Assembly (NCBI GenBank): GCA_021815365.1
Contig: JAKAGZ010000007.1
Coordinates: forward strand, 1 to 64,000
Origin: Bacteroidota bacterium
GTDB lineage: Bacteria; Bacteroidota; Ignavibacteria; Ignavibacteriales; Ignavibacteriaceae
Direction of reading: 5' to 3'
Length of the DNA: 64,000 nucleotides
Part shown: one piece after another, positions 1 through 64,000 of the stretch
How the letters are laid out: the number at the start of each line of letters is the position of its first letter
Position numbering within the stretch: position 1 is the first letter of the stretch
Made by a program: the position numbers and the translations under genes
The notes under the pieces: generated by a model
Told to the model about the DNA's origin: nothing
The model's database searches: none
What the model saw: only the letters and a program-made list of their open reading frames with translations

Positions 1-667
1 AAATAAAAAACAGCAAAGGAAGGAAAAACAGTCCTTACAGAAAAAGACCTCGTTAGTGGAAAAGTTTGAGAAATTTTTGGGCTCAAAATATTTTGCTTTT
101 TACATGCCAGCTTTCTTCTTCGCTGCTCAATGTATTGTAAGTTACTCAAGTTGACCGCTTGTTATTTTAAACTATTCCTCTAAAGCGCGGTAAACAAACG
201 AAGAGGTTTGTATTTTATACTTTGTGCTACTCTGTGAAAACTTAGTGTAACTTTGTGATCCTTTTTTTTGGTTTCACAAAGTCGCACAAAGGAAACACTA
301 AGTCTCACAAATAATTTATTTTTAACGACTTTTAGACAATCAAGCAATTAAGCGGTCAACTTGAGTAAGTTATTCATTTCATAAAATTGGAGATTATGGA
401 GTTGAGACAGATTTTTATCAGGGTTATGTGCCTGCAGCTAAAGAATTTCAGCATGGTAATATTTTAATTGATGCATTCCGCGGACCAGTCTACCAGTAAG
501 AAAAGATAAAGATGATTATCTTTACTTTAGTTTAATTGAAGCACAGACTCGTCCGCAGTTTCAATTTTTGCCCGACCCCCAAAAAGAATTATCCCGGGAT
601 AGAACCATTAGTGCATATTCAGAAACCCCCTGCAGTACTCTATAAAGTACTTGACGAAACAAAATAA
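1..667 (+). pseudogene. decayed membrane glycosyltransferase (GT39-like) gene, interrupted and deleted
   Basis: Three stretches read as remains of one protein. Bases 2-154 encode a lysine-rich start followed by a hydrophobic segment (KYFAFYMPAFFFAAQCIVSY). Bases 380-499 encode HKIGDYGVETDFYQGYVPAA and then a segment ending FRGPVYQ. Bases 505-580, shifted at a C5A5 run into the frame that stops at 667, encode DDYLYFSLIEAQTRPQF, then IEPLVHIQKPPAVLYKVL and a stop. Removing the MITE-like insertion plus one target copy (228 bp, 76 codons) joins the first two stretches in frame. The middle of the gene is missing between FRGPVY and KDDYLYF. The acidic motif after the first membrane segment and the FRGP motif resemble GT39-type (PMT/ArnT-like) membrane glycosyltransferases; that family call is from memory and moderate. 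The gene probably began just left of the window. Confidence 0.6.
145..365. mobile_element. MITE-like element, 221 bp, with terminal inverted repeats and target duplication
   Basis: The ends are a perfect 16-bp inverted repeat, ctcaagttgaccgctt at 145-160 and its complement at 350-365. The 7-bp direct repeat taagtta flanks it at 138-144 and 366-372. Deleting the element and one direct repeat restores a continuous reading frame in the surrounding pseudogene. The interior has no open reading frame of note. It holds an imperfect hairpin built from ctttgtg and cttagtg words (about 221-262 against 270-312). Size, ends, duplication and lack of coding capacity fit a non-autonomous transposable element; the mobilising transposase is unknown. 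Confidence 0.75.
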
Positions 668-712
668 TTCCATTTATTAGCGGTAGACGCTGTACGGGAT
701 TAACCGTTTAAA

Positions 713-743
713 TTGACAATCTATCAATTTTTGGATAACTTTG
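713..743 (+). promoter_or_regulatory. promoter of the nuo operon (Bacteroidota type)
   Basis: TTG at 713-715 is followed after exactly 20 bases by TAACTTTG at 736-743. This matches the Bacteroidota housekeeping consensus TTG-N(17-23)-TAnnTTTG. The nuoA ATG lies 25 bases after the element, leaving a leader of roughly 15-20 nucleotides. The same N20 spacing recurs at 10252, 19984 and 48788. Confidence 0.7.
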
Positions 744-768
744 AGCAATTAAAAAAATTTTTATACTG

Positions 769-1137
769 ATGCTCGAACAATATATTCCTGTTTTTTTAGT
801 GATTGGATTTGCGATAATTTTTGCAGGCGCTACAGTATTCTCTTCAGAAATTTTCGGACCCAAAAGGCCTACTGCTGAAAAGCTTTCTACTTACGAAAGC
901 GGAATGAAACCGATAGGAACAACAAACGAAAGAATATCAGTCAAATATTATTTGGTTGCTATGTTCTTTATAATTTTTGATCTTGAGGTTATCTTTGTTT
1001 ACCCGTGGGCTGTGCAATTCAAAAAGATGTTCAGTGATATCGGTATGCCGGTCTTTTATTCAATGCTTGTTTTTTTGATAGTGCTTGAGCTTGGATATTT
1101 ATATGCTTATAAAAAAGGCGGGTTTAAATGGGATTAG
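769..1137 (+). CDS. nuoA: NADH-quinone oxidoreductase subunit A
   Basis: This is a membrane subunit of respiratory complex I, which couples electron transfer to quinone with ion pumping. The 122 residues show three hydrophobic helices (about 6-28, 60-82 and 91-113) and the family motif [20 protein letters not shown] in the first loop. It also has the [13 protein letters not shown] segment, whose acidic residues are typical of NuoA/ND3. Length is normal for the family. It opens the nuo operon about 25 bases downstream of a well-formed promoter. It overlaps nuoB by 10 bases, so the two are probably translationally coupled. Confidence 0.95.
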
Positions 1138-1649
1138 AAGCAAAATTAATAAGTGACGGATTTTTAACTACAACTGTTGATGCACTCACTTCCTGGGCAA
1201 GGAAGAATGCAGTTTGGCCTATGCCGATGGGAATTTCCTGCTGTGCAATCGAAATGATGGCTTCCGGCGATCCGAAATATGATATTGCCCGTTTCGGCTC
1301 GGAGGTCATGCGTTTTACCCCGCGCCAATGTGACCTGATGATAGTAGCCGGAACAGTAACTTATAAAATGTCCCACGTAGTCAGAAAAATTTACGATCAG
1401 ATGCCGGACCCCAAATGGGTAATTGCGATGGGAGCTTGCACTTCTTCGGGTGGAATGTACAGGTCATATTCTGTTGTACAGGGAATTGATCAGTTTCTTC
1501 CTGTTGATATTTATCTTGCTGGCTGCCCGCCGAGACCGGAAAATTTATTGAATGCTCTTATACAAATTCAGGATAAAATCGGAAGAACAAAGGCAAGAGA
1601 GTTTCAGGATCAGCCTCTTCCCGAGCTACCTGTGCTTCAAAGTAATTGA
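1128..1649 (+). CDS. nuoB: NADH-quinone oxidoreductase subunit B
   Basis: This peripheral-arm subunit holds cluster N2, the terminal [4Fe-4S] centre that reduces quinone. All four ligand cysteines can be placed in the 173-residue protein: the adjacent pair C38-C39 ([10 protein letters not shown]), C104 ([10 protein letters not shown]) and C133 ([10 protein letters not shown]). The N-terminal [19 protein letters not shown] segment is also typical. The start lies inside the 3' end of nuoA in another frame, and the stop is 6 bases before nuoC. Confidence 0.96.
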
Positions 1650-1655
1650 CAAGAT

Positions 1656-2153
1656 ATGGATATTAAAGATTTAGTAGTCAGCAAATTAAAAGAAAAATTT
1701 CCTGAAATAAATTTTGAGACTTCAGAATTCAGAGACGAACTAACAGTATCTTTTGATAAACAAAATATTGTTGATGTTTGCAGGTTTTTAAAAGAGGATC
1801 CTGAACTTGAATTTCGTCTCTGTGAAGATGTTACAGCTATTGATTGGGCTGCGAGAAAAAACAGGTTCACTGTTGTTTATCATATCTTTACCCTCAAGCA
1901 TAATTTCAGGCTAAGACTAAAAGTTCCCCTGATCGGCTCAGAAGAATCTGACTGGTCAGTTGATACTGTTACTACAGTATGGAAATCTGCGAACTGGGCA
2001 GAGAGAGAAGTTTATGATATGTACGGGATAAAGTTTGCAGGTCATCCTGATCTGCGCCGTATGTATATGCCTGAGGACTTTGAATATTATCCTCTTCGAA
2101 AAGATTTTCCTCTTATGGGAATTCCCGGTTCATTATCTCTTCCAAAAAAATAA
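1656..2153 (+). CDS. nuoC: NADH-quinone oxidoreductase subunit C
   Basis: This hydrophilic complex I subunit packs against NuoD in the peripheral arm. The 165 residues include the 30-kDa-subunit signature WAEREVYDMYGIKFAGHPDL and then RRMYMPEDFEYYPLRKDFP near the C-terminus. The protein is a stand-alone NuoC, not the NuoCD fusion of enterobacteria. It sits 6 bases after nuoB and 6 bases before nuoD. Confidence 0.95.
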   Translation: MDIKDLVVSKLKEKFPEINFETSEFRDELTVSFDKQNIVDVCRFLKEDPELEFRLCEDVTAIDWAARKNRFTVVYHIFTLKHNFRLRLKVPLIGSEESDWSVDTVTTVWKSANWAEREVYDMYGIKFAGHPDLRRMYMPEDFEYYPLRKDFPLMGIPGSLSLPKK

Positions 2154-2159
2154 TAGGTT

Positions 2160-3410
2160 ATGGAAAAATTAACTAAAGAACAAATTCACCCTAAAATTTT
2201 AGAGACTCTTCTTGCAGATACCAATATTACTGTTGATGATGCATTAGAGAATGAAATGGTGTTGAACATGGGTCCGCAGCATCCCGCAACACACGGTGTG
2301 CTAAGGGTTCTTTTAAGGCTTGATGGTGAGACTGTAATTTCAAGCGTACCCGAACTCGGCTACCTCCATCGCGGTTATGAAAAGATGGCAGAGAATATGT
2401 CCTACTATGAATTTATTCCTCACACCGACCGCCTTGATTATCTTTCACCGATGGCAAATAATGTTGCATGGGTCTTAGCTGTTGAAAAACTTGCCGGGAT
2501 CGAAGCTCCGCCCAGAGCGCAATATATCAGAATGATCATTGCAGAGCTTGCGAGAATAGCTTCTCACCTGGTTGCAATTGGCGCTCTTGCAATGGATGTT
2601 GGTGCTTTAACAGTTTTTCTCTGGACACTAAGGGAAAGAGAAAAAATTCTCGATGTGTGGGATATACTCTGTGGTGCGAGGTTCACGAACAGCTATACAA
2701 GGATTGGCGGAGTTGCTAATGATGCACAGCCTGAAGCTCTTGCAAAGATAAGATGGTTCATTGATCAGTTTGAAGAAAATATGGATGAATGCGAAAGGCT
2801 GCTGAATTCTAACAGAATATTTGTTGAAAGACTGGACGGCATCGGAGTTATTTCAAAAGATGATGCAATTGATCTCGGAATGACTGGACCAAGTTTAAGA
2901 GGCAGCGGCGTCGAATTCGACCTGAGAAGGAATACACCTTATCTCTTCTACAAAGATATGGATTTCAGAGTTGTTACATATAATGAAGGAGATGCATTAG
3001 CACGTTACTTTGTCCGCGCTGACGAAACAAGAGAAAGTGTAAAAATCATCCGTCAGGCTCTTGATAAACTTCCGGGCGGCGATGTTCTGCTCAATCAACC
3101 TAAGAAAGTTCTTCCTAAGAAGACAGAAATTTATTCAAGAATGGAGGAACTCATTCATGATTTTATGATAGTTAATTTTGGGATAAACCCGCCTGAAGGA
3201 GAGATATACAGTGCTATTGAAGGTTCAAAAGGGGAGCTTGGATTTTATTTTGTCAGCAAAGGCGATGGTAAACCATGGAAATGTAAGATCCGCTCGCCTT
3301 CGTTTGTTAATCTTCAGTCACTTTCTAAATTAATAAACGGTCACATGGTCTCTGATGTTGTGGCGATTATCGGAAGTATAGATCCTATTATGGGTGAGGC
3401 GGATAAGTAG
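2160..3410 (+). CDS. nuoD: NADH-quinone oxidoreductase subunit D
   Basis: This is the 49-kDa-type subunit that forms the quinone pocket with NuoB. The 416 residues include MGPQHPATHGVLRVLLRLDG (about 38-57), ELGYLHRGYEKMAE, and HTDRLDYLSPMANNVAW. The latter two contain the histidine and aspartate/tyrosine region lining the quinone site. The C-terminus ends DVVAIIGSIDPIMGEADK, close to the usual DPIMGEVDR. A 30-residue N-terminal extension precedes the conserved core. Its stop codon abuts the left arm of the inverted repeat that bounds the inserted four-helix-bundle gene. Confidence 0.96.
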   Translation: MEKLTKEQIHPKILETLLADTNITVDDALENEMVLNMGPQHPATHGVLRVLLRLDGETVISSVPELGYLHRGYEKMAENMSYYEFIPHTDRLDYLSPMANNVAWVLAVEKLAGIEAPPRAQYIRMIIAELARIASHLVAIGALAMDVGALTVFLWTLREREKILDVWDILCGARFTNSYTRIGGVANDAQPEALAKIRWFIDQFEENMDECERLLNSNRIFVERLDGIGVISKDDAIDLGMTGPSLRGSGVEFDLRRNTPYLFYKDMDFRVVTYNEGDALARYFVRADETRESVKIIRQALDKLPGGDVLLNQPKKVLPKKTEIYSRMEELIHDFMIVNFGINPPEGEIYSAIEGSKGELGFYFVSKGDGKPWKCKIRSPSFVNLQSLSKLINGHMVSDVVAIIGSIDPIMGEADK

Positions 3411-3916
3411 TCATTGGTAATTTGTAATTGGTAATTTGTGGTTAAAAATTACTAGTGCTTGAGATTATAATTAACTGAATCACAATTTATAAAAAGGGAG
3501 AATTTAAATGATCTTGAAGTTTACCAATTGTTTGTGGATGTATCTGACGAAATTTGGAATCTGGTGATTGAGTGGAAATCATTTGAAAAATATACAATTG
3601 GGACTCAATTTGTTAAAGCAGCGGATTCAATCTCTGCAAATATTTCTGAAGGTTATGGCAGGTATTCTTTCAATGAGAATAAACAATTTTGCTATTATGG
3701 AAGAGGTTCATTATCTGAAACTAAAACCTGGCTTGACAAAGCCTTTAGAAGAAATATAATTACCGAAAATACTTATAAAAATTTATTTGAAAAATTGGAT
3801 CTAAATCATATAAAGCTTAATGCCTATATAAATTCTATAAAAAGGCAGCAAACACTTTAACGATAGCGTTTATGTAAATACGATTGACTAATTACCAATG
3901 ACCAATTACTAATGAC
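3410..3916. mobile_element. inserted cassette: 27-bp inverted repeats around a four-helix-bundle gene
   Basis: Bases 3410-3436 and 3890-3916 are inverted copies of one 27-base sequence with 24 matches. They are built from the words gtcatt, ggtaatt and attggtaatt. The left arm begins at the last base of the nuoD stop, and the right arm contains the nuoE start codon (3912). The enclosed gene belongs to a family known from intervening sequences in 23S rRNA. The arms could fold into a long stem in the nuo transcript. I saw no unambiguous target duplication, so whether this is a mobile unit is inference. Confidence 0.6.
3528..3860 (+). CDS. four-helix bundle protein (23S rRNA intervening-sequence / S23 family)
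   Basis: The product has the hallmarks of the small helical IVS-encoded family: SDEIWNLVIEWKSFEKYTIG, then QFVKAADSISANISEGYGRY, then a final helix with SLSETKTWLDKAFRRNIIT. Function is unknown; homologues sit in 23S rRNA insertions and as stray genomic copies. Only a TTG start is available here. The expected N-terminus (NLNDLEVYQLF) is encoded in frame upstream at 3501-3533, after an aaaaaggga ribosome-binding-like sequence, but it has no ATG. The ATG at 3508 is out of frame, so the start has probably been damaged. The gene separates nuoD from nuoE and has nothing to do with complex I as far as can be seen. Confidence 0.7.
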   Translation: MFVDVSDEIWNLVIEWKSFEKYTIGTQFVKAADSISANISEGYGRYSFNENKQFCYYGRGSLSETKTWLDKAFRRNIITENTYKNLFEKLDLNHIKLNAYINSIKRQQTL

Positions 3917-4394
3917 TAACTTCAAATTCACAGAAGAAAACTTAAAGAAAATAGACGAGATAATTAAAAAGTATCCTGTTAAGAGACCCGCGGTGATGCC
4001 GGTGCTTTATATTGCACAGGAACAAAATGGCTGGATCAGCCAGGAAGTAATGCTGGAGGTTGCAAAAATTCTCGACATGCACCCTGAAGAGGTTCTTGGG
4101 ATAGTTACTTTTTATACAATGTATTATCAGAAGCCGATGGGGAAGTATCATATTCAGGTCTGTACAAATGTTTCGTGCATGCTTCGCGGCGCTTATGAAA
4201 TTTATGACAGAGTAAAAGACAAACTCGGTATTGGCAATATGCAGGTAACCGGAGACAAAATTTTTTCACTCGAGGAAGTTGAATGTATGGGGTCCTGCGG
4301 CACTGCACCGATGATTGCAGTCAATGAAGATTATTATGAAAATCTTTCTAAAGAAAAAGTTGAAGAAATTTTAGAATCTTTAAAGAAGAGTTAA
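3912..4394 (+). CDS. nuoE: NADH-quinone oxidoreductase subunit E
   Basis: This thioredoxin-fold subunit carries the [2Fe-2S] cluster N1a next to NuoF. In its 160 residues the four ligands appear as C84 and C89 (VCTNVSC) and C125 and C129 (ECMGSC). The N-terminal helical region carries KRPAVMPVLYIAQEQNGWIS, also typical. The start codon lies in the right arm of the inverted repeat around the inserted gene, and no ordinary ribosome-binding site precedes it. Translation may therefore have been altered by the insertion. The stop directly abuts the nuoF ATG. Confidence 0.95.
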   Translation: MTNFKFTEENLKKIDEIIKKYPVKRPAVMPVLYIAQEQNGWISQEVMLEVAKILDMHPEEVLGIVTFYTMYYQKPMGKYHIQVCTNVSCMLRGAYEIYDRVKDKLGIGNMQVTGDKIFSLEEVECMGSCGTAPMIAVNEDYYENLSKEKVEEILESLKKS

Positions 4395-5717
4395 ATGGAA
4401 AAGATAGTACTGCCGGATATAAAAGATTTACATTTAATAGATGTTTATATAAAGAACAACGGTTTCAATGCTGTTAAAAAAGCTTTGTTGCAAAAACCTG
4501 ATGATATAATAGACCAGGTAAAAAGATCAGGATTGAGAGGACGTGGAGGTGCTGCCTTTTCTACGGGGCTGAAGTGGAGCTTTATGCCAAAGACCACAGA
4601 TAAACCAAAATATCTTTGCGTTAACGGAGATGAAAGTGAACCCGGTTCTTTCAAAGACAGACAGATTTTTGAATACAATCCCCATCAGCTAATTGAAGGG
4701 ATATTAATCACCTGCTATGCTATCGGCGCAAAGACTGCCTATGTTTATATCAGAGGTGAGTATCACAAATGGATAAAGCTTTTTCAAAAAGCTCTTGATG
4801 ATGCATACTCACAAGGTTATGTAGGAAAGGGGATGAAAACAAAATTTCAGACAGATTTTTTCTGTGATATTTATGTTCACAAAGGAGCGGGCGCTTATAT
4901 TTGCGGGGAAGAATCTTCCCTGATGAATTCGCTCGAAGGTAAAAGAGGATATCCGAGAGTTAAGCCTCCTTTCCCTGCTCAGTTTGGTTTATGGGGATGC
5001 CCTACTACAATTAATAATGTTGAAACTATTACAAATGTCCCTGCGATTATAAATAATGGATGGGAGTGGTTTTCAAAGATCGGCGAGCCAAAACATCCGG
5101 GTACTATTCTTTATGGGATCAGCGGACACGTTAACAAACCAGGGGTTTATGAGCTGCCTTCAGGCATGCTCTTAACTGACCTGATTTATAATTATGCAGG
5201 CGGAGTTCCCGGCAATAAAAAAATTCTCTGCGTTATTCCCGGTGGTTCATCTATGCCACCTTTAAGAGGGGACAAAATTGAAGGCGTTAAGATGGATGCT
5301 GAATCTTTGAAGGCTGTTGGCACTTCAATCGGTACCGGCGGAATTATTGTAATGGATGAAGATACTGATCTTGTTAAAGTTTTAGCACGGATAGCAAAAT
5401 TTTATTATCACGAAAGCTGCGGTCAGTGTACGCCGTGCCGTGAGGGTACCGGCTGGATGCTGAAAATTTTAAACAGGATTTTGAATAATGAAGGTTCAAG
5501 CAAAGACCTGGATCTTTTAATCAGTGTCGCAAGCAACATTGAAGGCAATACGATTTGTGCTTTGGGAGAAGCTGCTGCCTGGCCAGTCAAGTTTATGGTA
5601 CAAAGATTCAGGGATTATTTTGAAAAAAGAGTCAGCCCTGAGGTTCTGATTCCTGTTGCCAATAAAGTTCATTCGATGAGGCATACTGCTTTCCCGATTG
5701 CTGATATTAAAGAGTAA
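4395..5717 (+). CDS. nuoF: NADH-quinone oxidoreductase subunit F
   Basis: This subunit oxidises NADH using FMN and cluster N3. The 440-residue protein shows the glycine-rich GRGGAAFSTG FMN/NADH motif (49-58), GDESEPGSFKDR, and the GAGAYICGEESSLMNSLEGK segment. The [4Fe-4S] ligands are C342, C345 and C348 (SCGQCTPC) plus C388. Length is normal. It is the last nuo gene here: the next gene is on the other strand 23 bases away, so nuoG-N must lie elsewhere or be absent. Confidence 0.96.
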   Translation: MEKIVLPDIKDLHLIDVYIKNNGFNAVKKALLQKPDDIIDQVKRSGLRGRGGAAFSTGLKWSFMPKTTDKPKYLCVNGDESEPGSFKDRQIFEYNPHQLIEGILITCYAIGAKTAYVYIRGEYHKWIKLFQKALDDAYSQGYVGKGMKTKFQTDFFCDIYVHKGAGAYICGEESSLMNSLEGKRGYPRVKPPFPAQFGLWGCPTTINNVETITNVPAIINNGWEWFSKIGEPKHPGTILYGISGHVNKPGVYELPSGMLLTDLIYNYAGGVPGNKKILCVIPGGSSMPPLRGDKIEGVKMDAESLKAVGTSIGTGGIIVMDEDTDLVKVLARIAKFYYHESCGQCTPCREGTGWMLKILNRILNNEGSSKDLDLLISVASNIEGNTICALGEAAAWPVKFMVQRFRDYFEKRVSPEVLIPVANKVHSMRHTAFPIADIKE

Positions 5718-5740
5718 AATATTTCTTAAGAGGGGTTATC

Positions 5741-6847
5741 TCAAGTTATTGTGAATTCAGTTTCAATGTCAAAGAAATGGATCTTTGAAGTATCTATCCA
5801 AAGATTTTTTGAAGAACCTGTCAGGGGTATTGTTCTTGCTGGTATTCGTGAAACAAATTGTTGCTCATCAATCTGGAAGTACAGGAATATTTCATTTCCC
5901 ATTGGCTCAACAACATCAAGCTTTACTGATATTTTTTCTGCATAAGAATTTTCTTTGCTGGGGGTGGAATCAAAAATTTCTTCGGGTCTTATCCCGATGC
6001 ATATATTATCCTTTTTATATGTTTTCAGTTTCTCTTTTATATCCCCATTAATTTTAATTTCAAGTCCGCCAAGATTGCTTCTGAATCTAAGGCAATCATT
6101 TTTGATGAGTTTGCCTTCGATAAAATTCATTGAAGGGCTGCCAATAAACCCGGCGACAAATTTATTTACAGGGCAATTGTACAAATTTAAGGGCGTGTCT
6201 ATCTGGTTAATTACTCCGTCTTTGATGACTACAATTTTATTTCCCATTGTCATGGCTTCCGTCTGATCGTGAGTAACATAAATTATAGTTGCCTCAAGCT
6301 GCCGGTGAAGCCTTGATATTTCAGTTCTCATCTGCACGCGCATTTTTGCGTCGAGGTTGCTTAAAGGTTCATCGAATAAAAATACTTTTGGCTTTCTCAC
6401 AATAGCTCTGCCTACAGCCACACGCTGGCGCTGTCCCCCCGAAAGCGCTTTAGGTTTCCTTTCAAGGTAAGGTTCTAGTTCCAGTATTTTAGCAGCTTCG
6501 GCAACACGCTTTTTTATTTCCTCCTTGCTGAATTTTCTCAGCTTTAATCCGAATGCCATATTATCATACACGGTCATATGAGGATATAAAGCGTAATTCT
6601 GAAAAACCATTGCAATGTTCCTGTCCTTTGGAGGGAGCTTATTTACTTTTTGCCCATCAATAAACAAGTCTCCTGATGAGATATCTTCAAGCCCGGCGAT
6701 CATTCTCAGGATAGTAGACTTGCCGCATCCCGAAGGACCGACGAGAACCACGAACTCCCTTTCCTTTACTTCGAATGTAATATCCCTTACCGCAAAGTTT
6801 TGAGAGTCGTAAGACTTGGAAATATTTTTAAGCAGCACTTCTGCCAT
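5741..6847 (-). CDS. msmX: carbohydrate ABC transporter ATP-binding protein (MsmX/UgpC/MalK type)
   Basis: This cytoplasmic ATPase powers sugar import. In the 368 residues are Walker A GPSGCGKST (37-45), the Q-loop VFQNYALYPH, the signature LSGGQRQRVAVGRA (135-148), Walker B VFLFDE (155-160), the D-loop SNLDAK and the switch histidine in YVTHDQTEAM. A C-terminal TOBE/regulatory domain of about 130 residues follows. No permease adjoins it. The only sugar permeases in the window (18223-19919) have no ATPase of their own, so this is their likely partner. It lies downstream of, and in the same direction as, the large glycosidase gene at 6976-10143. Confidence 0.92.
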   Translation of the reverse strand: MAEVLLKNISKSYDSQNFAVRDITFEVKEREFVVLVGPSGCGKSTILRMIAGLEDISSGDLFIDGQKVNKLPPKDRNIAMVFQNYALYPHMTVYDNMAFGLKLRKFSKEEIKKRVAEAAKILELEPYLERKPKALSGGQRQRVAVGRAIVRKPKVFLFDEPLSNLDAKMRVQMRTEISRLHRQLEATIIYVTHDQTEAMTMGNKIVVIKDGVINQIDTPLNLYNCPVNKFVAGFIGSPSMNFIEGKLIKNDCLRFRSNLGGLEIKINGDIKEKLKTYKKDNICIGIRPEEIFDSTPSKENSYAEKISVKLDVVEPMGNEIFLYFQIDEQQFVSRIPARTIPLTGSSKNLWIDTSKIHFFDIETEFTIT

Positions 6848-6889
6848 CTGGTACCTTGAGTTAATTATTTACAGAATTTCTGCAAGCAG

Positions 6890-6947
6890 AGAGATGACAT
6901 CTTTTGTTTGTTGGAGCAGACTCATTAATATCAAAGATGTCATCTCT
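6890..6947. repeat. long hairpin between glycosidase and ATPase genes
   Basis: Bases 6890-6904 (agagatgacatcttt) pair perfectly with 6933-6947 over 15 bp, with a 28-base loop. A small palindrome, cagaatttctg, follows at 6872-6882. No T-run sits where a minus-strand intrinsic terminator would need one. The structure is better read as an mRNA processing or stability element, or a repeat relic, than as a terminator. Confidence 0.45.
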
Positions 6948-6975
6948 TGCTTCATTATTATTTGTGTAACTTAAG

Positions 6976-9900
6976 TCATTCATACTCAATAAGAATTTCC
7001 TTATCATTCGGGTTGAGGTAAATATTATTGTCTTTAAAATTATGAAATTCTTTTCCGTTCACTAAAATATTCTTGACCTGTTTTTCGAGAGGAGATTTTA
7101 AGACCATCATTTTGCAAGAGGAATCGACGTTACAGGTAATTTCTACTTTCACTTTATTATCTTTCTTTGCCATTGAATAAGAAACATTTCCGAAAAAAGT
7201 CGGCAAATTTTTGATCGAAATTCCTTTGGGTGAATTGAACCATTTCTCCTCGATTCCTGCACCAATAGTCAGTGAAGTATCATCATTTTCATAGACGAAC
7301 ATAGTACGGACTGCATTGATATATCCAGAGCCTACCCAGCTATGTGGCATATCACCAATGAATTTAGGTGTATCCCTGTCTTTCCAGACAACCTCAGCCC
7401 AGTGATTCCATCCATACGGTCTCTGATCATGGAAGAAGAAATTCAGCAGGTCGAAAGCTCTTTGCTTTTCTCCCAAGCGGATAAAAGTATCCACTATGCG
7501 AATTTCATACGGAGTGTAATTTATCCACTTGTAATCTTGTGACAACCTCTGTTCAAAATAATCAAAATATTTATTAAAAGTATTTTTAAGTGCAGGTTCG
7601 GGAAGACTACTCAATTCGTCACACGGCGAAATTGCAATAGTTGTTGAAGTTGCGTCGAAGTCGCCAAGCTCTGCACAACCTGGAATATAATTTATACCCT
7701 TATTTTTCATCGCAAGCTTTATAGAATAATAAAGATTTTTTCTGAATTCATCTCTCAGTTTTGAATATTCTTTTACCTCTTCATCTTTATTTAGAATTTT
7801 GGCAATCCCAACAGCATCTTTGAGACCTTTCATTACAAAAAAATCATCCCAGTAGGAATGCATAGGCTTCGCCGAATAGCCTTCGTGACTGATGCTTTTT
7901 GGCACCAGCCCATAAAAGGATTTTTGCTCATCAGTCCCGTACTTATTTTCGTCTGTTGATTCCAGGCTGATCTGGTATTTTATATAATCAACTGCAGCTT
8001 TAACATTCTCCCATGTGTTCTTAAGCAATGTGGTATCTTTAGTAAAATTAAAATATTCTTTAACAAGAAAAATGTATTCACCCTGGCTGTCATTCTCCGG
8101 TACAGGCGAAGGACCAATTTTATCAACAGCACAAGGGATTTTGCCTGAAGGGAACTGATATTTTGTGTACCAGTAAATAAAATCTTTGACTTCCGAAACC
8201 AAACCGGTATATAAGAGTGCTTCAGCCATTAAGGCACCGTCGCGTATCCAAGCTCTGTCGTAACATCGTGAACCTGGTTGCAATGCGTTCCCGTTACTAT
8301 TAATTAAAATATAAGCAAGGTTGCTTTTAAAAGTATTGATTATTTTATCTGATGTTGAGGGCAGGTCGAACTTGATGTTGTTTAATTTATCCTGCCAGAA
8401 TTTAGTCGCGTTATTCAGCTCTGAAGAAAATAAACGTGAAGCTGCGTCCGGGTCTATTCCGCTTTGCAGCGTGCTGCTGTTCCCGTTGAGTGGAATTGCA
8501 ATCACAACATTATACGATCTGCCGGGAGCGATATTGAAGGAATATTCTAATGCACCTGATGACAAACCCGTCTCATCATTTACTGAAGTGGAATCGGGTA
8601 TTATATCTTTGCTGATATAATCAATTATCTCTCCGTTATTGAAATTTACAGCGCCGAATTTTCCAGGATCAGTTATTGACACAATTGTTTTATTGTCGTT
8701 GATTATTACCTTTGCTTTGGAATATGCAATTGATCGTATCTTTGATACCCCGCCGGTTGTGTTAAGGTTTTGCCATGGTGGATTTACCTGAAACGGTCTG
8801 ATTGCAAGATAAAGACTCCCTTTCTTTTTCTGATTTGTATTGTTAGTGATTTTATACCGGGCAAAAATAGTTGAAGAATTGACTTTGCCAACTGCAAAGG
8901 TTTTTATTTCCATTGTTAGATTTTTATCATTCCATATTACATTTGTTATAGGTAAATAGTTTTTGTCAAGATTTTGTTTCAGAGTAACATCATTCCAGGT
9001 TACAAATTTTTTATCACAGTACAGAAAAGGTGTAATTGAACAGCTTTCCTTACCAATTTCGATTATTCCTTTTTCGCTTATCAGACCCTTCTCCAAACCA
9101 CCGTTTACACCGATAATATTCCAATATGCCTGTTCATTTGAAAAATATTTTGGGAAATAACCCTTTGGATAATAGGTCGCAATTTTCTGGAAAAGGTGAT
9201 TATCGTTTTCAGTAAACTTGTAATCTTCAATTTCAATTTCTTTGATAGAATAGCCTTTGCCCCTGCTGCTTTTCAACAAATTAATTTTAAGATAGTTTGA
9301 TTCATAGTCAGGGAGCCGGATGAAGCTGATCTTTCTCGATTCGTTATTAGCTTCATAAAGCGTTTGCCAGTCAGAGCCGTTTTCTGAAGCATCAACGGTA
9401 AAGTTCGTTGCAAAGTCCAGGCTGTCCCAGTTTATAATTATTCCACCATATTCTCGTCTATAGTTAAAATTAATCAGAAGCGATTGTTTGTCACTTTGTT
9501 CGCTTTCCCAGTAAGTTGAATTTTTCCCGTCGAAAATATATGAGGCTTTTCCTGTTAGCGTGGATGAAGCTTGAACGATAGGAGTAATTTTATATTTTAT
9601 CTGCGGTTCTAATTTAGTGAATGAAAGCTCGTCCAGATAAATTGTACCACTTCCTCCTTCAGCCGCGGAAATAATAATTTCAATTTTGTCCAACTTGGTT
9701 ATATCCCCGCCGCCTTGCGGTCCCCAGGCAAATTTAATTTGTCTTTCTCTGATTGTTCTTTTCTCCCAGGTTTTGGGGAAATCGCTGTGTCTGAAAACAT
9801 ACCACCAAACATTATCTCCGGTCGAATCGTCAAGCTTGAACTCAAGGTTATTTTTTGGTGAATTGCCCTTTATAAAAAAACTGAATTTATAATTTGAAGG

Positions 9901-10143
9901 AAGTTCCATAGGAATTTTTTTTACAATACCACAGTAGCCGGAACCTGTAAATTTATAATTTATTTTTATTGCTTTGCCTTTTATGCCATCAACAAGAGAT
10001 AACGACATTTCTGCACCATCTGAAACTGACCTTTGCCAGGAGTTTAAGTCGGTAAAATCATCAATAGTTTTTGTCTGTGAAAATGTAAGCGACGAAAAAG
10101 CAGTGATAAATATAAAGCTAAGAAACAGTCTTGTTGTTTTCAT
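6976..10143 (-). CDS. secreted multidomain glycoside hydrolase with CBM and discoidin domains
   Basis: The 1055-residue protein starts with a signal peptide (about 1-22). A CBM11/CIA30-like beta-sandwich follows (about 25-180), then an F5/8 type C (discoidin) domain (about 185-305). A further beta-rich region leads into an (alpha/alpha)6-barrel with SRCYDRAWIRDGALMAEALL and SGKIPCAVDKIGPSPVPENDSQG. The barrel resembles inverting clan GH-L/GH-M-like enzymes and alpha-rhamnosidase or debranching folds, but I cannot name the family. A beta-sandwich closes the protein; no T9SS sorting domain is seen, so a periplasmic or outer-membrane-facing site is likely. It diverges from the GH94 operon across a 215-base region holding a LacI-type operator, which suggests co-regulation. 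Confidence 0.8.
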   Translation of the reverse strand: MKTTRLFLSFIFITAFSSLTFSQTKTIDDFTDLNSWQRSVSDGAEMSLSLVDGIKGKAIKINYKFTGSGYCGIVKKIPMELPSNYKFSFFIKGNSPKNNLEFKLDDSTGDNVWWYVFRHSDFPKTWEKRTIRERQIKFAWGPQGGGDITKLDKIEIIISAAEGGSGTIYLDELSFTKLEPQIKYKITPIVQASSTLTGKASYIFDGKNSTYWESEQSDKQSLLINFNYRREYGGIIINWDSLDFATNFTVDASENGSDWQTLYEANNESRKISFIRLPDYESNYLKINLLKSSRGKGYSIKEIEIEDYKFTENDNHLFQKIATYYPKGYFPKYFSNEQAYWNIIGVNGGLEKGLISEKGIIEIGKESCSITPFLYCDKKFVTWNDVTLKQNLDKNYLPITNVIWNDKNLTMEIKTFAVGKVNSSTIFARYKITNNTNQKKKGSLYLAIRPFQVNPPWQNLNTTGGVSKIRSIAYSKAKVIINDNKTIVSITDPGKFGAVNFNNGEIIDYISKDIIPDSTSVNDETGLSSGALEYSFNIAPGRSYNVVIAIPLNGNSSTLQSGIDPDAASRLFSSELNNATKFWQDKLNNIKFDLPSTSDKIINTFKSNLAYILINSNGNALQPGSRCYDRAWIRDGALMAEALLYTGLVSEVKDFIYWYTKYQFPSGKIPCAVDKIGPSPVPENDSQGEYIFLVKEYFNFTKDTTLLKNTWENVKAAVDYIKYQISLESTDENKYGTDEQKSFYGLVPKSISHEGYSAKPMHSYWDDFFVMKGLKDAVGIAKILNKDEEVKEYSKLRDEFRKNLYYSIKLAMKNKGINYIPGCAELGDFDATSTTIAISPCDELSSLPEPALKNTFNKYFDYFEQRLSQDYKWINYTPYEIRIVDTFIRLGEKQRAFDLLNFFFHDQRPYGWNHWAEVVWKDRDTPKFIGDMPHSWVGSGYINAVRTMFVYENDDTSLTIGAGIEEKWFNSPKGISIKNLPTFFGNVSYSMAKKDNKVKVEITCNVDSSCKMMVLKSPLEKQVKNILVNGKEFHNFKDNNIYLNPNDKEILIEYE

Positions 10144-10251
10144 AAATTATTTGTTAATAGTATGAGAAATAGCTTCTTAAAACCTTCACATTCTGGTAAG
10201 TCTTAGTTCGATCAATTCTTCCTAGTCCTTTTGATAAATCAATTGGTCAAC

Positions 10252-10299
10252 TTGACAAATAAATTTATAACCATTACTTTAAATGTAAACGTTTACATT
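10252..10299 (+). promoter_or_regulatory. promoter and LacI-family operator O1 for the GH94 operon
   Basis: TTG at 10252-10254, 20 bases, then TACTTTAA at 10275-10282 form a Bacteroidota-type promoter. It is overlapped by the perfect 18-bp palindrome aatgtaaacgtttacatt at 10282-10299. The operator covers the expected transcription start, as in repression by steric block. The site lies between the divergent genes 6976-10143 and 10359-12827. The same promoter plus operator arrangement occurs at 19984-20032, with TTG-to-operator spacing differing by one base. Confidence 0.8.
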
Positions 10300-10358
10300 C
10301 AAAGACTCAATAATAAAATATATGATCTTTTGAGAATCATAAGAGGGGCTTTTATTTC

Positions 10359-12827
10359 TTGATATTAAACACTAAAGGCAAATTTGTGAGAAAGTTTGAA
10401 ACGAATTACGGTTACTTCTCTGAAGAAGGTGATGAATACATAATTAAAACATATAAAACCCCGAAACCCTGGGTCAATGTTATATCTAATGGTAAATACG
10501 GGCTGGTAATTTCTCAAACAGGCGGAGGCTTCAGTTGGTATGAACATTCTGAACTTAACAGGATCAACAGGTGGCACCAGGACCTGGTTCAGGATAACTG
10601 GGGAAAATATATTTATGTAAAAAATAACAAAACCGGCGAAGTTTGGAATCCTGCTTTTCTTCCTGCCAAAAAGGAATTGGATAAGTTTGAATGTATCCAC
10701 GGCTTCGGTTATACCAGATTTAACTCAGAATATAAGGGAGTAAAATTATCCCTGACTATTTTTGTACCTTTTAATGAGGAATTGGAAATCTGGGATTTAA
10801 AGATTATCAACAATTCAGAAGAAGAAATAGACCTGTCTTTTTACACTTTCTTTGAATGGTGCCTTGGTTCTTCTGCAGATCACCACCGAGAATTTCATAA
10901 AGCTTTTTTGGAAGTCGGCTTTGATTGGAAAAATAATCTGATGACAGCAAACAAACGTTTATGGGAAATTCCTATTGAAGACCGTGGACACTGGAATATT
11001 GATTATCCATTTACAGGTTTTCTTTCATCCAATAAAAAGATAGCTGACTATGAAGGCAATAAAGATTTTTTTATCGGGCAGTACGGTGATTTAAGCAATC
11101 CGGCAGCGCTCAATGCTGAAAGTCTGTCAAAACAAATAGGCTCCTGGGGGGATCCAATCGGGTGCATAAAGGTTGATTCGAGATTAAAACCTTCTGGCAA
11201 AGACAGGGTTGCTTTCTTTTTAGGACTGAAGCAAAATAAAAATGAAATTTATACTTCCTTAAAAAAATTTAATACAGATGAGAAGCTGGATGAAGCTCTT
11301 AAAGATGTAAAAGATAGATGGCGTGATTTACTTAATAAATTGGAAATTAAAACTCCCGATGATGCAATGAATCTCCTGGTGAACAAATGGTTGAAGTATC
11401 AGACCATCTCGGGACGGATCTGGGGAAGAACAGCTTATTATCAACAAAGTGGAGCTTATGGTTTTAGAGACCAGCTTCAGGACAGCCTTGTCTTCCTCCC
11501 TATTAACCCTGAACTGACAGCAAACCAGATTAAACTTCATGCTAAGCATCAAATGACAGATGGGTCCGTTCTTCACTGGTGGCACCCGATTACTGAAGCC
11601 GGGCTTCAAACGAAAATGACAGACGATCTTTTATGGCTTCCTTTCCTCATTATTCAGTACGTAAGGGAAACAGATAAAACCGATCTGTTAAATGAAGAAG
11701 TAGAATATTATAACAATAAAAATTTGAGAGAAACAATTTACAAGCACTGTCTCAAATCAATTGAAAAAGTGTTAAGCAGAATGAGCGAACGTGGACTGAC
11801 TTTAATCGGTGCCGGTGACTGGAACGATGGGTTAAGTGCTGTTGGACTGGATATGAAAGGCGAATCATTCTGGCTGACTGAATTTTTATACTATGTAATA
11901 GATAATTTCTGCAGCATATCATTAAGATTAGGCGATAATGACGCCTTAAAGCTTTTCAAATCTGTATTGCCCGAGTTGAAAGAATCATTTGATAAATATT
12001 CCTGGGACGGCGAGTGGTATTTAAGGGCAACTAAAGACTGTGGTGAATTAATTGGCAGCAGTAAAAACCAGGAAGGGAAAATATATTTGAATTCACAGAC
12101 CTGGGCAGTGATAAGTAAAATCGGAACGAAAGAAAAAAATATACGGGCATTGGATTCAATCAAAAAAATGCTTCTGATGAAAAACGGACCATTGCTTTTA
12201 TATCCCGCATATAAAAAGCCCGATAAATACATCGGCTACCTTACACGCTATGCAGCCGGCAGACGGGAGAACGGCGGTGTTTACACTCATGCAGCTACCT
12301 GGGCAATTCAAGCATTTGCTGAAATGAAAATTGAAGAGATGCCGTACGAAATATTTAAAAAGCTCGCACCGGTATATAATGGGTTGAACCCGGATGAATA
12401 TTTTGCCGAGCCTTATGTAACTCCCGGTAATATAGATGGGCCTGAGTCTCCTCATTACGGCAGAGGCGGATGGACATGGTATACCGGTTCTGCGGCGTGG
12501 CTGCAAAAAGTCATCGTTGACTGGATATTAGGGATTAGAAGCGATGAAGAGGGTTTAATCATTGATCCCTGTATACCAAAAGAATGGAATGAATACTCTG
12601 TAAAAAGAATTTTCAGAAACAAAGAGTATAATATAAATGTGGTCAATCCGCAGCATGTCAGTTCGGGCATTACATCAATTGAGGTGAACGGTAAAAAAAT
12701 ATCAGGAAATATCGTTAGGGAGACCGGGGACAAAATTAAGTATGATGTCAATGTAATTCTTGGCCCCAACGCGGACGCTATGAATGAAAAAAGTTTTGCA
12801 AAAGAAGCAATCCAAAATGAGAAGTAA
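10359..12827 (+). CDS. GH94 family phosphorylase, probable beta-1,2-oligoglucan type
   Basis: GH94 enzymes cleave beta-glucosides with phosphate, releasing glucose 1-phosphate. The 822-residue protein has an N-terminal beta-sandwich and an (alpha/alpha)6-barrel with the catalytic acid in GDWNDG (D490). The segments GAYGFRDQLQDSL and VLHWWHP, followed by MTDDLLWLPF, resemble the phosphorylase-like end of cyclic beta-1,2-glucan synthases more than cellobiose phosphorylase. The exact substrate is inferred. It has no signal peptide, so it is cytoplasmic. TTG is taken as start because gagggg lies 10 bases upstream. It is the first gene of an operon with GH2, GH144 and ABC transporter genes. Confidence 0.85.
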   Translation: MILNTKGKFVRKFETNYGYFSEEGDEYIIKTYKTPKPWVNVISNGKYGLVISQTGGGFSWYEHSELNRINRWHQDLVQDNWGKYIYVKNNKTGEVWNPAFLPAKKELDKFECIHGFGYTRFNSEYKGVKLSLTIFVPFNEELEIWDLKIINNSEEEIDLSFYTFFEWCLGSSADHHREFHKAFLEVGFDWKNNLMTANKRLWEIPIEDRGHWNIDYPFTGFLSSNKKIADYEGNKDFFIGQYGDLSNPAALNAESLSKQIGSWGDPIGCIKVDSRLKPSGKDRVAFFLGLKQNKNEIYTSLKKFNTDEKLDEALKDVKDRWRDLLNKLEIKTPDDAMNLLVNKWLKYQTISGRIWGRTAYYQQSGAYGFRDQLQDSLVFLPINPELTANQIKLHAKHQMTDGSVLHWWHPITEAGLQTKMTDDLLWLPFLIIQYVRETDKTDLLNEEVEYYNNKNLRETIYKHCLKSIEKVLSRMSERGLTLIGAGDWNDGLSAVGLDMKGESFWLTEFLYYVIDNFCSISLRLGDNDALKLFKSVLPELKESFDKYSWDGEWYLRATKDCGELIGSSKNQEGKIYLNSQTWAVISKIGTKEKNIRALDSIKKMLLMKNGPLLLYPAYKKPDKYIGYLTRYAAGRRENGGVYTHAATWAIQAFAEMKIEEMPYEIFKKLAPVYNGLNPDEYFAEPYVTPGNIDGPESPHYGRGGWTWYTGSAAWLQKVIVDWILGIRSDEEGLIIDPCIPKEWNEYSVKRIFRNKEYNINVVNPQHVSSGITSIEVNGKKISGNIVRETGDKIKYDVNVILGPNADAMNEKSFAKEAIQNEK

Positions 12828-14904
12828 TAAGCACTCTAAATTAAATCTCAATGGTAAATGGCATTATGTTCAAGATGCTGAAGAGAGGTTTAATATTAGT
12901 GAGATCGAAAATCTTTTTAAATCAGGTAAAGTCAGGGACACAATGGACATTCCCGTTAACTGGGAGATTGCTGGTCTTCATAATTTTAACGGGTCGGTTT
13001 GGTTTTTAAAAGAATTTGAGTTCGGCGTTAAACAAAAGGGCATAGCCCGGTTGAATTTTCTTGGTGTAGATTATATAACAGATGTCTGGCTCAACAGGAA
13101 ATATTTGGGAAAGCATGAGGGTTATTTTGCTCCTTTTTATTTCAATGTTTCCTCTTGCCTGCGTAAAAAAAATATCATAATCGTCAGGGTTAGATCACCT
13201 TTCGAAATTCCCGGTGAGGTCTGGCCAGATAGAAAAAAATTAATCAAAGGAATTTTCAATCATCATGATTGCAGACCGGGCGGCACAAGTAAAAAAAACG
13301 GACAGGATCAAAATACCGGCGGAATATGGAACGATGTTTTTATTCAGTACGGATATAACATCGTTATTGATAATGTAAAGATAACTACCAGCTTAAATGA
13401 TCAACAAGATAAAGCCGGGCTTTTTGTCGAATTAAATTATTTCTCTAAAGAGAACTTGCCGAAAAATATTTCGTTAGCCTTTGAAGTTAAAAGTCCTGCT
13501 AAAAAATTTATCAGGGAAAATGAATCTTTTCTCTCCTTGCCGGGAGAGAATAAGATCTCTTTTTACCTTGAAATAAATTCACCTTTACTTTGGTGGAGCT
13601 GGGACCTGGGGAAAGCAAATCTTTATAACCTGAAAATAATATCGGATGAGTTTGAAACGAAAGAGTGTTCTTTCGGGATACGTGAGGTTAAGCTTGATGA
13701 TAAGCAGCAATTTTTTATTAATGGCAAAAAATTGTTTCTAAGAGGCACAAATCTTATCCCGACCCAGTTCCTTAGTGATCTCGATAAAACAAAAATAAAG
13801 AAGATCGTCTCTTTAATGAAAGAGGCAAACATAAATATTGTACGGGTTCATGCACATGTTAACAGGAAAGAATTATATGAAGAATGTGACAGTCAGGGAA
13901 TATTGGTATGGCAGGATTTTAGTTTGCAATGGACTTACGATGAATCCTCTTCATTTAAGATAGAAGCAGCAAGACAGATAAAAGAGATGGTGCTGCATCT
14001 TTACAATCATCCCTCCATTGCCGTGTGGTGTTGTCATAATGAGCCTGGCGGACAAATAAAAACATTGGACCCCTTACTTGAACAAGCAGCAGCTTCGGAA
14101 GATTCTACACGGATTATAAGGCGTGCATCAAACTATGAAGAACATGCTTACGAAGGATGGTATTGGGGAAAGAAGGAATATTATGCTTCAACTCCAATGG
14201 GACCGCTCGTAACGGAGTTCGGTGCACAGGCTTTGCCGGGGCTTAAATCGCTCAAAAGATTTATTAAAGAAGAAGATCTTTTCCCTCCTAACTGGCGGGC
14301 TTGGGAATATCATAATTTCCAGGTAGATCAGACTTTTAATATTGCTAAAATTGAAATTGGAAATTCGATCGAAGAATTTATAAATAATTCGCAGCAATAC
14401 CAGTCCGATGTTCTTTATACTGCAATCAATTTTTACAGGCGTAAAAGATTTAACGGGATTACCGGCATATTTCAGTTCATGTTCATTGATTGCTGGGAAT
14501 CCATCACGTGGTCTGTTGTAGATTTTTACGGCAAAAAGAAAAAAGCTTTTTATGTTCTGAAATCCTGTTATCAACCGGTTTATGTTTCAGGTAACCTCTG
14601 GCAGGATCAATACTTTGCAGGCAGAAAAATCCTGTTAGATCTCTACCTGATTAATGACCTGCATAAAAATTTTGAAAATTGTACAATTAAGTTCTACATT
14701 AATAAAGTAGCAGTCGGAAGTATTAAGAGGTTATCGTTACCTGCAAATCAAATAATTTTTATAAAGCATGAGTCGGTAGATTTATCTGTTCCTAAAAAAT
14801 TATCGGCTGGGAAGTATGATACAGTATTAAAGCTAACCGATAAAAATGGGAAAATTCTTTCAACTAATTATTTCAGCTTTAATGTAGTTGAGAGGATAAG
14901 ATAG
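12784..14904 (+). CDS. GH2 family beta-glycosidase
   Basis: The 706-residue protein has the GH2 plan: a sugar-binding jelly roll (about 20-185, with WLNRKYLGKHEGYFAPFYF), an immunoglobulin-like domain, and a TIM barrel from about 310. The acid/base is E420 in CHNEPG, and the likely nucleophile is E478 in TEFGAQ. It has no signal peptide, so it should act in the cytoplasm on imported oligosaccharides; glucosidase, mannosidase or another beta-specificity cannot be decided by eye. The first ATG overlaps the GH94 gene by 44 bases. An alternative ATG at 12817 would overlap by 11 bases and is equally plausible. Confidence 0.85.
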   Translation: MKKVLQKKQSKMRSNKHSKLNLNGKWHYVQDAEERFNISEIENLFKSGKVRDTMDIPVNWEIAGLHNFNGSVWFLKEFEFGVKQKGIARLNFLGVDYITDVWLNRKYLGKHEGYFAPFYFNVSSCLRKKNIIIVRVRSPFEIPGEVWPDRKKLIKGIFNHHDCRPGGTSKKNGQDQNTGGIWNDVFIQYGYNIVIDNVKITTSLNDQQDKAGLFVELNYFSKENLPKNISLAFEVKSPAKKFIRENESFLSLPGENKISFYLEINSPLLWWSWDLGKANLYNLKIISDEFETKECSFGIREVKLDDKQQFFINGKKLFLRGTNLIPTQFLSDLDKTKIKKIVSLMKEANINIVRVHAHVNRKELYEECDSQGILVWQDFSLQWTYDESSSFKIEAARQIKEMVLHLYNHPSIAVWCCHNEPGGQIKTLDPLLEQAAASEDSTRIIRRASNYEEHAYEGWYWGKKEYYASTPMGPLVTEFGAQALPGLKSLKRFIKEEDLFPPNWRAWEYHNFQVDQTFNIAKIEIGNSIEEFINNSQQYQSDVLYTAINFYRRKRFNGITGIFQFMFIDCWESITWSVVDFYGKKKKAFYVLKSCYQPVYVSGNLWQDQYFAGRKILLDLYLINDLHKNFENCTIKFYINKVAVGSIKRLSLPANQIIFIKHESVDLSVPKKLSAGKYDTVLKLTDKNGKILSTNYFSFNVVERIR

Positions 14905-14909
14905 GAGAT

Positions 14910-16853
14910 ATGATGAAGGTAAAGACAATATATATTTTAATTTGCTTTGTTATGATAACGCTTCGTTTTACCTCTGCACAAAACCAAGAGAACTTTAATG
15001 GTAGTAAGGAAGCAATTAATGCAGCATTACTCACCGCACCGACTGGAGTTGCCGCAAAAGCTTTTGATAGTCATATTGATATAAGCTGGGATGTCAGCAC
15101 AAGCGGAGGTGTTAGCAAATACTATATTTATAAGCTGCTAGGGGGAACATATTCACGGATAGGAACCTCTGCAACAGGTGCCGGTGTATTTACCGATTTT
15201 GTTGGTTCGCCGGGAATTACTGCCTCGTATAGAGTATCAGCAGTGGATGCTAATAATAATGAATCGCCTATGAGTGACAGCGTTACAGCAACAACTTATG
15301 AAATGACTGACGATCAGTTGCTTACTATGCTGGAGGAAGCGACATTCAGATATTTCTGGAATTACGCGCATCCTGTCTCAGGTCTGGCACGGGAAAGATT
15401 GGGTTCCGGAGAAACTGTTACTATTGGCGGATCCGGCTTCGGTGTAATGGCAATTTTGGTTGGTATCTACCGCGGTTTTATAACGAGGCAACAGGGTATA
15501 GACAGGATGTTTAAGATATTGAATTTCCTTTCAACAAAAGCTGATAGATTTCACGGGGCTTTCCCTCATTGGATGAATGGTACTACCGGTAAAGTAATTC
15601 CCTTCAGCACTTACGATGACGGCGGTGATCTTGTAGAAACTTCATATATGATTCAAGGCTTGCTAACAGCGAGACAATTTTTTAATAAAGGAACGACTGA
15701 AGAAGACAGCATTCGCAGTCTGATAACAAGCATCTGGCAGTCTGTTGATTGGAACTGGTATAAACAGGATGGTTCTAATTATACATTGTACTGGCACTGG
15801 TCGCAGAATTACGACTGGAAAATAAATATGCCTATTCGCGGCTACAATGAGGCAATGATTGTATATCTGCTTGCAGTTGCTTCACCTACGCACTATGTAT
15901 CTAAGTATTATTACGATTTTGGATGGGCGTACTATAATTATTTCACAGGATCGGGAAATAAATATTCAAATGGGAAATCTTTTTACGGTATTCCCCTTTA
16001 TGTTGGAGAAGATTACGGCGGACCGCTTTTCTTCGCGCATTATTCTTTCCTTGGATTTGATCCGCGAAATATAAAAGATAAGTTCGCGGATTACTTCATC
16101 AACAACAGAAACCAAACCTTGATAAACAGAGCTTACTGCATTGCAAATCCAAAGCATTATTCCGGATACGATTCAGTTACCTGGGGATTAACAGCGAGTG
16201 ATGATCCGTTCGGCTATGATGCTCACAGCCCGACAAATGATAACGGAACAATAAGCCCAACTGCGGCGATTTCTTCTATGCCGTACACACCTACTGAGTC
16301 CATAGCTGCTTTCAAAAATTTATATCACAAATATGGTAAAAAAATTTGGGGACTGTTCGGATTTAAGGATGCTTTTAATGTCAGTAAGAATTGGTATGCA
16401 GACAGCTATCTTGCAATTGATGAAGGACCGATTATAGCTATGGTTGAGAATTATCGTTCGCAGCTATTGTGGAAAAACTTTATGGCAAACCCCGAAATTG
16501 CACCAATGCTTGATTCATTAGGGTTTACTTCTGACACTACTACAACAGATGTAAAAGAAGTTAAAGCCATTCCGCAAAAATTTATACTTGAAGGAAATTA
16601 CCCGAACCCGTTCAATCCCAGTACCACAATAAAATTTGTTCTGCCTTACAGCCAGCAAGTCGAGCTGACAATTTACAATATTCTTGGAGAGAAGGTTAAA
16701 ACCCTGGTAAACAATATATTACCTGCCGGCGAGAATGAAATAAGATGGAACGGCAGGAATTATTTTGATAGTCAGGCTGCTGCAGGAATTTATATTTATA
16801 CTTTAAGTATTGGACGGAAAGTGTATTCAAGTAAGATGGTCTTGTTAAAATAA
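14910..16853 (+). CDS. GH144-like endo-beta-1,2-glucanase with T9SS sorting domain
   Basis: The 647-residue protein has a signal peptide (about 1-23), one fibronectin type III domain (about 40-130) and a glycoamylase-like barrel of the PF10091/GH144 type (about 130-540). Barrel segments include EEATFRYFWNYAHPVSGLAR, FPHWMNG, DDGGDLVETSYMIQGLL, RGYNEAM and SYLAIDEGPIIAMVENYRS. Residues 557-647 are a T9SS type A sorting domain beginning NYPNPFNPSTTIKF. GH144 was founded on endo-beta-1,2-glucanases; this substrate is inferred here. Export through the T9SS would place it on or outside the outer membrane. A ggagat sequence precedes the ATG, and the gene starts 5 bases after GH2. Confidence 0.88.
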   Translation: MMKVKTIYILICFVMITLRFTSAQNQENFNGSKEAINAALLTAPTGVAAKAFDSHIDISWDVSTSGGVSKYYIYKLLGGTYSRIGTSATGAGVFTDFVGSPGITASYRVSAVDANNNESPMSDSVTATTYEMTDDQLLTMLEEATFRYFWNYAHPVSGLARERLGSGETVTIGGSGFGVMAILVGIYRGFITRQQGIDRMFKILNFLSTKADRFHGAFPHWMNGTTGKVIPFSTYDDGGDLVETSYMIQGLLTARQFFNKGTTEEDSIRSLITSIWQSVDWNWYKQDGSNYTLYWHWSQNYDWKINMPIRGYNEAMIVYLLAVASPTHYVSKYYYDFGWAYYNYFTGSGNKYSNGKSFYGIPLYVGEDYGGPLFFAHYSFLGFDPRNIKDKFADYFINNRNQTLINRAYCIANPKHYSGYDSVTWGLTASDDPFGYDAHSPTNDNGTISPTAAISSMPYTPTESIAAFKNLYHKYGKKIWGLFGFKDAFNVSKNWYADSYLAIDEGPIIAMVENYRSQLLWKNFMANPEIAPMLDSLGFTSDTTTTDVKEVKAIPQKFILEGNYPNPFNPSTTIKFVLPYSQQVELTIYNILGEKVKTLVNNILPAGENEIRWNGRNYFDSQAAAGIYIYTLSIGRKVYSSKMVLLK

Positions 16854-16899
16854 GAAGCGCTCAATATATTTTTGCATAACATCAGAGTGTAAAAAAAAA

Positions 16900-18219
16900 T
16901 TGTTACCTCAAAAAAATATAAAGCTGGCTAACGTAATTGAGTTTGTCTTACTGTTTTTATTTTTATCAGTTGATTTTAACTGCGGCTTTCACTCCAGGGA
17001 AAAAGTACAGATCAATTTCTGGACGATGGGCGCCGAAGCCGAGCATGTTCAAAAGCTGACAAAAGAATTTGAAGAATTAAATCCTAATATTTCCGTTAAA
17101 GTTCAGGCGATACCGTGGACTGCTGCACACGAAAAGCTGATAACTGCCTATGCAAGCGGCACTACTCCCGATATTGTGCAGATGGGAAACACCTGGATAC
17201 CTGAATTTGTTGCCCTGAATTCCCTGGAAAAGTTAAACAGTTATGTCAAAGATTCAAAAGTTATAAGCGATACAAATTATTTTAACGGTATCTGGAAATC
17301 TAATTTCATCGGTGATGATCTGTATGGAGTTCCATGGTATGTAGACACCCGGGTTCTTTTTTACAGAACTGACATTTTGAAAAGAGCAGGTTATTCATCA
17401 CCTCCAAAAACCTGGGAGGAATTATATGATGTTTGTAAGCGTATAAAAAAATTAAATAACAATAAAGCAAAGTACTCAATATTTATTCCTACTAATGAGT
17501 GGGCACCGTTCATAATTTTGGGACTACAGTCGGGCGCTAAGCTATTGAAGGATAATAATTCGATGGGTGATTTCAGCAACCCTGATTATAAAACTGCTTT
17601 TAAATTCTTAATAAAATTTTTTAAGGAAAACCTTGCGCCGGTTGATATAACAGAAGTTTCAAACCTTTATCAGGCATTTTCTTCGGGCTTCTTTGCTATG
17701 TATATCACTGGCCCGTGGAATGTTGAAGAATTTAAAAGGAGATTACCGGATTCACTTCGCTATTCCTGGATGACTGCCCCTTTACCAGCTTTAGACGGAC
17801 ATCATTACCCTGGGTTATCTTTAGCTGGCGGATCAAGTTTATCTATCTTCAAAACATCTGAACATAAAAAGGAAGACTGGAAACTTGTAGAATATTTATC
17901 AAGGAGAGAAAGTCAGATCGAGTTTTATCATCTCTCAACTGATCTGCCCGCAGTTATGAGCGCGTGGGAAGATCCGGCTTTGAAAAGGGATAAATACTTA
18001 ACTGCCTTTTACGAACAACTGCAAAATGTTATTCCTATGCCTCAGGTTCCAGAATGGGAACAGATAGTCAGCTCAAAAGTTCAGCAGTATGCAGAGTATG
18101 CAGCAAGGGGAAAAGAAACGCCGGATGAAGCGTTAAGGCTGTTAGATAAAGATGTGAATAAAATACTTGAAAAAAGAAGATGGATGTTAAGTAACGGGAC
18201 TAAGAAAAATTCAAAATAA
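16900..18219 (+). CDS. ABC transporter sugar-binding protein (family 1 extracellular solute-binding)
   Basis: This is the ligand-binding component of the importer encoded by the next two genes. The 439-residue protein has one N-terminal hydrophobic segment ending in FNCG, consistent with a lipoprotein signal that departs from the usual lipobox. A periplasmic-binding fold follows, with VQINFWTMGAEAEHVQKLTK, TPDIVQMGNTW, GVPWYVDTRVLFYRTDILK, FAMYITGPWNVEEFK and LAGGSSLSIF. TTG is used as start and no strong ribosome-binding site is visible, so the exact start is uncertain. Linkage to GH94 suggests beta-glucan oligosaccharides as ligand. Confidence 0.88.
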   Translation: MLPQKNIKLANVIEFVLLFLFLSVDFNCGFHSREKVQINFWTMGAEAEHVQKLTKEFEELNPNISVKVQAIPWTAAHEKLITAYASGTTPDIVQMGNTWIPEFVALNSLEKLNSYVKDSKVISDTNYFNGIWKSNFIGDDLYGVPWYVDTRVLFYRTDILKRAGYSSPPKTWEELYDVCKRIKKLNNNKAKYSIFIPTNEWAPFIILGLQSGAKLLKDNNSMGDFSNPDYKTAFKFLIKFFKENLAPVDITEVSNLYQAFSSGFFAMYITGPWNVEEFKRRLPDSLRYSWMTAPLPALDGHHYPGLSLAGGSSLSIFKTSEHKKEDWKLVEYLSRRESQIEFYHLSTDLPAVMSAWEDPALKRDKYLTAFYEQLQNVIPMPQVPEWEQIVSSKVQQYAEYAARGKETPDEALRLLDKDVNKILEKRRWMLSNGTKKNSK

Positions 18220-18222
18220 AAA

Positions 18223-19113
18223 ATGAGCAATAATAAGAGATTTAATATTTCTGCAGCATATTTTTTTCTGGCGCCTGCGCTTGTTACTATTTTTATATTC
18301 TTTTTAGTTCCGGTATTAGCCGCCTTCCTTATAAGCTTTACAGATTTTGATATTTATTCGCTGGGCAATTTTCAGTATGCAAGGTTTGTGGGATTAAGAA
18401 ATTACATCCAGATTTTCAACGACCCTTTGTTCTGGACGTCGCTTAAAAATACTTTTTACTTTGTTTGTGTCGGCGGACCTTTGTCGATTGCTGTTTCTTT
18501 GGGGGCTGCCATGCTGGTGAATTCAAAGCTTGTGAAGTTCAGCGGATTTTTCAGGCTTGTGTATTTTATTCCGGTTGTTACATCGCTGGTTGCAGTATCT
18601 ATTGTATGGCGCTTTATTTATCATCCACATTTCGGTATGCTGAATTATTTTTTAAGATTAATAGGAATTGGCGGTGTCGATTGGCTTGGCGATCCGCACT
18701 GGGCAATGCCCGCCATAATATTAATGGCGGTATGGAAGAACTTCGGTTATAATATGATAATATTCATCGCAGGTCTTCAGAACATACCGGAAGATCTGTA
18801 CGAAGCAGCCAGCATCGAAGGCGCATCAGGCTGGCATCAATTTAAAAGCATCACGCTGCCTATGCTGGCTCCGACAACACTTTTTGTCGCAATCATCACA
18901 ATCATCGGGTATTTTCAGTTATTTGCAGAACCTTATATAATGACACAGGGTGGACCTTTGAACAGTACGCTAAGCATTGTGCTGTATATGTACCAGGAAG
19001 GTTTCCGCTGGTGGAATATGGGTTACTCTGCGGCACTGGCATTTATTCTATTCTTTATTATTCTGGTTGTTAGTCTGATTCAATTAAAAATAAAGAGAGA
19101 ATCGGAAGTATGA
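18223..19113 (+). CDS. sugar ABC transporter permease (MalF/UgpA type)
   Basis: This inner-membrane permease has 296 residues and about six membrane helices. The first helix reads AAYFFLAPALVTIFIFFLV. The EAA motif that docks the ATPase is YEAASIEGASGWHQFKSITL, followed by PMLAPTTLF. The gene starts 3 bases after the binding protein and overlaps the second permease by 4 bases (ATGA), so the three are one translational unit. No ATPase gene follows; the MsmX-like protein at 5741-6847 is the probable partner. Confidence 0.93.
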   Translation: MSNNKRFNISAAYFFLAPALVTIFIFFLVPVLAAFLISFTDFDIYSLGNFQYARFVGLRNYIQIFNDPLFWTSLKNTFYFVCVGGPLSIAVSLGAAMLVNSKLVKFSGFFRLVYFIPVVTSLVAVSIVWRFIYHPHFGMLNYFLRLIGIGGVDWLGDPHWAMPAIILMAVWKNFGYNMIIFIAGLQNIPEDLYEAASIEGASGWHQFKSITLPMLAPTTLFVAIITIIGYFQLFAEPYIMTQGGPLNSTLSIVLYMYQEGFRWWNMGYSAALAFILFFIILVVSLIQLKIKRESEV

Positions 19114-19919
19114 AAAAAATCATCGTATATATATTTCTAATCTTTATTACTATTTTATGTCTGGCTCCGTTTTTCTGGATGGTTTCAGCTTCATTAATGG
19201 TCTCTGGGCAAGCAAATACTTTTCCGCCAAGATTTTTTCCTGATAAAATAACGTTTGCTCAATATCAGAATTTATTTTCAAGACTAAACGTTATGAACTA
19301 TTTTCTTAATAGTTTAATTGTTTCGTTCAGCATCACAGTTCTTTCACTATTTGTCAATTCGATGGCAGGATTTGCATTTGCCAAGTACAGGTTTACCGGT
19401 AAGAAAAAGCTTTTCAAATTGCTGCTGAGCTTTATGATAATTCCCTCGCAGGTAACGATGCTTCCGTTGTTCCTGATGCTGAAATATATGGGATTAATAA
19501 ACACATACCTTGCTGTGATTATACCTGGAATTGCCAGTATATCCGGCATATTCCTTATCAGGCAATACCTGCTTGCAGTACCTGACAGCCTTATTGAGGC
19601 AGCTAAAATAGATGGCGCTTCGGATTTTCAAATTTATTATTCAATTATACTTCCCTTGGCAAAACCGATACTTATAACTTTGGCTATCTTTACTTTTATG
19701 ACGGCGTGGAATGATTTCCTTTGGCCACTTATTGCAATGACAAGCGATTCAATGTATACACTGCCTGTAGCGCTTGCAAACCTGATGGGCGAACACAGCC
19801 TGGATACAGAGCTTATGATGGCAGGATCTGTCTTTACAATTTTACCCGTTCTGTTATTCTTTCTTCTTTTGCAGAAATATTATATAAAAGGAATAATGAT
19901 GGGGGCAATAAAAGAATAA
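19110..19919 (+). CDS. sugar ABC transporter permease (MalG/UgpE type)
   Basis: This is the second half of the permease pair, 269 residues with six helices. It has FFWMVSASLM near the N-terminus, the NSMAGFAFAKYRFTGKK segment, and the EAA loop IEAAKIDGASDFQIYYSIIL followed by PLAKP. The C-terminal KYYIKGIMMGAIKE is the usual ending of this family. It is the last gene of the operon that begins with GH94; a hairpin with a T-run follows within 10 bases. Confidence 0.93.
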   Translation: MKKIIVYIFLIFITILCLAPFFWMVSASLMVSGQANTFPPRFFPDKITFAQYQNLFSRLNVMNYFLNSLIVSFSITVLSLFVNSMAGFAFAKYRFTGKKKLFKLLLSFMIIPSQVTMLPLFLMLKYMGLINTYLAVIIPGIASISGIFLIRQYLLAVPDSLIEAAKIDGASDFQIYYSIILPLAKPILITLAIFTFMTAWNDFLWPLIAMTSDSMYTLPVALANLMGEHSLDTELMMAGSVFTILPVLLFFLLLQKYYIKGIMMGAIKE

Positions 19920-19928
19920 AAAACTGCA

Positions 19929-19961
19929 GACACGTCTAAGTTTCTTGTGTCCATTTTTTTT
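19929..19961 (+). terminator. intrinsic terminator after the ABC permease operon
   Basis: A short stem, gacac at 19929-19933 against gtgtc about 13 bases on, is followed by attttttttt. A second hairpin, tgccctaat / attagggca at 19961-19982, lies directly before the lacI promoter and has no T-run of its own. Confidence 0.55.
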
Positions 19962-19983
19962 GCCCTAATTTTTATTAGGGCAC

Positions 19984-20032
19984 TTGACAAATTCAAATTC
20001 ATTTTGTAGGTTATAATGTAAACGTTTACATT
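19984..20032 (+). promoter_or_regulatory. promoter and LacI-family operator O2 upstream of lacI
   Basis: TTG at 19984-19986, 20 bases, and TAGGTTAT at 20007-20014 form a promoter of the same design as at 10252. The perfect 18-bp palindrome aatgtaaacgtttacatt follows at 20015-20032. It lies 132 bases before the lacI start, so the regulator probably represses its own transcription. Confidence 0.75.
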
Positions 20033-20117
20033 TTCATTGTCTCTAAATTCATCGTTCTGTATATCAAAATTAAATTGTTTGAAAAATAAAATATAGATAT
20101 CCAAAAATTTTAAGTTT

Positions 20118-20137
20118 AAATGTAAACGTTTACATTT
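20118..20137 (+). promoter_or_regulatory. LacI-family operator O3 close to lacI start
   Basis: A perfect 20-bp palindrome, the same core as O1 and O2 with one further matching pair, lies 26 bases before the lacI ATG. TAAGTTTA at 20111-20118 could be a second -7 element but has no clear TTG partner. O2 and O3 centres are 104 bases apart, close to ten helical turns, which would allow looping by a tetrameric or paired repressor. Confidence 0.75.
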
Positions 20138-20163
20138 TTAAAATTTTAGTTTTTCAAGGACCT

Positions 20164-21186
20164 ATGAAAAAAGTTGATATTAAAGAAGTTGCTAGAAAAG
20201 CTGGAGTTTCGATCGCAACAGTATCAAGGGCATTTAATGACAGTAGTAGGGTAAAAGCTCCGACTAAAGAAAAAATACAGAAGATCTCCAAAGAGTTGAA
20301 CTATATTCCTAATCCCATTGCAAGAAGCCTCTCAAAAAAATCTAGCGAAACTATCGGCGTTGTTTTGCCTGACCTGTTTGGAGAATTTTTTATGGATATT
20401 ATCCATGGAATAGACGAAGAGGCATATAAACATAACTGGTTTGTCATATTATCAAGCTCACACAGCAAAAGAAATATTCTTGAAACACTAGTTGAGTTTA
20501 TGGGGAGCGGGCGTGTTGATGGGGTAATATTAATGGCTCCGCAAATAGATGAAAGAATTAACGAAATCATTAAAAAAAGTAAGCGCCCGGTTGTTTTGAT
20601 AAATGCCGGCGATTCTGTTGATATAAACTGCGGTGCTAACTTTAAAATAAATAACTTCGAAGGCGCTTACAATATAACTGAGCATCTGATCAAAACACAT
20701 AATTATAAAAAAATTGGTTTTGTCAGCGGTCCCAAGGATAACTACGATGCTCTGGAAAGAGCGAAAGGGTACTATAAGGCGATGCATAAAAATGGATTGA
20801 CTGTTGATGAATCACTGGTAGTACCAGGAAATTTTTTACTTGAGAGCGGTTACGCAGGATTAAAAAAGTTATTGAACAATAAGATTGTACCCGATGCTGT
20901 TGTTATGGCAAACGATATGATGGCTGTAGGTGCTTATCAGGCTGCAAAAGAACTTGGTTACAAGATTCCTGATGACATTGCTGTTGTCGGTTTCGACGAT
21001 ATTTACTTAAGCCAGTTCCTTGCACCGAGGCTAACTACAGTACACGTTCCGATACAGGATTTGGGAAGAAAAGCAGTATTGCAACTGCTGGAGATAACGA
21101 TGAACAAAAAGAAAAACCATAAACCGTATATAGAAACTTTACCAACAAATTTAATAATCGGAGGATCATGCGGCTGCGGTCGCTAA
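20164..21186 (+). CDS. LacI-family transcriptional regulator
   Basis: The 340-residue protein begins with the LacI helix-turn-helix DIKEVARKAGVSIATVSRAF (4-23) and the hinge helix NPIARSLSKK. A periplasmic-binding-like effector domain follows, with IGVVLPDLFGEFFMDIIHGI, PDAVVMANDMMAVGAYQAAK and VAVVGFDDIYLSQFLAPRLT. An aagga sequence lies 5 bases before the ATG. Three near-identical palindromes (10282, 20015, 20118) are its probable binding sites, predicting autoregulation and control of the GH94 operon. The effector is unknown; a beta-1,2-gluco-oligosaccharide is a reasonable guess from context. Confidence 0.93.
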   Translation: MKKVDIKEVARKAGVSIATVSRAFNDSSRVKAPTKEKIQKISKELNYIPNPIARSLSKKSSETIGVVLPDLFGEFFMDIIHGIDEEAYKHNWFVILSSSHSKRNILETLVEFMGSGRVDGVILMAPQIDERINEIIKKSKRPVVLINAGDSVDINCGANFKINNFEGAYNITEHLIKTHNYKKIGFVSGPKDNYDALERAKGYYKAMHKNGLTVDESLVVPGNFLLESGYAGLKKLLNNKIVPDAVVMANDMMAVGAYQAAKELGYKIPDDIAVVGFDDIYLSQFLAPRLTTVHVPIQDLGRKAVLQLLEITMNKKKNHKPYIETLPTNLIIGGSCGCGR

Positions 21187-21252
21187 TGAAATTATTTTCC
21201 TTTACTGACTTAAATAATAAGTTCAATAATCACAAATCAATTTGGAGGTCTT

Positions 21253-23160
21253 ATGTACAAGAATATACGCTATGTTATTGCTGTATTATTTTTGTTTGCT
21301 GTATTTACAACAGTAACAAAGGCACAGCGTCCTGTAAGGCAAGACGCAGTCTGGGCACGGCACACCGATGAAACGATCAAGCTTGACGGTGTGTTAAATG
21401 AGGCATCGTGGGCAAAGGCAGATTCCATACAGATAGTGTATGGAAAGAGCTCAGGGTTACCAACAAGTGGATGGAATACAGACGGTTATTCAAATCCTGA
21501 CGGTTATTTCGATACTGTTAGAGCTACCGTAAAATTCTTATCCCAAAATAATCAACTATATATTGCATTTATAGTACCTGATTCTTCCATCGGCGGTCAC
21601 GATTGGCCTGGTCCTGCCTGGTGGGATGGTGTTTTGATGAATGTAAAAGATGTTAGAACAATTCCTGTTGGACGTAAAGAAATTTTTCCTTGTTTTTTGT
21701 TCACAGATACTTCATCTAGTTATACCGGCGGCAGAGGAAAAGGTGCCGGACCAAGATATGGTTATATGGGTCCATATCAAGATCAGTTAACCGATTCAGC
21801 GATTAAAGCTATGGGCTGGAATATGGGCTATACTGTAAAAGGAACTTCTAATGACGATACCACTCCGGATACAAGCTATATATTTGAAATGCAGATTAAT
21901 CTTGATTCGTTAGGTTACAATACGACACAAATTAATGGCGATATTGTAGGAACAAATATACAAATTGTGGATGTAGATTGGTACTGGAAGGGCGATCCTG
22001 CAAAACGAGCTGTTGGAAAAGCCTGGTGGCAGCATCCCTGGAGCGATCAGGGTGAGAATGCAGCAAGAGTGTACATTCGCCCGGATGTTACCGTAAACTC
22101 CGGTGCTGCGCCGGAAATATCTCCTGATGTAATTGTTCCTAACGGCAAGAATGAAACTGACCCGGTGATTGATGGTAACCTGAGTGATGCAGTCTGGAAA
22201 GGGGCTTATACGTTTAAGGTAATATATGGTGACACAAACAATGTAAGAAGCTATCCAGGACTTGGAGGAAAAATGAGCGCCTGGTATGAGGCTGCTAAAG
22301 ATCCAAAACCTCAAGTGCTGGACCCTGCAAACGCAACAATCAGAATGTTCTTTAAAGGTAACTTTTTGTACTTATCCGCCGACGTTTCTGACCAGTTGAT
22401 CCAAAGCGATGCATCTGATCAGGATAAAAAAGACGGAGTCCGTTTTGTTCTTGGGTTAAGAGATTCAGTCAATAGCGACCACGTAATGCAATTTCTTAAT
22501 CTATTAGCCGATTTCGATTCGTCAGGAAATCCAAAAGCTGATGAAGACCTTGATACCCTGGTAAAACAAGGGAAAGCTACTTTGGGAATGAAGCGTCAGG
22601 GAACAGTTAATAATAAGTCTGACATTGATACTGGTTATACCGTAGAATTAAAAATCGATCTTACTTCACTTGGCTACCCTTCAGGTCTCGGAGATCGCCT
22701 ATTGTTTGGTGGTGTTGATGTTCTGGATGCTGATTCATTCGACGATCCTGCAAAAAATTACGGCTCAAGGACCTGGTTCTTTAAAGAAAACAAGAATGCG
22801 GGACCAACTGCATGGATGTATATGGACCCGAATATATTGGTTGGTATTGACGGGAGACCAAGTACTCAAATTCCACAAACCCTGGTTTTGTATGGAAATT
22901 ATCCCAATCCATTCAATCCTTCAACTACGATAAGCTATGCAACACCTAACTCAGGCGAAGTAAATTTGCTGGTTTATAATGTGCTTGGTCAATTGGTTTC
23001 GAAGGTAAATTTATATCATCAAACTTCAGGTAACCATGTATACAGCTTTAATGCAGGTTCGCTTGCTTCGGGCGTGTATTTCTATAGGATAACCATGAAG
23101 AGTGATAATCAGGGACAGCCAATTCTTAGTAAGGCTGGTAAGATGATATTATTGAAATAA
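21253..23160 (+). CDS. secreted protein with two CBM9/DOMON-like domains and T9SS sorting domain
   Basis: The 635-residue protein has a signal peptide (about 1-24). Two copies of a CBM9-like sugar-binding module follow (about 30-280 and 295-530), each opening with the family pattern IKLDGVLNEASWAKA or VIDGNLSDAVWKGA. Residues about 540-635 are a T9SS type A domain starting NYPNPFNPSTTISY. No catalytic domain is recognisable, so it is likely a surface glycan-binding protein, in the position a SusD/SusE-like binder would occupy. A strong ggaggt ribosome-binding site lies 6 bases before the ATG. The gap from lacI is 66 bases without a clear terminator. Confidence 0.85.
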   Translation: MYKNIRYVIAVLFLFAVFTTVTKAQRPVRQDAVWARHTDETIKLDGVLNEASWAKADSIQIVYGKSSGLPTSGWNTDGYSNPDGYFDTVRATVKFLSQNNQLYIAFIVPDSSIGGHDWPGPAWWDGVLMNVKDVRTIPVGRKEIFPCFLFTDTSSSYTGGRGKGAGPRYGYMGPYQDQLTDSAIKAMGWNMGYTVKGTSNDDTTPDTSYIFEMQINLDSLGYNTTQINGDIVGTNIQIVDVDWYWKGDPAKRAVGKAWWQHPWSDQGENAARVYIRPDVTVNSGAAPEISPDVIVPNGKNETDPVIDGNLSDAVWKGAYTFKVIYGDTNNVRSYPGLGGKMSAWYEAAKDPKPQVLDPANATIRMFFKGNFLYLSADVSDQLIQSDASDQDKKDGVRFVLGLRDSVNSDHVMQFLNLLADFDSSGNPKADEDLDTLVKQGKATLGMKRQGTVNNKSDIDTGYTVELKIDLTSLGYPSGLGDRLLFGGVDVLDADSFDDPAKNYGSRTWFFKENKNAGPTAWMYMDPNILVGIDGRPSTQIPQTLVLYGNYPNPFNPSTTISYATPNSGEVNLLVYNVLGQLVSKVNLYHQTSGNHVYSFNAGSLASGVYFYRITMKSDNQGQPILSKAGKMILLK

Positions 23161-23181
23161 TTTTTCACAGAGATATGTAAC

Positions 23182-23214
23182 AAGTGCGACTCACCTCTGA
23201 GGTGAGTCGCACTT
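23182..23214. terminator. strong hairpin between CBM9-like protein and TonB receptor genes
   Basis: aagtgcgactcacct (23182-23196) and its exact complement (23200-23214) form a 15-bp stem with a 3-base loop. No T-run follows. A weaker stem (agcggg / ccgct, 23231-23257) comes next. This could be a terminator-like or attenuating structure, or one of the hairpin repeats seen in other gaps of this window. Confidence 0.5.
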
Positions 23215-23288
23215 TAGTATGAATAATTTTAGCGGGTTTAATTTTTATTAATCCGCTAACTTAATAACAAAGATTTCAATATAAATTT

Positions 23289-25949
23289 ATGAGATTAAAT
23301 TTTTACAAATGTATCTGTGTCCAGAGAATATTTTTGACGATAGTTTTCTTCTTGCTAATGTTTGGTGAAATAACTTATGGGCAGACTACAGGTAAACTTA
23401 AAGGCAGAGTAACCGATTCAAAAGGAGAGCCATTAATCGGTACTAATGTTATTGTACAAGGAACAAAGATAGGGGCAACAACTGATATTGAAGGTTATTA
23501 TACTATTCTTAACCTTAGAGCAGGTACTTATTCGGTCGAGTACCGGTATATAGGCTATCAATCTAAAATAATAAAGAACATTGAAATCACTCCTGATCAG
23601 ACCACAGAAATAAATGTTGAGCTAAACCTGCAGACAGTAGAAAGCAGGACTGTTACTGTCACAGCAAGAAGACCTATTATTGAATTTAACCAGACAAGTT
23701 CCGTCTCATCTATTAGTAATAAGGAAATTAAAAATCTTCCCGTACAAAGTTTAAATGATGTAGTAAACCTTCAGGCGGGAGTAGTTGATGGACATTTCAG
23801 AGGCGGCAGGATTGGTGAAGTCCAATACCAGGTAGATGGCGTTACTGTAAACAATCCTTATAATAATTTATCTACTCTTCAGCTTGACAAGTCTGTCTTG
23901 CAGGAAGTCCAGGTTATCAGCGGAACTTTTGATGCCAAGTATGGACAGGCTATGAGTGGAGTTGTCAATGCTGTTTTAAAAACAGGTTCTGAAGATTTTC
24001 ACTATTCGGGCGAAGTGTATATGGGAGATTATTATACTACAGATGTCAACAGGTACCCATACGTTAACAAGTACAGACCTTCTCAAATTCAGAATTACCA
24101 GCTAACTGTCAGCGGTCCTGCATACTTCAGTAACACAACTTTTTTACTTAGTGCAAGGAGATATTTGGATGACGGCTATCTGTTCGGCATCAGAAAATTT
24201 TTGCCAACAGATTCGAGCAATTTTGAAAAGAGAATTTTCATAGCTTCAGGTGATAATAAATTAGTTCCAATGCAAACTCATCATGAGTGGAGCGGACAGT
24301 TTAAGCTTTCTAACAGGTCAATATCCCAAATACAGCTTAGCTATGTGGCAGTATTAAACAGCTTTAACGAAACTTATTATAATAACAGTTTCCGGTTTCT
24401 GCCAGACGGCATCCCGACACAAAAAACTTTTTCTCTTACACAGGGCATTGATCTTACTCATACAGTTTCCGATAAAATGTTTTATAAACTGAATTTCAGG
24501 TACAACTATTTTGATTACAGTAATTACAAGTACCCTGATGTTTACGACCCGCGATACCTTACGGATGGAATTCCGCAAGGCGATGCAAACTACCAATATG
24601 GTGCTTTTGTTCAGGGAGTTGACTTAGGCAGGTTTATTCAAAAAACAAATGATGCTATTGCTAAACTTGATTTTAGCTGGCAGGCAAACAGAGAAAACCT
24701 GATTGAAGCTGGTTTGGAAGGCGAGGGTTCCAAAATTTCTTTCGGCAGCCCTGGTTTTCTTAAAGAAACAAATATTAATGGCGTTCAAACTCTTCAACCT
24801 CATAACAGCACAAAACCGGAGGACCCTAAAGTGGAAACTTATTATCCTCTGCAGGGTGTTGCATATATCCAGGACAGGATCGAACTAGGAGATCTTGTTA
24901 TCAGGGGAGGATTAAGACTTCAGGTGTTTGATGCAAATACGCACGTGCCCAGCGATCTTCAGAACCCTGCAAACACTATTAAGGGTGCACCAACATCACA
25001 TTTAAAACGAACTACCATTAAAGTAGCCCTGGCTCCAAGAATAGGGTTAAGTTTTCCTTTAACTTCCTCTGCTTCTATTTATTTTTCTTACGGGCATTTT
25101 TACCAGATGCCGGCTTTGGGAGATTTATATAATAATTCAAATTATCTTGTTCTCGACAAACTGCAGGCGGGGGGGATTAGTTACGGCGTGCTGGGTAATC
25201 CCGATCTTAAACCACAGTTTACTGTTCAATACGAGGTAGGATTGAAACAAGCTCTGAACGATAATTTAGGTGCGCAGCTTACATTTTTCAATAAAGATAT
25301 CCGGGACCTTCTTGGGACGGAATTTGTCAATACATATACTGCGGCAGAATATGCAAGATTAACAAATGTGGATTTCGGAAATGTATATGGAATTACCTTT
25401 TCATTAAAGCAGCGTGATCTTGGTCCGATTAGTGCAAGCCTGGATTATACACTGCAATTTGCAGACGGTAATTCCAGCGATCCGAGGGAAACTGCGAACC
25501 GGGCTGAAAGTGGAAAAGATCCGCGCCCGCGCAATATTCCCTTTAACTGGGATCAACGTCATACGCTTAATTTAACAGCAATTTATTTTATTGCAGACCA
25601 GGTTTCCATCAGTGCTATTGTGAAGTACGGCAGCGGACAGCCATATACACCGCAGATCGGACCCTCAAGCTTTACAGCGCAGCTTGAGACAAACTCTGGT
25701 CGGAAATCGAGCTTTGTTTTAGTAGACCTCCGCGCTGAAAAATTCTTTAAACTAGGAAATACCAGTTTTAGTTTATTTGCACGTGTATTTAATTTGTTTA
25801 ATGAGGATTTTGTAAATGGATTCGTTTTTGCTGGCACCGGAAGTCCTGATTACTCATTAACTCCATCTATTGATAGAGCACAATTAATTAACCCGGCGCG
25901 TTTCTATCAGCCGCGGCGAATAGAGATCGGAATGTCTTTTAATTATTAG
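23289..25949 (+). CDS. TonB-dependent receptor with carboxypeptidase-regulatory-like domain
   Basis: This is an outer-membrane active transporter. The 886-residue protein has a signal peptide (about 1-31, cleaving near TYGQ) and a carboxypeptidase-regulatory-like domain (about 33-115; GRVTDSKGEPLIGTNVIVQG). A plug follows (about 130-235, with GEVQYQVDGVTVNNPYNN and GTFDAKYGQAMSGVVNAVLK), and a 22-strand-type barrel to a C-terminal aromatic residue (GMSFNY). It resembles SusC but no SusD gene is adjacent; the next genes are a large secreted protein and a PorV-like barrel. From context it may import glucan oligosaccharides, powered by TonB-ExbBD encoded elsewhere. Confidence 0.9.
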   Translation: MRLNFYKCICVQRIFLTIVFFLLMFGEITYGQTTGKLKGRVTDSKGEPLIGTNVIVQGTKIGATTDIEGYYTILNLRAGTYSVEYRYIGYQSKIIKNIEITPDQTTEINVELNLQTVESRTVTVTARRPIIEFNQTSSVSSISNKEIKNLPVQSLNDVVNLQAGVVDGHFRGGRIGEVQYQVDGVTVNNPYNNLSTLQLDKSVLQEVQVISGTFDAKYGQAMSGVVNAVLKTGSEDFHYSGEVYMGDYYTTDVNRYPYVNKYRPSQIQNYQLTVSGPAYFSNTTFLLSARRYLDDGYLFGIRKFLPTDSSNFEKRIFIASGDNKLVPMQTHHEWSGQFKLSNRSISQIQLSYVAVLNSFNETYYNNSFRFLPDGIPTQKTFSLTQGIDLTHTVSDKMFYKLNFRYNYFDYSNYKYPDVYDPRYLTDGIPQGDANYQYGAFVQGVDLGRFIQKTNDAIAKLDFSWQANRENLIEAGLEGEGSKISFGSPGFLKETNINGVQTLQPHNSTKPEDPKVETYYPLQGVAYIQDRIELGDLVIRGGLRLQVFDANTHVPSDLQNPANTIKGAPTSHLKRTTIKVALAPRIGLSFPLTSSASIYFSYGHFYQMPALGDLYNNSNYLVLDKLQAGGISYGVLGNPDLKPQFTVQYEVGLKQALNDNLGAQLTFFNKDIRDLLGTEFVNTYTAAEYARLTNVDFGNVYGITFSLKQRDLGPISASLDYTLQFADGNSSDPRETANRAESGKDPRPRNIPFNWDQRHTLNLTAIYFIADQVSISAIVKYGSGQPYTPQIGPSSFTAQLETNSGRKSSFVLVDLRAEKFFKLGNTSFSLFARVFNLFNEDFVNGFVFAGTGSPDYSLTPSIDRAQLINPARFYQPRRIEIGMSFNY

Positions 25950-26001
25950 TATTCTGTATTGTCATAAAAATAAAACTATAACTTATAAACTCATAATTTG
26001 T

Positions 26002-29000
26002 ATGCAAAGATTGTTTAGTTATAAAATAATAATCCTGGTTGCTTTCATAACATTTGCTTTTAATGAGATTCCCGGGCAGCAGCTACTACCGGTTGTGCCG
26101 GATTCATTGAGAGGAACAGCAGACGCTGAGCGTCAGGGCACACACGATGCAAATAATATCAGGACAATATTTTATAATTTTGGTATGGTAGGGGATTATC
26201 CGCCTGATCCGATAAATGTTGACCTAAGTGTTTTCCATTCGATCGAAATTCCTAAAGGTTCAGGGCAAAATTACAGTGATGGTTACACTCCGTATGTGCT
26301 GGCAAAAATTACACAAAACAACGGTTCACAAGCTTATATAATGGAAACTGGTTACAGGGAACGACAGGGACAAAGCCCTTTCCATAACAGGGTAATGCGT
26401 TTTGAACCGAGACCAGCTTATAACAGAGTTGGTAGCTGGGTCGGTTACTTTCAGCCTGATCCAAACATCAACAAAGGACGGTCGCCTGCTATAAGTAACG
26501 ACCCGCGGACATGGCCGGATTATTGGATTGATAAATTAGATGATCCGGACGATCCAGGCTGGCCTGGCTCTTGGGACGGATATTTCGGGAAGGCACCGGG
26601 TGCAGACCAGGAGAGCTTTTATGTTTATGATGACCAGTATTATGATGCCTGGAATTTTTACCCGGACAGCAGAGATCATACCAGGAAAGGTCTTGGTTTA
26701 AAAGTTGAACAAAGAAATTTTCAATGGGCAAACATTCAGGCGGGCAATGTGCTGTTTTCGCATTATGATATTTCTAATGAAGGAACTACAAACTATAACG
26801 ACAATATAATTTTTGGTTTGTATGATGATACAGGTGTTGGCGGCGAAGGTCTTGGACCGGAAGGCATTGCAGAGTCTGATGACGATAATGCTTTTTATAC
26901 TAAACAGGTTGGTCTTAATATTGTTTATACATGGGATAATTATGGAGATGGTATGAGGGGTCCGACAGGATATTTGGGATACTCATATCTCGAAACACCC
27001 GGGAATCCTTTTGACGGCATTGATAATGACAATGATGGAATAACAGACGAAAGCCGCAACAGCGGTCCTGGTCAAAAAATAGTGGGGCAGGATAATATAA
27101 AAGCTTATGTGCAGTCACATTATAACCTGGCTAAGTTTGAAGCATATTATGGTCCCTTGAAAAACAGGCTGGCTTACAAGGAAGGTGTATGGTGGACAGG
27201 TGATGAAGATATGGATTGGGTTGCTAAATTTCACGATACCGGTGCAGATGGTATTTTCGGTACACACGATAAGGGTGAAGGTGATGGAATACCGACCTCA
27301 GGCGAGCCTAATTTCGATAAAACTGATATTGATGAATCTGATCAGATAGGTTTGACTGGTTTTAAAATGAACAGGATAAGAGCAGGTAACGGGACCGGCC
27401 CGGTTGATAATATAGTATTTTATGATGACGGGCATCATTGGCCAGAACGCTTATATACGCTTTTCACAACTCCTGATTCGTCATTCGATGCTCCTCTCGT
27501 TCAGAACTATAATATAGGTTTTTTATTTGCTTCGGGTCCTTTTATTTTACCTGCTGGTGATAGAGAAAGATTCAGCCTTGCTCTTGGTTTCGGATGGACT
27601 TTAAGAGACCTGGAAAATACTACAAGGATTGTTGCACAAATTTATAAAGCAAATTATCAATTTGCTATTCCTCCTCCGCTGCCAACACTTCAGGCTTTTG
27701 CTGGTGATCACTATGTAACATTAACCTGGGATAACAAAGCAGAAACAGCTTTCGATCAACTTACTAACACAAACGACTTCGAAGGTTATAAAATATACAG
27801 GAGTACTGATCCTGCTTTTTTGGATCCAAAGGTAATTATGACAGGTACTGGCTCAGGACCTATCGGTAACGGCAAACCAATTGCACAATTTGATCTTAAG
27901 GACGGTGTATATGGGTTTTCTAATCTTACAGTTGAGGGCGTTGCATATTTTTTGGGCAATGATACCGGCTTGTCTCATTCATTTACGGATACCACAGTAA
28001 CAAACGGACAGACTTATTACTATGCTGTTACTGCTTACGACAAAGGTTCAGATTCATTGTACGTTTATCCTTCTGAAAATTCTATTTCTGTCAGCCAAAC
28101 ACTGAGAGGCGGGACTATTCTTTCCAAAAATGTCGTTAGAGTTGTTCCAAACGCTTTATCGCTTGGGTATAAAACTGCGCAGGCTTTACAGCTTCAGCAT
28201 AATGAAGGTACAGGAACAGGTTCTATTAATATAGTAATTAAAAATCCCTCTTTGGTTCCCGATAATCATTTGTTCAAAATTATTTTTTCGAATTTCGAAG
28301 ACTCAGTCAGGGCAAAATATTATTCACTTACAGATGTAACTGCAAAAGATACTTTATTTACTCTTGGTTATGATCTTGAAGGTGAGGGAACAGGCCCGGT
28401 AGCAAACGGCATAATGCCCGTCATTTCCACGCCGGCAGAAGTCTTAATTGATTCTGCTACTAGCGGATTTACCAGCCAAAGCAAGACAAACCTGAAATTA
28501 AAATCCAGCTACGCCACTTCTTTACCCATTTCTCTGCGCAGACCTGGTTATCCGGATAATATTGAAATAATTTTCAGCAACCAGGTATTGGACACTTCTG
28601 TGGCAGGTATTGGTACCCCTTCGGAGCCGACCAAATTTAAAGTTGTTGCTAAAGATCCTTCCGGTGATATAAAATTGAAATTCCGTTTCAGAGATATTGA
28701 TAAGTCCGGTACATTCTCTACTGTGAATGATTATATTGAAGTTTTAACAGCAAAGAAAGAAACTCCGACAAAACTTCTGCCTACCTGGCAAATTGAAGTA
28801 GATACTGGTTCAACTCCACGTTCATTTCAGCCTCCCGGTGACGGAGATGTATATAAATTAAATTTAAAAGTCCCTTATTCGAGCAGCGATGTATTCACTT
28901 TTACGACTAAGGCACAAAAAATTGATAACCAATTGGCGAAAGAACAGTTCAGAGAGCCTTATGTTGTACCTAATCCTTACATAGGTCAGGCAAGCTTTGA

Positions 29001-29256
29001 ACCTCAAAGGTTTGCAGTATCGGGGCGTGGAGAAAGAAGGATCGAATTCAGGGGTCTGCCTGAGAGTTGTGTAATTAGAATATATACTGTTTCCGGTGCA
29101 TTAGTAAAAACGATAGAACATAATGGTCTGCAGGGTTATGAACCCTGGGACTTACGGAGTAAAGATAATTTAGAGATAGCTCCGGGGCTTTACATCTTCC
29201 AGGTAGAAGCACCTGGCGTGGGTTCGTACATTGGAAAATTTGCAATCGTAAAATAA
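26002..29256 (+). CDS. large secreted protein with FN3 and calcium-loop repeats, partner of TonB receptor
   Basis: The 1084-residue protein has a signal peptide (about 1-26). It is rich in D/N/G loops such as DGIDNDNDGITDES (about 337-350), which look like thrombospondin type 3 or EF-hand-like calcium sites. A fibronectin type III region covers about 555-690 (ITWDNKAET-like start; YYYAVTAYDKGSDS end). The C-terminus (about 985-1084) starts YVVPNPY and ends LYIFQVEAPGVGSYIGKFAIVK. It resembles a T9SS-type C-terminal domain but lacks the NYPNPFNP motif of its neighbours. I do not recognise a catalytic domain. Its place between a TonB receptor and a PorV-like protein suggests an outer-membrane complex. 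Confidence 0.75.
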   Translation: MQRLFSYKIIILVAFITFAFNEIPGQQLLPVVPDSLRGTADAERQGTHDANNIRTIFYNFGMVGDYPPDPINVDLSVFHSIEIPKGSGQNYSDGYTPYVLAKITQNNGSQAYIMETGYRERQGQSPFHNRVMRFEPRPAYNRVGSWVGYFQPDPNINKGRSPAISNDPRTWPDYWIDKLDDPDDPGWPGSWDGYFGKAPGADQESFYVYDDQYYDAWNFYPDSRDHTRKGLGLKVEQRNFQWANIQAGNVLFSHYDISNEGTTNYNDNIIFGLYDDTGVGGEGLGPEGIAESDDDNAFYTKQVGLNIVYTWDNYGDGMRGPTGYLGYSYLETPGNPFDGIDNDNDGITDESRNSGPGQKIVGQDNIKAYVQSHYNLAKFEAYYGPLKNRLAYKEGVWWTGDEDMDWVAKFHDTGADGIFGTHDKGEGDGIPTSGEPNFDKTDIDESDQIGLTGFKMNRIRAGNGTGPVDNIVFYDDGHHWPERLYTLFTTPDSSFDAPLVQNYNIGFLFASGPFILPAGDRERFSLALGFGWTLRDLENTTRIVAQIYKANYQFAIPPPLPTLQAFAGDHYVTLTWDNKAETAFDQLTNTNDFEGYKIYRSTDPAFLDPKVIMTGTGSGPIGNGKPIAQFDLKDGVYGFSNLTVEGVAYFLGNDTGLSHSFTDTTVTNGQTYYYAVTAYDKGSDSLYVYPSENSISVSQTLRGGTILSKNVVRVVPNALSLGYKTAQALQLQHNEGTGTGSINIVIKNPSLVPDNHLFKIIFSNFEDSVRAKYYSLTDVTAKDTLFTLGYDLEGEGTGPVANGIMPVISTPAEVLIDSATSGFTSQSKTNLKLKSSYATSLPISLRRPGYPDNIEIIFSNQVLDTSVAGIGTPSEPTKFKVVAKDPSGDIKLKFRFRDIDKSGTFSTVNDYIEVLTAKKETPTKLLPTWQIEVDTGSTPRSFQPPGDGDVYKLNLKVPYSSSDVFTFTTKAQKIDNQLAKEQFREPYVVPNPYIGQASFEPQRFAVSGRGERRIEFRGLPESCVIRIYTVSGALVKTIEHNGLQGYEPWDLRSKDNLEIAPGLYIFQVEAPGVGSYIGKFAIVK

Positions 29257-29272
29257 AATTACGGCAGTTAAA

Positions 29273-30301
29273 ATGAATAAAAAATCTGCTACAACTAAGG
29301 TCTTATTTATTATCTTAATAATTGTTAGCGTACATTGTACTGTTACAGCTCAAAGTAAAGTAGGTACAACTGTCGGACTGTTTTTAACTATTGACCAGAG
29401 TGCGAGGGTTTCGGGAATGGGTAATGCAGGTACTGCGCTCTTCGGTGAGGCGTCCAGTATGTTTTACAATCCTGCAAGTCTGGGCAGATTAACTCAGACC
29501 GATGCACAGTTTACTTATTCAGAATGGCTTGCAGGGATAACCTTCAATTATGCAGCGCTCGGGATTAAAGTTGAAAATATCGGAACGTTTTCTCTTCAGG
29601 CAATTTCTATGAATTCAGGCGACATCGCTGTCCGCACTGTCGAGCAGCCTTTGGGGACAGGAGAATTCTACAACGTTAATGATTTTGCTTTGGGTGTTGG
29701 ATATGGTTTAATGCTTACAGATCGTGTTTCAGTTGGCTTTCTTGTAAATTATATTCAGGAAACGATCTGGCATGATGCACTGACAGATTTTGCTATTAAC
29801 CTCGGCGTTCAATATGAAGTTACTCATGGTGGATTTACAATAGGTGCAAGCTTGTTAAATTTCGGGCCTACGGCAAGATTCAGCGGCAGGGATTTGTTTA
29901 TAGATTACAACCAGGACCCATCAAAGCACGGCGGTAATGATCAGCTACCTGGCCAACTTAGAACTGACGCATATCCGCTTCCGACTTTATTCAGGATAGG
30001 GGTTTCATATCCTTACAAGTTTAATGATGAAAACCAAATAATATTTTCTGTTGATGCGCTCCATCCCAACGATAATCACGAAAGCCTTAATGCCGGCGTT
30101 GAAATGACCCTGGTAAAAAATTTTTCAATTAGAGGCGGATACCGGAACCTTTTCTTAACTGATTCAGAAGGCGGGCTTGAACTTGGAGCCGGCGTTAATT
30201 ATACTTTTTCTGAAGGATATGTTTTACGCTTTGATTATGCATGGGCAGATTACGGACGTTTGCTTAAAGTTAACAGGTTTACAGTCAGTGTTGGTTTTTG
30301 A
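29273..30301 (+). CDS. PorV/PorQ family outer-membrane beta-barrel protein
   Basis: The 342-residue protein has a signal peptide (about 1-26) and the family's N-terminal signature SARVSGMGNAGTALFGEASS followed by MFYNPASLG. It ends in a barrel-type C-terminus (NRFTVSVGF). PorV is the T9SS shuttle protein that receives exported cargo, and PorQ-like relatives share the fold; which role this one has cannot be told by eye. The gene is 16 bases after the large partner protein, so TonB receptor, partner and barrel form one unit. Confidence 0.82.
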   Translation: MNKKSATTKVLFIILIIVSVHCTVTAQSKVGTTVGLFLTIDQSARVSGMGNAGTALFGEASSMFYNPASLGRLTQTDAQFTYSEWLAGITFNYAALGIKVENIGTFSLQAISMNSGDIAVRTVEQPLGTGEFYNVNDFALGVGYGLMLTDRVSVGFLVNYIQETIWHDALTDFAINLGVQYEVTHGGFTIGASLLNFGPTARFSGRDLFIDYNQDPSKHGGNDQLPGQLRTDAYPLPTLFRIGVSYPYKFNDENQIIFSVDALHPNDNHESLNAGVEMTLVKNFSIRGGYRNLFLTDSEGGLELGAGVNYTFSEGYVLRFDYAWADYGRLLKVNRFTVSVGF

Positions 30302-30354
30302 GAGGATGTTTTATGCATAAACATATTATTAAAGTTGTATATCAGAAATGAACC

Positions 30355-31746
30355 ATGCTAATAAAAAGTATTATTCTAATCCTATTAGTTTTTTTCTCGT
30401 CTGTAATTTCCAATGACATGAACGTTCATCCTGTCAAGCAGGACGAATTCATTAGTTATAAGCCTACATCGAAGGAAAGAGCTTTTCTTGATACACTCCA
30501 GTACAAAGCTTTCCTGTATTTTATTGACGAAGCAAACCGCTATAACGGGTTGGTGAAGGATAGGTCAACAAAAGAATCTCCCTCAAGCATTGCAGCAGTT
30601 GGTTTCGGTCTGCCTGTTCTGGCTGTTGGTGCAGAACATAAATGGATTAGCAGGGAAGAGGCTGCTGAGAGAACGTTGAACGCCTTGAATTTTTTCCTGC
30701 ATTGTGAGCAGAGTACCGATTCATTAGCTTCAGGGTATAAGGGATTCTTCTATCACTTTTTGGATATGAAGACGGGCAGACGATACTGGAATTGCGAACT
30801 CTCTTCAATAGATACAGGTTTACTTTTGGCGGGGATAATTTTTTCCAGGCAATATTTTAACGGCAATGCACAGGTTGAAAAAGAAATTCGTAAAAATGCA
30901 GCCATTATCTTAAAAAGAGTTGATTGGAACTTTTTCGTTTTACACAGCACCTCAAAAGATGCAGGCTCTATTTCTATGGCATGGTATCCCGGTACAGGAT
31001 TAGCAAATATAGGGTGGAGAGGTTATAACGAAGCGTTAATATTATATATTATTGCAGCAGGAAGCGGAATGAACAATCCTGAGCGCGCATATAATGCATG
31101 GCTCAGCACTTACGAGTGGCAGGAACCTTATGAAGGTTTGGGACACGTCGTTTTTCCCCCGTTGTTCGGGCACCAGTATTCAGAAATATTTGTTGATTTT
31201 AGAGGTATTGCAGATAAGTATATGGAAAAAAAAGGAATTGATTATTTTGAAAATTCAAGAAGAGCAACGCTTACACAACATTTGTACGCAATCGAAAATC
31301 CTTATGGCTGGAAAGGTTATGATTCATTAACGTGGGGAATAACTGCCTGTGACGGGCCTGATAATTCAAAGGAATACAATGGCAAAAAAATATTAGGTTA
31401 TGCCGGCAGAGGGACCTCTGGTATACACTTAAATTATTTTGATGATGGAACGCTTGCACCAACTGCCGCCGGCGGCTCAATTGTTTTTACACCTGAGTTA
31501 TCAATACGTACTTTAATGAATATGTACAATAAATATTATGACGAAGGTATTTGGGGTAAATATGGATTGGTGGATGCATTCAATCCTACTGTGAATTGGT
31601 TTGATGACCAATACCTTGGGATTGATCAGGGCCCAATTGTGCTTATGATTGAAAATTTTAGGAACGGTTTTGTGTGGAAATATGTAATGAATGATCCGAT
31701 AATAAAAAAAGGATTAAAAAGACTCAGGTTTAATCCGGTCAATTAA
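30355..31746 (+). CDS. second GH144-like endo-beta-1,2-glucanase, no sorting domain
   Basis: The 463-residue protein has a signal peptide (about 1-20) and a PF10091/GH144-like barrel. Recognisable segments are LQYKAFLYFIDEANRYNGLV, KDRSTKESPSSIAAVGFGL, RGYNEALILYIIAAGSG, NPYGWKGYDSLTWGITACDG and WFDDQYLGIDQGPIVLMIEN. Unlike the copy at 14910 it lacks both the FN3 and the T9SS domain, so it should stay in the periplasm and cut oligosaccharides brought in by the TonB receptor. A 12-codon reading frame (30313-30351) with a gagga site sits just upstream and could be a coupled leader; this is speculative. Confidence 0.87.
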   Translation: MLIKSIILILLVFFSSVISNDMNVHPVKQDEFISYKPTSKERAFLDTLQYKAFLYFIDEANRYNGLVKDRSTKESPSSIAAVGFGLPVLAVGAEHKWISREEAAERTLNALNFFLHCEQSTDSLASGYKGFFYHFLDMKTGRRYWNCELSSIDTGLLLAGIIFSRQYFNGNAQVEKEIRKNAAIILKRVDWNFFVLHSTSKDAGSISMAWYPGTGLANIGWRGYNEALILYIIAAGSGMNNPERAYNAWLSTYEWQEPYEGLGHVVFPPLFGHQYSEIFVDFRGIADKYMEKKGIDYFENSRRATLTQHLYAIENPYGWKGYDSLTWGITACDGPDNSKEYNGKKILGYAGRGTSGIHLNYFDDGTLAPTAAGGSIVFTPELSIRTLMNMYNKYYDEGIWGKYGLVDAFNPTVNWFDDQYLGIDQGPIVLMIENFRNGFVWKYVMNDPIIKKGLKRLRFNPVN

Positions 31747-31799
31747 AATCTACTTTATACAGAAAAACTTTCTGATAACTATACACTAATAATCCGAAT

Positions 31800-34013
31800 A
31801 TGAAGATTAAACAAACTTGTATAAAAATATTTTTTGTTCTGGTTTTACCTGGCTGCATTAACTTCGGCTATGCACAGAATTTGTCTGTTGAACAAAAAGC
31901 AGACAGCTTACTTTCGAAAATGACTTTGCAGGAAAAGATAGGACAGTTAGTTCTGACCAGTGCTTTCGGAAATAAAATGGGTGAAATGATCAAAAAAGGT
32001 GAAATTGGATTTACAGGAAACTGGGGTCCACATAAAAGAGACAGTCTTCAGACTATTGCTGTTGAACATTCACGGCTTCACATACCTTTAGTTTTTGCTA
32101 CAGATGTGATTCATGGTTACAATACAATTTTTCCTGTTCCCCTTGCGCAATCGTGCAGTTGGGATCCTGATCTTGTTACTAAAGCGGCAAGCATAGCAGC
32201 TTTTGAGGCTGCTTCTGATGGAGTTAACTGGACATTTGCACCGATGGTTGACATTGCACGCGATCCAAGATGGGGAAGAATTGTTGAAGGCGCCGGAGAA
32301 GATCCGTACCTTGGGAGCGTTATGGCAGCAGCTTATGTTAAAGGTTATCAAGGAAAAGATTTAAACAGGCCGGCATCTATTGCTGCTACTGCGAAACATT
32401 ACGTTGCCTACGGCGCAGCTCAAGCCGGAAGAGATTATAACACTGTTGATATTTCCGAAAGAACTTTGCGAGAGATTTATTTACCGCCTTTCCATTCTGC
32501 CGTAAATGCTGGTGCTGAATCAATTATGAGCGCTTTCAATGATCTGAATGGTGTTCCGGCTTCGGGAAATTATTTTACGCTGACTAAAATTTTGAGAGAT
32601 GAATGGAAATTTAAAGGCGTAGTAATTAGTGATTACAATTCTGTGGGAGAATTAGTTAATCACGGAGTTGCAAAAGATAAATCAGATGCAGCAAGAATAG
32701 GAATAACTGCTGGAGTTGATATTGATCTTGCCGGCGACACTGTTATGGGAGATATTTATGCGCCTTATCTTGAGAATTTAGTAAAGAAGGGTATAGTTCC
32801 GGGAAGTTTAATAGACCGTTCTGCAAGAAGAGTGCTTAGAATGAAATTGAAACTGGGAATGTTTGAACATCCTTATATTGATAAAGATTTCTTTAGAAAA
32901 AAAGGACCTTCGAAGGAAGAAAAAAATAAAATTGCCCGTCAGCTTGCAAATGAATCAATTGTGCTTTTGAAGAATTACAAAAATGTTCTTCCGCTAAAAA
33001 AAGATATTCATTCTATTGCTTTGATTGGTCCGCTTGCAGACGACCAGGAAAACCTTTTAGGTCCGTGGTCACCCAATGGGATTTCCAAAAATGTTGTTAC
33101 TGTTTTTCAGGGGATCAGGAATAAAGTTTCTTCGGGGACAATAATAAATTATGCGAAAGGCTGCGGCATTCTTGACACGAGCACAGCAGGCTTTAAAGAC
33201 GCAATTGAAAATGCTAAGAAGTCTGATGTAGCAGTGTTGGTAGTAGGTGAATCGCGCGAAATGAGCGGCGAGGCAGCCAGCCGAGCGTTCATTGATTTAC
33301 CTGGTGTACAGAACGAGTTGATAAAAAAGATTTACGAGACTGGTGTGCCTGTTGTAGTGATATTGATGAATGGCAGACCGCTGACAATCAACTGGATTTC
33401 CCAAAACGTAAATGCTATTCTTGAGACATGGTACTTAGGTGATCAAACAGGAAACTCCATTGCCGACGTTCTATTCGGAGATTATAATCCTTCCGGTAAG
33501 CTAACGGTTACATTTCCAAGGTCGGTCGGGCAAATTCCGATTTATTATTCGCATAAAAATACAGGACGCCCTCCTGATCCTAATGATAAATATACCTCTA
33601 AGTATATTGATTCTCCCGTTACCCCGCTCTATCCTTTTGGATATGGTCTGAGCTACACAACTTTTGATTTTTCAAATTTGAAGATAGATAAAACAACGAT
33701 TTCTACAAATGGATCAGCAATAGTTTCTGTAGACGTTACTAATACCGGAACGACAACCGGAACAGAGATTGTTCAGCTCTATATTAGAGATATTGTTGCA
33801 AGCGTTACGAGACCCGTGAAAGAACTTAAGGGATTTAAGAGAATCCAGCTTAGACCCGGTGAGACAAAAAAAGTTCAATTCACGGTTACAGCCGGTATGT
33901 TATCTTTTTACAACTCAGAAATGAAAAAAATAATTGAGCCAGGTAAGTTCGATATTATGGTAGGTAACAATTCAGATAATGTATTAACAACATCTTTAGA
34001 AGTAGTTAAATAG
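31800..34013 (+). CDS. bglX: GH3 family beta-glucosidase (BglX type)
   Basis: GH3 enzymes release glucose from the non-reducing end with retention. The 737-residue protein has a signal peptide (about 1-25) and a TIM barrel with the ATDVIHGYNTIFPVPLAQS segment and RDPRWGRIVEGAGEDPYLGS. The nucleophile is D278 in VVISDYN, and KHYVAYGAAQAGRDYN is also present. The second sandwich domain has LVVGESREMSGEAASR, and a C-terminal FN3-like domain starts at about 640. Length matches BglX. Location should be periplasmic. In this locus sophoro-oligosaccharides (beta-1,2) are the suggested substrate, although GH3 specificity cannot be read from sequence alone. Confidence 0.92.
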   Translation: MKIKQTCIKIFFVLVLPGCINFGYAQNLSVEQKADSLLSKMTLQEKIGQLVLTSAFGNKMGEMIKKGEIGFTGNWGPHKRDSLQTIAVEHSRLHIPLVFATDVIHGYNTIFPVPLAQSCSWDPDLVTKAASIAAFEAASDGVNWTFAPMVDIARDPRWGRIVEGAGEDPYLGSVMAAAYVKGYQGKDLNRPASIAATAKHYVAYGAAQAGRDYNTVDISERTLREIYLPPFHSAVNAGAESIMSAFNDLNGVPASGNYFTLTKILRDEWKFKGVVISDYNSVGELVNHGVAKDKSDAARIGITAGVDIDLAGDTVMGDIYAPYLENLVKKGIVPGSLIDRSARRVLRMKLKLGMFEHPYIDKDFFRKKGPSKEEKNKIARQLANESIVLLKNYKNVLPLKKDIHSIALIGPLADDQENLLGPWSPNGISKNVVTVFQGIRNKVSSGTIINYAKGCGILDTSTAGFKDAIENAKKSDVAVLVVGESREMSGEAASRAFIDLPGVQNELIKKIYETGVPVVVILMNGRPLTINWISQNVNAILETWYLGDQTGNSIADVLFGDYNPSGKLTVTFPRSVGQIPIYYSHKNTGRPPDPNDKYTSKYIDSPVTPLYPFGYGLSYTTFDFSNLKIDKTTISTNGSAIVSVDVTNTGTTTGTEIVQLYIRDIVASVTRPVKELKGFKRIQLRPGETKKVQFTVTAGMLSFYNSEMKKIIEPGKFDIMVGNNSDNVLTTSLEVVK

Positions 34014-34048
34014 ATAGAGAAGTCGTACCATTTACGTTGTTAAAAGGG

Positions 34049-35899
34049 ATGAAATTTTTATTCATATATATTTCTGCATTTATTTTGATCTTTTCAGGCC
34101 TGCTTCAGGGACAGATAAAGAGGATAACGGAAAGCAGCACTTTAGCCGAAGCAGGTAATTATAAAATTACTGTTCGTGAATTTAAGGAAAGGTATCAATT
34201 CAGTCCTCATCCGCGTCAATCAGGATCTTCAGACGCTGACCTTAAAAAAGAATATTTATATACATTGATCGCTGAGAAGCTATTAGCACAAAAGGCTAGA
34301 TTGCTAATGCTTGATACAACAGGGGACGTGCGGGGGTATTCAGATTACATGGAAAGACTCTTTGTAAAAGATGCGTTATACAGAAAAGAGATTTTGGGTA
34401 ATAAGGAAATAACCGGGGGTGAAATTGAAGAAGCCAGGAATAGAATATCAAAAGTGCTCCTTGTAAAATATCTGAACTCAAAGGATGAGGAGGAGATAAA
34501 TGTTTTATATTCTCAACTTAAACGTGGTGCATCTTTTGATTCTTTGTTAGCCGGCAGATCTGAGGCAGAAGAACAGAAAACATTGGGGAAAGTTACCTAT
34601 GGTTCACTCGATAAATTTGTAGAAGATTCTTTATACAACCTGAAGATAGGGCAATTTACACTTCCTCTTTATACAGGCAAGCGGTGGTATGTTTTTAAGC
34701 TTTATGATATTATAAACCAGCCCTATTTTGATACGCCTGATGTGCAGAGTAAAATTAAAAGAACACTTGAAGAAAGGGAGATTGATGATCTGCAGAAAAA
34801 TTATCTTTACAGACTCTTACATAGATTAAAAATAGATGTAGACCGGCATCTTTTTACTCAAATCCTAAATGAAATTGTTAAATACCTGAAGGCGAGAGAA
34901 GCAGCATATAAGGATTCGGAGCGTCCAAAGTTTATTTATTTAATCGCTGATGATTTTAATAAGATTAAGGACTCACTTGGCACCACAACTTTGAATTCTG
35001 TGTTTATTAAGTATGAAAAAAATCCCGAAACAGTTGAACAGTTTTTAACTCAACTAAGCTATAACGGGTTCAAGGCAGCAAATTCTGATACCCGTCTTGT
35101 TACACAGCTATTCGATAACTATGTAAAAAATTATATACAGAGTGAACTTCTTGCCAGGCAGGGTTATGATGAACATCTGCAAAATACTGCCCCTGTCAAA
35201 AAAGATTTAGAACTTTGGCAAAATTATTACCTGGCGTTGAAATTAGAAAGAATGATTCTCGATTCTGTTTCTGTAAGCGATGCAGAGGCTTATGATTTTT
35301 ATTCGAAAAATCACGATTTAATTTTTCCGGCAGAGCAGGTGAATGTTCAGGAAATTCTTGTTGAGAATCTTGAGAGTGTGCAGAGTGTATTCGAAGAACT
35401 CGACAAAAAAATTCCTTTTACTGAAGCAGCGAAAAAATTTTCCATTATTGATTCCTTAAAAACAAACGGCGGAGAGCTGGGCTTTCTCCCCGCTGCAAAA
35501 CTTGGCAGCATAGGCAGAGCTGCTATTAAAATGAAAGTCGGAGATGTTTACGGACCAATCAAGGTACCGGAAGGTTTTGCAATAATAAAATTAATTGGCA
35601 GGAAAGAGGGAGGCGAACAAAAGGATACTTCTTTTGTCAATATTAAAAATGATCTGAAAGAAATAATTCAGGGCATAAAGCTTAAAAGCAAGTTAAAGGA
35701 TTATGTATCTGACCTTGCTTTGCAATTCGGGGTTGAAATCAACAAGGATGCACTTAATTCAGTTAGGGCTGAACAAATTAATACTGTTACAATTAGAATG
35801 ATAGGCTTTGGAGGCAGAATTTATGCTTTTCCATACGAACCTTTATTCGGAGGATGGTACGAATTGTATTTGAAAAAAAAATCCGAAGTTCCGCAGTGA
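34049..35899 (+). CDS. PpiC/SurA-type peptidyl-prolyl isomerase
   Basis: This is a periplasmic foldase of about 616 residues. It has a signal peptide (KFLFIYISAFILIFSGLLQG), a SurA-like helical N-terminal region and a parvulin domain at about 430-530 (VNVQEILVENLESVQSVFEE, NGGELGFLPAAKLGSIGRAA, KVGDVYGPIKVPEGFAIIKL). A weaker, earlier parvulin-like segment spans about 140-230. The ATG at 34049 starts a clean signal peptide; a TTG four codons earlier (34037) is possible. It lies between GH3 and the GH15-like gene and may assist folding of the barrel and exported enzymes of this locus. Confidence 0.82.
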   Translation: MKFLFIYISAFILIFSGLLQGQIKRITESSTLAEAGNYKITVREFKERYQFSPHPRQSGSSDADLKKEYLYTLIAEKLLAQKARLLMLDTTGDVRGYSDYMERLFVKDALYRKEILGNKEITGGEIEEARNRISKVLLVKYLNSKDEEEINVLYSQLKRGASFDSLLAGRSEAEEQKTLGKVTYGSLDKFVEDSLYNLKIGQFTLPLYTGKRWYVFKLYDIINQPYFDTPDVQSKIKRTLEEREIDDLQKNYLYRLLHRLKIDVDRHLFTQILNEIVKYLKAREAAYKDSERPKFIYLIADDFNKIKDSLGTTTLNSVFIKYEKNPETVEQFLTQLSYNGFKAANSDTRLVTQLFDNYVKNYIQSELLARQGYDEHLQNTAPVKKDLELWQNYYLALKLERMILDSVSVSDAEAYDFYSKNHDLIFPAEQVNVQEILVENLESVQSVFEELDKKIPFTEAAKKFSIIDSLKTNGGELGFLPAAKLGSIGRAAIKMKVGDVYGPIKVPEGFAIIKLIGRKEGGEQKDTSFVNIKNDLKEIIQGIKLKSKLKDYVSDLALQFGVEINKDALNSVRAEQINTVTIRMIGFGGRIYAFPYEPLFGGWYELYLKKKSEVPQ

Positions 35900-35987
35900 A
35901 GATTTCAACGCCTGTGATGAAGTTAATTGAGAGAGTAAATATTCATGAGTTTACTTTATCCAAATTCTATAGAAAGGATTTATAAGT

Positions 35988-38219
35988 ATGAAGCTTTTAA
36001 AAAGTTTATTTGTTTGTTCGATTGTTATTTTGAATTGTTCGGCTTTCTCACAAACTGTATTGCTGCCTGAACGATGGCATTTTATTACAGGCGATAACCC
36101 GCGATATAGTAATCCGGAATTCAATGACAGCTCTTGGGCTTTAATTGATGTTCCGGATTATTGGGAACACCAGGACTTTGATGGTTACGACGGCATTGCG
36201 TGGTATCGTGTTCATTTCAATCTTAAAAATAAATTGCACGGCGACAGTGTCTACTTCATTCTTGGTAAAATAGACGATGCGGATGAATCATATCTAAACG
36301 GCGTTCGCATCGGCGGAATGGGAACCTTCCCGCCAAATGCCGTAACTGCTTACGATAAATTTCGCTACTATAGAATACCAACAAAGATGTTAAAGAAAGA
36401 TAATGTTCTTGCAGTCCGTGTTTTTGATATGGGTGGTCCCGGCGGAATTGTTTCGGGACCAATCGGAATTTATGATGATAAAGATCATCAAAAACAATTT
36501 AATCCACCGCCTGGTCCTAAGAAATCTTTTTATCAGCTTGTAACTTCTAACGGTCTGATAGCCGCAGTTTATGATGAGAGTCGTGCTTATATTGAAAGAA
36601 TTAGTCCGCATATTTTTCAAGCTTATGATTCATCCGATTATGTTAAGCCGTTTCTGCGAAGAGTTGCTGTTACATTAAAGTCCAGACCGGAAAAGACTTT
36701 TTATAAAGATAACACACACGTAATTACTGTTAAGTATCCTGATGTTGAAGTAAATTATTTCGCCCCGTTTAGTACCGGAGAAAAAGTTTTTTACATTGAG
36801 ATTTCCGGTCCGCGTTCTGAAGTTGAATCTTGTTCAATAAGTTATATTCTGCAAAAGACAAATGTGCTGATTGACTCTGCTGTGTTTAACAGACCGGGTA
36901 ATCGAGCTGAAAAATATTTTATGCTGAGCTTTACGGATTCACTGCAGACAGATGGCAAAATAGTTGAAAAGGCAAAAGCTAATCTCATCGCAAATGACGG
37001 TAATATATTGCAGAATGAAATTTCTTATATGAAAAAAGTTTTTGCGCGTGCAAAATTTCCGAAAGGAATTTCATCTAAGCAGCGCAGTCTTCTTGAGCAA
37101 TCTATTTCGGTATTGAAAATGGCGCAGGTTACTCAGCAGGAAGTTTTTTCAAAAGCAAGCGGACAAATTCTTGCTTCACTTCCTCCCGGCGGTTGGAATA
37201 TCGCCTGGGTACGAGATGGATGTTATTCAGCTTTGGGATTGAACAGGCTCGGCTTATTTGATGAAGCCCGCCGCTTTCTTTCGTTTATGCTTAATGCTGA
37301 GTCGAATCATTACGATCATTTTGTTTTTAGGGACGGCAAAGATTATGGTGTAGGCGTGCCATATCAAATTTCCGTGTGCAGATATTTCGGTGAAGGGAAA
37401 GAAGAATCAGATTATACTGATGATGGGCCTAATATTGAGTTAGACGGCTTCGGTCTTTCGTTGATTGCGTTGTGCGATTATGTCCAGCGAAGCGGAGACA
37501 CAGCGTTTTTCAAAGAAAATTATGATTTGCTTGCAACTAAAGTTGCGGATGCAATAATTCACTGCATTGATACTAATAATGTTATTCGAATTGATTCCGG
37601 TCCGTGGGAGCGTCATCTGCCGGGAAAACAATTTGCTTACACTTCAATTGCTTGCGCTGCCGGGCTTAGAGATTTTGCAGCGCTCTCTTCCAAATTAAAA
37701 ATCAGCGGGGCTGAAAAATATTATCAAGCTTATGAGAGACTGCTTGGCGGCATTCGCAACAATTTAGTAATTGACCATAAGTTTATCAAAGGAAATGTTG
37801 AAGCTGCTGACTCAAATTCTTACGATTATTATGACGGTGGAACTTTTGAAGCATTCGGCTTCGGATTATTTCACGATAAAAAGTTTTTCAATTCACAGCT
37901 AGAGGAATACAAACGAATATTAGGAGTAGAAGGCGGGCGGCACGGTTTCTCCCGCATCAACAAAGGCGATTGGTACGAAACAGCAGAATGGATTCTTCTT
38001 GATTTGCGGGCTGCTTCGGCAATGCACAAATACGGCGATCAAAAAGGCGCACGCAAATTAGTAAACTGGGTCACCGATCAGGCAGCACTGAACTATAATT
38101 TAATTCCGGAATTATATAATAGAAAAACATCATTCTATGATGGTGCTGTACCGATGGTCGGCTTTGGCGCCGGAGCTTATGCAGTTGCATTGTGGGATGT
38201 ATATCCCGGCAATAAGTGA
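35988..38219 (+). CDS. GH15-like glycosidase with N-terminal sugar-binding beta-sandwich
   Basis: The 743-residue protein has a signal peptide (about 1-22). A GH2-like jelly roll follows (about 25-165; PDYWEHQDFDGYDGIAWYRV, KIDDADESYLNGVRIG), then a second sandwich, then an (alpha/alpha)6-barrel from about 360. The barrel has GGWNIAWVRDGCYSALGLNR, ELDGFGLSLIALCDYV, SGPWERHL and GDWYETAEWILLDLRAAS, as in GH15 glucoamylase-type enzymes. GH15 members act on alpha-glucosides, which does not fit a beta-1,2-glucan locus. It may be a different family with a similar barrel or serve another glycan. It closes the carbohydrate block; the next gene is convergent. Confidence 0.72.
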   Translation: MKLLKSLFVCSIVILNCSAFSQTVLLPERWHFITGDNPRYSNPEFNDSSWALIDVPDYWEHQDFDGYDGIAWYRVHFNLKNKLHGDSVYFILGKIDDADESYLNGVRIGGMGTFPPNAVTAYDKFRYYRIPTKMLKKDNVLAVRVFDMGGPGGIVSGPIGIYDDKDHQKQFNPPPGPKKSFYQLVTSNGLIAAVYDESRAYIERISPHIFQAYDSSDYVKPFLRRVAVTLKSRPEKTFYKDNTHVITVKYPDVEVNYFAPFSTGEKVFYIEISGPRSEVESCSISYILQKTNVLIDSAVFNRPGNRAEKYFMLSFTDSLQTDGKIVEKAKANLIANDGNILQNEISYMKKVFARAKFPKGISSKQRSLLEQSISVLKMAQVTQQEVFSKASGQILASLPPGGWNIAWVRDGCYSALGLNRLGLFDEARRFLSFMLNAESNHYDHFVFRDGKDYGVGVPYQISVCRYFGEGKEESDYTDDGPNIELDGFGLSLIALCDYVQRSGDTAFFKENYDLLATKVADAIIHCIDTNNVIRIDSGPWERHLPGKQFAYTSIACAAGLRDFAALSSKLKISGAEKYYQAYERLLGGIRNNLVIDHKFIKGNVEAADSNSYDYYDGGTFEAFGFGLFHDKKFFNSQLEEYKRILGVEGGRHGFSRINKGDWYETAEWILLDLRAASAMHKYGDQKGARKLVNWVTDQAALNYNLIPELYNRKTSFYDGAVPMVGFGAGAYAVALWDVYPGNK

Positions 38220-38261
38220 CTCTTAGTAATAATTAAATCACGTTACAATAAAATTTTTTAT

Positions 38262-38756
38262 TTATGCATTAGACCTTGTGCCTACTTCGCGGTCTAAGAT
38301 AAACAACGCACCCTGGTTATCTCCTATGAATTTTATTTTCTCAAGAATTTTTAACGCTGTAGCTTCTTCTTCTACCTGCTCGCTTACGAACCACTGCAAA
38401 AAATTATGAGTAGCGTGGTCTCGCTCGGCTATTGCAAGATCAACTATATCATAGATGGACTCTGTAACTTTTTTTTCGTGATTGTAAGTATCTTCAAAAA
38501 CTTCCCTTGCTGATTTCCAGGTTTTCTTTGGAGCCTCAATTTGTTTTAAATCAACCTTACCGCGTGACTGAAGAATGTAATCATAAAATTTCAAACCGTG
38601 ATTTTTTTCTTCCTCTGCCTGGAATCTCATCCAGTTAGAAAATCCACTTAAGTTTAATGAGTCAAAGTATGATGACATTGATAGGTATAAATAGAATGCA
38701 TAAAGTTCCTGGTTCAACTGAAGATTCAGAGCATTTTGAATTTTTTCTTTAATCAT
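38262..38756 (-). CDS. ftnA: ferritin (bacterial FtnA type)
   Basis: This iron-storage protein oxidises Fe(II) and mineralises it in a 24-subunit shell. From the ATG at 38756 it has 164 residues, normal for the family. Ferroxidase-site segments are LNQELYAFYLYLSMSSYFDS, RFQAEEEKNHGLKFYDYILQ and HNFLQWFVSEQVEEEATALK. The start is chosen because aggtga lies 4 bases upstream and MIKEKIQNALNLQLNQEL is the usual N-terminus; an upstream in-frame ATG (38801) would add an unlikely 15 residues. It is not part of the neighbouring sugar locus. Confidence 0.93.
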   Translation of the reverse strand: MIKEKIQNALNLQLNQELYAFYLYLSMSSYFDSLNLSGFSNWMRFQAEEEKNHGLKFYDYILQSRGKVDLKQIEAPKKTWKSAREVFEDTYNHEKKVTESIYDIVDLAIAERDHATHNFLQWFVSEQVEEEATALKILEKIKFIGDNQGALFILDREVGTRSNA

Positions 38757-39004
38757 TGTATCACCTGGTTTTGTATTAGAATTATAAACTTTGTTTCTCA
38801 TTCATAAAATACAATTAATGCTTCCAAAACTGCAAGTCTTTAACCCAAATTTCCCATTAGGAAAACCTGTCCGTCTGGCAGGCGGGTTTGCCCTTCGGGC
38901 CGATTGGAAGCGACACTTCGTGGCAAGCCATAATTCATTCTAACAAAAAGAATTTGAAAGACAGTTATTCTTCAGAACCAAACATCAAAATCGTTGAAGG
39001 CTTG

Positions 39005-39090
39005 TCGGGGTTAACCCCGATAAAAAAACTTTTTAAGAAAAAGTTTTATTATCGGCCTTTGGCAAAAAATTCATTAGAAATGAATTTTTT
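39005..39090. repeat. cluster of three perfect hairpins in a 500-base gap
   Basis: Between ferritin and uvrD (38757-39304) I see no convincing gene. Within 86 bases lie a 16-bp palindrome, tcggggttaaccccga (39005-39020); a 10-bp stem with 3-base loop (39025-39034 / 39038-39047); and a 12-bp stem with 3-base loop (39064-39075 / 39079-39090). Further small stems occur at 38845-38905. Similar clusters occur at 47975-48080 and 48449-48571. TATATTTG at 39269-39276 may be the -7 element of a uvrD promoter. Confidence 0.6.
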
Positions 39091-39304
39091 GGGTTAATAT
39101 AATTACAGAATTTTAGGACTATGTAATTATACCTTTTACCGGAGGTCCTGCGTTGCATTTATCCTGATTTCATCATTTTTGTGGAATATTTTAAACATCT
39201 GGTTTGTTTATAGGCAGGATTTACATTTTCAACTTTCTTCTTTCCTTTAATTTTTCTCTGTTAATGATTATATTTGCGAACTCAAAAACCACAAAAAGAG
39301 CAAC

Positions 39305-41485
39305 ATGAACCTAAAATCCCTGAACGATCAGCAAAAACAAGCAGTTGAGTACGATAAAGGTCCTTCAATGATAGTAGCCGGCGCTGGTTCCGGTAAAACG
39401 AGGGTGCTTACATATAAAGTCGCATACCTGATAAATAAAGGGTACAAACCTGAAGAAATTCTGGCGCTGACCTTTACAAATAAGGCTGCAAATGAAATGA
39501 AAGCACGGATTAAGGAATTGGTCGGCGTAAAAGCTGAGCACATCTGGATGGGTACTTTTCATTCTATCTTTGCAAGAATTTTAAGGAAGGAAGCTGAGCA
39601 TCTTAATTATAAAAGCAATTTTTCAATTTATGATGCCGAAGATTCTTTTTCTCTTGTACAAAATATTATTTCAAATTTTAATATTGAAATTGAAGGCGTG
39701 ACACCAAACTCTATCAGGCATAAGATCAGCTATTTGAAAAATCATATGATTATGCCTGCAAAATACAGAAAAAAGCTTGTTGAATCTTTCATTGATGAAA
39801 AAATTGCAGATATCTACGATGAATATCAGAAACGTCTTGTTGAAAATAATGCAATGGACTTTGAAGACCTGCTGCTTAAGCCTATCGAATTATTTGAGAA
39901 CAATCCCAAAATTCTTCAGAATTATAAAAAGAGATTTAGTTATTTACTGGTTGATGAATTCCAGGACACAAATAAAGCTCAGTATGAATTACTGAAGCTG
40001 CTCGTATCAAAAGAAGGAAAGATATGCGTCGTTGGAGATGATGCTCAAAGCATTTACAGTTGGCGCGGCGCTAATATCGGGAATATGCTTGATTTTAAAA
40101 AAGATTTTCCGAAGTATAAACTCTTTAAGCTTGAACAGAATTACCGTTCAACTAAAACTATCTTAACTGCTGCCGATTCTGTAATTAAAAATAACAGCGG
40201 ACAGATCAAAAAAACGCTTTGGACTGAGAACAACGACGGCGAGCTGCTGACGCTTATTAAATGTGCTGATGAAAAAGATGAAGCTTACCAGATTGCAAAA
40301 TATATTAAGCAGGAAATCTCTAAAAAGAAATTATCATTAAAAGATTTTGCTGTTCTCTATCGTACCAATGCACAATCAAGAACTCTTGAAGATATTTTCA
40401 GAAGAGAAAAAATTCCATATAAAATTATCGGCGGCATAGAATTTTACCAGAGGAAAGAGGTCAAAGATGTTATAGCTTACCTCAGGGTGATTTCTAACCA
40501 GAGAGATGAGGAGAGCCTCCTCAGGATTATGAACTTCCCTCAGAGAGGGATCGGCAATACTACTATTAAAAGGATGATAGCCTTTGCAAGGAAACTTGAT
40601 CTTACTCTGTTTGAAACTATGTCCCGCGTTTTTGAAGTTATTGATATTAAGGAGAGAATACAAAAAAATGTGAAAGGCTTCAAGCTCCTCTTAGAGAAGT
40701 ATATAGCGCTGAAGGATAAGCTTTCGGTAGGTGAACTTACCCGCGCACTTGTTGATGATCTGGGTGTATTAAGAATGTTTAAGGAAGAGAATACACCTGA
40801 ATCAATGGCAAGATGGGAAAATATTAATGAGCTTCTTTCTGCACTCAGTGAATACTCAAGTTCAAATAAGAATGCCGCTCTTGAAGACTATCTCGAAGAA
40901 GTTTCTTTAATAACCGGCGTTGATATGTACGAAGAAGAAAAAAATTGTGTGACTTTTCTTACAATACACAGTGCAAAGGGGCTTGAATTTCCTGTTGTAT
41001 TTATTTCCGGCTGCGAAGAAGACATCTTTCCGCTCTCTAACAGGTTCAGTTCTGATGCATCGCTTGAAGAAGAAAGAAGGCTATTCTATGTGGCTGTAAC
41101 AAGAGCGAAACAGAAAGTTTATTTATTACATGCCCGTTCGAGATACCGGTTTGGAGAAGTTGCCTACCAAAGCAGATCAAGGTTTATTGATGAATTAAAT
41201 CACAAAACCTACGCTGAGGTTAACGGCGGAATAGGCAGGAAATCTTCGCAAAGAAAATCGAAAAAAGAAATTTATTATGAATATTTTGAAAAAGTAGATT
41301 ATGAAGATTTTGACCAGGATAATAAAACCTTACGCCCTGGTTCAAGAGTGATGCACGATAAATTCGGGCTCGGTAAAGTTATAGAAGTTACAGGTGCCGG
41401 GGATATGCAAAAAGCAACTGTGCATTTCGAAAGGAATAATGTTAAACAGCTTATGCTTAAATTTGCAAAGCTGAAAGTTCTTTAG
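39305..41485 (+). CDS. pcrA: UvrD/PcrA/Rep-type superfamily 1 DNA helicase
   Basis: This 3'-5' helicase acts in repair and replication. The 726-residue protein shows the Q motif LNDQQKQAVEYDKGP, Walker A AGAGSGKT (25-32), motif Ia LTFTNKAANEMKARI, Walker B LLVDEFQDTNKAQYELL, motif III GDDAQSIYSWRGA, motif IV EQNYRST, motif V VTFLTIHSAKGLEFPVVF and motif VI EEERRLFYVAVTRAK. It ends in the Tudor-like PcrA tail (GSRVMHDKFGLGKVIEV). Whether UvrD or PcrA is meant depends on the naming scheme; the tail favours PcrA. Confidence 0.94.
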   Translation: MNLKSLNDQQKQAVEYDKGPSMIVAGAGSGKTRVLTYKVAYLINKGYKPEEILALTFTNKAANEMKARIKELVGVKAEHIWMGTFHSIFARILRKEAEHLNYKSNFSIYDAEDSFSLVQNIISNFNIEIEGVTPNSIRHKISYLKNHMIMPAKYRKKLVESFIDEKIADIYDEYQKRLVENNAMDFEDLLLKPIELFENNPKILQNYKKRFSYLLVDEFQDTNKAQYELLKLLVSKEGKICVVGDDAQSIYSWRGANIGNMLDFKKDFPKYKLFKLEQNYRSTKTILTAADSVIKNNSGQIKKTLWTENNDGELLTLIKCADEKDEAYQIAKYIKQEISKKKLSLKDFAVLYRTNAQSRTLEDIFRREKIPYKIIGGIEFYQRKEVKDVIAYLRVISNQRDEESLLRIMNFPQRGIGNTTIKRMIAFARKLDLTLFETMSRVFEVIDIKERIQKNVKGFKLLLEKYIALKDKLSVGELTRALVDDLGVLRMFKEENTPESMARWENINELLSALSEYSSSNKNAALEDYLEEVSLITGVDMYEEEKNCVTFLTIHSAKGLEFPVVFISGCEEDIFPLSNRFSSDASLEEERRLFYVAVTRAKQKVYLLHARSRYRFGEVAYQSRSRFIDELNHKTYAEVNGGIGRKSSQRKSKKEIYYEYFEKVDYEDFDQDNKTLRPGSRVMHDKFGLGKVIEVTGAGDMQKATVHFERNNVKQLMLKFAKLKVL

Positions 41486-41505
41486 GAACTTTTATACTAT
41501 TTTTG
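41474..41505 (+). promoter_or_regulatory. hairpin at the helicase stop codon and -7 element before the phosphofructokinase gene
   Basis: aaagttc (41474-41480) pairs with gaacttt (41486-41492) across the helicase stop codon, a weak terminator-like stem. TATTTTTG at 41498-41505 matches the -7 consensus TAnnTTTG, but no TTG lies at the expected upstream distance. Together they suggest the phosphofructokinase gene can be transcribed on its own. Confidence 0.35.
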
Positions 41506-41547
41506 TAGTTAAGTTTTCGTATGTAACAATAAACGGAGAATATGTAA

Positions 41548-42924
41548 ATGACACAAGCACAGAAAAAACTCGCTATATTGGTTGGAGGCGGACCCGCACC
41601 AGGAATCAACAGCGTGATCAGCGCAGCGACGATCAGAGCTCACCTGGAAGGAATTGAAGTAGTCGGAATTAAAGACGGGTTCAAGTGGTTAATGCAGGGA
41701 GATATTACACACATAAAAGATATGACAATTCAAAATGTAAGCCGCATTCACTTCAGAGGCGGTTCTTATATCGGTATAGCCCGTAACAATCCGACAAAAG
41801 ATAAAAAACATCTTGAAAATACAGTTGATTCACTGCTAAGACTGAACGTTGATAAATTAATTACGATAGGCGGCGACGATACTGCATACAGCGCTCTGAA
41901 ACTGGAAGAAACAGCTAACGGAAGAATCAGAGTTGTTCATGTTCCTAAAACGATTGATAACGATCTCGATCTTCCGCACGGTATCCCTACTTTTGGATTT
42001 CAAACCGCCCGCCATGTTGGTGTTGAAATAGTAAAAAATCTTATGGTAGATGCACAGACTACTTCAAGGTGGTATTTCGTTATTTCGATGGGAAGAAAAG
42101 CAGGGCATCTCGCTCTCGGAATTGGTAAGGCAGCAGGTGCAACACTTACAGTAATTCCTGAAGAGTTTTCTGATTCAACATTAAAAATTTCTCACATAGT
42201 TGATTTATTAGTTGGTGCTATTGTTAAAAGACTAAGCTATGGGCGAAGTGACGGTGTTGCAATTCTTGCAGAAGGTCTCGTTGAAAACATCTCTGCAGAA
42301 GATCTGGAATCAATTGTAGATATCGAAAGAGATGCACACGATAATATAAGAATAGGAGAAATTAATTTAGGTGAAATTTTAAAAGTAAAGGTTCAGGAAA
42401 GGCTGAAAGACTTTGGAATAAAAATTACAGTTGTCGCAAAAAATATTGGATACGAATTGCGTTGTGCCGATCCTATTCCTTTCGATATGGAATATACAAG
42501 AGACCTTGGATTTGCTGCTACTCAATTTATTCTCAGCGGCGGAAATGGAGCGATGGTCTCAATTCAGAACGGGCATTTTGTTCCAATGTATTTTAAAGAC
42601 ATAATTGATCCACAGACAAATAAAACCAGGGTCAGAATGGTTGATCCTTCTTCTGAATATTTTTACATTGCAAGAAGATATATGATCAGATTGAACCAGG
42701 CTGATTTTGATGATACGAATGAATTAGCCAAGTATGCTGCTATATGCGGCATTTCTGTCGAGCAGTTCAGGAAACAATTTTATTATTTACTTGAAAATGA
42801 TAAACTGTATCAGAATTTAAAAAATGGTAAAATAAAATTAGCTGCGCCGGAATCTAACACCGCTAATCAACCTGCCGGTCAAGGTAAGGTTTACGATAAA
42901 GAAAATTACAGCGGGATTTTCTGA
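41548..42924 (+). CDS. 6-phosphofructokinase, pyrophosphate-type signature
   Basis: This is a glycolytic enzyme that phosphorylates fructose 6-phosphate. The 458-residue protein has the glycine-rich start LVGGGPAPGINSVISAA. At the donor site it has GGDDT (108-112) and PKTIDND (133-139). Enzymes using ATP normally have GGDGS/T and PGTIDND; aspartate and lysine at these two places mark the pyrophosphate-dependent enzyme (EC 2.7.1.90). The donor call rests on these residues only. Length exceeds the 320-residue ATP enzymes and fits the longer PPi class. A ggaga sequence lies 9 bases before the ATG. Confidence 0.85.
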   Translation: MTQAQKKLAILVGGGPAPGINSVISAATIRAHLEGIEVVGIKDGFKWLMQGDITHIKDMTIQNVSRIHFRGGSYIGIARNNPTKDKKHLENTVDSLLRLNVDKLITIGGDDTAYSALKLEETANGRIRVVHVPKTIDNDLDLPHGIPTFGFQTARHVGVEIVKNLMVDAQTTSRWYFVISMGRKAGHLALGIGKAAGATLTVIPEEFSDSTLKISHIVDLLVGAIVKRLSYGRSDGVAILAEGLVENISAEDLESIVDIERDAHDNIRIGEINLGEILKVKVQERLKDFGIKITVVAKNIGYELRCADPIPFDMEYTRDLGFAATQFILSGGNGAMVSIQNGHFVPMYFKDIIDPQTNKTRVRMVDPSSEYFYIARRYMIRLNQADFDDTNELAKYAAICGISVEQFRKQFYYLLENDKLYQNLKNGKIKLAAPESNTANQPAGQGKVYDKENYSGIF

Positions 42925-42944
42925 AATTACAAAATGATAATTAT

Positions 42945-43114
42945 GAGGCTGACCCAAAAGTCTTTCGTTGGTACTTTGTGTCTTGGTGACCTCGTGGCTA
43001 AGTTTTAATTTTGAAGAAAAGAAAAAATTCCTCTTTGCCACTAAAGCACCAACCTGCCTGCCGTACGCAGGGGCTCAAAGATTCACTAAGAAAATTTTCT
43101 TTTTGGTCAGCCTC
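42945..43114. mobile_element. MITE-like element, 170 bp
   Basis: Ends gaggctgacccaaaag (42945-42960) and the complement of gaggctgaccaaaaag (43099-43114) match at 15 of 16 bases. Both sides carry the 5-bp direct repeat attat (42940-42944, 43115-43119). The interior is non-coding and includes ctttgtg, ggctaag and ccactaaag words like those in the element at 145-365, though the ends differ. From 43120 to 43540 I see no gene, only AT-rich sequence. Confidence 0.55.
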
Positions 43115-43540
43115 ATTATTTTTCAGATTATCAGTGACTAATTAATTTGTTTTGCAGTTTGTCTTGTTTATTTACCTCCTGTCGGCACCACTGATCTTCA
43201 ACATTTCTTTTTTTCTTTTCAAAACCTGCAAAACTGAATTTTTAAGTGTCTGAGCGATTTATATGATCGCTTGTTTATTCAAATCTGCAATAAAATTTTA
43301 TACCCTTCAAGAAATAAAGAGTAATGCAGAAATCATCACTGTCTCGTATCGATTAAAATCACCTTTTGTCGGTAATTTTAGGCTGTATATAGAATAATTA
43401 GTTGCAAATAATTCATTTAAATAGTACCTTTTAACCGCTTAAAACTATATCTCGTCCAGAAATAATATACTCTTATATAGATAATAGGTGCCAATTTTCA
43501 GAGAATCTGAATTTTAAAAGAGCTGTTTCATAGCTTAGGG

Positions 43541-43586
43541 ATATAAATAAAATTGTAGGGGAGGATCTCAGACCCTCACCTACAAC
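43541..43586. repeat. intergenic hairpin repeat, copy 1
   Basis: atataaataaaattgtaggg opens this copy and an imperfect inverted arm (ccctcacctacaa) closes it. The same opening words and a better-paired arm recur in the same orientation at 48035-48079. The two copies flank the gene at 43761-47966. Confidence 0.6.
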
Positions 43587-43760
43587 TTAAAATTTGACTT
43601 ATATCGAAAATTTTAACCGCTAAACTGTAAGCAGTCTCCATAAGTAGAAAATCTCTTAACTTCGCATTTATATCTGGTATTTTAGCACCAGTGCAATTTA
43701 GAGCCAAAGTGTTCTGGCTATTTTAAAACTATTTTTAATCATAAAGTGAGGGCAATCACT

Positions 43761-46700
43761 ATGAGAACTAAATTAAACTATTTTAGTTTGGTGTTCCTGT
43801 TATTTGCAGGCTTATTTTATTTCTCTTCGGCGTATGCGCAAGGTCCCGGTTATGCAATAGCGTTTGACGGCGTAGATGATAAAGTTCAAACATCTGATCC
43901 TATACTAACCGGTACCGGAGATTTTACAATAAGTGCGTGGATAAAAAGAAGTTCGACTGGTACAGTAGATTTTATTGCTGGTAACTATGGACTTGGCAAT
44001 ACAAATGGAATCGAGTTTGGTGTTTTGAACACCGATAAGATTTTTGTTTATATAGCGGGCACAGAAATATTCGGGACTACAACACTGGTTGCAAATACCT
44101 GGTATCATGTAGCAGTTACACGTAGTTCGGGAACCACAAAGTTATATGTTAACGGTAGTGAGGAAGCAAACGGTACATTGAGTGGATCAATAACCGGTGC
44201 GCTAAACTTTGCAATTGGAAATGGACCTGATTATACATCGGAAGCTTTCGGCGGCTCTATTGATGAAGTCAGGGTTTATAATACAGCACTTACGCAAAAT
44301 GATTTAAGGTTAGGTGAACACTTAAGATTAGCAACACCTTTCCCTGCAGGTCTAGTTGCATACTGGCGGTTTGATCAAGGCAGCGGTGTTAATGCTTATG
44401 AATCGGTAGTTGGCGGAACTTTTAATGGCGTATTAACAAATGGTCCAACATGGGTAACTTCAACGGCTCCTTTCGGTGATGGTACAAGCAGTATGCAGAC
44501 AGTTTCAAGTACAGGGGTTGTTTCATTTTCAAGTCAGAATGTATCTTTTAACTTTACAGCAAAATCAGGTTCAGATGATTTTGTTGTGACAAGAATTAAT
44601 ACTACTTCATCCGGCACATCTACTGGTGCGACTACTGTTGTTCCTAATATGTACTGGATAATTGAAAAATATGGAGCTAATACTTTTACTGCCGATATTA
44701 CCTTCTCTCTTGCTGATGGTGCAGTTAGTCCGACAGATCAGGCAACACCTTCAAATATTAAAATATTCTCACGCACAAGTAACAGCGATGGAGCCTGGAC
44801 AACCAACTCGGCTTCAGGTACAACGTTTAATACAGTAACCTATTCAGGTGTTTCATCATTAAGCCAGTTCGTGATCGGGACCAATTCAACTTCTCCTTTA
44901 ACCGGTCCACCATCAATTTCGGTTACGAGCCCGGCTTTGCCTTATGATTTCGGTTCTTCTGTAATTCCAGTAAGCACCACACATACTTTCACAATTACAA
45001 ACAGCGGAACTGGATGGGCACATATAACAGGTGTGACATTTTCTAATTCAACTAATTTTTCAACAACAACGTCATTACCAATTGATATAGCTCCAGGCGG
45101 TACTGCACCATTGATTGTTCAGTTTGCAACTTCTCTCTCAGGAAGTTTCAGTACAGGTATATCAGTTGCTTATAATGCAGCATCATCACCTTATACAGTT
45201 GCAGATCCGGGCTTTGCAACCGGAGTTGGCAAATTGGCAACGCCGACAGGATTGAGCCCTGATGGTGTCACAGCAGTATTACTAACGCCAACATTAACTT
45301 TTAATCCTGTATCCGGCAGTGGAACTGTTACATATACAGTTCAGTTATCACCGCAAGCTTCATTTGCAGATCCGGGACAGTATCAGCTTTATGATATTAA
45401 CACCAGCACTTCTCATACTGTACCGGCAGGAAGGCTGCTTTATAATACACTTTATTACTGGAGAGTAAAAGCAACTGATGCAGGCGGTTCAAGCGGCGCA
45501 AGTGATTATGCAACTGCAAGTTTCAGAACAAAGCTTGCAACACCAACTACACCATCACCTGACAGTGGTGCGGTTGCTCAGCCCATTTCATTAACATTAG
45601 GCTGGTCGGCTATCAGCGGGGCTGATAAGTATCACTTACAGGTAAACACGGCAAGTAACTTTACCGGCACAGACGTTTTTAACAGCTATGATGTTTCTAC
45701 TAATTCACAGCTTATATCAGGATTAAGCAAAGGTACCAATTACTACTGGAGAGTAAGAGCAAGAGAAACTTCTCCTGCAGACAGCAGCGATTTCTCAAAT
45801 ACATTTACATTCTCTACGTTAATTGATCAGACGCCAACACCATCTTGGCCTATTGGTGGCGCAACAGTTTATACTCTCAGCCAGCAGCTTAGCTGGTATA
45901 TGAATGATAATACCGGCGGTCCGTTTACTTTTGACGTTCAGTATACAACGGACAATACATTTACTTCAGGCTTAACTACAGTTACAGGGATCAGCGGAAC
46001 AAGTTTAACTTCTGCACTTGCAAACGGCAATTTGCATTATTACTGGAGAGTAAGAGCGAAGAACGCAGCAGGATTTTATTCAGTCTGGGCAAATGCAGAC
46101 TTTGTAACAGACGCATCGCTGAATGGCGCCCCGGTTCCGGTGCTGAGCTGGCCAATCGGCGGAGCTACGATTTACACAACCTCTCCAACTCTAAACTGGT
46201 ATTTAAGCAGCTCTGTTTCCGGTACAGTAACTTATGATCTGCAGTACGGAACTGATAATACTTTTACAACAACTACAACCGTCTCAGGACTTTCTTCTAC
46301 AAATTATACAATTGCAGGTCCTCTGACTGCAGGCAGCACATACTACTGGAGAGTAAGAAGTCATAATGATGGCAATACATCAGCATACTCTACTGCAGAA
46401 TCGTTTGTTATAGATAACAGCCAGGGCGGCGCTCCAGTGCCAGTACCAAGCTGGCCTATCGGAGGAGCTACTGTTTATTCAAATCCGCCGACACTTAACT
46501 GGTATTTAAGCACCGCGGCTACCGGTACGATAACTTATGATATTCAGTATGGGACAGACTCTACAAACATTGGAGCTCTGACAACAGAAAGTGGAATTAG
46601 TTCTACAAGTAAAACGCTTGGCAGTACATTGACAGGCGGCGCAACTTACTTCTGGAGAGTGAGGAGCCATAATGGATCAAACACTTCTGCATATTCTGCA

Positions 46701-47966
46701 TTTGAATCCTTCGTTGTTAACGGAACTTCAACTGTAGCCCCTGTGCCGATCCCAAGCTGGCCCATCGGCGGAGCTACTGTTTATACTACAACTCCGACAC
46801 TAAGCTGGTATCTTGGAACCGGAGTATCCGGGACAGTAACTTATGATGTACAATTATCTTCGGACTCAACATTTACTGATCCTGCTCAGCAGCAGTTATA
46901 TAACACAAATCAAAGCAGTACAAATGCGACAGTACCATCGGGCAGGCTGGTAGCAGGTACAACATATTACTGGAGAGTATTGAGTCATCTTGGAGCCAGT
47001 ACATCAGCATATTCAGCATTTACAAGCTTTGTTGTTGATGCAGGAAGCAGCGGCGCCCCCACACCTGTACCAAGCTGGCCTGTAGGCGGTGCTACTGTTT
47101 ACTCGACTACACCAACATTAAGCTGGTATATTAACAGCGGCGCATCGGGTACAGTTACTTATGAAGTAGAAATAAGAACAGCCGCAACTAGTTTTAGCGG
47201 AGCTACAAATACGGGCATATCAGGAACATCATTTACGTTAGGTTCTCCTCTGGTTACAGGTACCAACTATCACTGGAGGGTAAGGCTGCATAGCAGCACT
47301 GCCGGATATTCAAGCTGGTCAAGTGAAGCAACATTTACAACTTACACTCCAAGCGGATCTGTTGCAGCACCGACCCTTGGCGAGCCTGATATGGGTATAA
47401 CAATTGCCTCAAGCTCAGCTTCGTTAAGCTGGTATCTGACAACAGCACCGGCGGCAAATCAGAGTTACAGAGTTGAGTTATCAAGAAATGCCGATATGAC
47501 AAGTCCGTTTATGCAGATTGATAATATAAGCTCATTCAATAAAGTTGTCAGTTCACTTGGCAGCGGAACCTACTACTGGAGAGTACAGGCAGTGACTAGT
47601 GACGGGAAATATTCAGGTTATTCAAAGACTGGAGCTTTTGTTATCTCCGGTGTTACGGCAGTTGATAATGAAACGAATGTAATACCAAAGACCTACGAAG
47701 TAAGTCAGAATTATCCTAATCCTTTCAACCCAAGCACGGTGATAAAATACGGATTGCCGGAAGCATCATTTGTAACTATAAAGATCTACAATATGCTCGG
47801 ACAGGAAGTAAAGACACTCGTAGCTGGTGATAAGGAAGCCGGATCGTACAGGATCCAGTGGAACGGGGACGATAATTACGGCAATAAAGTTTCCAGCGGC
47901 GCTTACATTTACAGAATAGTAGCCGGAAGCTTTGTACAGGCCAGGAAGATGGTTCTGTTAAAATAA
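43761..47966 (+). CDS. LamG plus repeated FN3-like surface protein with T9SS sorting domain
   Basis: The 1401-residue protein has a signal peptide (about 1-27) and a LamG/concanavalin-like domain (about 28-225; ALAFDGVDDKV-type start, TLVANTWYHVAVTRSSGTTK). A beta-rich region and about eight fibronectin-type repeats follow. Five of the latter repeat at about 100-residue steps, with WPIGGATVYTTTPTLSWYL-like openings and YYWRVR endings. Residues about 1310-1401 are a T9SS type A domain (NYPNPFNPSTVIKY). No catalytic domain is seen; adhesion or glycan binding is the natural guess. ATG at 43761 is preferred over GTG at 43746 because gaggg lies 8 bases upstream of the ATG. Confidence 0.85.
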   Translation: MRTKLNYFSLVFLLFAGLFYFSSAYAQGPGYAIAFDGVDDKVQTSDPILTGTGDFTISAWIKRSSTGTVDFIAGNYGLGNTNGIEFGVLNTDKIFVYIAGTEIFGTTTLVANTWYHVAVTRSSGTTKLYVNGSEEANGTLSGSITGALNFAIGNGPDYTSEAFGGSIDEVRVYNTALTQNDLRLGEHLRLATPFPAGLVAYWRFDQGSGVNAYESVVGGTFNGVLTNGPTWVTSTAPFGDGTSSMQTVSSTGVVSFSSQNVSFNFTAKSGSDDFVVTRINTTSSGTSTGATTVVPNMYWIIEKYGANTFTADITFSLADGAVSPTDQATPSNIKIFSRTSNSDGAWTTNSASGTTFNTVTYSGVSSLSQFVIGTNSTSPLTGPPSISVTSPALPYDFGSSVIPVSTTHTFTITNSGTGWAHITGVTFSNSTNFSTTTSLPIDIAPGGTAPLIVQFATSLSGSFSTGISVAYNAASSPYTVADPGFATGVGKLATPTGLSPDGVTAVLLTPTLTFNPVSGSGTVTYTVQLSPQASFADPGQYQLYDINTSTSHTVPAGRLLYNTLYYWRVKATDAGGSSGASDYATASFRTKLATPTTPSPDSGAVAQPISLTLGWSAISGADKYHLQVNTASNFTGTDVFNSYDVSTNSQLISGLSKGTNYYWRVRARETSPADSSDFSNTFTFSTLIDQTPTPSWPIGGATVYTLSQQLSWYMNDNTGGPFTFDVQYTTDNTFTSGLTTVTGISGTSLTSALANGNLHYYWRVRAKNAAGFYSVWANADFVTDASLNGAPVPVLSWPIGGATIYTTSPTLNWYLSSSVSGTVTYDLQYGTDNTFTTTTTVSGLSSTNYTIAGPLTAGSTYYWRVRSHNDGNTSAYSTAESFVIDNSQGGAPVPVPSWPIGGATVYSNPPTLNWYLSTAATGTITYDIQYGTDSTNIGALTTESGISSTSKTLGSTLTGGATYFWRVRSHNGSNTSAYSAFESFVVNGTSTVAPVPIPSWPIGGATVYTTTPTLSWYLGTGVSGTVTYDVQLSSDSTFTDPAQQQLYNTNQSSTNATVPSGRLVAGTTYYWRVLSHLGASTSAYSAFTSFVVDAGSSGAPTPVPSWPVGGATVYSTTPTLSWYINSGASGTVTYEVEIRTAATSFSGATNTGISGTSFTLGSPLVTGTNYHWRVRLHSSTAGYSSWSSEATFTTYTPSGSVAAPTLGEPDMGITIASSSASLSWYLTTAPAANQSYRVELSRNADMTSPFMQIDNISSFNKVVSSLGSGTYYWRVQAVTSDGKYSGYSKTGAFVISGVTAVDNETNVIPKTYEVSQNYPNPFNPSTVIKYGLPEASFVTIKIYNMLGQEVKTLVAGDKEAGSYRIQWNGDDNYGNKVSSGAYIYRIVAGSFVQARKMVLLK

Positions 47967-48034
47967 AATTAAATTTGTCCGCCTTTAAGGCGAGACTCCG
48001 TCAAAGACGAGTAGGGGAGGGTCTCATTGAAATG

Positions 48035-48079
48035 ATATAAATAAAATTGTAGGGGAGGGTTTGAAACCCTCCCCTACAG
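48035..48079. repeat. intergenic hairpin repeat, copy 2
   Basis: This copy opens with the same words as copy 1 at 43541 and closes with a perfect 15-bp stem (48048-48062 / 48064-48078; arm tgtaggggagggttt). A partial third copy (gtaggggagggtctcat) lies immediately upstream at 48011-48027, and a cgtc-aaa-gacg stem lies near 48000. It follows the stop of the surface protein gene and may also act as its transcription end, though no T-run follows. Confidence 0.6.
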
Positions 48080-48121
48080 CTACAACAACTATTTTCAAAA
48101 TTTTATTTTTAGGGAGCGATA

Positions 48122-48241
48122 ATGTCACTAGATAATCTTGTAATATATTCTTTAGCTATTTTTGCCGGCAGCTTTGGATTGATCATCGGCGTATCCTATT
48201 TAGCATATAAAGCTAAGAGACCACAATTGAGAAAATTCTGA
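48122..48241 (+). CDS. small single-pass membrane protein, 39 residues
   Basis: ATG at 48122 follows agggagcgat, a good ribosome-binding site. The 39-residue product starts MSLDNLVIYSLAIFAGSFGL, continues as a hydrophobic helix through Y27, and ends in a basic tail (KAKRPQLRKF). A strong terminator begins 27 bases after the stop. Ribosome site, helix plus positive cytoplasmic tail and terminator together support a real gene. The function is unknown; it resembles small accessory subunits of membrane complexes only in its general plan. Confidence 0.55.
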   Translation: MSLDNLVIYSLAIFAGSFGLIIGVSYLAYKAKRPQLRKF

Positions 48242-48268
48242 TTATTCAAAAAAATATTTTGAGTGTGT

Positions 48269-48314
48269 AAAATCCCGCCCATACCTGTTGGAGGTATACA
48301 AGCGGGATTTTTTA
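48269..48314 (+). terminator. intrinsic terminator after the small membrane protein gene
   Basis: aaaatcccgc (48269-48278) pairs perfectly with gcgggatttt (48302-48311), and the T-run continues. An inner stem (tacct / aggta) makes it branched. Confidence 0.8.
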
Positions 48315-48448
48315 TTATTGTAAAAGACATCAACTTTGTGATATGAGAAAAAAATTTTATAATGAAAATACTGTTCAAATAAGAATTAGAGTTAAAAAAA
48401 ATATGTCAGGACAGAATTGAAAAATGTAGAGATATGATTGACAATAAG

Positions 48449-48571
48449 TCCCGACTCGTCGGGATTAGAGAGGGTTCAAAGAATTCAGCAAAGCAAGGAA
48501 CCCATCTCAACCTCGTTAGAGTCCGACAGACTCTAACGGGGTCTGGCGACCTTCCCTTCAGAAGTGAAGGG
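48449..48571. repeat. second cluster of three hairpins, upstream of sprA
   Basis: Stems are tcccga / tcggga (48449-48464), gttagagtc / gactctaac extended by c/g-rich pairs (48511-48541), and cccttca / tgaaggg (48554-48571). The gap 48242-48896 otherwise holds the terminator at 48269 and the sprA promoter; I see no gene in it. Confidence 0.55.
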
Positions 48572-48787
48572 CTTATAAACAGATATAACTTCTACACTAT
48601 CATTCAGACAATTAATTTCATTAAAAAAGATACTATATCAGAAAGTAAAATTTAGTTAATGCCTTTGCTGTTTATAGGGAGAATGAAGCATACATATACG
48701 AAAGCGCTAAAAAAAATTACACTGTTTTAATTGGGAAAATTGTTATTTTAGTACAGCTGTTTCTATTCCTCCAAGGCGATAATTAGT

Positions 48788-48819
48788 TTGAAAATGATTC
48801 TTTATTTTTCTAAGTTTTG
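48788..48819 (+). promoter_or_regulatory. probable sprA promoter
   Basis: TTG at 48788-48790 (within TTTG), 20 bases, then TAAGTTTTG at 48811-48819 fit TTG-N20-TAnnTTT. The distance to the proposed sprA start is about 77 bases. Confidence 0.55.
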
Positions 48820-48896
48820 AATAAAAATCTGGAGGTTTCTGAGTAAGTTTCTACCATATTAAACTATTCTTCTAACAATTTCTTTTAGGTTTCTCT

Positions 48897-51800
48897 ATTA
48901 CTCGTAAAAGTTTATATTGGTTAAAAGAGATCTTCAGCGCTGCCTTTGTTTCTGCACTGCTATTTTATGTAGGGATAAACTTAGGTTTTGATTCTCCGAG
49001 GGATTATCAGATAAACACTTCTTTATGGATACCAGCCTGTATAAAGATTAATTCATGCCTTAACGAGTATCAAAAGCTAATTACTTCAGAAAATGAGGAT
49101 CAGAATGATTTGAAATTTCATTCTCCTGAGACGCAAAAAAATAAGGATATATTGTTTGCTGCTGATACAACAGATAAAATAGATTCGATAAAAGTTATTC
49201 CCGATTCTCTGCTGCTTAAAAAAGACACATTGACCATAAAGAATGATACCGTAAAGGTTGATAAATATGCCCAGGATTCAACAGCGAGAATAGAAAATTT
49301 TCATTACCAAAGAAATCCTCTGCCGGTTACGACGCTTGGCAGCAGATACATACCACCTTTTTATGCGCAGCCTTCGCAGGGAATGATAACAAGAACAGTC
49401 CAGATTGATTCGACCGGTAAATACGTTTTAATAAAAGAAGAAATTAATGGTATACCTTACAAAACTTTGTTAAGGCTCCCGCTTGATGAGTATATCCAGA
49501 TGCAGCTTGCAGCAAATCAGACAGAGGATTGGAAACAGTTGGGGAAAGCTTATGAGCTGAAAGCTACTAAAAAAGAACTCGGGCAGCTTATAAAAAACAT
49601 TACAAATTTTGAGATCCCGCTTCCGAGTGTTGGGGTGTTGAGCATTTTCGGCGCACCGAAAATAAGCCTGAGAATTGGCGGCGCAATAGATATACACGGT
49701 GCATGGAGGAATGAAACCACTCAGGGTATCACAACATCATTTCTAGGTAACACAAGAAATGAACCCGACTTCAGGCAAACTGTACAGGTAAATGTTGATG
49801 GAACAATCGGCGACAAATTAAACATAAAAGCTGACTGGAATACCGAGAGAACTTTTCAGTATGAAAACCAGTTGAAAATAAAATATACCGGTTATGAAGA
49901 TGAAATTGTGCAGAGTGTTGAAGCAGGTAACGTATCTCTGCAAACTTCCCCGCTGGTTGGAGGCAGCGAAGCGCTCTTTGGTTTGAAGGCGCTGTTTAAA
50001 TTCGGGCCCTTCTCACTAACCACACTTGCGAGCCAGAAAAAAGGCACAATCAAAACTGTATCTGTTTCAGGAGGCGCCACTTCTTCTGAATTTAATTTAA
50101 GGGCTTATGATTATTCAACAAATAATTTTTTCCTTGATACCGTATATGCAAGTGAAATTCCAAGCCTGAATCTTTTCAACAAATATTACGGCAGCGCTAC
50201 CCCTATCATAAATGAATATTACAGGGTTACATATATTGAAGTATGGAAATCTGTAAGCACTACAATCAGGAATAATTCTAAAGAAAGGCAGGCGAACGCA
50301 TATATAAATCTTCCGGCACTTAAAGCCGGTCAGACTTATGATGACATTGATTCGATCTATCGTCAGGAAATTAAACCTATACCCGGTCAAAGTGAAACCG
50401 GACGATTTATTCTTTTAACTCCGGGCGTGGATTATGTGTTACATCCGGAAACGGGATTTATAACATTTAAAACCCAGGTGCAGGAAACGGATATAATAGC
50501 AGTTGCTTACAGACAGGAAGGTGATCCCGGTCCAAATAATGATTTGTATTACGGCGAATTACTTAGTTCATCAAAAGCAGACACTACTCAGAAGCTGGTT
50601 TTAAAATTAGTAAAACCTGCAAACCTTCAGCCTCAGTATACAGAAGCATGGAAGCTGATGCTGAAAAATATTTACCCGGTTGGTGGAAGGAATATTAAAA
50701 AGGATGGATTTGAGTTCAACATAAAATATGAGAAAACCGGGCAGGACCCTGTTATTGAACTGCCGACAGCAAGCGGAACAGTAAAATTATTAAATGCATT
50801 CGGGCTTGATAATGTTGATGCGGCTAATAACCCGAACCCTGATGATAAATTTGATTTCAGGCCCGGAATTACAATAATCCCCGAGACCGGCGAAGTTATT
50901 TTCCCTACTCTGCAGCCCTTTGGTGCGGATTTTAATTCAAAGCTGCCTGATTCTTTGAAATTTCAGGATGTTTATGATACCACCAAAACATTTGCCCGTC
51001 AGAACACTGTAAGAGATAAATGGGAGCTTGTTGGAAAATATTCAGGTGAAGCAACTTCAACCTATCAGCTTGGATTTAACATTGTCGAAAATTCTGTCCG
51101 TGTTTATTTAAACGGTAATCCTCTGAAAGAAGGTGTTGATTATCTTGTTGATTATAATATTGGTCAGCTTACTATAAGAAATGATGCGGCACTTGTACCC
51201 GGTGCAGATTTAAAAATCTCCTACGAGCAAAATGATCTTTTCCAGTTAGCTTCTAAAACGCTGCTTGGTGCGAGAGGGCTGCTTGAAATTTCTCCCAGGA
51301 CACAGCTTGGATTTTCGATTTTGAATTTAAATCAGCAATCACTCACACAGAAAGTAAGAATAGGTGAAGAGCCTTTAAGTAATACCATTATGGGAGTGGA
51401 TTTCAAAACGAGTGCAGACCTTCCTATCATTACAAATATTCTGGATAAGCTTATATCAACCAGGGAAATGTCAACTATTAATTTATCCGGTGAATATGCT
51501 TATATGAAACCCGATCCGAATACTATAAAAAGTACGATCCCTGATGATAATGGTCAGAGCGTAGCTTATATTGATGACTTTGAAGGTTCGAAGAGAATTA
51601 TACCCGTAGGGTTGAACTATACCGGATGGAAAGATATAAGTCCACCTGCTGAACTGCCTACTCTTCCACTAAATACTTCTTTCCGGTCGATGATGGATTA
51701 CAAGGGGAAAAGTTTCTGGTATTCTCTTACTCCTTCAAATGTAAGCGTGCCAGATATCTGGGGCAGCAGGAAAAAAGTTGCGCGCCAGGATCAGCAGGTT

Positions 51801-54800
51801 GCAGTGCTCGATTATTATTTCATTCCAGATTCTTTCGGGACTTATAATTATTATCCAAATCTTAAGGGTGATAAAACAAAAGATTGGGGTGGAATGATGC
51901 GATTACTTTCGACAACTGCAAATAATCTAGTTGAAGAGAACGTACAATTTATAGAGTTCTGGTTAAATATCAGCGAAGCGCCCAAAAATGCAAAGTTGTT
52001 TATTGACCTTGGCAGAATAAGTGAGGATGTAATTCCGAATAATAAGCTCGACACTGAAGATAAAAATTTTAACGATGTTCTTGAGCCAGGGGAGGACACA
52101 GGAATTGACGGCCTAACAGATTCACAGGAAGGTAATCCGGCACTAAATCCAAATCTTTACAAAGGTCCACCGACAAATAATTCTTCAGATCCGAGCGGAG
52201 ACGATTTTTCATTCCGGCAGACGCAGCCCGGCGTTGTTAATCCGATGGACTATTATAATATCAACGGAACAGAAGGCAATGCACAATTATCCGACATTGG
52301 AAGAATACCTGATACAGAAGATTTAAATCGTAATGGCAATCTTGATTTGGTGAATAGCTTTTTTAGATATGAAATACCGCTCGATACAAATACACAGACG
52401 AATAAATTCAACCAGGGTACTGTTGCGGGTAAAGGATGGTATTTTTTTCGTATCCCTTTAAAAGATACATCGCAGCAGGTTGGCAACCCAAGCTTTTCAA
52501 CTGTAGAAACAATAAGATTATTTGTTACTGGAGTTACTTCACAAGTTCATGTAAGATTAGCAGAATTTAATCTTGTAGGAAACCAGTGGCAAAAAGTTCT
52601 TCCGCAGGATACCACGATGGAAGTTTCTGTAATTAATATTGAAGACAATGCAAACTATACAAGCCCGCCCGGAGTTTTTCAGCAAAGGGATCAGACAAGA
52701 CCTGATGAGCAGGTATACGGTAATGAACAATCACTTGATCTGAAAATAATAAATTTACCGGTGGGTCAGGCACGAGAAGCAGTAAAATATTTAACAGCAC
52801 CGCTTGATGTGTTTAATTATTCGCAGATGAAATTATTTATTCACGGTGATGAAAATACGGGCATAGGTTCAGTGTCATCCTCTGACCCTAAAGATTATAA
52901 CTCAGAGGTTTACTTCAGGTTTGGAATAGATACAAATAATTTTTATGAATACAGGCAGCCTGTAAGACCGGGATGGAATGATATAGCAATAAAGTTCAGC
53001 GACTTAACTGCTATTAAAGAAGCACGGGATTCTGTAAACCAGTTAATAAGACAGCCGGTGCCGGGCAGCCCTGGCAGCTTTTATTCATTAAGAGGTAACC
53101 CGACTTTAACGTTGGTCAAATTTCTGCTTGTTGGAATTTATAATAAAGGAAGTTCAACATCACCAACGCCTGTATCAGGAGAAGTATGGGTAAATGAATT
53201 GAGAGTTATCGGAGCTGATAATCACCCCGGCTGGGCTTATAGTTTTGCTTCGAGTCTTCATCTTGCAGATCTTGGAAATATTAATTTTAATATACAGGGG
53301 AAGAGTCCGTTCTTTCATCAGCTTTCGGACAGGTTTGGTAACAGGATACAAACGAAAAATTGGTCGCTCTCGGCAGACCTTGATGTTTTGAGACTTATGC
53401 CGTTTAATTTACCCGGCAGCAGTTTCAAATTAAATTATTCGCACACAGAATCTTTAGGCGAACCTCTCTATTTACCCGGTACAGATATTTTAGTTTCGCA
53501 GGCTGCACAGCAGTTGGATACAAAACGAGGCAGCGGTAAATCTTCAATTTCCGGTGCAAGTCTTATTGAGCAGTCTAAAACAGTCAGCTTGTCTGATTCA
53601 TGGTCTGCTACAAATGTAAGAATAAAAATACCGACCAATCTGTGGTGGCTGAACGACACATTCAATTCTTTATCTTATGGGTTCTCGTATAATTTTTCAT
53701 CAAGCTCAAGCCCGACAGTGCAATCAAACAGGGGGTGGCTCTGGCTTGCGAATATTAATTATGGTTTAAATTTAAGCCAGGATTATTACTTTAAGCCTGC
53801 TGATATTCCGGTTATAGGTACATTGTTTGGGATATTCTCGGATTACAGAGATGCAAAGATTTATTATTTACCACAAAGCATTGCGTGGAGTATCACTGCA
53901 CGTAGAACAAGAAACTCAAATATTCCGAGACCACAGGGTAATTCTGCTATTCAACCGATTATTTCGCGTGATTTTACAACTACAAGAAATTTAAACCTGA
54001 GCTGGAAAATGAGTGATGGCGGTCTGCTTAATTTATCTACTGACTATAATTTTACTATTAATTCTTCTCTTGCAAACTATGAAGTTGACGCTGCAGGGAA
54101 CCAACGATCAGAAAGCAGTATATGGAGAGATATATTTTCAGGGAAAACATTCGGAAAAGATTTTCAGTATCAACAAACTTTAAATTTACAATCTGCACCT
54201 CAACTGCCGAGGCTATGGGACATATATAAATATTTTACATTAACAGCAGGTTATTCTGTCAGCTATCAGTGGAGTTATGATTTTCGTCAGCAGCAGTTAG
54301 GAAGAAGCGCCGGATTTAATAACAGGACTTCTTTCGGTTTATCCTTAAAGTGGAAAGCACTTACTGCGCCTTTGTTTGCCGAAACTAAAGCAGAGGAGAA
54401 GAATAAAGAGCAGGAAGTTCAGACTAATGTTCAGCAGGTAAAAACCTCCAGAAGCGGAAGAATAAGAGTATTAACCGGTAACGAAGAGCTTGATATGAGA
54501 AATATCCTGAAGAGTAACAAAGATACAACAAACGTTAAGAATGAAAATGTTGTTGTGTCCGAAGATACAACTTCAAAGGGCATTAAAATTATTCCGATTA
54601 AACGTGCATTGTTCTTTCTAAGAGACATAGCGAAATCAATTTTCTTCGATTATGAAAGCATAAATTTCAATTTCAGCAGCAGCAATAATATTTCTAAAAC
54701 AGGGCTGAGGGCAAATTCGTCAGGCTTCAGTAATTTCTTCGGGATAAAATTTAATCCCGCTAACGGTCCTTCAAGAAGTTTTATGCTTGGTTTGGATCAG

Positions 54801-55847
54801 GATGCAGGTCCGAGAGCACCAAATGGAAATTTGCAGGATGTTTTTTCGCAGCAGAATTCTCTGGATTTTGGTACATCCCGTCCACTTTGGAGCGGCGCAA
54901 GGATTGATCTGAAATGGCAGGTCGGGTGGTCAATAAGTAAGTCAACAACACTTACTTCAGATGCAAATGGAAATACAGCAGTTTCCTATATTTCTTCAAC
55001 AGGAAGCATATCAAGATCATTTCTTTCTTTTCCACCTGTACTTTTCCTGAAGGGATTTAACAGCGGGATCAAGAAAGTTCATGATCTTTACAATCCGCTT
55101 GCGGCAGATCCCGCTAAAAATCTTTCCGATGCTTTTGTGCATGGTTTTGAAAGTCTGCCATTGGCTTCAAAGTTAGGTTTCCTTAGCAAAGTTATGAATT
55201 ATATTCCCAGACCAAACTGGCACATAACCTGGGACGGGCTTCAGAATTTATTTTTCCTGAAGAAGATTACTGATAATGTTTCATTAGATCATGCCTACAC
55301 TTCAACTTATACCGAAGGCTGGATTATTACACCGGACGGTACAAGACAAACACAGACTCAAAGAGTTCAGTACGGGTTCGCACCGTTGATCGGGCTTAAT
55401 TTTACTTTCGCAAGGCTTTGGAACGGTGTACTGGTCAGCAGCATAAAATATTCAACCAGAACAAGTTTTGATCTCGGTATTTCAACAAGAAATGTTATTG
55501 AATCTTTTTCAAAAGATTTTGGTATCACTGCCGGTTATTCAAAATCCGGCTTTGAAATTCCTTTGTTCGGAGTATCATTAAAAAATGATATAGAGTTCAG
55601 CTTCTCATATACAAATACAAGAAATTCCAGTATCATTTATGATATGATTAATTTTAATGAAAATGGTGTTCCGCAGGATGGTACAACACGAGTTACAATT
55701 GAACCGCGTGTAAAATATACAATCAGTTCACGAGTGCAGCTTACAGTTTTTTATACAAGAACAACAGTTAATCCCGAAGGAGCTTCAAGAATACCTCCTT
55801 CGGTGCAGAACATCGCGGGCTTGGATGTGCATATTTCGATACAATGA
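48897..55847 (+). CDS. sprA: SprA, outer-membrane T9SS translocon (gliding motility) protein
   Basis: SprA forms the giant 36-strand barrel through which T9SS cargo leaves the cell. About 2316 residues fit the family's size. Recognisable segments include NETTQGITTSFLGNTRNEPD, NVDGTIGDKLNIKADWNTER, AYIDDFEGSKRIIPVGLNYT and the repeated NGNPLKEGVDYLVDYNIGQL type. The first ATG/TTG reading (TTG, 49110) would lack a signal sequence. The same frame is open upstream to a TAA at 48873 and encodes a basic start, KSLYWLKE, and a hydrophobic stretch, IFSAAFVSALLFYVGINLGF, clearly a signal sequence. The only plausible start there is ATT at 48897, with agg 7 bases before it. Confidence 0.9.
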   Translation: MTRKSLYWLKEIFSAAFVSALLFYVGINLGFDSPRDYQINTSLWIPACIKINSCLNEYQKLITSENEDQNDLKFHSPETQKNKDILFAADTTDKIDSIKVIPDSLLLKKDTLTIKNDTVKVDKYAQDSTARIENFHYQRNPLPVTTLGSRYIPPFYAQPSQGMITRTVQIDSTGKYVLIKEEINGIPYKTLLRLPLDEYIQMQLAANQTEDWKQLGKAYELKATKKELGQLIKNITNFEIPLPSVGVLSIFGAPKISLRIGGAIDIHGAWRNETTQGITTSFLGNTRNEPDFRQTVQVNVDGTIGDKLNIKADWNTERTFQYENQLKIKYTGYEDEIVQSVEAGNVSLQTSPLVGGSEALFGLKALFKFGPFSLTTLASQKKGTIKTVSVSGGATSSEFNLRAYDYSTNNFFLDTVYASEIPSLNLFNKYYGSATPIINEYYRVTYIEVWKSVSTTIRNNSKERQANAYINLPALKAGQTYDDIDSIYRQEIKPIPGQSETGRFILLTPGVDYVLHPETGFITFKTQVQETDIIAVAYRQEGDPGPNNDLYYGELLSSSKADTTQKLVLKLVKPANLQPQYTEAWKLMLKNIYPVGGRNIKKDGFEFNIKYEKTGQDPVIELPTASGTVKLLNAFGLDNVDAANNPNPDDKFDFRPGITIIPETGEVIFPTLQPFGADFNSKLPDSLKFQDVYDTTKTFARQNTVRDKWELVGKYSGEATSTYQLGFNIVENSVRVYLNGNPLKEGVDYLVDYNIGQLTIRNDAALVPGADLKISYEQNDLFQLASKTLLGARGLLEISPRTQLGFSILNLNQQSLTQKVRIGEEPLSNTIMGVDFKTSADLPIITNILDKLISTREMSTINLSGEYAYMKPDPNTIKSTIPDDNGQSVAYIDDFEGSKRIIPVGLNYTGWKDISPPAELPTLPLNTSFRSMMDYKGKSFWYSLTPSNVSVPDIWGSRKKVARQDQQVAVLDYYFIPDSFGTYNYYPNLKGDKTKDWGGMMRLLSTTANNLVEENVQFIEFWLNISEAPKNAKLFIDLGRISEDVIPNNKLDTEDKNFNDVLEPGEDTGIDGLTDSQEGNPALNPNLYKGPPTNNSSDPSGDDFSFRQTQPGVVNPMDYYNINGTEGNAQLSDIGRIPDTEDLNRNGNLDLVNSFFRYEIPLDTNTQTNKFNQGTVAGKGWYFFRIPLKDTSQQVGNPSFSTVETIRLFVTGVTSQVHVRLAEFNLVGNQWQKVLPQDTTMEVSVINIEDNANYTSPPGVFQQRDQTRPDEQVYGNEQSLDLKIINLPVGQAREAVKYLTAPLDVFNYSQMKLFIHGDENTGIGSVSSSDPKDYNSEVYFRFGIDTNNFYEYRQPVRPGWNDIAIKFSDLTAIKEARDSVNQLIRQPVPGSPGSFYSLRGNPTLTLVKFLLVGIYNKGSSTSPTPVSGEVWVNELRVIGADNHPGWAYSFASSLHLADLGNINFNIQGKSPFFHQLSDRFGNRIQTKNWSLSADLDVLRLMPFNLPGSSFKLNYSHTESLGEPLYLPGTDILVSQAAQQLDTKRGSGKSSISGASLIEQSKTVSLSDSWSATNVRIKIPTNLWWLNDTFNSLSYGFSYNFSSSSSPTVQSNRGWLWLANINYGLNLSQDYYFKPADIPVIGTLFGIFSDYRDAKIYYLPQSIAWSITARRTRNSNIPRPQGNSAIQPIISRDFTTTRNLNLSWKMSDGGLLNLSTDYNFTINSSLANYEVDAAGNQRSESSIWRDIFSGKTFGKDFQYQQTLNLQSAPQLPRLWDIYKYFTLTAGYSVSYQWSYDFRQQQLGRSAGFNNRTSFGLSLKWKALTAPLFAETKAEEKNKEQEVQTNVQQVKTSRSGRIRVLTGNEELDMRNILKSNKDTTNVKNENVVVSEDTTSKGIKIIPIKRALFFLRDIAKSIFFDYESINFNFSSSNNISKTGLRANSSGFSNFFGIKFNPANGPSRSFMLGLDQDAGPRAPNGNLQDVFSQQNSLDFGTSRPLWSGARIDLKWQVGWSISKSTTLTSDANGNTAVSYISSTGSISRSFLSFPPVLFLKGFNSGIKKVHDLYNPLAADPAKNLSDAFVHGFESLPLASKLGFLSKVMNYIPRPNWHITWDGLQNLFFLKKITDNVSLDHAYTSTYTEGWIITPDGTRQTQTQRVQYGFAPLIGLNFTFARLWNGVLVSSIKYSTRTSFDLGISTRNVIESFSKDFGITAGYSKSGFEIPLFGVSLKNDIEFSFSYTNTRNSSIIYDMINFNENGVPQDGTTRVTIEPRVKYTISSRVQLTVFYTRTTVNPEGASRIPPSVQNIAGLDVHISIQ

Positions 55848-55915
55848 AAACTTTACATTTTTTTTTAACTATAATTTGCTTTTATTGAATTAGAAAATCT
55901 ACAAAAATCTGTCAG

Positions 55916-57484
55916 ATGAAGATGAAAAAAATATTATGGGTTGATGATGAAATAGATCTGCTGCGTTCGCATATTATCTTTCTTTCGGAAAAAGGATTTG
56001 ATGTTGATACAGTTACAAACGGCGAAGATGCAATTACTTCTGTAAAAGAAAATGAATATGACCTGATTTTTCTTGATGAAATGATGGCTGGCAAAGGCGG
56101 ACTTGAAACTCTTGGTGAAATAAAAGAATTCAATCCGAATATTCCCGTTGTTATGATAACGAAGAGCGAGGAAGAATCTTTAATGAACGACGCTATCGGA
56201 AGTAAGATCAGCGATTACCTGACAAAGCCTGTTAATCCAAGCCAGGTGCTGCTCGTTTGTAAAAAAATTCTTGAGGGCAAAGAAATTTCGGGGCAATACG
56301 TTACAAAGGATTATTTGAATGACTTCAATACTATATCCAGAGCGTTAATGGATAATCTTTCTTATGATCAGTGGATTGATTTATATCTGAAGCTTGTAAA
56401 CTGGGATCTTGAGTTAGACGTACACCCGGGGATAGAATTAAGGCAGTCTTTGAATGAGCAAAAGAAGGAAGCCAATAAAGAGTTCTCCAAATTTGTTGAA
56501 AGAAAATATAAGGAGTGGGTTGGTTCTACCGGCTCAGGTCAAACTCCGACACTTTCAAACGAAATAATTGAAAAGTATGTTATCAATCATCTTATGAACG
56601 AAAATAATGCAGTTTTCTTTTTTGTCCTTGATTGTTTAAGGCTGGATCAGTGGCTGCTTATGGAAAAATTACTGATCAATGATTTTAAGATTGAAAAAGA
56701 TTATTATTATTCAATATTACCTACAGCTACCCCTTATGCGAGGAATGCTTTGTTTGCGGGACTTTTCCCTTCCGAAATTGAAGTTCATTATCCTGAGTTT
56801 TGGGAATCAGGCGGTGATGATGAAAACAGCATGAATAAATATGAAAAAGAACTGCTTCAGCTTCTGCTTGACAGAAAACGCATAAAGTTAAAGAATGAAT
56901 TGAAATATATAAAGATAATTGATCCTGAAGTTGGAAGAAATTTTGAACATAACATTATGTCTTATCAAAACACACATTTCACTGCCGTAGTTGTAAATTT
57001 TCTTGATATGATGGTGCACGGCAGATCTGATTCAGACCTGCTGAAAGAAATTGCACCAGACGAAGCAGCCTATCGTTCGTTGACAAACACATGGTTCAAT
57101 CATTCTTCCTTGCTTACGACATTTAAGGCACTCTCAAAAATTAAAAATGCAAAAATTATTATAACAACAGATCATGGCAGCATAAGGTCTTTACGTGGAG
57201 CTAAAGTCTTGGGTGATAAGGAAGCCTCAACCAATTTGAGGTTTAAATACGGCAGGAACCTGAAAGTAGATGAGAAGCATGCAATTTATATTAAGAATCC
57301 AGGCGAGTATAAATTGCCCAGGCGCGGCGTAACAATAAATTATATTATAGCCAAAGAAGATTATTACTTTGTTTACCCGACTGACTATCATAAGTATCTG
57401 ACTTACTATAAAGATACATTCCAGCACGGTGGTATTTCTATGGAAGAAATGATTCTTCCTGTAATTACAATGGAACCGAGATAA
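55916..57484 (+). CDS. porX: PorX-type response regulator with PglZ (alkaline phosphatase-like) domain
   Basis: The 522-residue protein has an N-terminal receiver domain (about 4-120; acidic pocket D10-D11, phosphoacceptor D54 in LIFLDEMM, TK and YLTKPV motifs). A helical linker and a PglZ/alkaline-phosphatase-superfamily domain follow (about 215-510; FVLDCLRLDQWLLMEKLL, LPTATPYARNALFAGLFPSE, IITTDHGSIR). This architecture is that of PorX, which controls T9SS genes in Porphyromonas and Flavobacterium. It lies 68 bases after sprA. Either of two ATGs (55916, 55922) may be the start. It leads an operon-like run to panC. Confidence 0.9.
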   Translation: MKMKKILWVDDEIDLLRSHIIFLSEKGFDVDTVTNGEDAITSVKENEYDLIFLDEMMAGKGGLETLGEIKEFNPNIPVVMITKSEEESLMNDAIGSKISDYLTKPVNPSQVLLVCKKILEGKEISGQYVTKDYLNDFNTISRALMDNLSYDQWIDLYLKLVNWDLELDVHPGIELRQSLNEQKKEANKEFSKFVERKYKEWVGSTGSGQTPTLSNEIIEKYVINHLMNENNAVFFFVLDCLRLDQWLLMEKLLINDFKIEKDYYYSILPTATPYARNALFAGLFPSEIEVHYPEFWESGGDDENSMNKYEKELLQLLLDRKRIKLKNELKYIKIIDPEVGRNFEHNIMSYQNTHFTAVVVNFLDMMVHGRSDSDLLKEIAPDEAAYRSLTNTWFNHSSLLTTFKALSKIKNAKIIITTDHGSIRSLRGAKVLGDKEASTNLRFKYGRNLKVDEKHAIYIKNPGEYKLPRRGVTINYIIAKEDYYFVYPTDYHKYLTYYKDTFQHGGISMEEMILPVITMEPR

Positions 57485-57486
57485 AA

Positions 57487-57915
57487 GTGAGATATCCAAA
57501 TTCTTTGAAAATTATTTCTGAGGATGGTACAAAAAAAATCGCGGATGATTTTTCTAAAACCATTAAAAACGGTGATGTAATTATACTGAATGGGGAATTA
57601 GGTTCGGGCAAGACTTTTTTTGTTAAGCAGGCTGCTAAAAATTTTGGCATTCATAATGTTTCAAGTCCGACTTTTGCTATCGTTAATGAATATAATGGTG
57701 ATCGTAAAATTTACCATTTCGATTTTTACCGTATAGAAAAATCAGAGGAGCTTTTTGATATTGGGTTTAACGATTATATAAATGATAAAGAATCTATAAT
57801 ATTTATTGAATGGGGTAATCTGTTTCCCGAAATTTTACCTGAAGCAAGAATTGAAATCAAAATAATTGTGAATGAAGATTTCAGCAGGGAATTTAAGTTC
57901 GAAAAATATGAATAA
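57487..57915 (+). CDS. tsaE: tRNA threonylcarbamoyladenosine biosynthesis ATPase TsaE
   Basis: TsaE is the ATPase that resets the TsaBDE complex making the t6A modification at position 37 of ANN-decoding tRNAs. The 142-residue protein has Walker A GELGSGKTFF (about 36-45), SSPTFAIVNEY, HFDFYRIEKSEELFDIGFND and a Walker-B-like IIFIEWGN. GTG is the start, 3 bases after porX. The last 8 bases overlap tsaB. Confidence 0.92.
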   Translation: MRYPNSLKIISEDGTKKIADDFSKTIKNGDVIILNGELGSGKTFFVKQAAKNFGIHNVSSPTFAIVNEYNGDRKIYHFDFYRIEKSEELFDIGFNDYINDKESIIFIEWGNLFPEILPEARIEIKIIVNEDFSREFKFEKYE

Positions 57916-58579
57916 TGAGAGACCAATATTAGCAATAGAAAGCTCCGAATCCTTTTGCGGAGTTGGGGTTTATTTTTCAGATGACAAATATTTTCATACT
58001 GTCTTAAAGGATAAACATTCTCATTCAGAACTAATAATGGATTCGGTAGACTATGTGCTAAGATCTTCAGGTGTACAGTTAAACGATCTCAGTGCCATTG
58101 CAGTTTCATCGGGTCCTGGTTCATTTACCGGGCTTCGTATCGGGATGTCAGCGGCGAAAGGTCTTGCTTTCGGGTCTGGGTTATCAATTATACCAGTTCC
58201 AACTTTCGAAGCTATGGCTATGCAAATATCAGAGTTTTTAAACGAAGGAGATAAATTCATTATAGCAAACAGTGTAAACTCAGATGAGATGTATTATGCA
58301 AAGTTTCAAGTTAATCTTAATAAAGCTATATTTGTGGAAAACCTGAAGATATTAAAGAGCAAATATCTTGAAATGAATGATTTTGAACCAATTTTTGGCA
58401 ATGTGATTTCCAATTATGATTATGAAAAGAGAAAATTTCGGAACGTTACTGCACCGGATTCTGTTTATATTGCTAAATGGGCTAAGCAATACGGCGAAAA
58501 ACTTAAAACTAATAATTTTGATTATTTAGAACCGAATTATCTTAAAAATTTTATAGTGAAGGTAAAAAATAATGCTTAA
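57908..58579 (+). CDS. tsaB: tRNA threonylcarbamoyladenosine biosynthesis protein TsaB
   Basis: TsaB is the inactive TsaD paralogue that scaffolds the t6A enzyme. The 223-residue protein starts ERPILAIESSESFCGVGVYF after MNN, has the HSELIMDSVDYVLRSSG segment and the family signature VSSGPGSFTGLRIGMSAAKG. ATG at 57908 is preferred to an upstream in-frame start at 57872 because ILAIESS should lie near the N-terminus. The gene overlaps tsaE by 8 bases and the next gene by 8 bases. Confidence 0.92.
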   Translation: MNNERPILAIESSESFCGVGVYFSDDKYFHTVLKDKHSHSELIMDSVDYVLRSSGVQLNDLSAIAVSSGPGSFTGLRIGMSAAKGLAFGSGLSIIPVPTFEAMAMQISEFLNEGDKFIIANSVNSDEMYYAKFQVNLNKAIFVENLKILKSKYLEMNDFEPIFGNVISNYDYEKRKFRNVTAPDSVYIAKWAKQYGEKLKTNNFDYLEPNYLKNFIVKVKNNA

Positions 58580-59327
58580 GAAAATTTTTTATTTGTCACT
58601 TTTCATTTGTCCTTTTTTAATTTCCCAAACAATTAAACCAAGGATATCTGTTCAGAAAGTAGAACATGACTTTGGGAGTTCTGCGGGTTCGTATACTTTT
58701 CTGATATATAACAGCGGCGGCGGGGTGTTGAAAATTAATAAAGTGCGCACAACCTGTAGCTGCCTCACGACCAGCCTTGATAAGAATGAAATACCGATGG
58801 CTGATTCTGCTAAATTAACTGTAGATTTTTCAGGCTCTAACGGAAAGGGACAAATGCTGGAATATATTTATGTTTCTACAAATGACGAAACAACTCCTGA
58901 GCTGAGATTAACAGTAGCAGCGGATAAACAAATTCCCCCTCTGATTTTTCCAAACTTGTCAAGTTATGATTCAACAGGTAACAAGAAGGAACGACCGGCA
59001 GATTCTCCAATAATCTATTTTGCAGAAACCTCTCATGACTTTGGTGCTGTTACAAAAGGTAATGTTGTAGGTTTTAACTTTACTGTTATGAATAAAGGTA
59101 AATCAAAACTGATAATTAAAAGGATAAGGACTTCCTGTGGATGTACGGCAGCTTTGGCAGATAATAATACAATCGAACCAGGTAAGAGCACAATAATTCA
59201 TACTGAATTTGATTCTTCATTTTTGGACGGCAAAATACACCGGACTATTGAGGTTATATCAAATGACCCGCTTAGTGAAAAAACTATATTGAACATTTAT
59301 GCAGATGTAAAACCAGGATCAAACTGA
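58572..59327 (+). CDS. secreted protein with two DUF1573 (Ig-like) domains
   Basis: The 251-residue protein has a signal peptide (about 1-18). It carries two DUF1573 repeats (about 30-115 and 145-245), each with the pattern HDFG...G..V...F...N.G...L.I...R.(T/S)CGC-like: [12 protein letters not shown] and [13 protein letters not shown]. The cysteine pairs sit where metal or disulfide roles have been suggested for the family, but function is unknown. It is translationally coupled on both sides (8-base overlap with tsaB, 1-base overlap with accD). Confidence 0.85.
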
Positions 59328-60166
59328 TGGCGTGGTTTAGAAGATCAAAAGAAAATATTTCGCCTGATTCACAAAAGAAAGATTTGCCGGATGGACTGTG
59401 GGAGAAATGTCCAAACTGCAGCGAGATAATTCATAAAAAGCAGCTCGAAGCGAATCTCTGGACCTGTATTAAATGTAATAATCATTTCAGGATCGGAAGT
59501 GAAGAATATTTTAATTTTCTTCTCGATAAAAATACCTTTAAGGAAATGGATAAAAAGATGCGTTCTAACGATCCTTTGGAATTTGAGGATACAAAAAAAT
59601 ATTCTGTTAGAATTCAGGAGACAATAAAAAAATTAAATTTGTACGATGCAGTCAGAACAGGCACAGGTAAATTAAACGGTATAGAAGTAGCTATTGGCTG
59701 CATGGATTTTAGTTTTATTGGCGGAAGTATGGGTTCGGTCGTTGGTGAAAAATTAAGCAGGTTAATTGATAAAGCTTATAAGAATAACCTTCCCTTAATT
59801 ATTATTTCTGCCAGCGGAGGAGCACGAATGATGGAAGGAGCCTTCTCGCTTATGCAGATGGCAAAGACGAGTTCCAGGCTGGCAAGACTTTCGGAAGCAA
59901 AAATACCTTATATTTCAATCCTTACTGATCCTACAACCGGCGGTACTACTGCCAGTTATGCTATGCTCGGTGATATTCATATAGCTGAGCCGCAGGCATT
60001 GATTGGTTTTGCAGGACCAAGGGTAATAAAGCAAACTATCGGGAAAGACTTACCCAAAGGTTTTCAGAAATCAGAATTTCTTTTAGAACAGGGATTCATC
60101 GATATTATTTCTCATAGGAAAGATCTTAAATCTAATATTTATAATATCTTGACATTAATGACCTGA
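59327..60166 (+). CDS. accD: acetyl-CoA carboxylase carboxyltransferase subunit beta
   Basis: AccD with AccA transfers CO2 from biotin to acetyl-CoA, the first step of fatty-acid synthesis. The 279-residue protein has the N-terminal four-cysteine zinc ribbon KCPNCSEI and [10 protein letters not shown], then the crotonase-like core with [40 protein letters not shown] and [20 protein letters not shown]. It ends near [20 protein letters not shown]. Start and stop overlap fit the dense operon. The biotin ligase that would charge its partner AccB lies 1.6 kb away on the other strand. Confidence 0.95.
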
Positions 60167-60177
60167 GGTCATATATC

Positions 60178-61026
60178 ATAATTATTTCTACTATATCAGG
60201 GATACAAAAAAAAGTAAAGCAGTTAAGGTCTGAGGGCAAGTCTATAGGTTTTGTTCCTACAATGGGCTATTTACACGCCGGACATATCTCTTTAATCAGA
60301 AGATCACTAAAAAAAACTGATGTAACAATTGTATCAATTTTTGTTAATCCTGCTCAGTTTGCTCCCACTGAAGATTTTGAAAAATATCCACGTGATTTAA
60401 AAAGGGATAAAAGTATTTTAAGGAAGGAGAGTGTTGATATTTTATTTTATCCTGATGCCGGCGAAATATATCAGAATGAGTTTCAATCGTATGTTGATGT
60501 CACAGAGATGTCAAAAAAATTCGAAGGAGAATTCAGGCCATCACACTTTAGAGGAGTTACTACAATTGTTGCTATGCTGTTTAATTGTATTAAACCTGAT
60601 TTTGTTTTTCTAGGGCAAAAGGATGCACAGCAGGCAGCGATCATTCAAAGAATGGTAAATGATCTGAAATTCGACCTAAAGATTATCATTTGCCCTATCG
60701 TCAGAGAAAAAGATGGGCTTGCACTAAGCTCCAGGAATGTCTATCTCTCACATCAGGAGAGGAAAGACGCGCTTGTGCTGAACAATTCTCTTAAGCTTGC
60801 TGCTAAAATGATCAAAGAAGGTGAGAGAGAATCATCAAAAATTTTATCAGAGATGGAAAGATTGATTCGTTCTGTTAAGTCTTCCAAACTTGACTATCTG
60901 AAAATTGTTCGCCAGGATTCTTTTACAGAAGCTAAGACGCTTAATAAAGGTCTGAAATATTATATCCTTGTAGCCTGCTGGATCGGTAAAACCCGCCTGA
61001 TAGATAATTTGCTAATTAAAGTTTAG
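60178..61026 (+). CDS. panC: pantothenate synthetase
   Basis: PanC joins pantoate and beta-alanine with ATP to make pantothenate. The protein has the ATP-site motif VPTMGYLHAGHISLIRRS, FVNPAQFAPTEDFEKYPRDL, FLGQKDAQQAAIIQRMVNDL and LALSSRNVYLS. The first ATG (60262) lies inside the conserved VPTMG motif, so the real start must be upstream. The frame is open back into accD and encodes IIISTISGIQKKVKQLRSEG, the usual PanC N-terminus. With ATA at 60178 as start the product has 282 residues, the normal length, and gagg lies 9 bases before it. No ATG, GTG or TTG is available there. Confidence 0.9.
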   Translation: MIISTISGIQKKVKQLRSEGKSIGFVPTMGYLHAGHISLIRRSLKKTDVTIVSIFVNPAQFAPTEDFEKYPRDLKRDKSILRKESVDILFYPDAGEIYQNEFQSYVDVTEMSKKFEGEFRPSHFRGVTTIVAMLFNCIKPDFVFLGQKDAQQAAIIQRMVNDLKFDLKIIICPIVREKDGLALSSRNVYLSHQERKDALVLNNSLKLAAKMIKEGERESSKILSEMERLIRSVKSSKLDYLKIVRQDSFTEAKTLNKGLKYYILVACWIGKTRLIDNLLIKV

Positions 61027-61786
61027 ACTTTATATTTTTTTCGTAAACTGCTCTTACGCCTATTAAAACTAATTCGTTGACGAGTTTGTGTTTTATTTTC
61101 AAATGCGGCGTTATAGCGGGAGAATTTCCTCCAGTTACATAAATATGAATTTTTCTTGCTTTATATTTTATTTTCAATTCGTTAATACTTTTTTCTAATA
61201 ACCCGACTGTTGAATTTACTACGCCGCTTGAAATTGCCTCAAAAGTATTTCTACCGATCATTTTTTTATAACTTAAGTTTGAGACTTTTGGCAATTCTGC
61301 TGTTTGACTGTTTAATAACTCAGTCATCATTTTAATTCCTGGTGAGATAATTCCTCCAATAAAAACACCGGGAAATTTTACAAAGTTTAAAGTTGTTGCG
61401 GTTCCGAAGTCAATCGAAATTATAAAATCGTTTTTACTGTAATCTTTAAATTCTTTTGACTGATTAAATAAATAATATGCACCTTCTGCTGAACAAATTC
61501 TGTCAATACCTAAAGTTTCCGGCTGCAAATAATCTATCCTGAGATTAAATTTTGAACTACTGGTTATTTGATAAGGTGAGATCTTAAGATTTTTCTTTAT
61601 CAGTTTGATAAATTCCTCAGACTTTCGTGTTACAACCGAACTAAAGGCTACTGCACTAATATTTTTATTTCTGTAATTATCAATTATCTCGTTTAGTGCG
61701 GTGGAAGAATTAAAATTTGAGCTTCCACTTTTATCAAATAATACCGATTTAGTTCGGGTGTTGCCAATATCGCATGCTAATAACAT
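61016..61786 (-). CDS. coaX: type III pantothenate kinase
   Basis: CoaX phosphorylates pantothenate, the first step towards coenzyme A. The 256-residue protein has the ASKHA phosphate-binding start LLACDIGNTRTKSVLF, LGIDRICSAEGAYYLF, SIDFGTATTLNF, and the GGIISPGIKMMTELL segment followed by VTGGNSP. Length is normal. It converges with panC, overlapping by 11 bases at the 3' ends, so the product of one gene is the substrate of the other. Its start overlaps the birA stop by one base (TAATG). Confidence 0.93.
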   Translation of the reverse strand: MLLACDIGNTRTKSVLFDKSGSSNFNSSTALNEIIDNYRNKNISAVAFSSVVTRKSEEFIKLIKKNLKISPYQITSSSKFNLRIDYLQPETLGIDRICSAEGAYYLFNQSKEFKDYSKNDFIISIDFGTATTLNFVKFPGVFIGGIISPGIKMMTELLNSQTAELPKVSNLSYKKMIGRNTFEAISSGVVNSTVGLLEKSINELKIKYKARKIHIYVTGGNSPAITPHLKIKHKLVNELVLIGVRAVYEKNIKSKL

Positions 61787-62559
61787 TATAGCAGACTCAC
61801 GTCCCCCAAATGAATTTTTTCAATTTTATCTTTTGTTTTCAGAAGGAGAGTTCCACTTTCATCAATATCATCAAATATTCCATACTTTATACTATTACCC
61901 TCATTAACTTCTATTTTTTCGCCGATCATTCTGCATCTTGATTTCCAATCTCTCATAATTTCTTTCGGATTTGAAAGTGTTTCATACAATATTTCTTCAA
62001 AGCTGTTTAACACCTCAGCTAATAATCTTTCCCGCTCAATAGTTTCATTCATTTCAAGTCTAATAGATGTTGGGGGAATATTAAAAGTTCCCTGGAAGGT
62101 ACTCTGATTAACGTTGATACCGATACCGATAACTAATTGCTCGATTTTGCTGCCTTGTGAGACTGCTTCCAAAAGTATTCCGCATACTTTCTTGTTATTT
62201 ATCAAGACATCGTTTGGCCATTTGAGGCTGGCGTTAAGCTGGAATAAATTTTCGATAGAAAGAGCTACAGCTAAAGAGCTGGCAAAATTTATAAGATTAA
62301 TATTTTTGGGGAAATATTTCCTGTTAGTCAGCAGTATTGAGAAATTTAAATTTTGTTCTTTAACACTGTACCATACCCTGTTTTTTCTTCCTCTGCCCTC
62401 TGTTTGTTTCTCAGCAAAAACTACCGTACCATCCACAAGATTTTTATTTTTTTTATCTAATAGGTAACTATTTGTTGAATTAATTTCTTCAGCATAAATA
62501 AAATTTCTGCCAATAAAGTCAGTGTTCAATTTAATATCGAATTTTTCCAGTTCGAGCAC
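61786..62559 (-). CDS. birA: biotin--[acetyl-CoA-carboxylase] ligase
   Basis: BirA activates biotin as biotinyl-AMP and attaches it to the biotin carrier protein. The protein has INSTNSYLLD, FAEKQTEGRGRKNRVWYS, LKWPNDVLINNKKVCGILLE and VIGIGINVNQ. It lacks an N-terminal DNA-binding domain, so it is a group I enzyme without repressor function. The GTG at 62559 is chosen: aaaaagga lies 9 bases upstream and the N-terminus (LELEKFDIKLNTDFIGRN) then matches the family. An in-frame ATG at 62607 would add 16 residues. It is co-transcribed with coaX. Confidence 0.92.
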   Translation of the reverse strand: MLELEKFDIKLNTDFIGRNFIYAEEINSTNSYLLDKKNKNLVDGTVVFAEKQTEGRGRKNRVWYSVKEQNLNFSILLTNRKYFPKNINLINFASSLAVALSIENLFQLNASLKWPNDVLINNKKVCGILLEAVSQGSKIEQLVIGIGINVNQSTFQGTFNIPPTSIRLEMNETIERERLLAEVLNSFEEILYETLSNPKEIMRDWKSRCRMIGEKIEVNEGNSIKYGIFDDIDESGTLLLKTKDKIEKIHLGDVSLL

Positions 62560-62648
62560 AATTAATATCCTTTTTTTTTCGTTAAGGTTTGACAGCTTTT
62601 TTGTCATTCTTCATAACTGAGCTGACATTTAGTCAGACATCCTGCCAA

Positions 62649-62681
62649 TTGTTAAGAAGCGCAAAAATTTAAGTAAATTTA
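62649..62681 (+). promoter_or_regulatory. possible dnaK promoter
   Basis: TTG at 62649-62651, 22 bases, and TAAATTTA at 62674-62681 resemble the Bacteroidota consensus with looser fit. The remaining gap (62608-63039) shows no CIRCE-type inverted repeat and no gene. A 9-codon reading frame at 62938 is preceded by gagg but is too short to judge. A 12-base repeat, aagttgaaatta, occurs twice just before dnaK. Confidence 0.3.
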
Positions 62682-63039
62682 ATAAGCTGTTATAAAATCA
62701 TCAGTTATTAAAATTAAAAGCAATGGCATAATGCTTGTATTATGATATACAATTTAAAAATATTTTTTCGGAGATATTAGATTACATTTATAGCATTTGA
62801 ACCTACTGTTCAGCTTAAGAATAATTATACAGCTTTTCCGTTCTATGAAAAGTATAAATAAAACCGAGAGCAACAATTTCTTTAATCCTAAGATAGACAT
62901 TTCTTAAGATGAAAAAAATATTTACGTAGAGGTCAAAATGCCTGGAATTAAAAAGAAGGTCTCAAAATAACTATCGAAAACAAAAAGTTGAAATTAACTA
63001 ATTAACAGTCTAAGTTGAAATTAAAAGGAGTGAAAAATA

Positions 63040-64000
63040 ATGAGTAAGATAATAGGAATAGATTTAGGGACAACTAATTCCTGCGTTGCTGTTATGGAAG
63101 GCAACGAACCTGTGGTTATTCCAAATTCAGAAGGAGGAAGGACTACTCCCTCTATTGTTGCGTTTACAAAAAACAACGAAAGGTTAGTTGGTCAGCCTGC
63201 AAAAAGACAAGCTATAACTAATCCTAAAAATACAATCTTTTCTATAAAAAGATTTATGGGAAGATTTATTGATGAAGTAGGAAGTGAAAAAGAAAAAGTT
63301 CCCTATGATGTTATTTCAGGGGACAACAACACAGCTCGTGTAAAGATAGGAGACAGAGTTTACTCTCCGCCGGAAATTAGTGCAATGATCCTTCAGAAGA
63401 TGAAAAAAACTGCAGAAGAATATCTTGGACAGGAAGTTACTGAGGCTGTTATTACTGTCCCTGCTTATTTTAATGATTCACAACGACAGGCAACAAAAGA
63501 TGCCGGTGAAATAGCAGGATTAAAAGTAAGAAGAATTATCAACGAGCCGACTGCTGCAGCTTTAGCTTACGGGCTTGACAAAAAAACGAAAGATCATACA
63601 GTAGCGGTATACGACCTCGGCGGCGGTACCTTTGATATTTCAATCCTTCAGCTTGGAGACGGTGTGTTTGAGGTTAAATCAACTAACGGCGATGGACATC
63701 TTGGCGGCGATGATTTTGATCAGAGAATTGTTGATTGGGCTGCTGATGAATTTAAAAAAACAGATGGCATTGATCTTCGTAAAGATCCAATGGCTCTGCA
63801 AAGGCTAAAGGAAGCAGCCGAAAAAGCTAAAATTGAATTATCTTCTTCTACAACTACAGATTTTAATTTGCCCTTTATAACTGCTACTCAGGATGGACCA
63901 AAACACCTGAACTTAACCTTGTCCAGAGCAAAGTTTGAGCAATTAATTGATGATCTTGTTCAGAGGACTAAAGTTCCCTGCGAGCAGGCGCTGAAAGATG
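63040..64000 (+). CDS. dnaK: chaperone DnaK (Hsp70), truncated by window end
   Basis: The first 320 residues of DnaK are present. They include the ATPase start [81 protein letters not shown] and [17 protein letters not shown]. The reading frame runs off the right edge, so the rest of the nucleotide-binding domain and the substrate-binding domain lie outside. A strong aaaaggag ribosome-binding site lies 10 bases before the ATG. Confidence 0.97.

Follow-up and report, generated by a model that had tools for sequence, protein, structure and literature searches.

A 23S rRNA intervening-sequence-type gene between inverted heptamer arrays in a nuoD–nuoE spacer, and a possible class of mobile element associated with PF05635 proteins

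What is a gene of the 23S rRNA intervening-sequence protein (IVP, or S23) family doing between nuoD and nuoE, inside a complex I operon? The intervening sequences (IVSs) of rRNA have reportedly been called selfish since 1990–93, with no known way of moving. Structures of S23/IVP family members have been available since 2006, to our knowledge with no function attached to them. Arrays of heptamers between genes are on record for Calothrix, Nostoc, Xanthomonas and other bacteria, and we know of no agent that has been named for them.

In the stretch of 64,000 nucleotides analysed here (the window), the open reading frames of nuoD (2160..3410, + strand) and nuoE (3912..4394, + strand) are separated by a spacer of 501 nt, from the nuoD stop at 3410 to the nuoE start at 3912, which holds a PF05635 open frame (3474..3860, + strand) in the sense orientation. 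The nuoD–nuoE gap is mostly 6–40 nt among 30 relatives, so the 501 nt represent an insertion; the first-pass annotation had proposed this, and the comparison of spacing bears it out. The ORFs neighbouring the element encode nuo products, an ABC ATPase and a large glycosidase-like protein. There is no transposase inside the element, where a profile search returned PF05635 alone and did not find an HUH (Y1) tyrosine transposase.

The insertion is bounded by two inverted arms, delimited by inverted-repeat alignment, TRF and a period-7 scan. The left arm (3408..3439, + strand; TAGTCATTGGTAATTTGTAATTGGTAATTTGT) consists of about four degenerate heptamers T[AC]ATT[GT]G, and the right arm (3887..3918, − strand; reverse complement TAGTCATTAGTAATTGGTCATTGGTAATTAGT) carries the same unit, reading inward. 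Both are tandem arrays for which TRF gives a period of 7 (ATTGGTA on the left, TGACTAA on the right), with the G-rich strand directed inward, and they are complementary at 28 of 32 positions. Their local-alignment score of 22 is reached by 0 of 2000 dinucleotide shuffles, the maximum of which is 14. The inverted repeats matching at 24 of 27 positions that had been noted earlier are therefore real, but they are longer than described and are heptamer arrays rather than one pair of 27-mers. The host genes extend into them: the left arm opens with the nuoD stop codon TAG (3408–3410), and the nuoE ATG (3912–3914) lies inside the right arm, as had been recognized. The first codons of NuoE, M-T-N-F, derive from the arm, while in relatives with an empty site they are mostly M-E-F. 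In the period-7 scan of the 64-kb window only these two arms pass the threshold. A tandem-repeat row of period 14 at 58584–58623 falls within coding sequence and has nothing to do with the element.

When the segment is folded as RNA, the arms pair as an outer stem in both the MFE and the centroid structure (z = −2.87), in line with the earlier suggestion that they could form a long stem in the transcript. Segment 3408–3918 is probably an IVP element, in which inverted arrays of a short unit, mostly of 7 nt, enclose a PF05635 gene on both sides. As its site is nuoD–nuoE and not an rRNA gene, it is an IVS-type element in an mRNA spacer rather than an rRNA IVS.

The open frame matches PF05635 (23S rRNA intervening-sequence protein; E = 7e-27) and TIGR02436 (E = 3e-25). 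AlphaFold models the protein as a four-helix bundle, which superposes on Xcc0516 (2gsc) with a Z of 18.8 and an rmsd of 1.4 over 110 residues, confirming the initial assignment to the four-helix-bundle family of 23S rRNA insertions. The model also resembles Avd (4dwl, 8ub7, 8ub8; Z 14–15 over 107–111 residues, identity about 10%), with Z values above the helical-bundle background; a shared fold shows no function. Homology to relatives runs from about 3498, with codon 2 at about 3501. Most aligned close homologs begin with M[K/N]LEEL or similar, while in the window a Shine–Dalgarno-like GGGAG directly abuts codon 2; the frame has no in-frame ATG, and the nearest in-frame alternative start is a TTG at 3528. 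Since the remainder of the frame is intact, the ATG was probably lost recently, or else a non-standard start is in use. Because the start codon is missing, the window copy is probably a decaying relic that is no longer autonomous.

Are such arms a property of the family? A set of 206 distinct IVP loci with both flanks was assembled, drawing on the window's genome, on its order and phylum, on plasmids of cyanobacteria and on many further phyla, and an arm pair was called where the left flank aligned with the reverse complement of the right flank at SW ≥ 16. Inverted arms are found at 103 of the 206 loci (50%), which are non-independent and fall into 79 context clusters, the largest with 65 members. 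At the same threshold, flanks compared in direct orientation match in 9.7% of cases, flanks taken from different loci in 0.9%, and those of random 380-bp intervals from the regions holding the IVP loci in 0.3%. Read inward, 93% of the arms are G-rich (mean skew 0.55), and 68 of the 103 fit a period of 7 nt best, 20 one of 8 nt. The pattern is present in the phylum of the window, in Cyanobacteria, Proteobacteria and Planctomycetes, and in others. The arms are a component of the element. About half of the loci have no clear arm pair at the SW threshold, so arms decay or are at times dispensable.

The first-pass annotation had suggested that the 27-bp arms might be found around other family members. 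In part they are, as half of the loci are armed, but with degenerate heptamers specific to each clade and not with a conserved 27-mer. When these 27-bp arms were sought around other IVPs, only the arrays of this one unit were recovered; since the arms are clade-specific degenerate arrays, a 27-base search would miss the pattern. It is the repeats, not a 27-mer pair, that are the cognate arms of the family and the more important part of the observation. The AT-rich region and the simple unit would suit an inverted repeat that arose by chance in low-complexity DNA flanking an ordinary gene. The probability of this is negligible, however, as the shuffles and the excess of arms around IVP genes over random intervals rule it out.

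The arms of close homologs of the window IVP (45–62% identical, from many genera) are built on the motif GTCATT with spacers of 1–4 nt; in the left arm of the window it lies at 3410–3415. Counted over the loci of this clade, GTCATT is present in the arms of 22 of 22, and in both arms of 20, across six separate insertion contexts. There are 5.2 inward copies per locus and no outward copies. By comparison, one of 64 further IVPs from the window's order has the motif (Fisher test for both arms, 1e-17). The arm motif is therefore inherited together with the IVP protein clade. In the broad set, the arms are similar in 21% of pairs at different sites where the proteins are at least 60% identical, against 2% in an orientation control, and in 6% against 2% where they are 50–60% identical. 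Over all pairs, the relation of arm similarity to protein identity is weak beyond close relatives and clear within a clade. As the relation in the broad set is limited to close pairs, the units change fast in other clades. In two genomes (G128:C1:2809551-2811511 and G129:C1:1189966-1196549), GTCATT arrays recur on one strand every ~100–120 bp over several kb, as a higher-order tandem array of the element's repeat.

The nuoD–nuoE junction is occupied in several relatives. One genome (G014) has an orthologous element whose IVP contains an in-frame TAA, and another (G123) has a further IVP element of the window's clade. Two others (G018 and G025) carry a second IVP subfamily there, 36% identical to the window IVP over the aligned part and 47% between themselves, with arms that differ from those of the window (AAGTTTA; ATTATGAGCA). 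Gene-less arrays or hairpins are found at the same junction at six loci (L095, L096, L099, L109, L110 and L111). Given these different subfamilies and arms, alongside the gene-less arrays and hairpins, the junction has been struck more than once. At one of the six (L110, in G027) the IVP-less hairpin is of the CACAAAGACACAGAG type, and the arms of the IVP at L048 carry a similar unit, CACGGAGT.

An alternative reading is that the insertion is a domesticated regulatory hairpin, selected by the host because it uncouples nuoD from nuoE. The same IVP clade does sit at this site in the window's genome (G000), in G014 and in G123, and in Xanthomonadaceae orthologs of Xcc0516, flanked by GGGAATC-type arms, persist with intact reading frames throughout the family at accB–accC (gene names from flanking protein sequence). 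Domestication is nevertheless quite improbable, as most relatives have no element at nuoD–nuoE, the copy in the window has lost its start codon and that in G014 has acquired an in-frame stop, and other relatives carry different arms and a different subfamily at this very site. What the long residence of orthologous copies at nuoD–nuoE and at accB–accC does indicate is that movement is not frequent.

Arrays of the same units also occur away from any IVP gene. Four arm patterns were counted in seven genomes, as windows and not as elements, since hits overlap within an array, and the resulting matrix is almost diagonal. Three successive GGGAATN units are hit 399 times in X. arboricola, a genome with a single IVP, and 0 times in the six others; this Xanthomonas unit, GGGAATC, is the published quadruplex-forming (G4) heptamer (PMC4692102). 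For GTGAATN ×3 there are 54 hits in Oryzomonas, with its single IVP, 11 in a Flavobacterium with an IVP armed in this way, 4 in the window's genome and 0 elsewhere. GTMATTN ×3 gives 38 in the window's genome and 2 elsewhere, and the 15 hits of GTGATCT ×3 are confined to one genome. The Oryzomonas hits form ten convergent pairs and no divergent ones, nine being compact IVP-less hairpins and one enclosing an IVP. In the genome of the window, the GTMATTN unit is present at seven loci, six of them without an IVP, and two of those six are convergent hairpins. Gene-less cognate arrays and hairpins are thus dispersed in genomes that carry the matching IVP. The same genome contains a second array family (G000:C43:3513-4884; GTGAATAGTGAATGGTGAAT), and the contig that carries it yielded no PF05635 gene.

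The abundance of IVP-less arrays, with hundreds of copies in Xanthomonas and others at nuoD–nuoE itself, could be taken to mean that heptamer arrays are independent, satellite-like repeats, and that IVP genes are passengers which have landed in pre-existing hairpins. Plasmids of Nostoc that are ~91–96% identical to one another bear on this directly. Their junction A either is an empty site of 3 nt or holds an IVP element of 420 nt with GGAGTCA arms, and junction B is either empty (0–3 nt) or filled with 505 nt (GGGAAAA arms). Junction C consists of 52 nt, of an IVP element of ~490 nt (GGGAACA arms), or of IVP-less hairpins. A consistent target-site duplication was not seen at the three junctions, the candidates TTCTAG (A) and TAATG/TTATG (B) being inconsistent. 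Contrary to what passengers would predict, the empty junctions A and B are without any repeat in sister plasmids, and the IVP and its arms are present together when the sites are filled. The tracking of the arm motif with the IVP clade across six contexts, and the near-confinement of cognate arrays to genomes whose IVP has that unit, point the same way.

There is one element in these plasmids that does lend the passenger reading some weight. It is 182 bp long, has no IVP, bears the GGAGTCA arms of junction A and is found in 98 places in 43 Nostocales plasmid records, once (L201) inside an IVP gene. It has fixed ends of its own (TTGAAG...TTTGATAA), no target-site duplication was found in six copies, and it may be moved by something else. 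Taken together, the evidence leaves the passenger explanation decidedly unlikely. A copy of the 182-bp element in Calothrix brevissima NIES-22 plasmid1 (L328, 81–264) lies between two CDS annotated RarA, a rarA-like gene seemingly being split. In Nostoc p057_H (L204, 1597–1938), an AAATTCA heptamer hairpin has an inner GTGGGGGCTTGAACCC core like that of the 182-bp element, with other arms, so that core and arms may recombine.

Alternatively, an unrelated transposase acting in trans, such as HUH TnpA or RAYT working on hairpin ends, might move the element, with the IVP as cargo or regulator. We know of no nuclease or recombinase residues in PF05635, and this lack of a catalytic signature is what such a scheme would lead one to expect. 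It would also account for the fixed ends of the 182-bp element, and the hairpin ends, compact IVP-less hairpins and want of an evident target-site duplication are REPIN-like (PMC3116915). On the other hand, the joint inheritance of motif and protein points to the IVP as the recognizing factor, and in two genomes that contain tens to hundreds of arrays precisely one IVP is retained, its arms matching those arrays. A transposase in trans is therefore unlikely.

We propose, tentatively and at somewhat less than even chances, that PF05635 proteins are the cognate specificity factors of an unrecognized class of mobile element found across bacteria. Such elements would combine an Avd-like pentamer with inverted, clade-specific heptamer arms, would have no known transposase, might move through structured RNA, and would seed hundreds of IVP-less hairpins. 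The class would unite rRNA IVSs, the short tandemly repeated heptamers (STRRs) of cyanobacteria and the G4 heptamers of Xanthomonas. A pentamer is the known assembly of the family (Xcc0516) and of its structural relative Avd. In a narrower reading, which is the probable one, the IVP would bind its cognate repeat motif as a pentamer, either in the stem of the element RNA or in the corresponding DNA, and this specificity would allow the element to spread in trans, along with arrays of its unit that have no IVP. The protein is probably expressed from the host operon. Among co-directional neighbours, IVP genes are in sense in 49 of 54 contexts and antisense in 5 (p = 4e-10), a bias that would fit selection for transcription with the host operon or movement via the sense RNA. 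One of the few antisense cases lies between two ribonucleotide reductase subunit genes in Nostoc edaphicum pNe_5 (L138, 1480–1848). Insertions would survive where a hairpin is harmless, as at the tips of rRNA helices and in gaps between stop and start codons. By analogy with rRNA IVSs, the stem in the nuo mRNA may be a substrate for RNase III, which would sever nuoD from nuoE without ligation.

The co-inheritance of motif and clade, genomes with one gene and many arrays, and natural empty sites provide a common, testable explanation for rRNA IVSs, orphan four-helix-bundle genes and heptamer repeats. PF05635 has been reported in cas operons (PMC3936711), and in plasmid pANA02 of Anabaena sp. 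90 cas6 and cas4 are separated by an IVP with GGTGACA/GGGAACA arms (L135, 1513–1881); this suggests that the PF05635 genes reported from cas loci have been inserted there and are not part of the cas gene set. PF05635 genes within operons in general, those of cas included, are better taken as insertions than as operon components.

Among known systems, the closest are the 23S rRNA IVSs with an S23p/IVP ORF of Leptospira, Coxiella and Brucella (PMC4990558), which share with the window element the protein family, a length of ~430–500 nt, complementary arms and a sense ORF. They differ in that the host RNA in the window is an mRNA spacer and the start codon is lost, and excision by RNase III is proposed there by analogy. 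In the Coxiella IVS, GACAGAT heptamers reportedly occupy the 5′ arm ahead of the S23p ORF, and the stem is a site of RNase III cleavage (PMC4990558). An IVP of Azospirillum AZO_p2 (L141) lies inside a 23S rRNA gene between heptamer arms of the GGACGGATGACAGA type, and PF05635 genes are also reported from inserts in the rRNA of CPR bacteria (PMC11270868). The layout recurs in many mRNA spacers, and the elements in mRNA and in rRNA seem to be of a single kind that occupies different hosts. In the openly accessible literature that was searched, no text outside the Coxiella IVS was found to tie IVP/S23 to heptamer repeats.

STRRs are a known class of cyanobacterial repeat. Heptamer arrays of GGGAACA, GGGAGTA, GGGTGTA and GGTGACA form the arms of plasmid IVPs; these are arrays of this kind, and a link between STRRs and IVP genes was not found in the literature searched. 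STRRs are cited for Calothrix in the study of GGGNATC quadruplex-forming heptamers of Xanthomonas and Nostoc (PMC4692102). The latter are likewise G-rich heptamers in convergent inverted pairs between co-directional genes, but most copies are without an IVP, and no link to IVP/S23 genes or mobile elements was found in the passages of that paper that were searched.

Homology between Avd and PF05635 has been suggested earlier (PMC10053308). Avd, of the diversity-generating retroelements (4dwl, 8ub7, 8ub8), has the same fold as the window IVP and acts in a complex of RNA and reverse transcriptase, being part of the reverse-transcriptase RNP in 8ub7 and 8ub8; beside the window element, neither a reverse transcriptase nor a template or variable repeat was seen. 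In the REPIN–RAYT system (PMC3116915), the gene is an HUH tyrosine transposase and the repeats are REP palindromes, whereas IVP is an unrelated four-helix bundle and the repeats of its elements are tandem heptamers. The likeness lies in the arrangement, with one repeat-flanked gene, many dispersed, cognate, gene-less hairpins, and specificity between gene and repeat.
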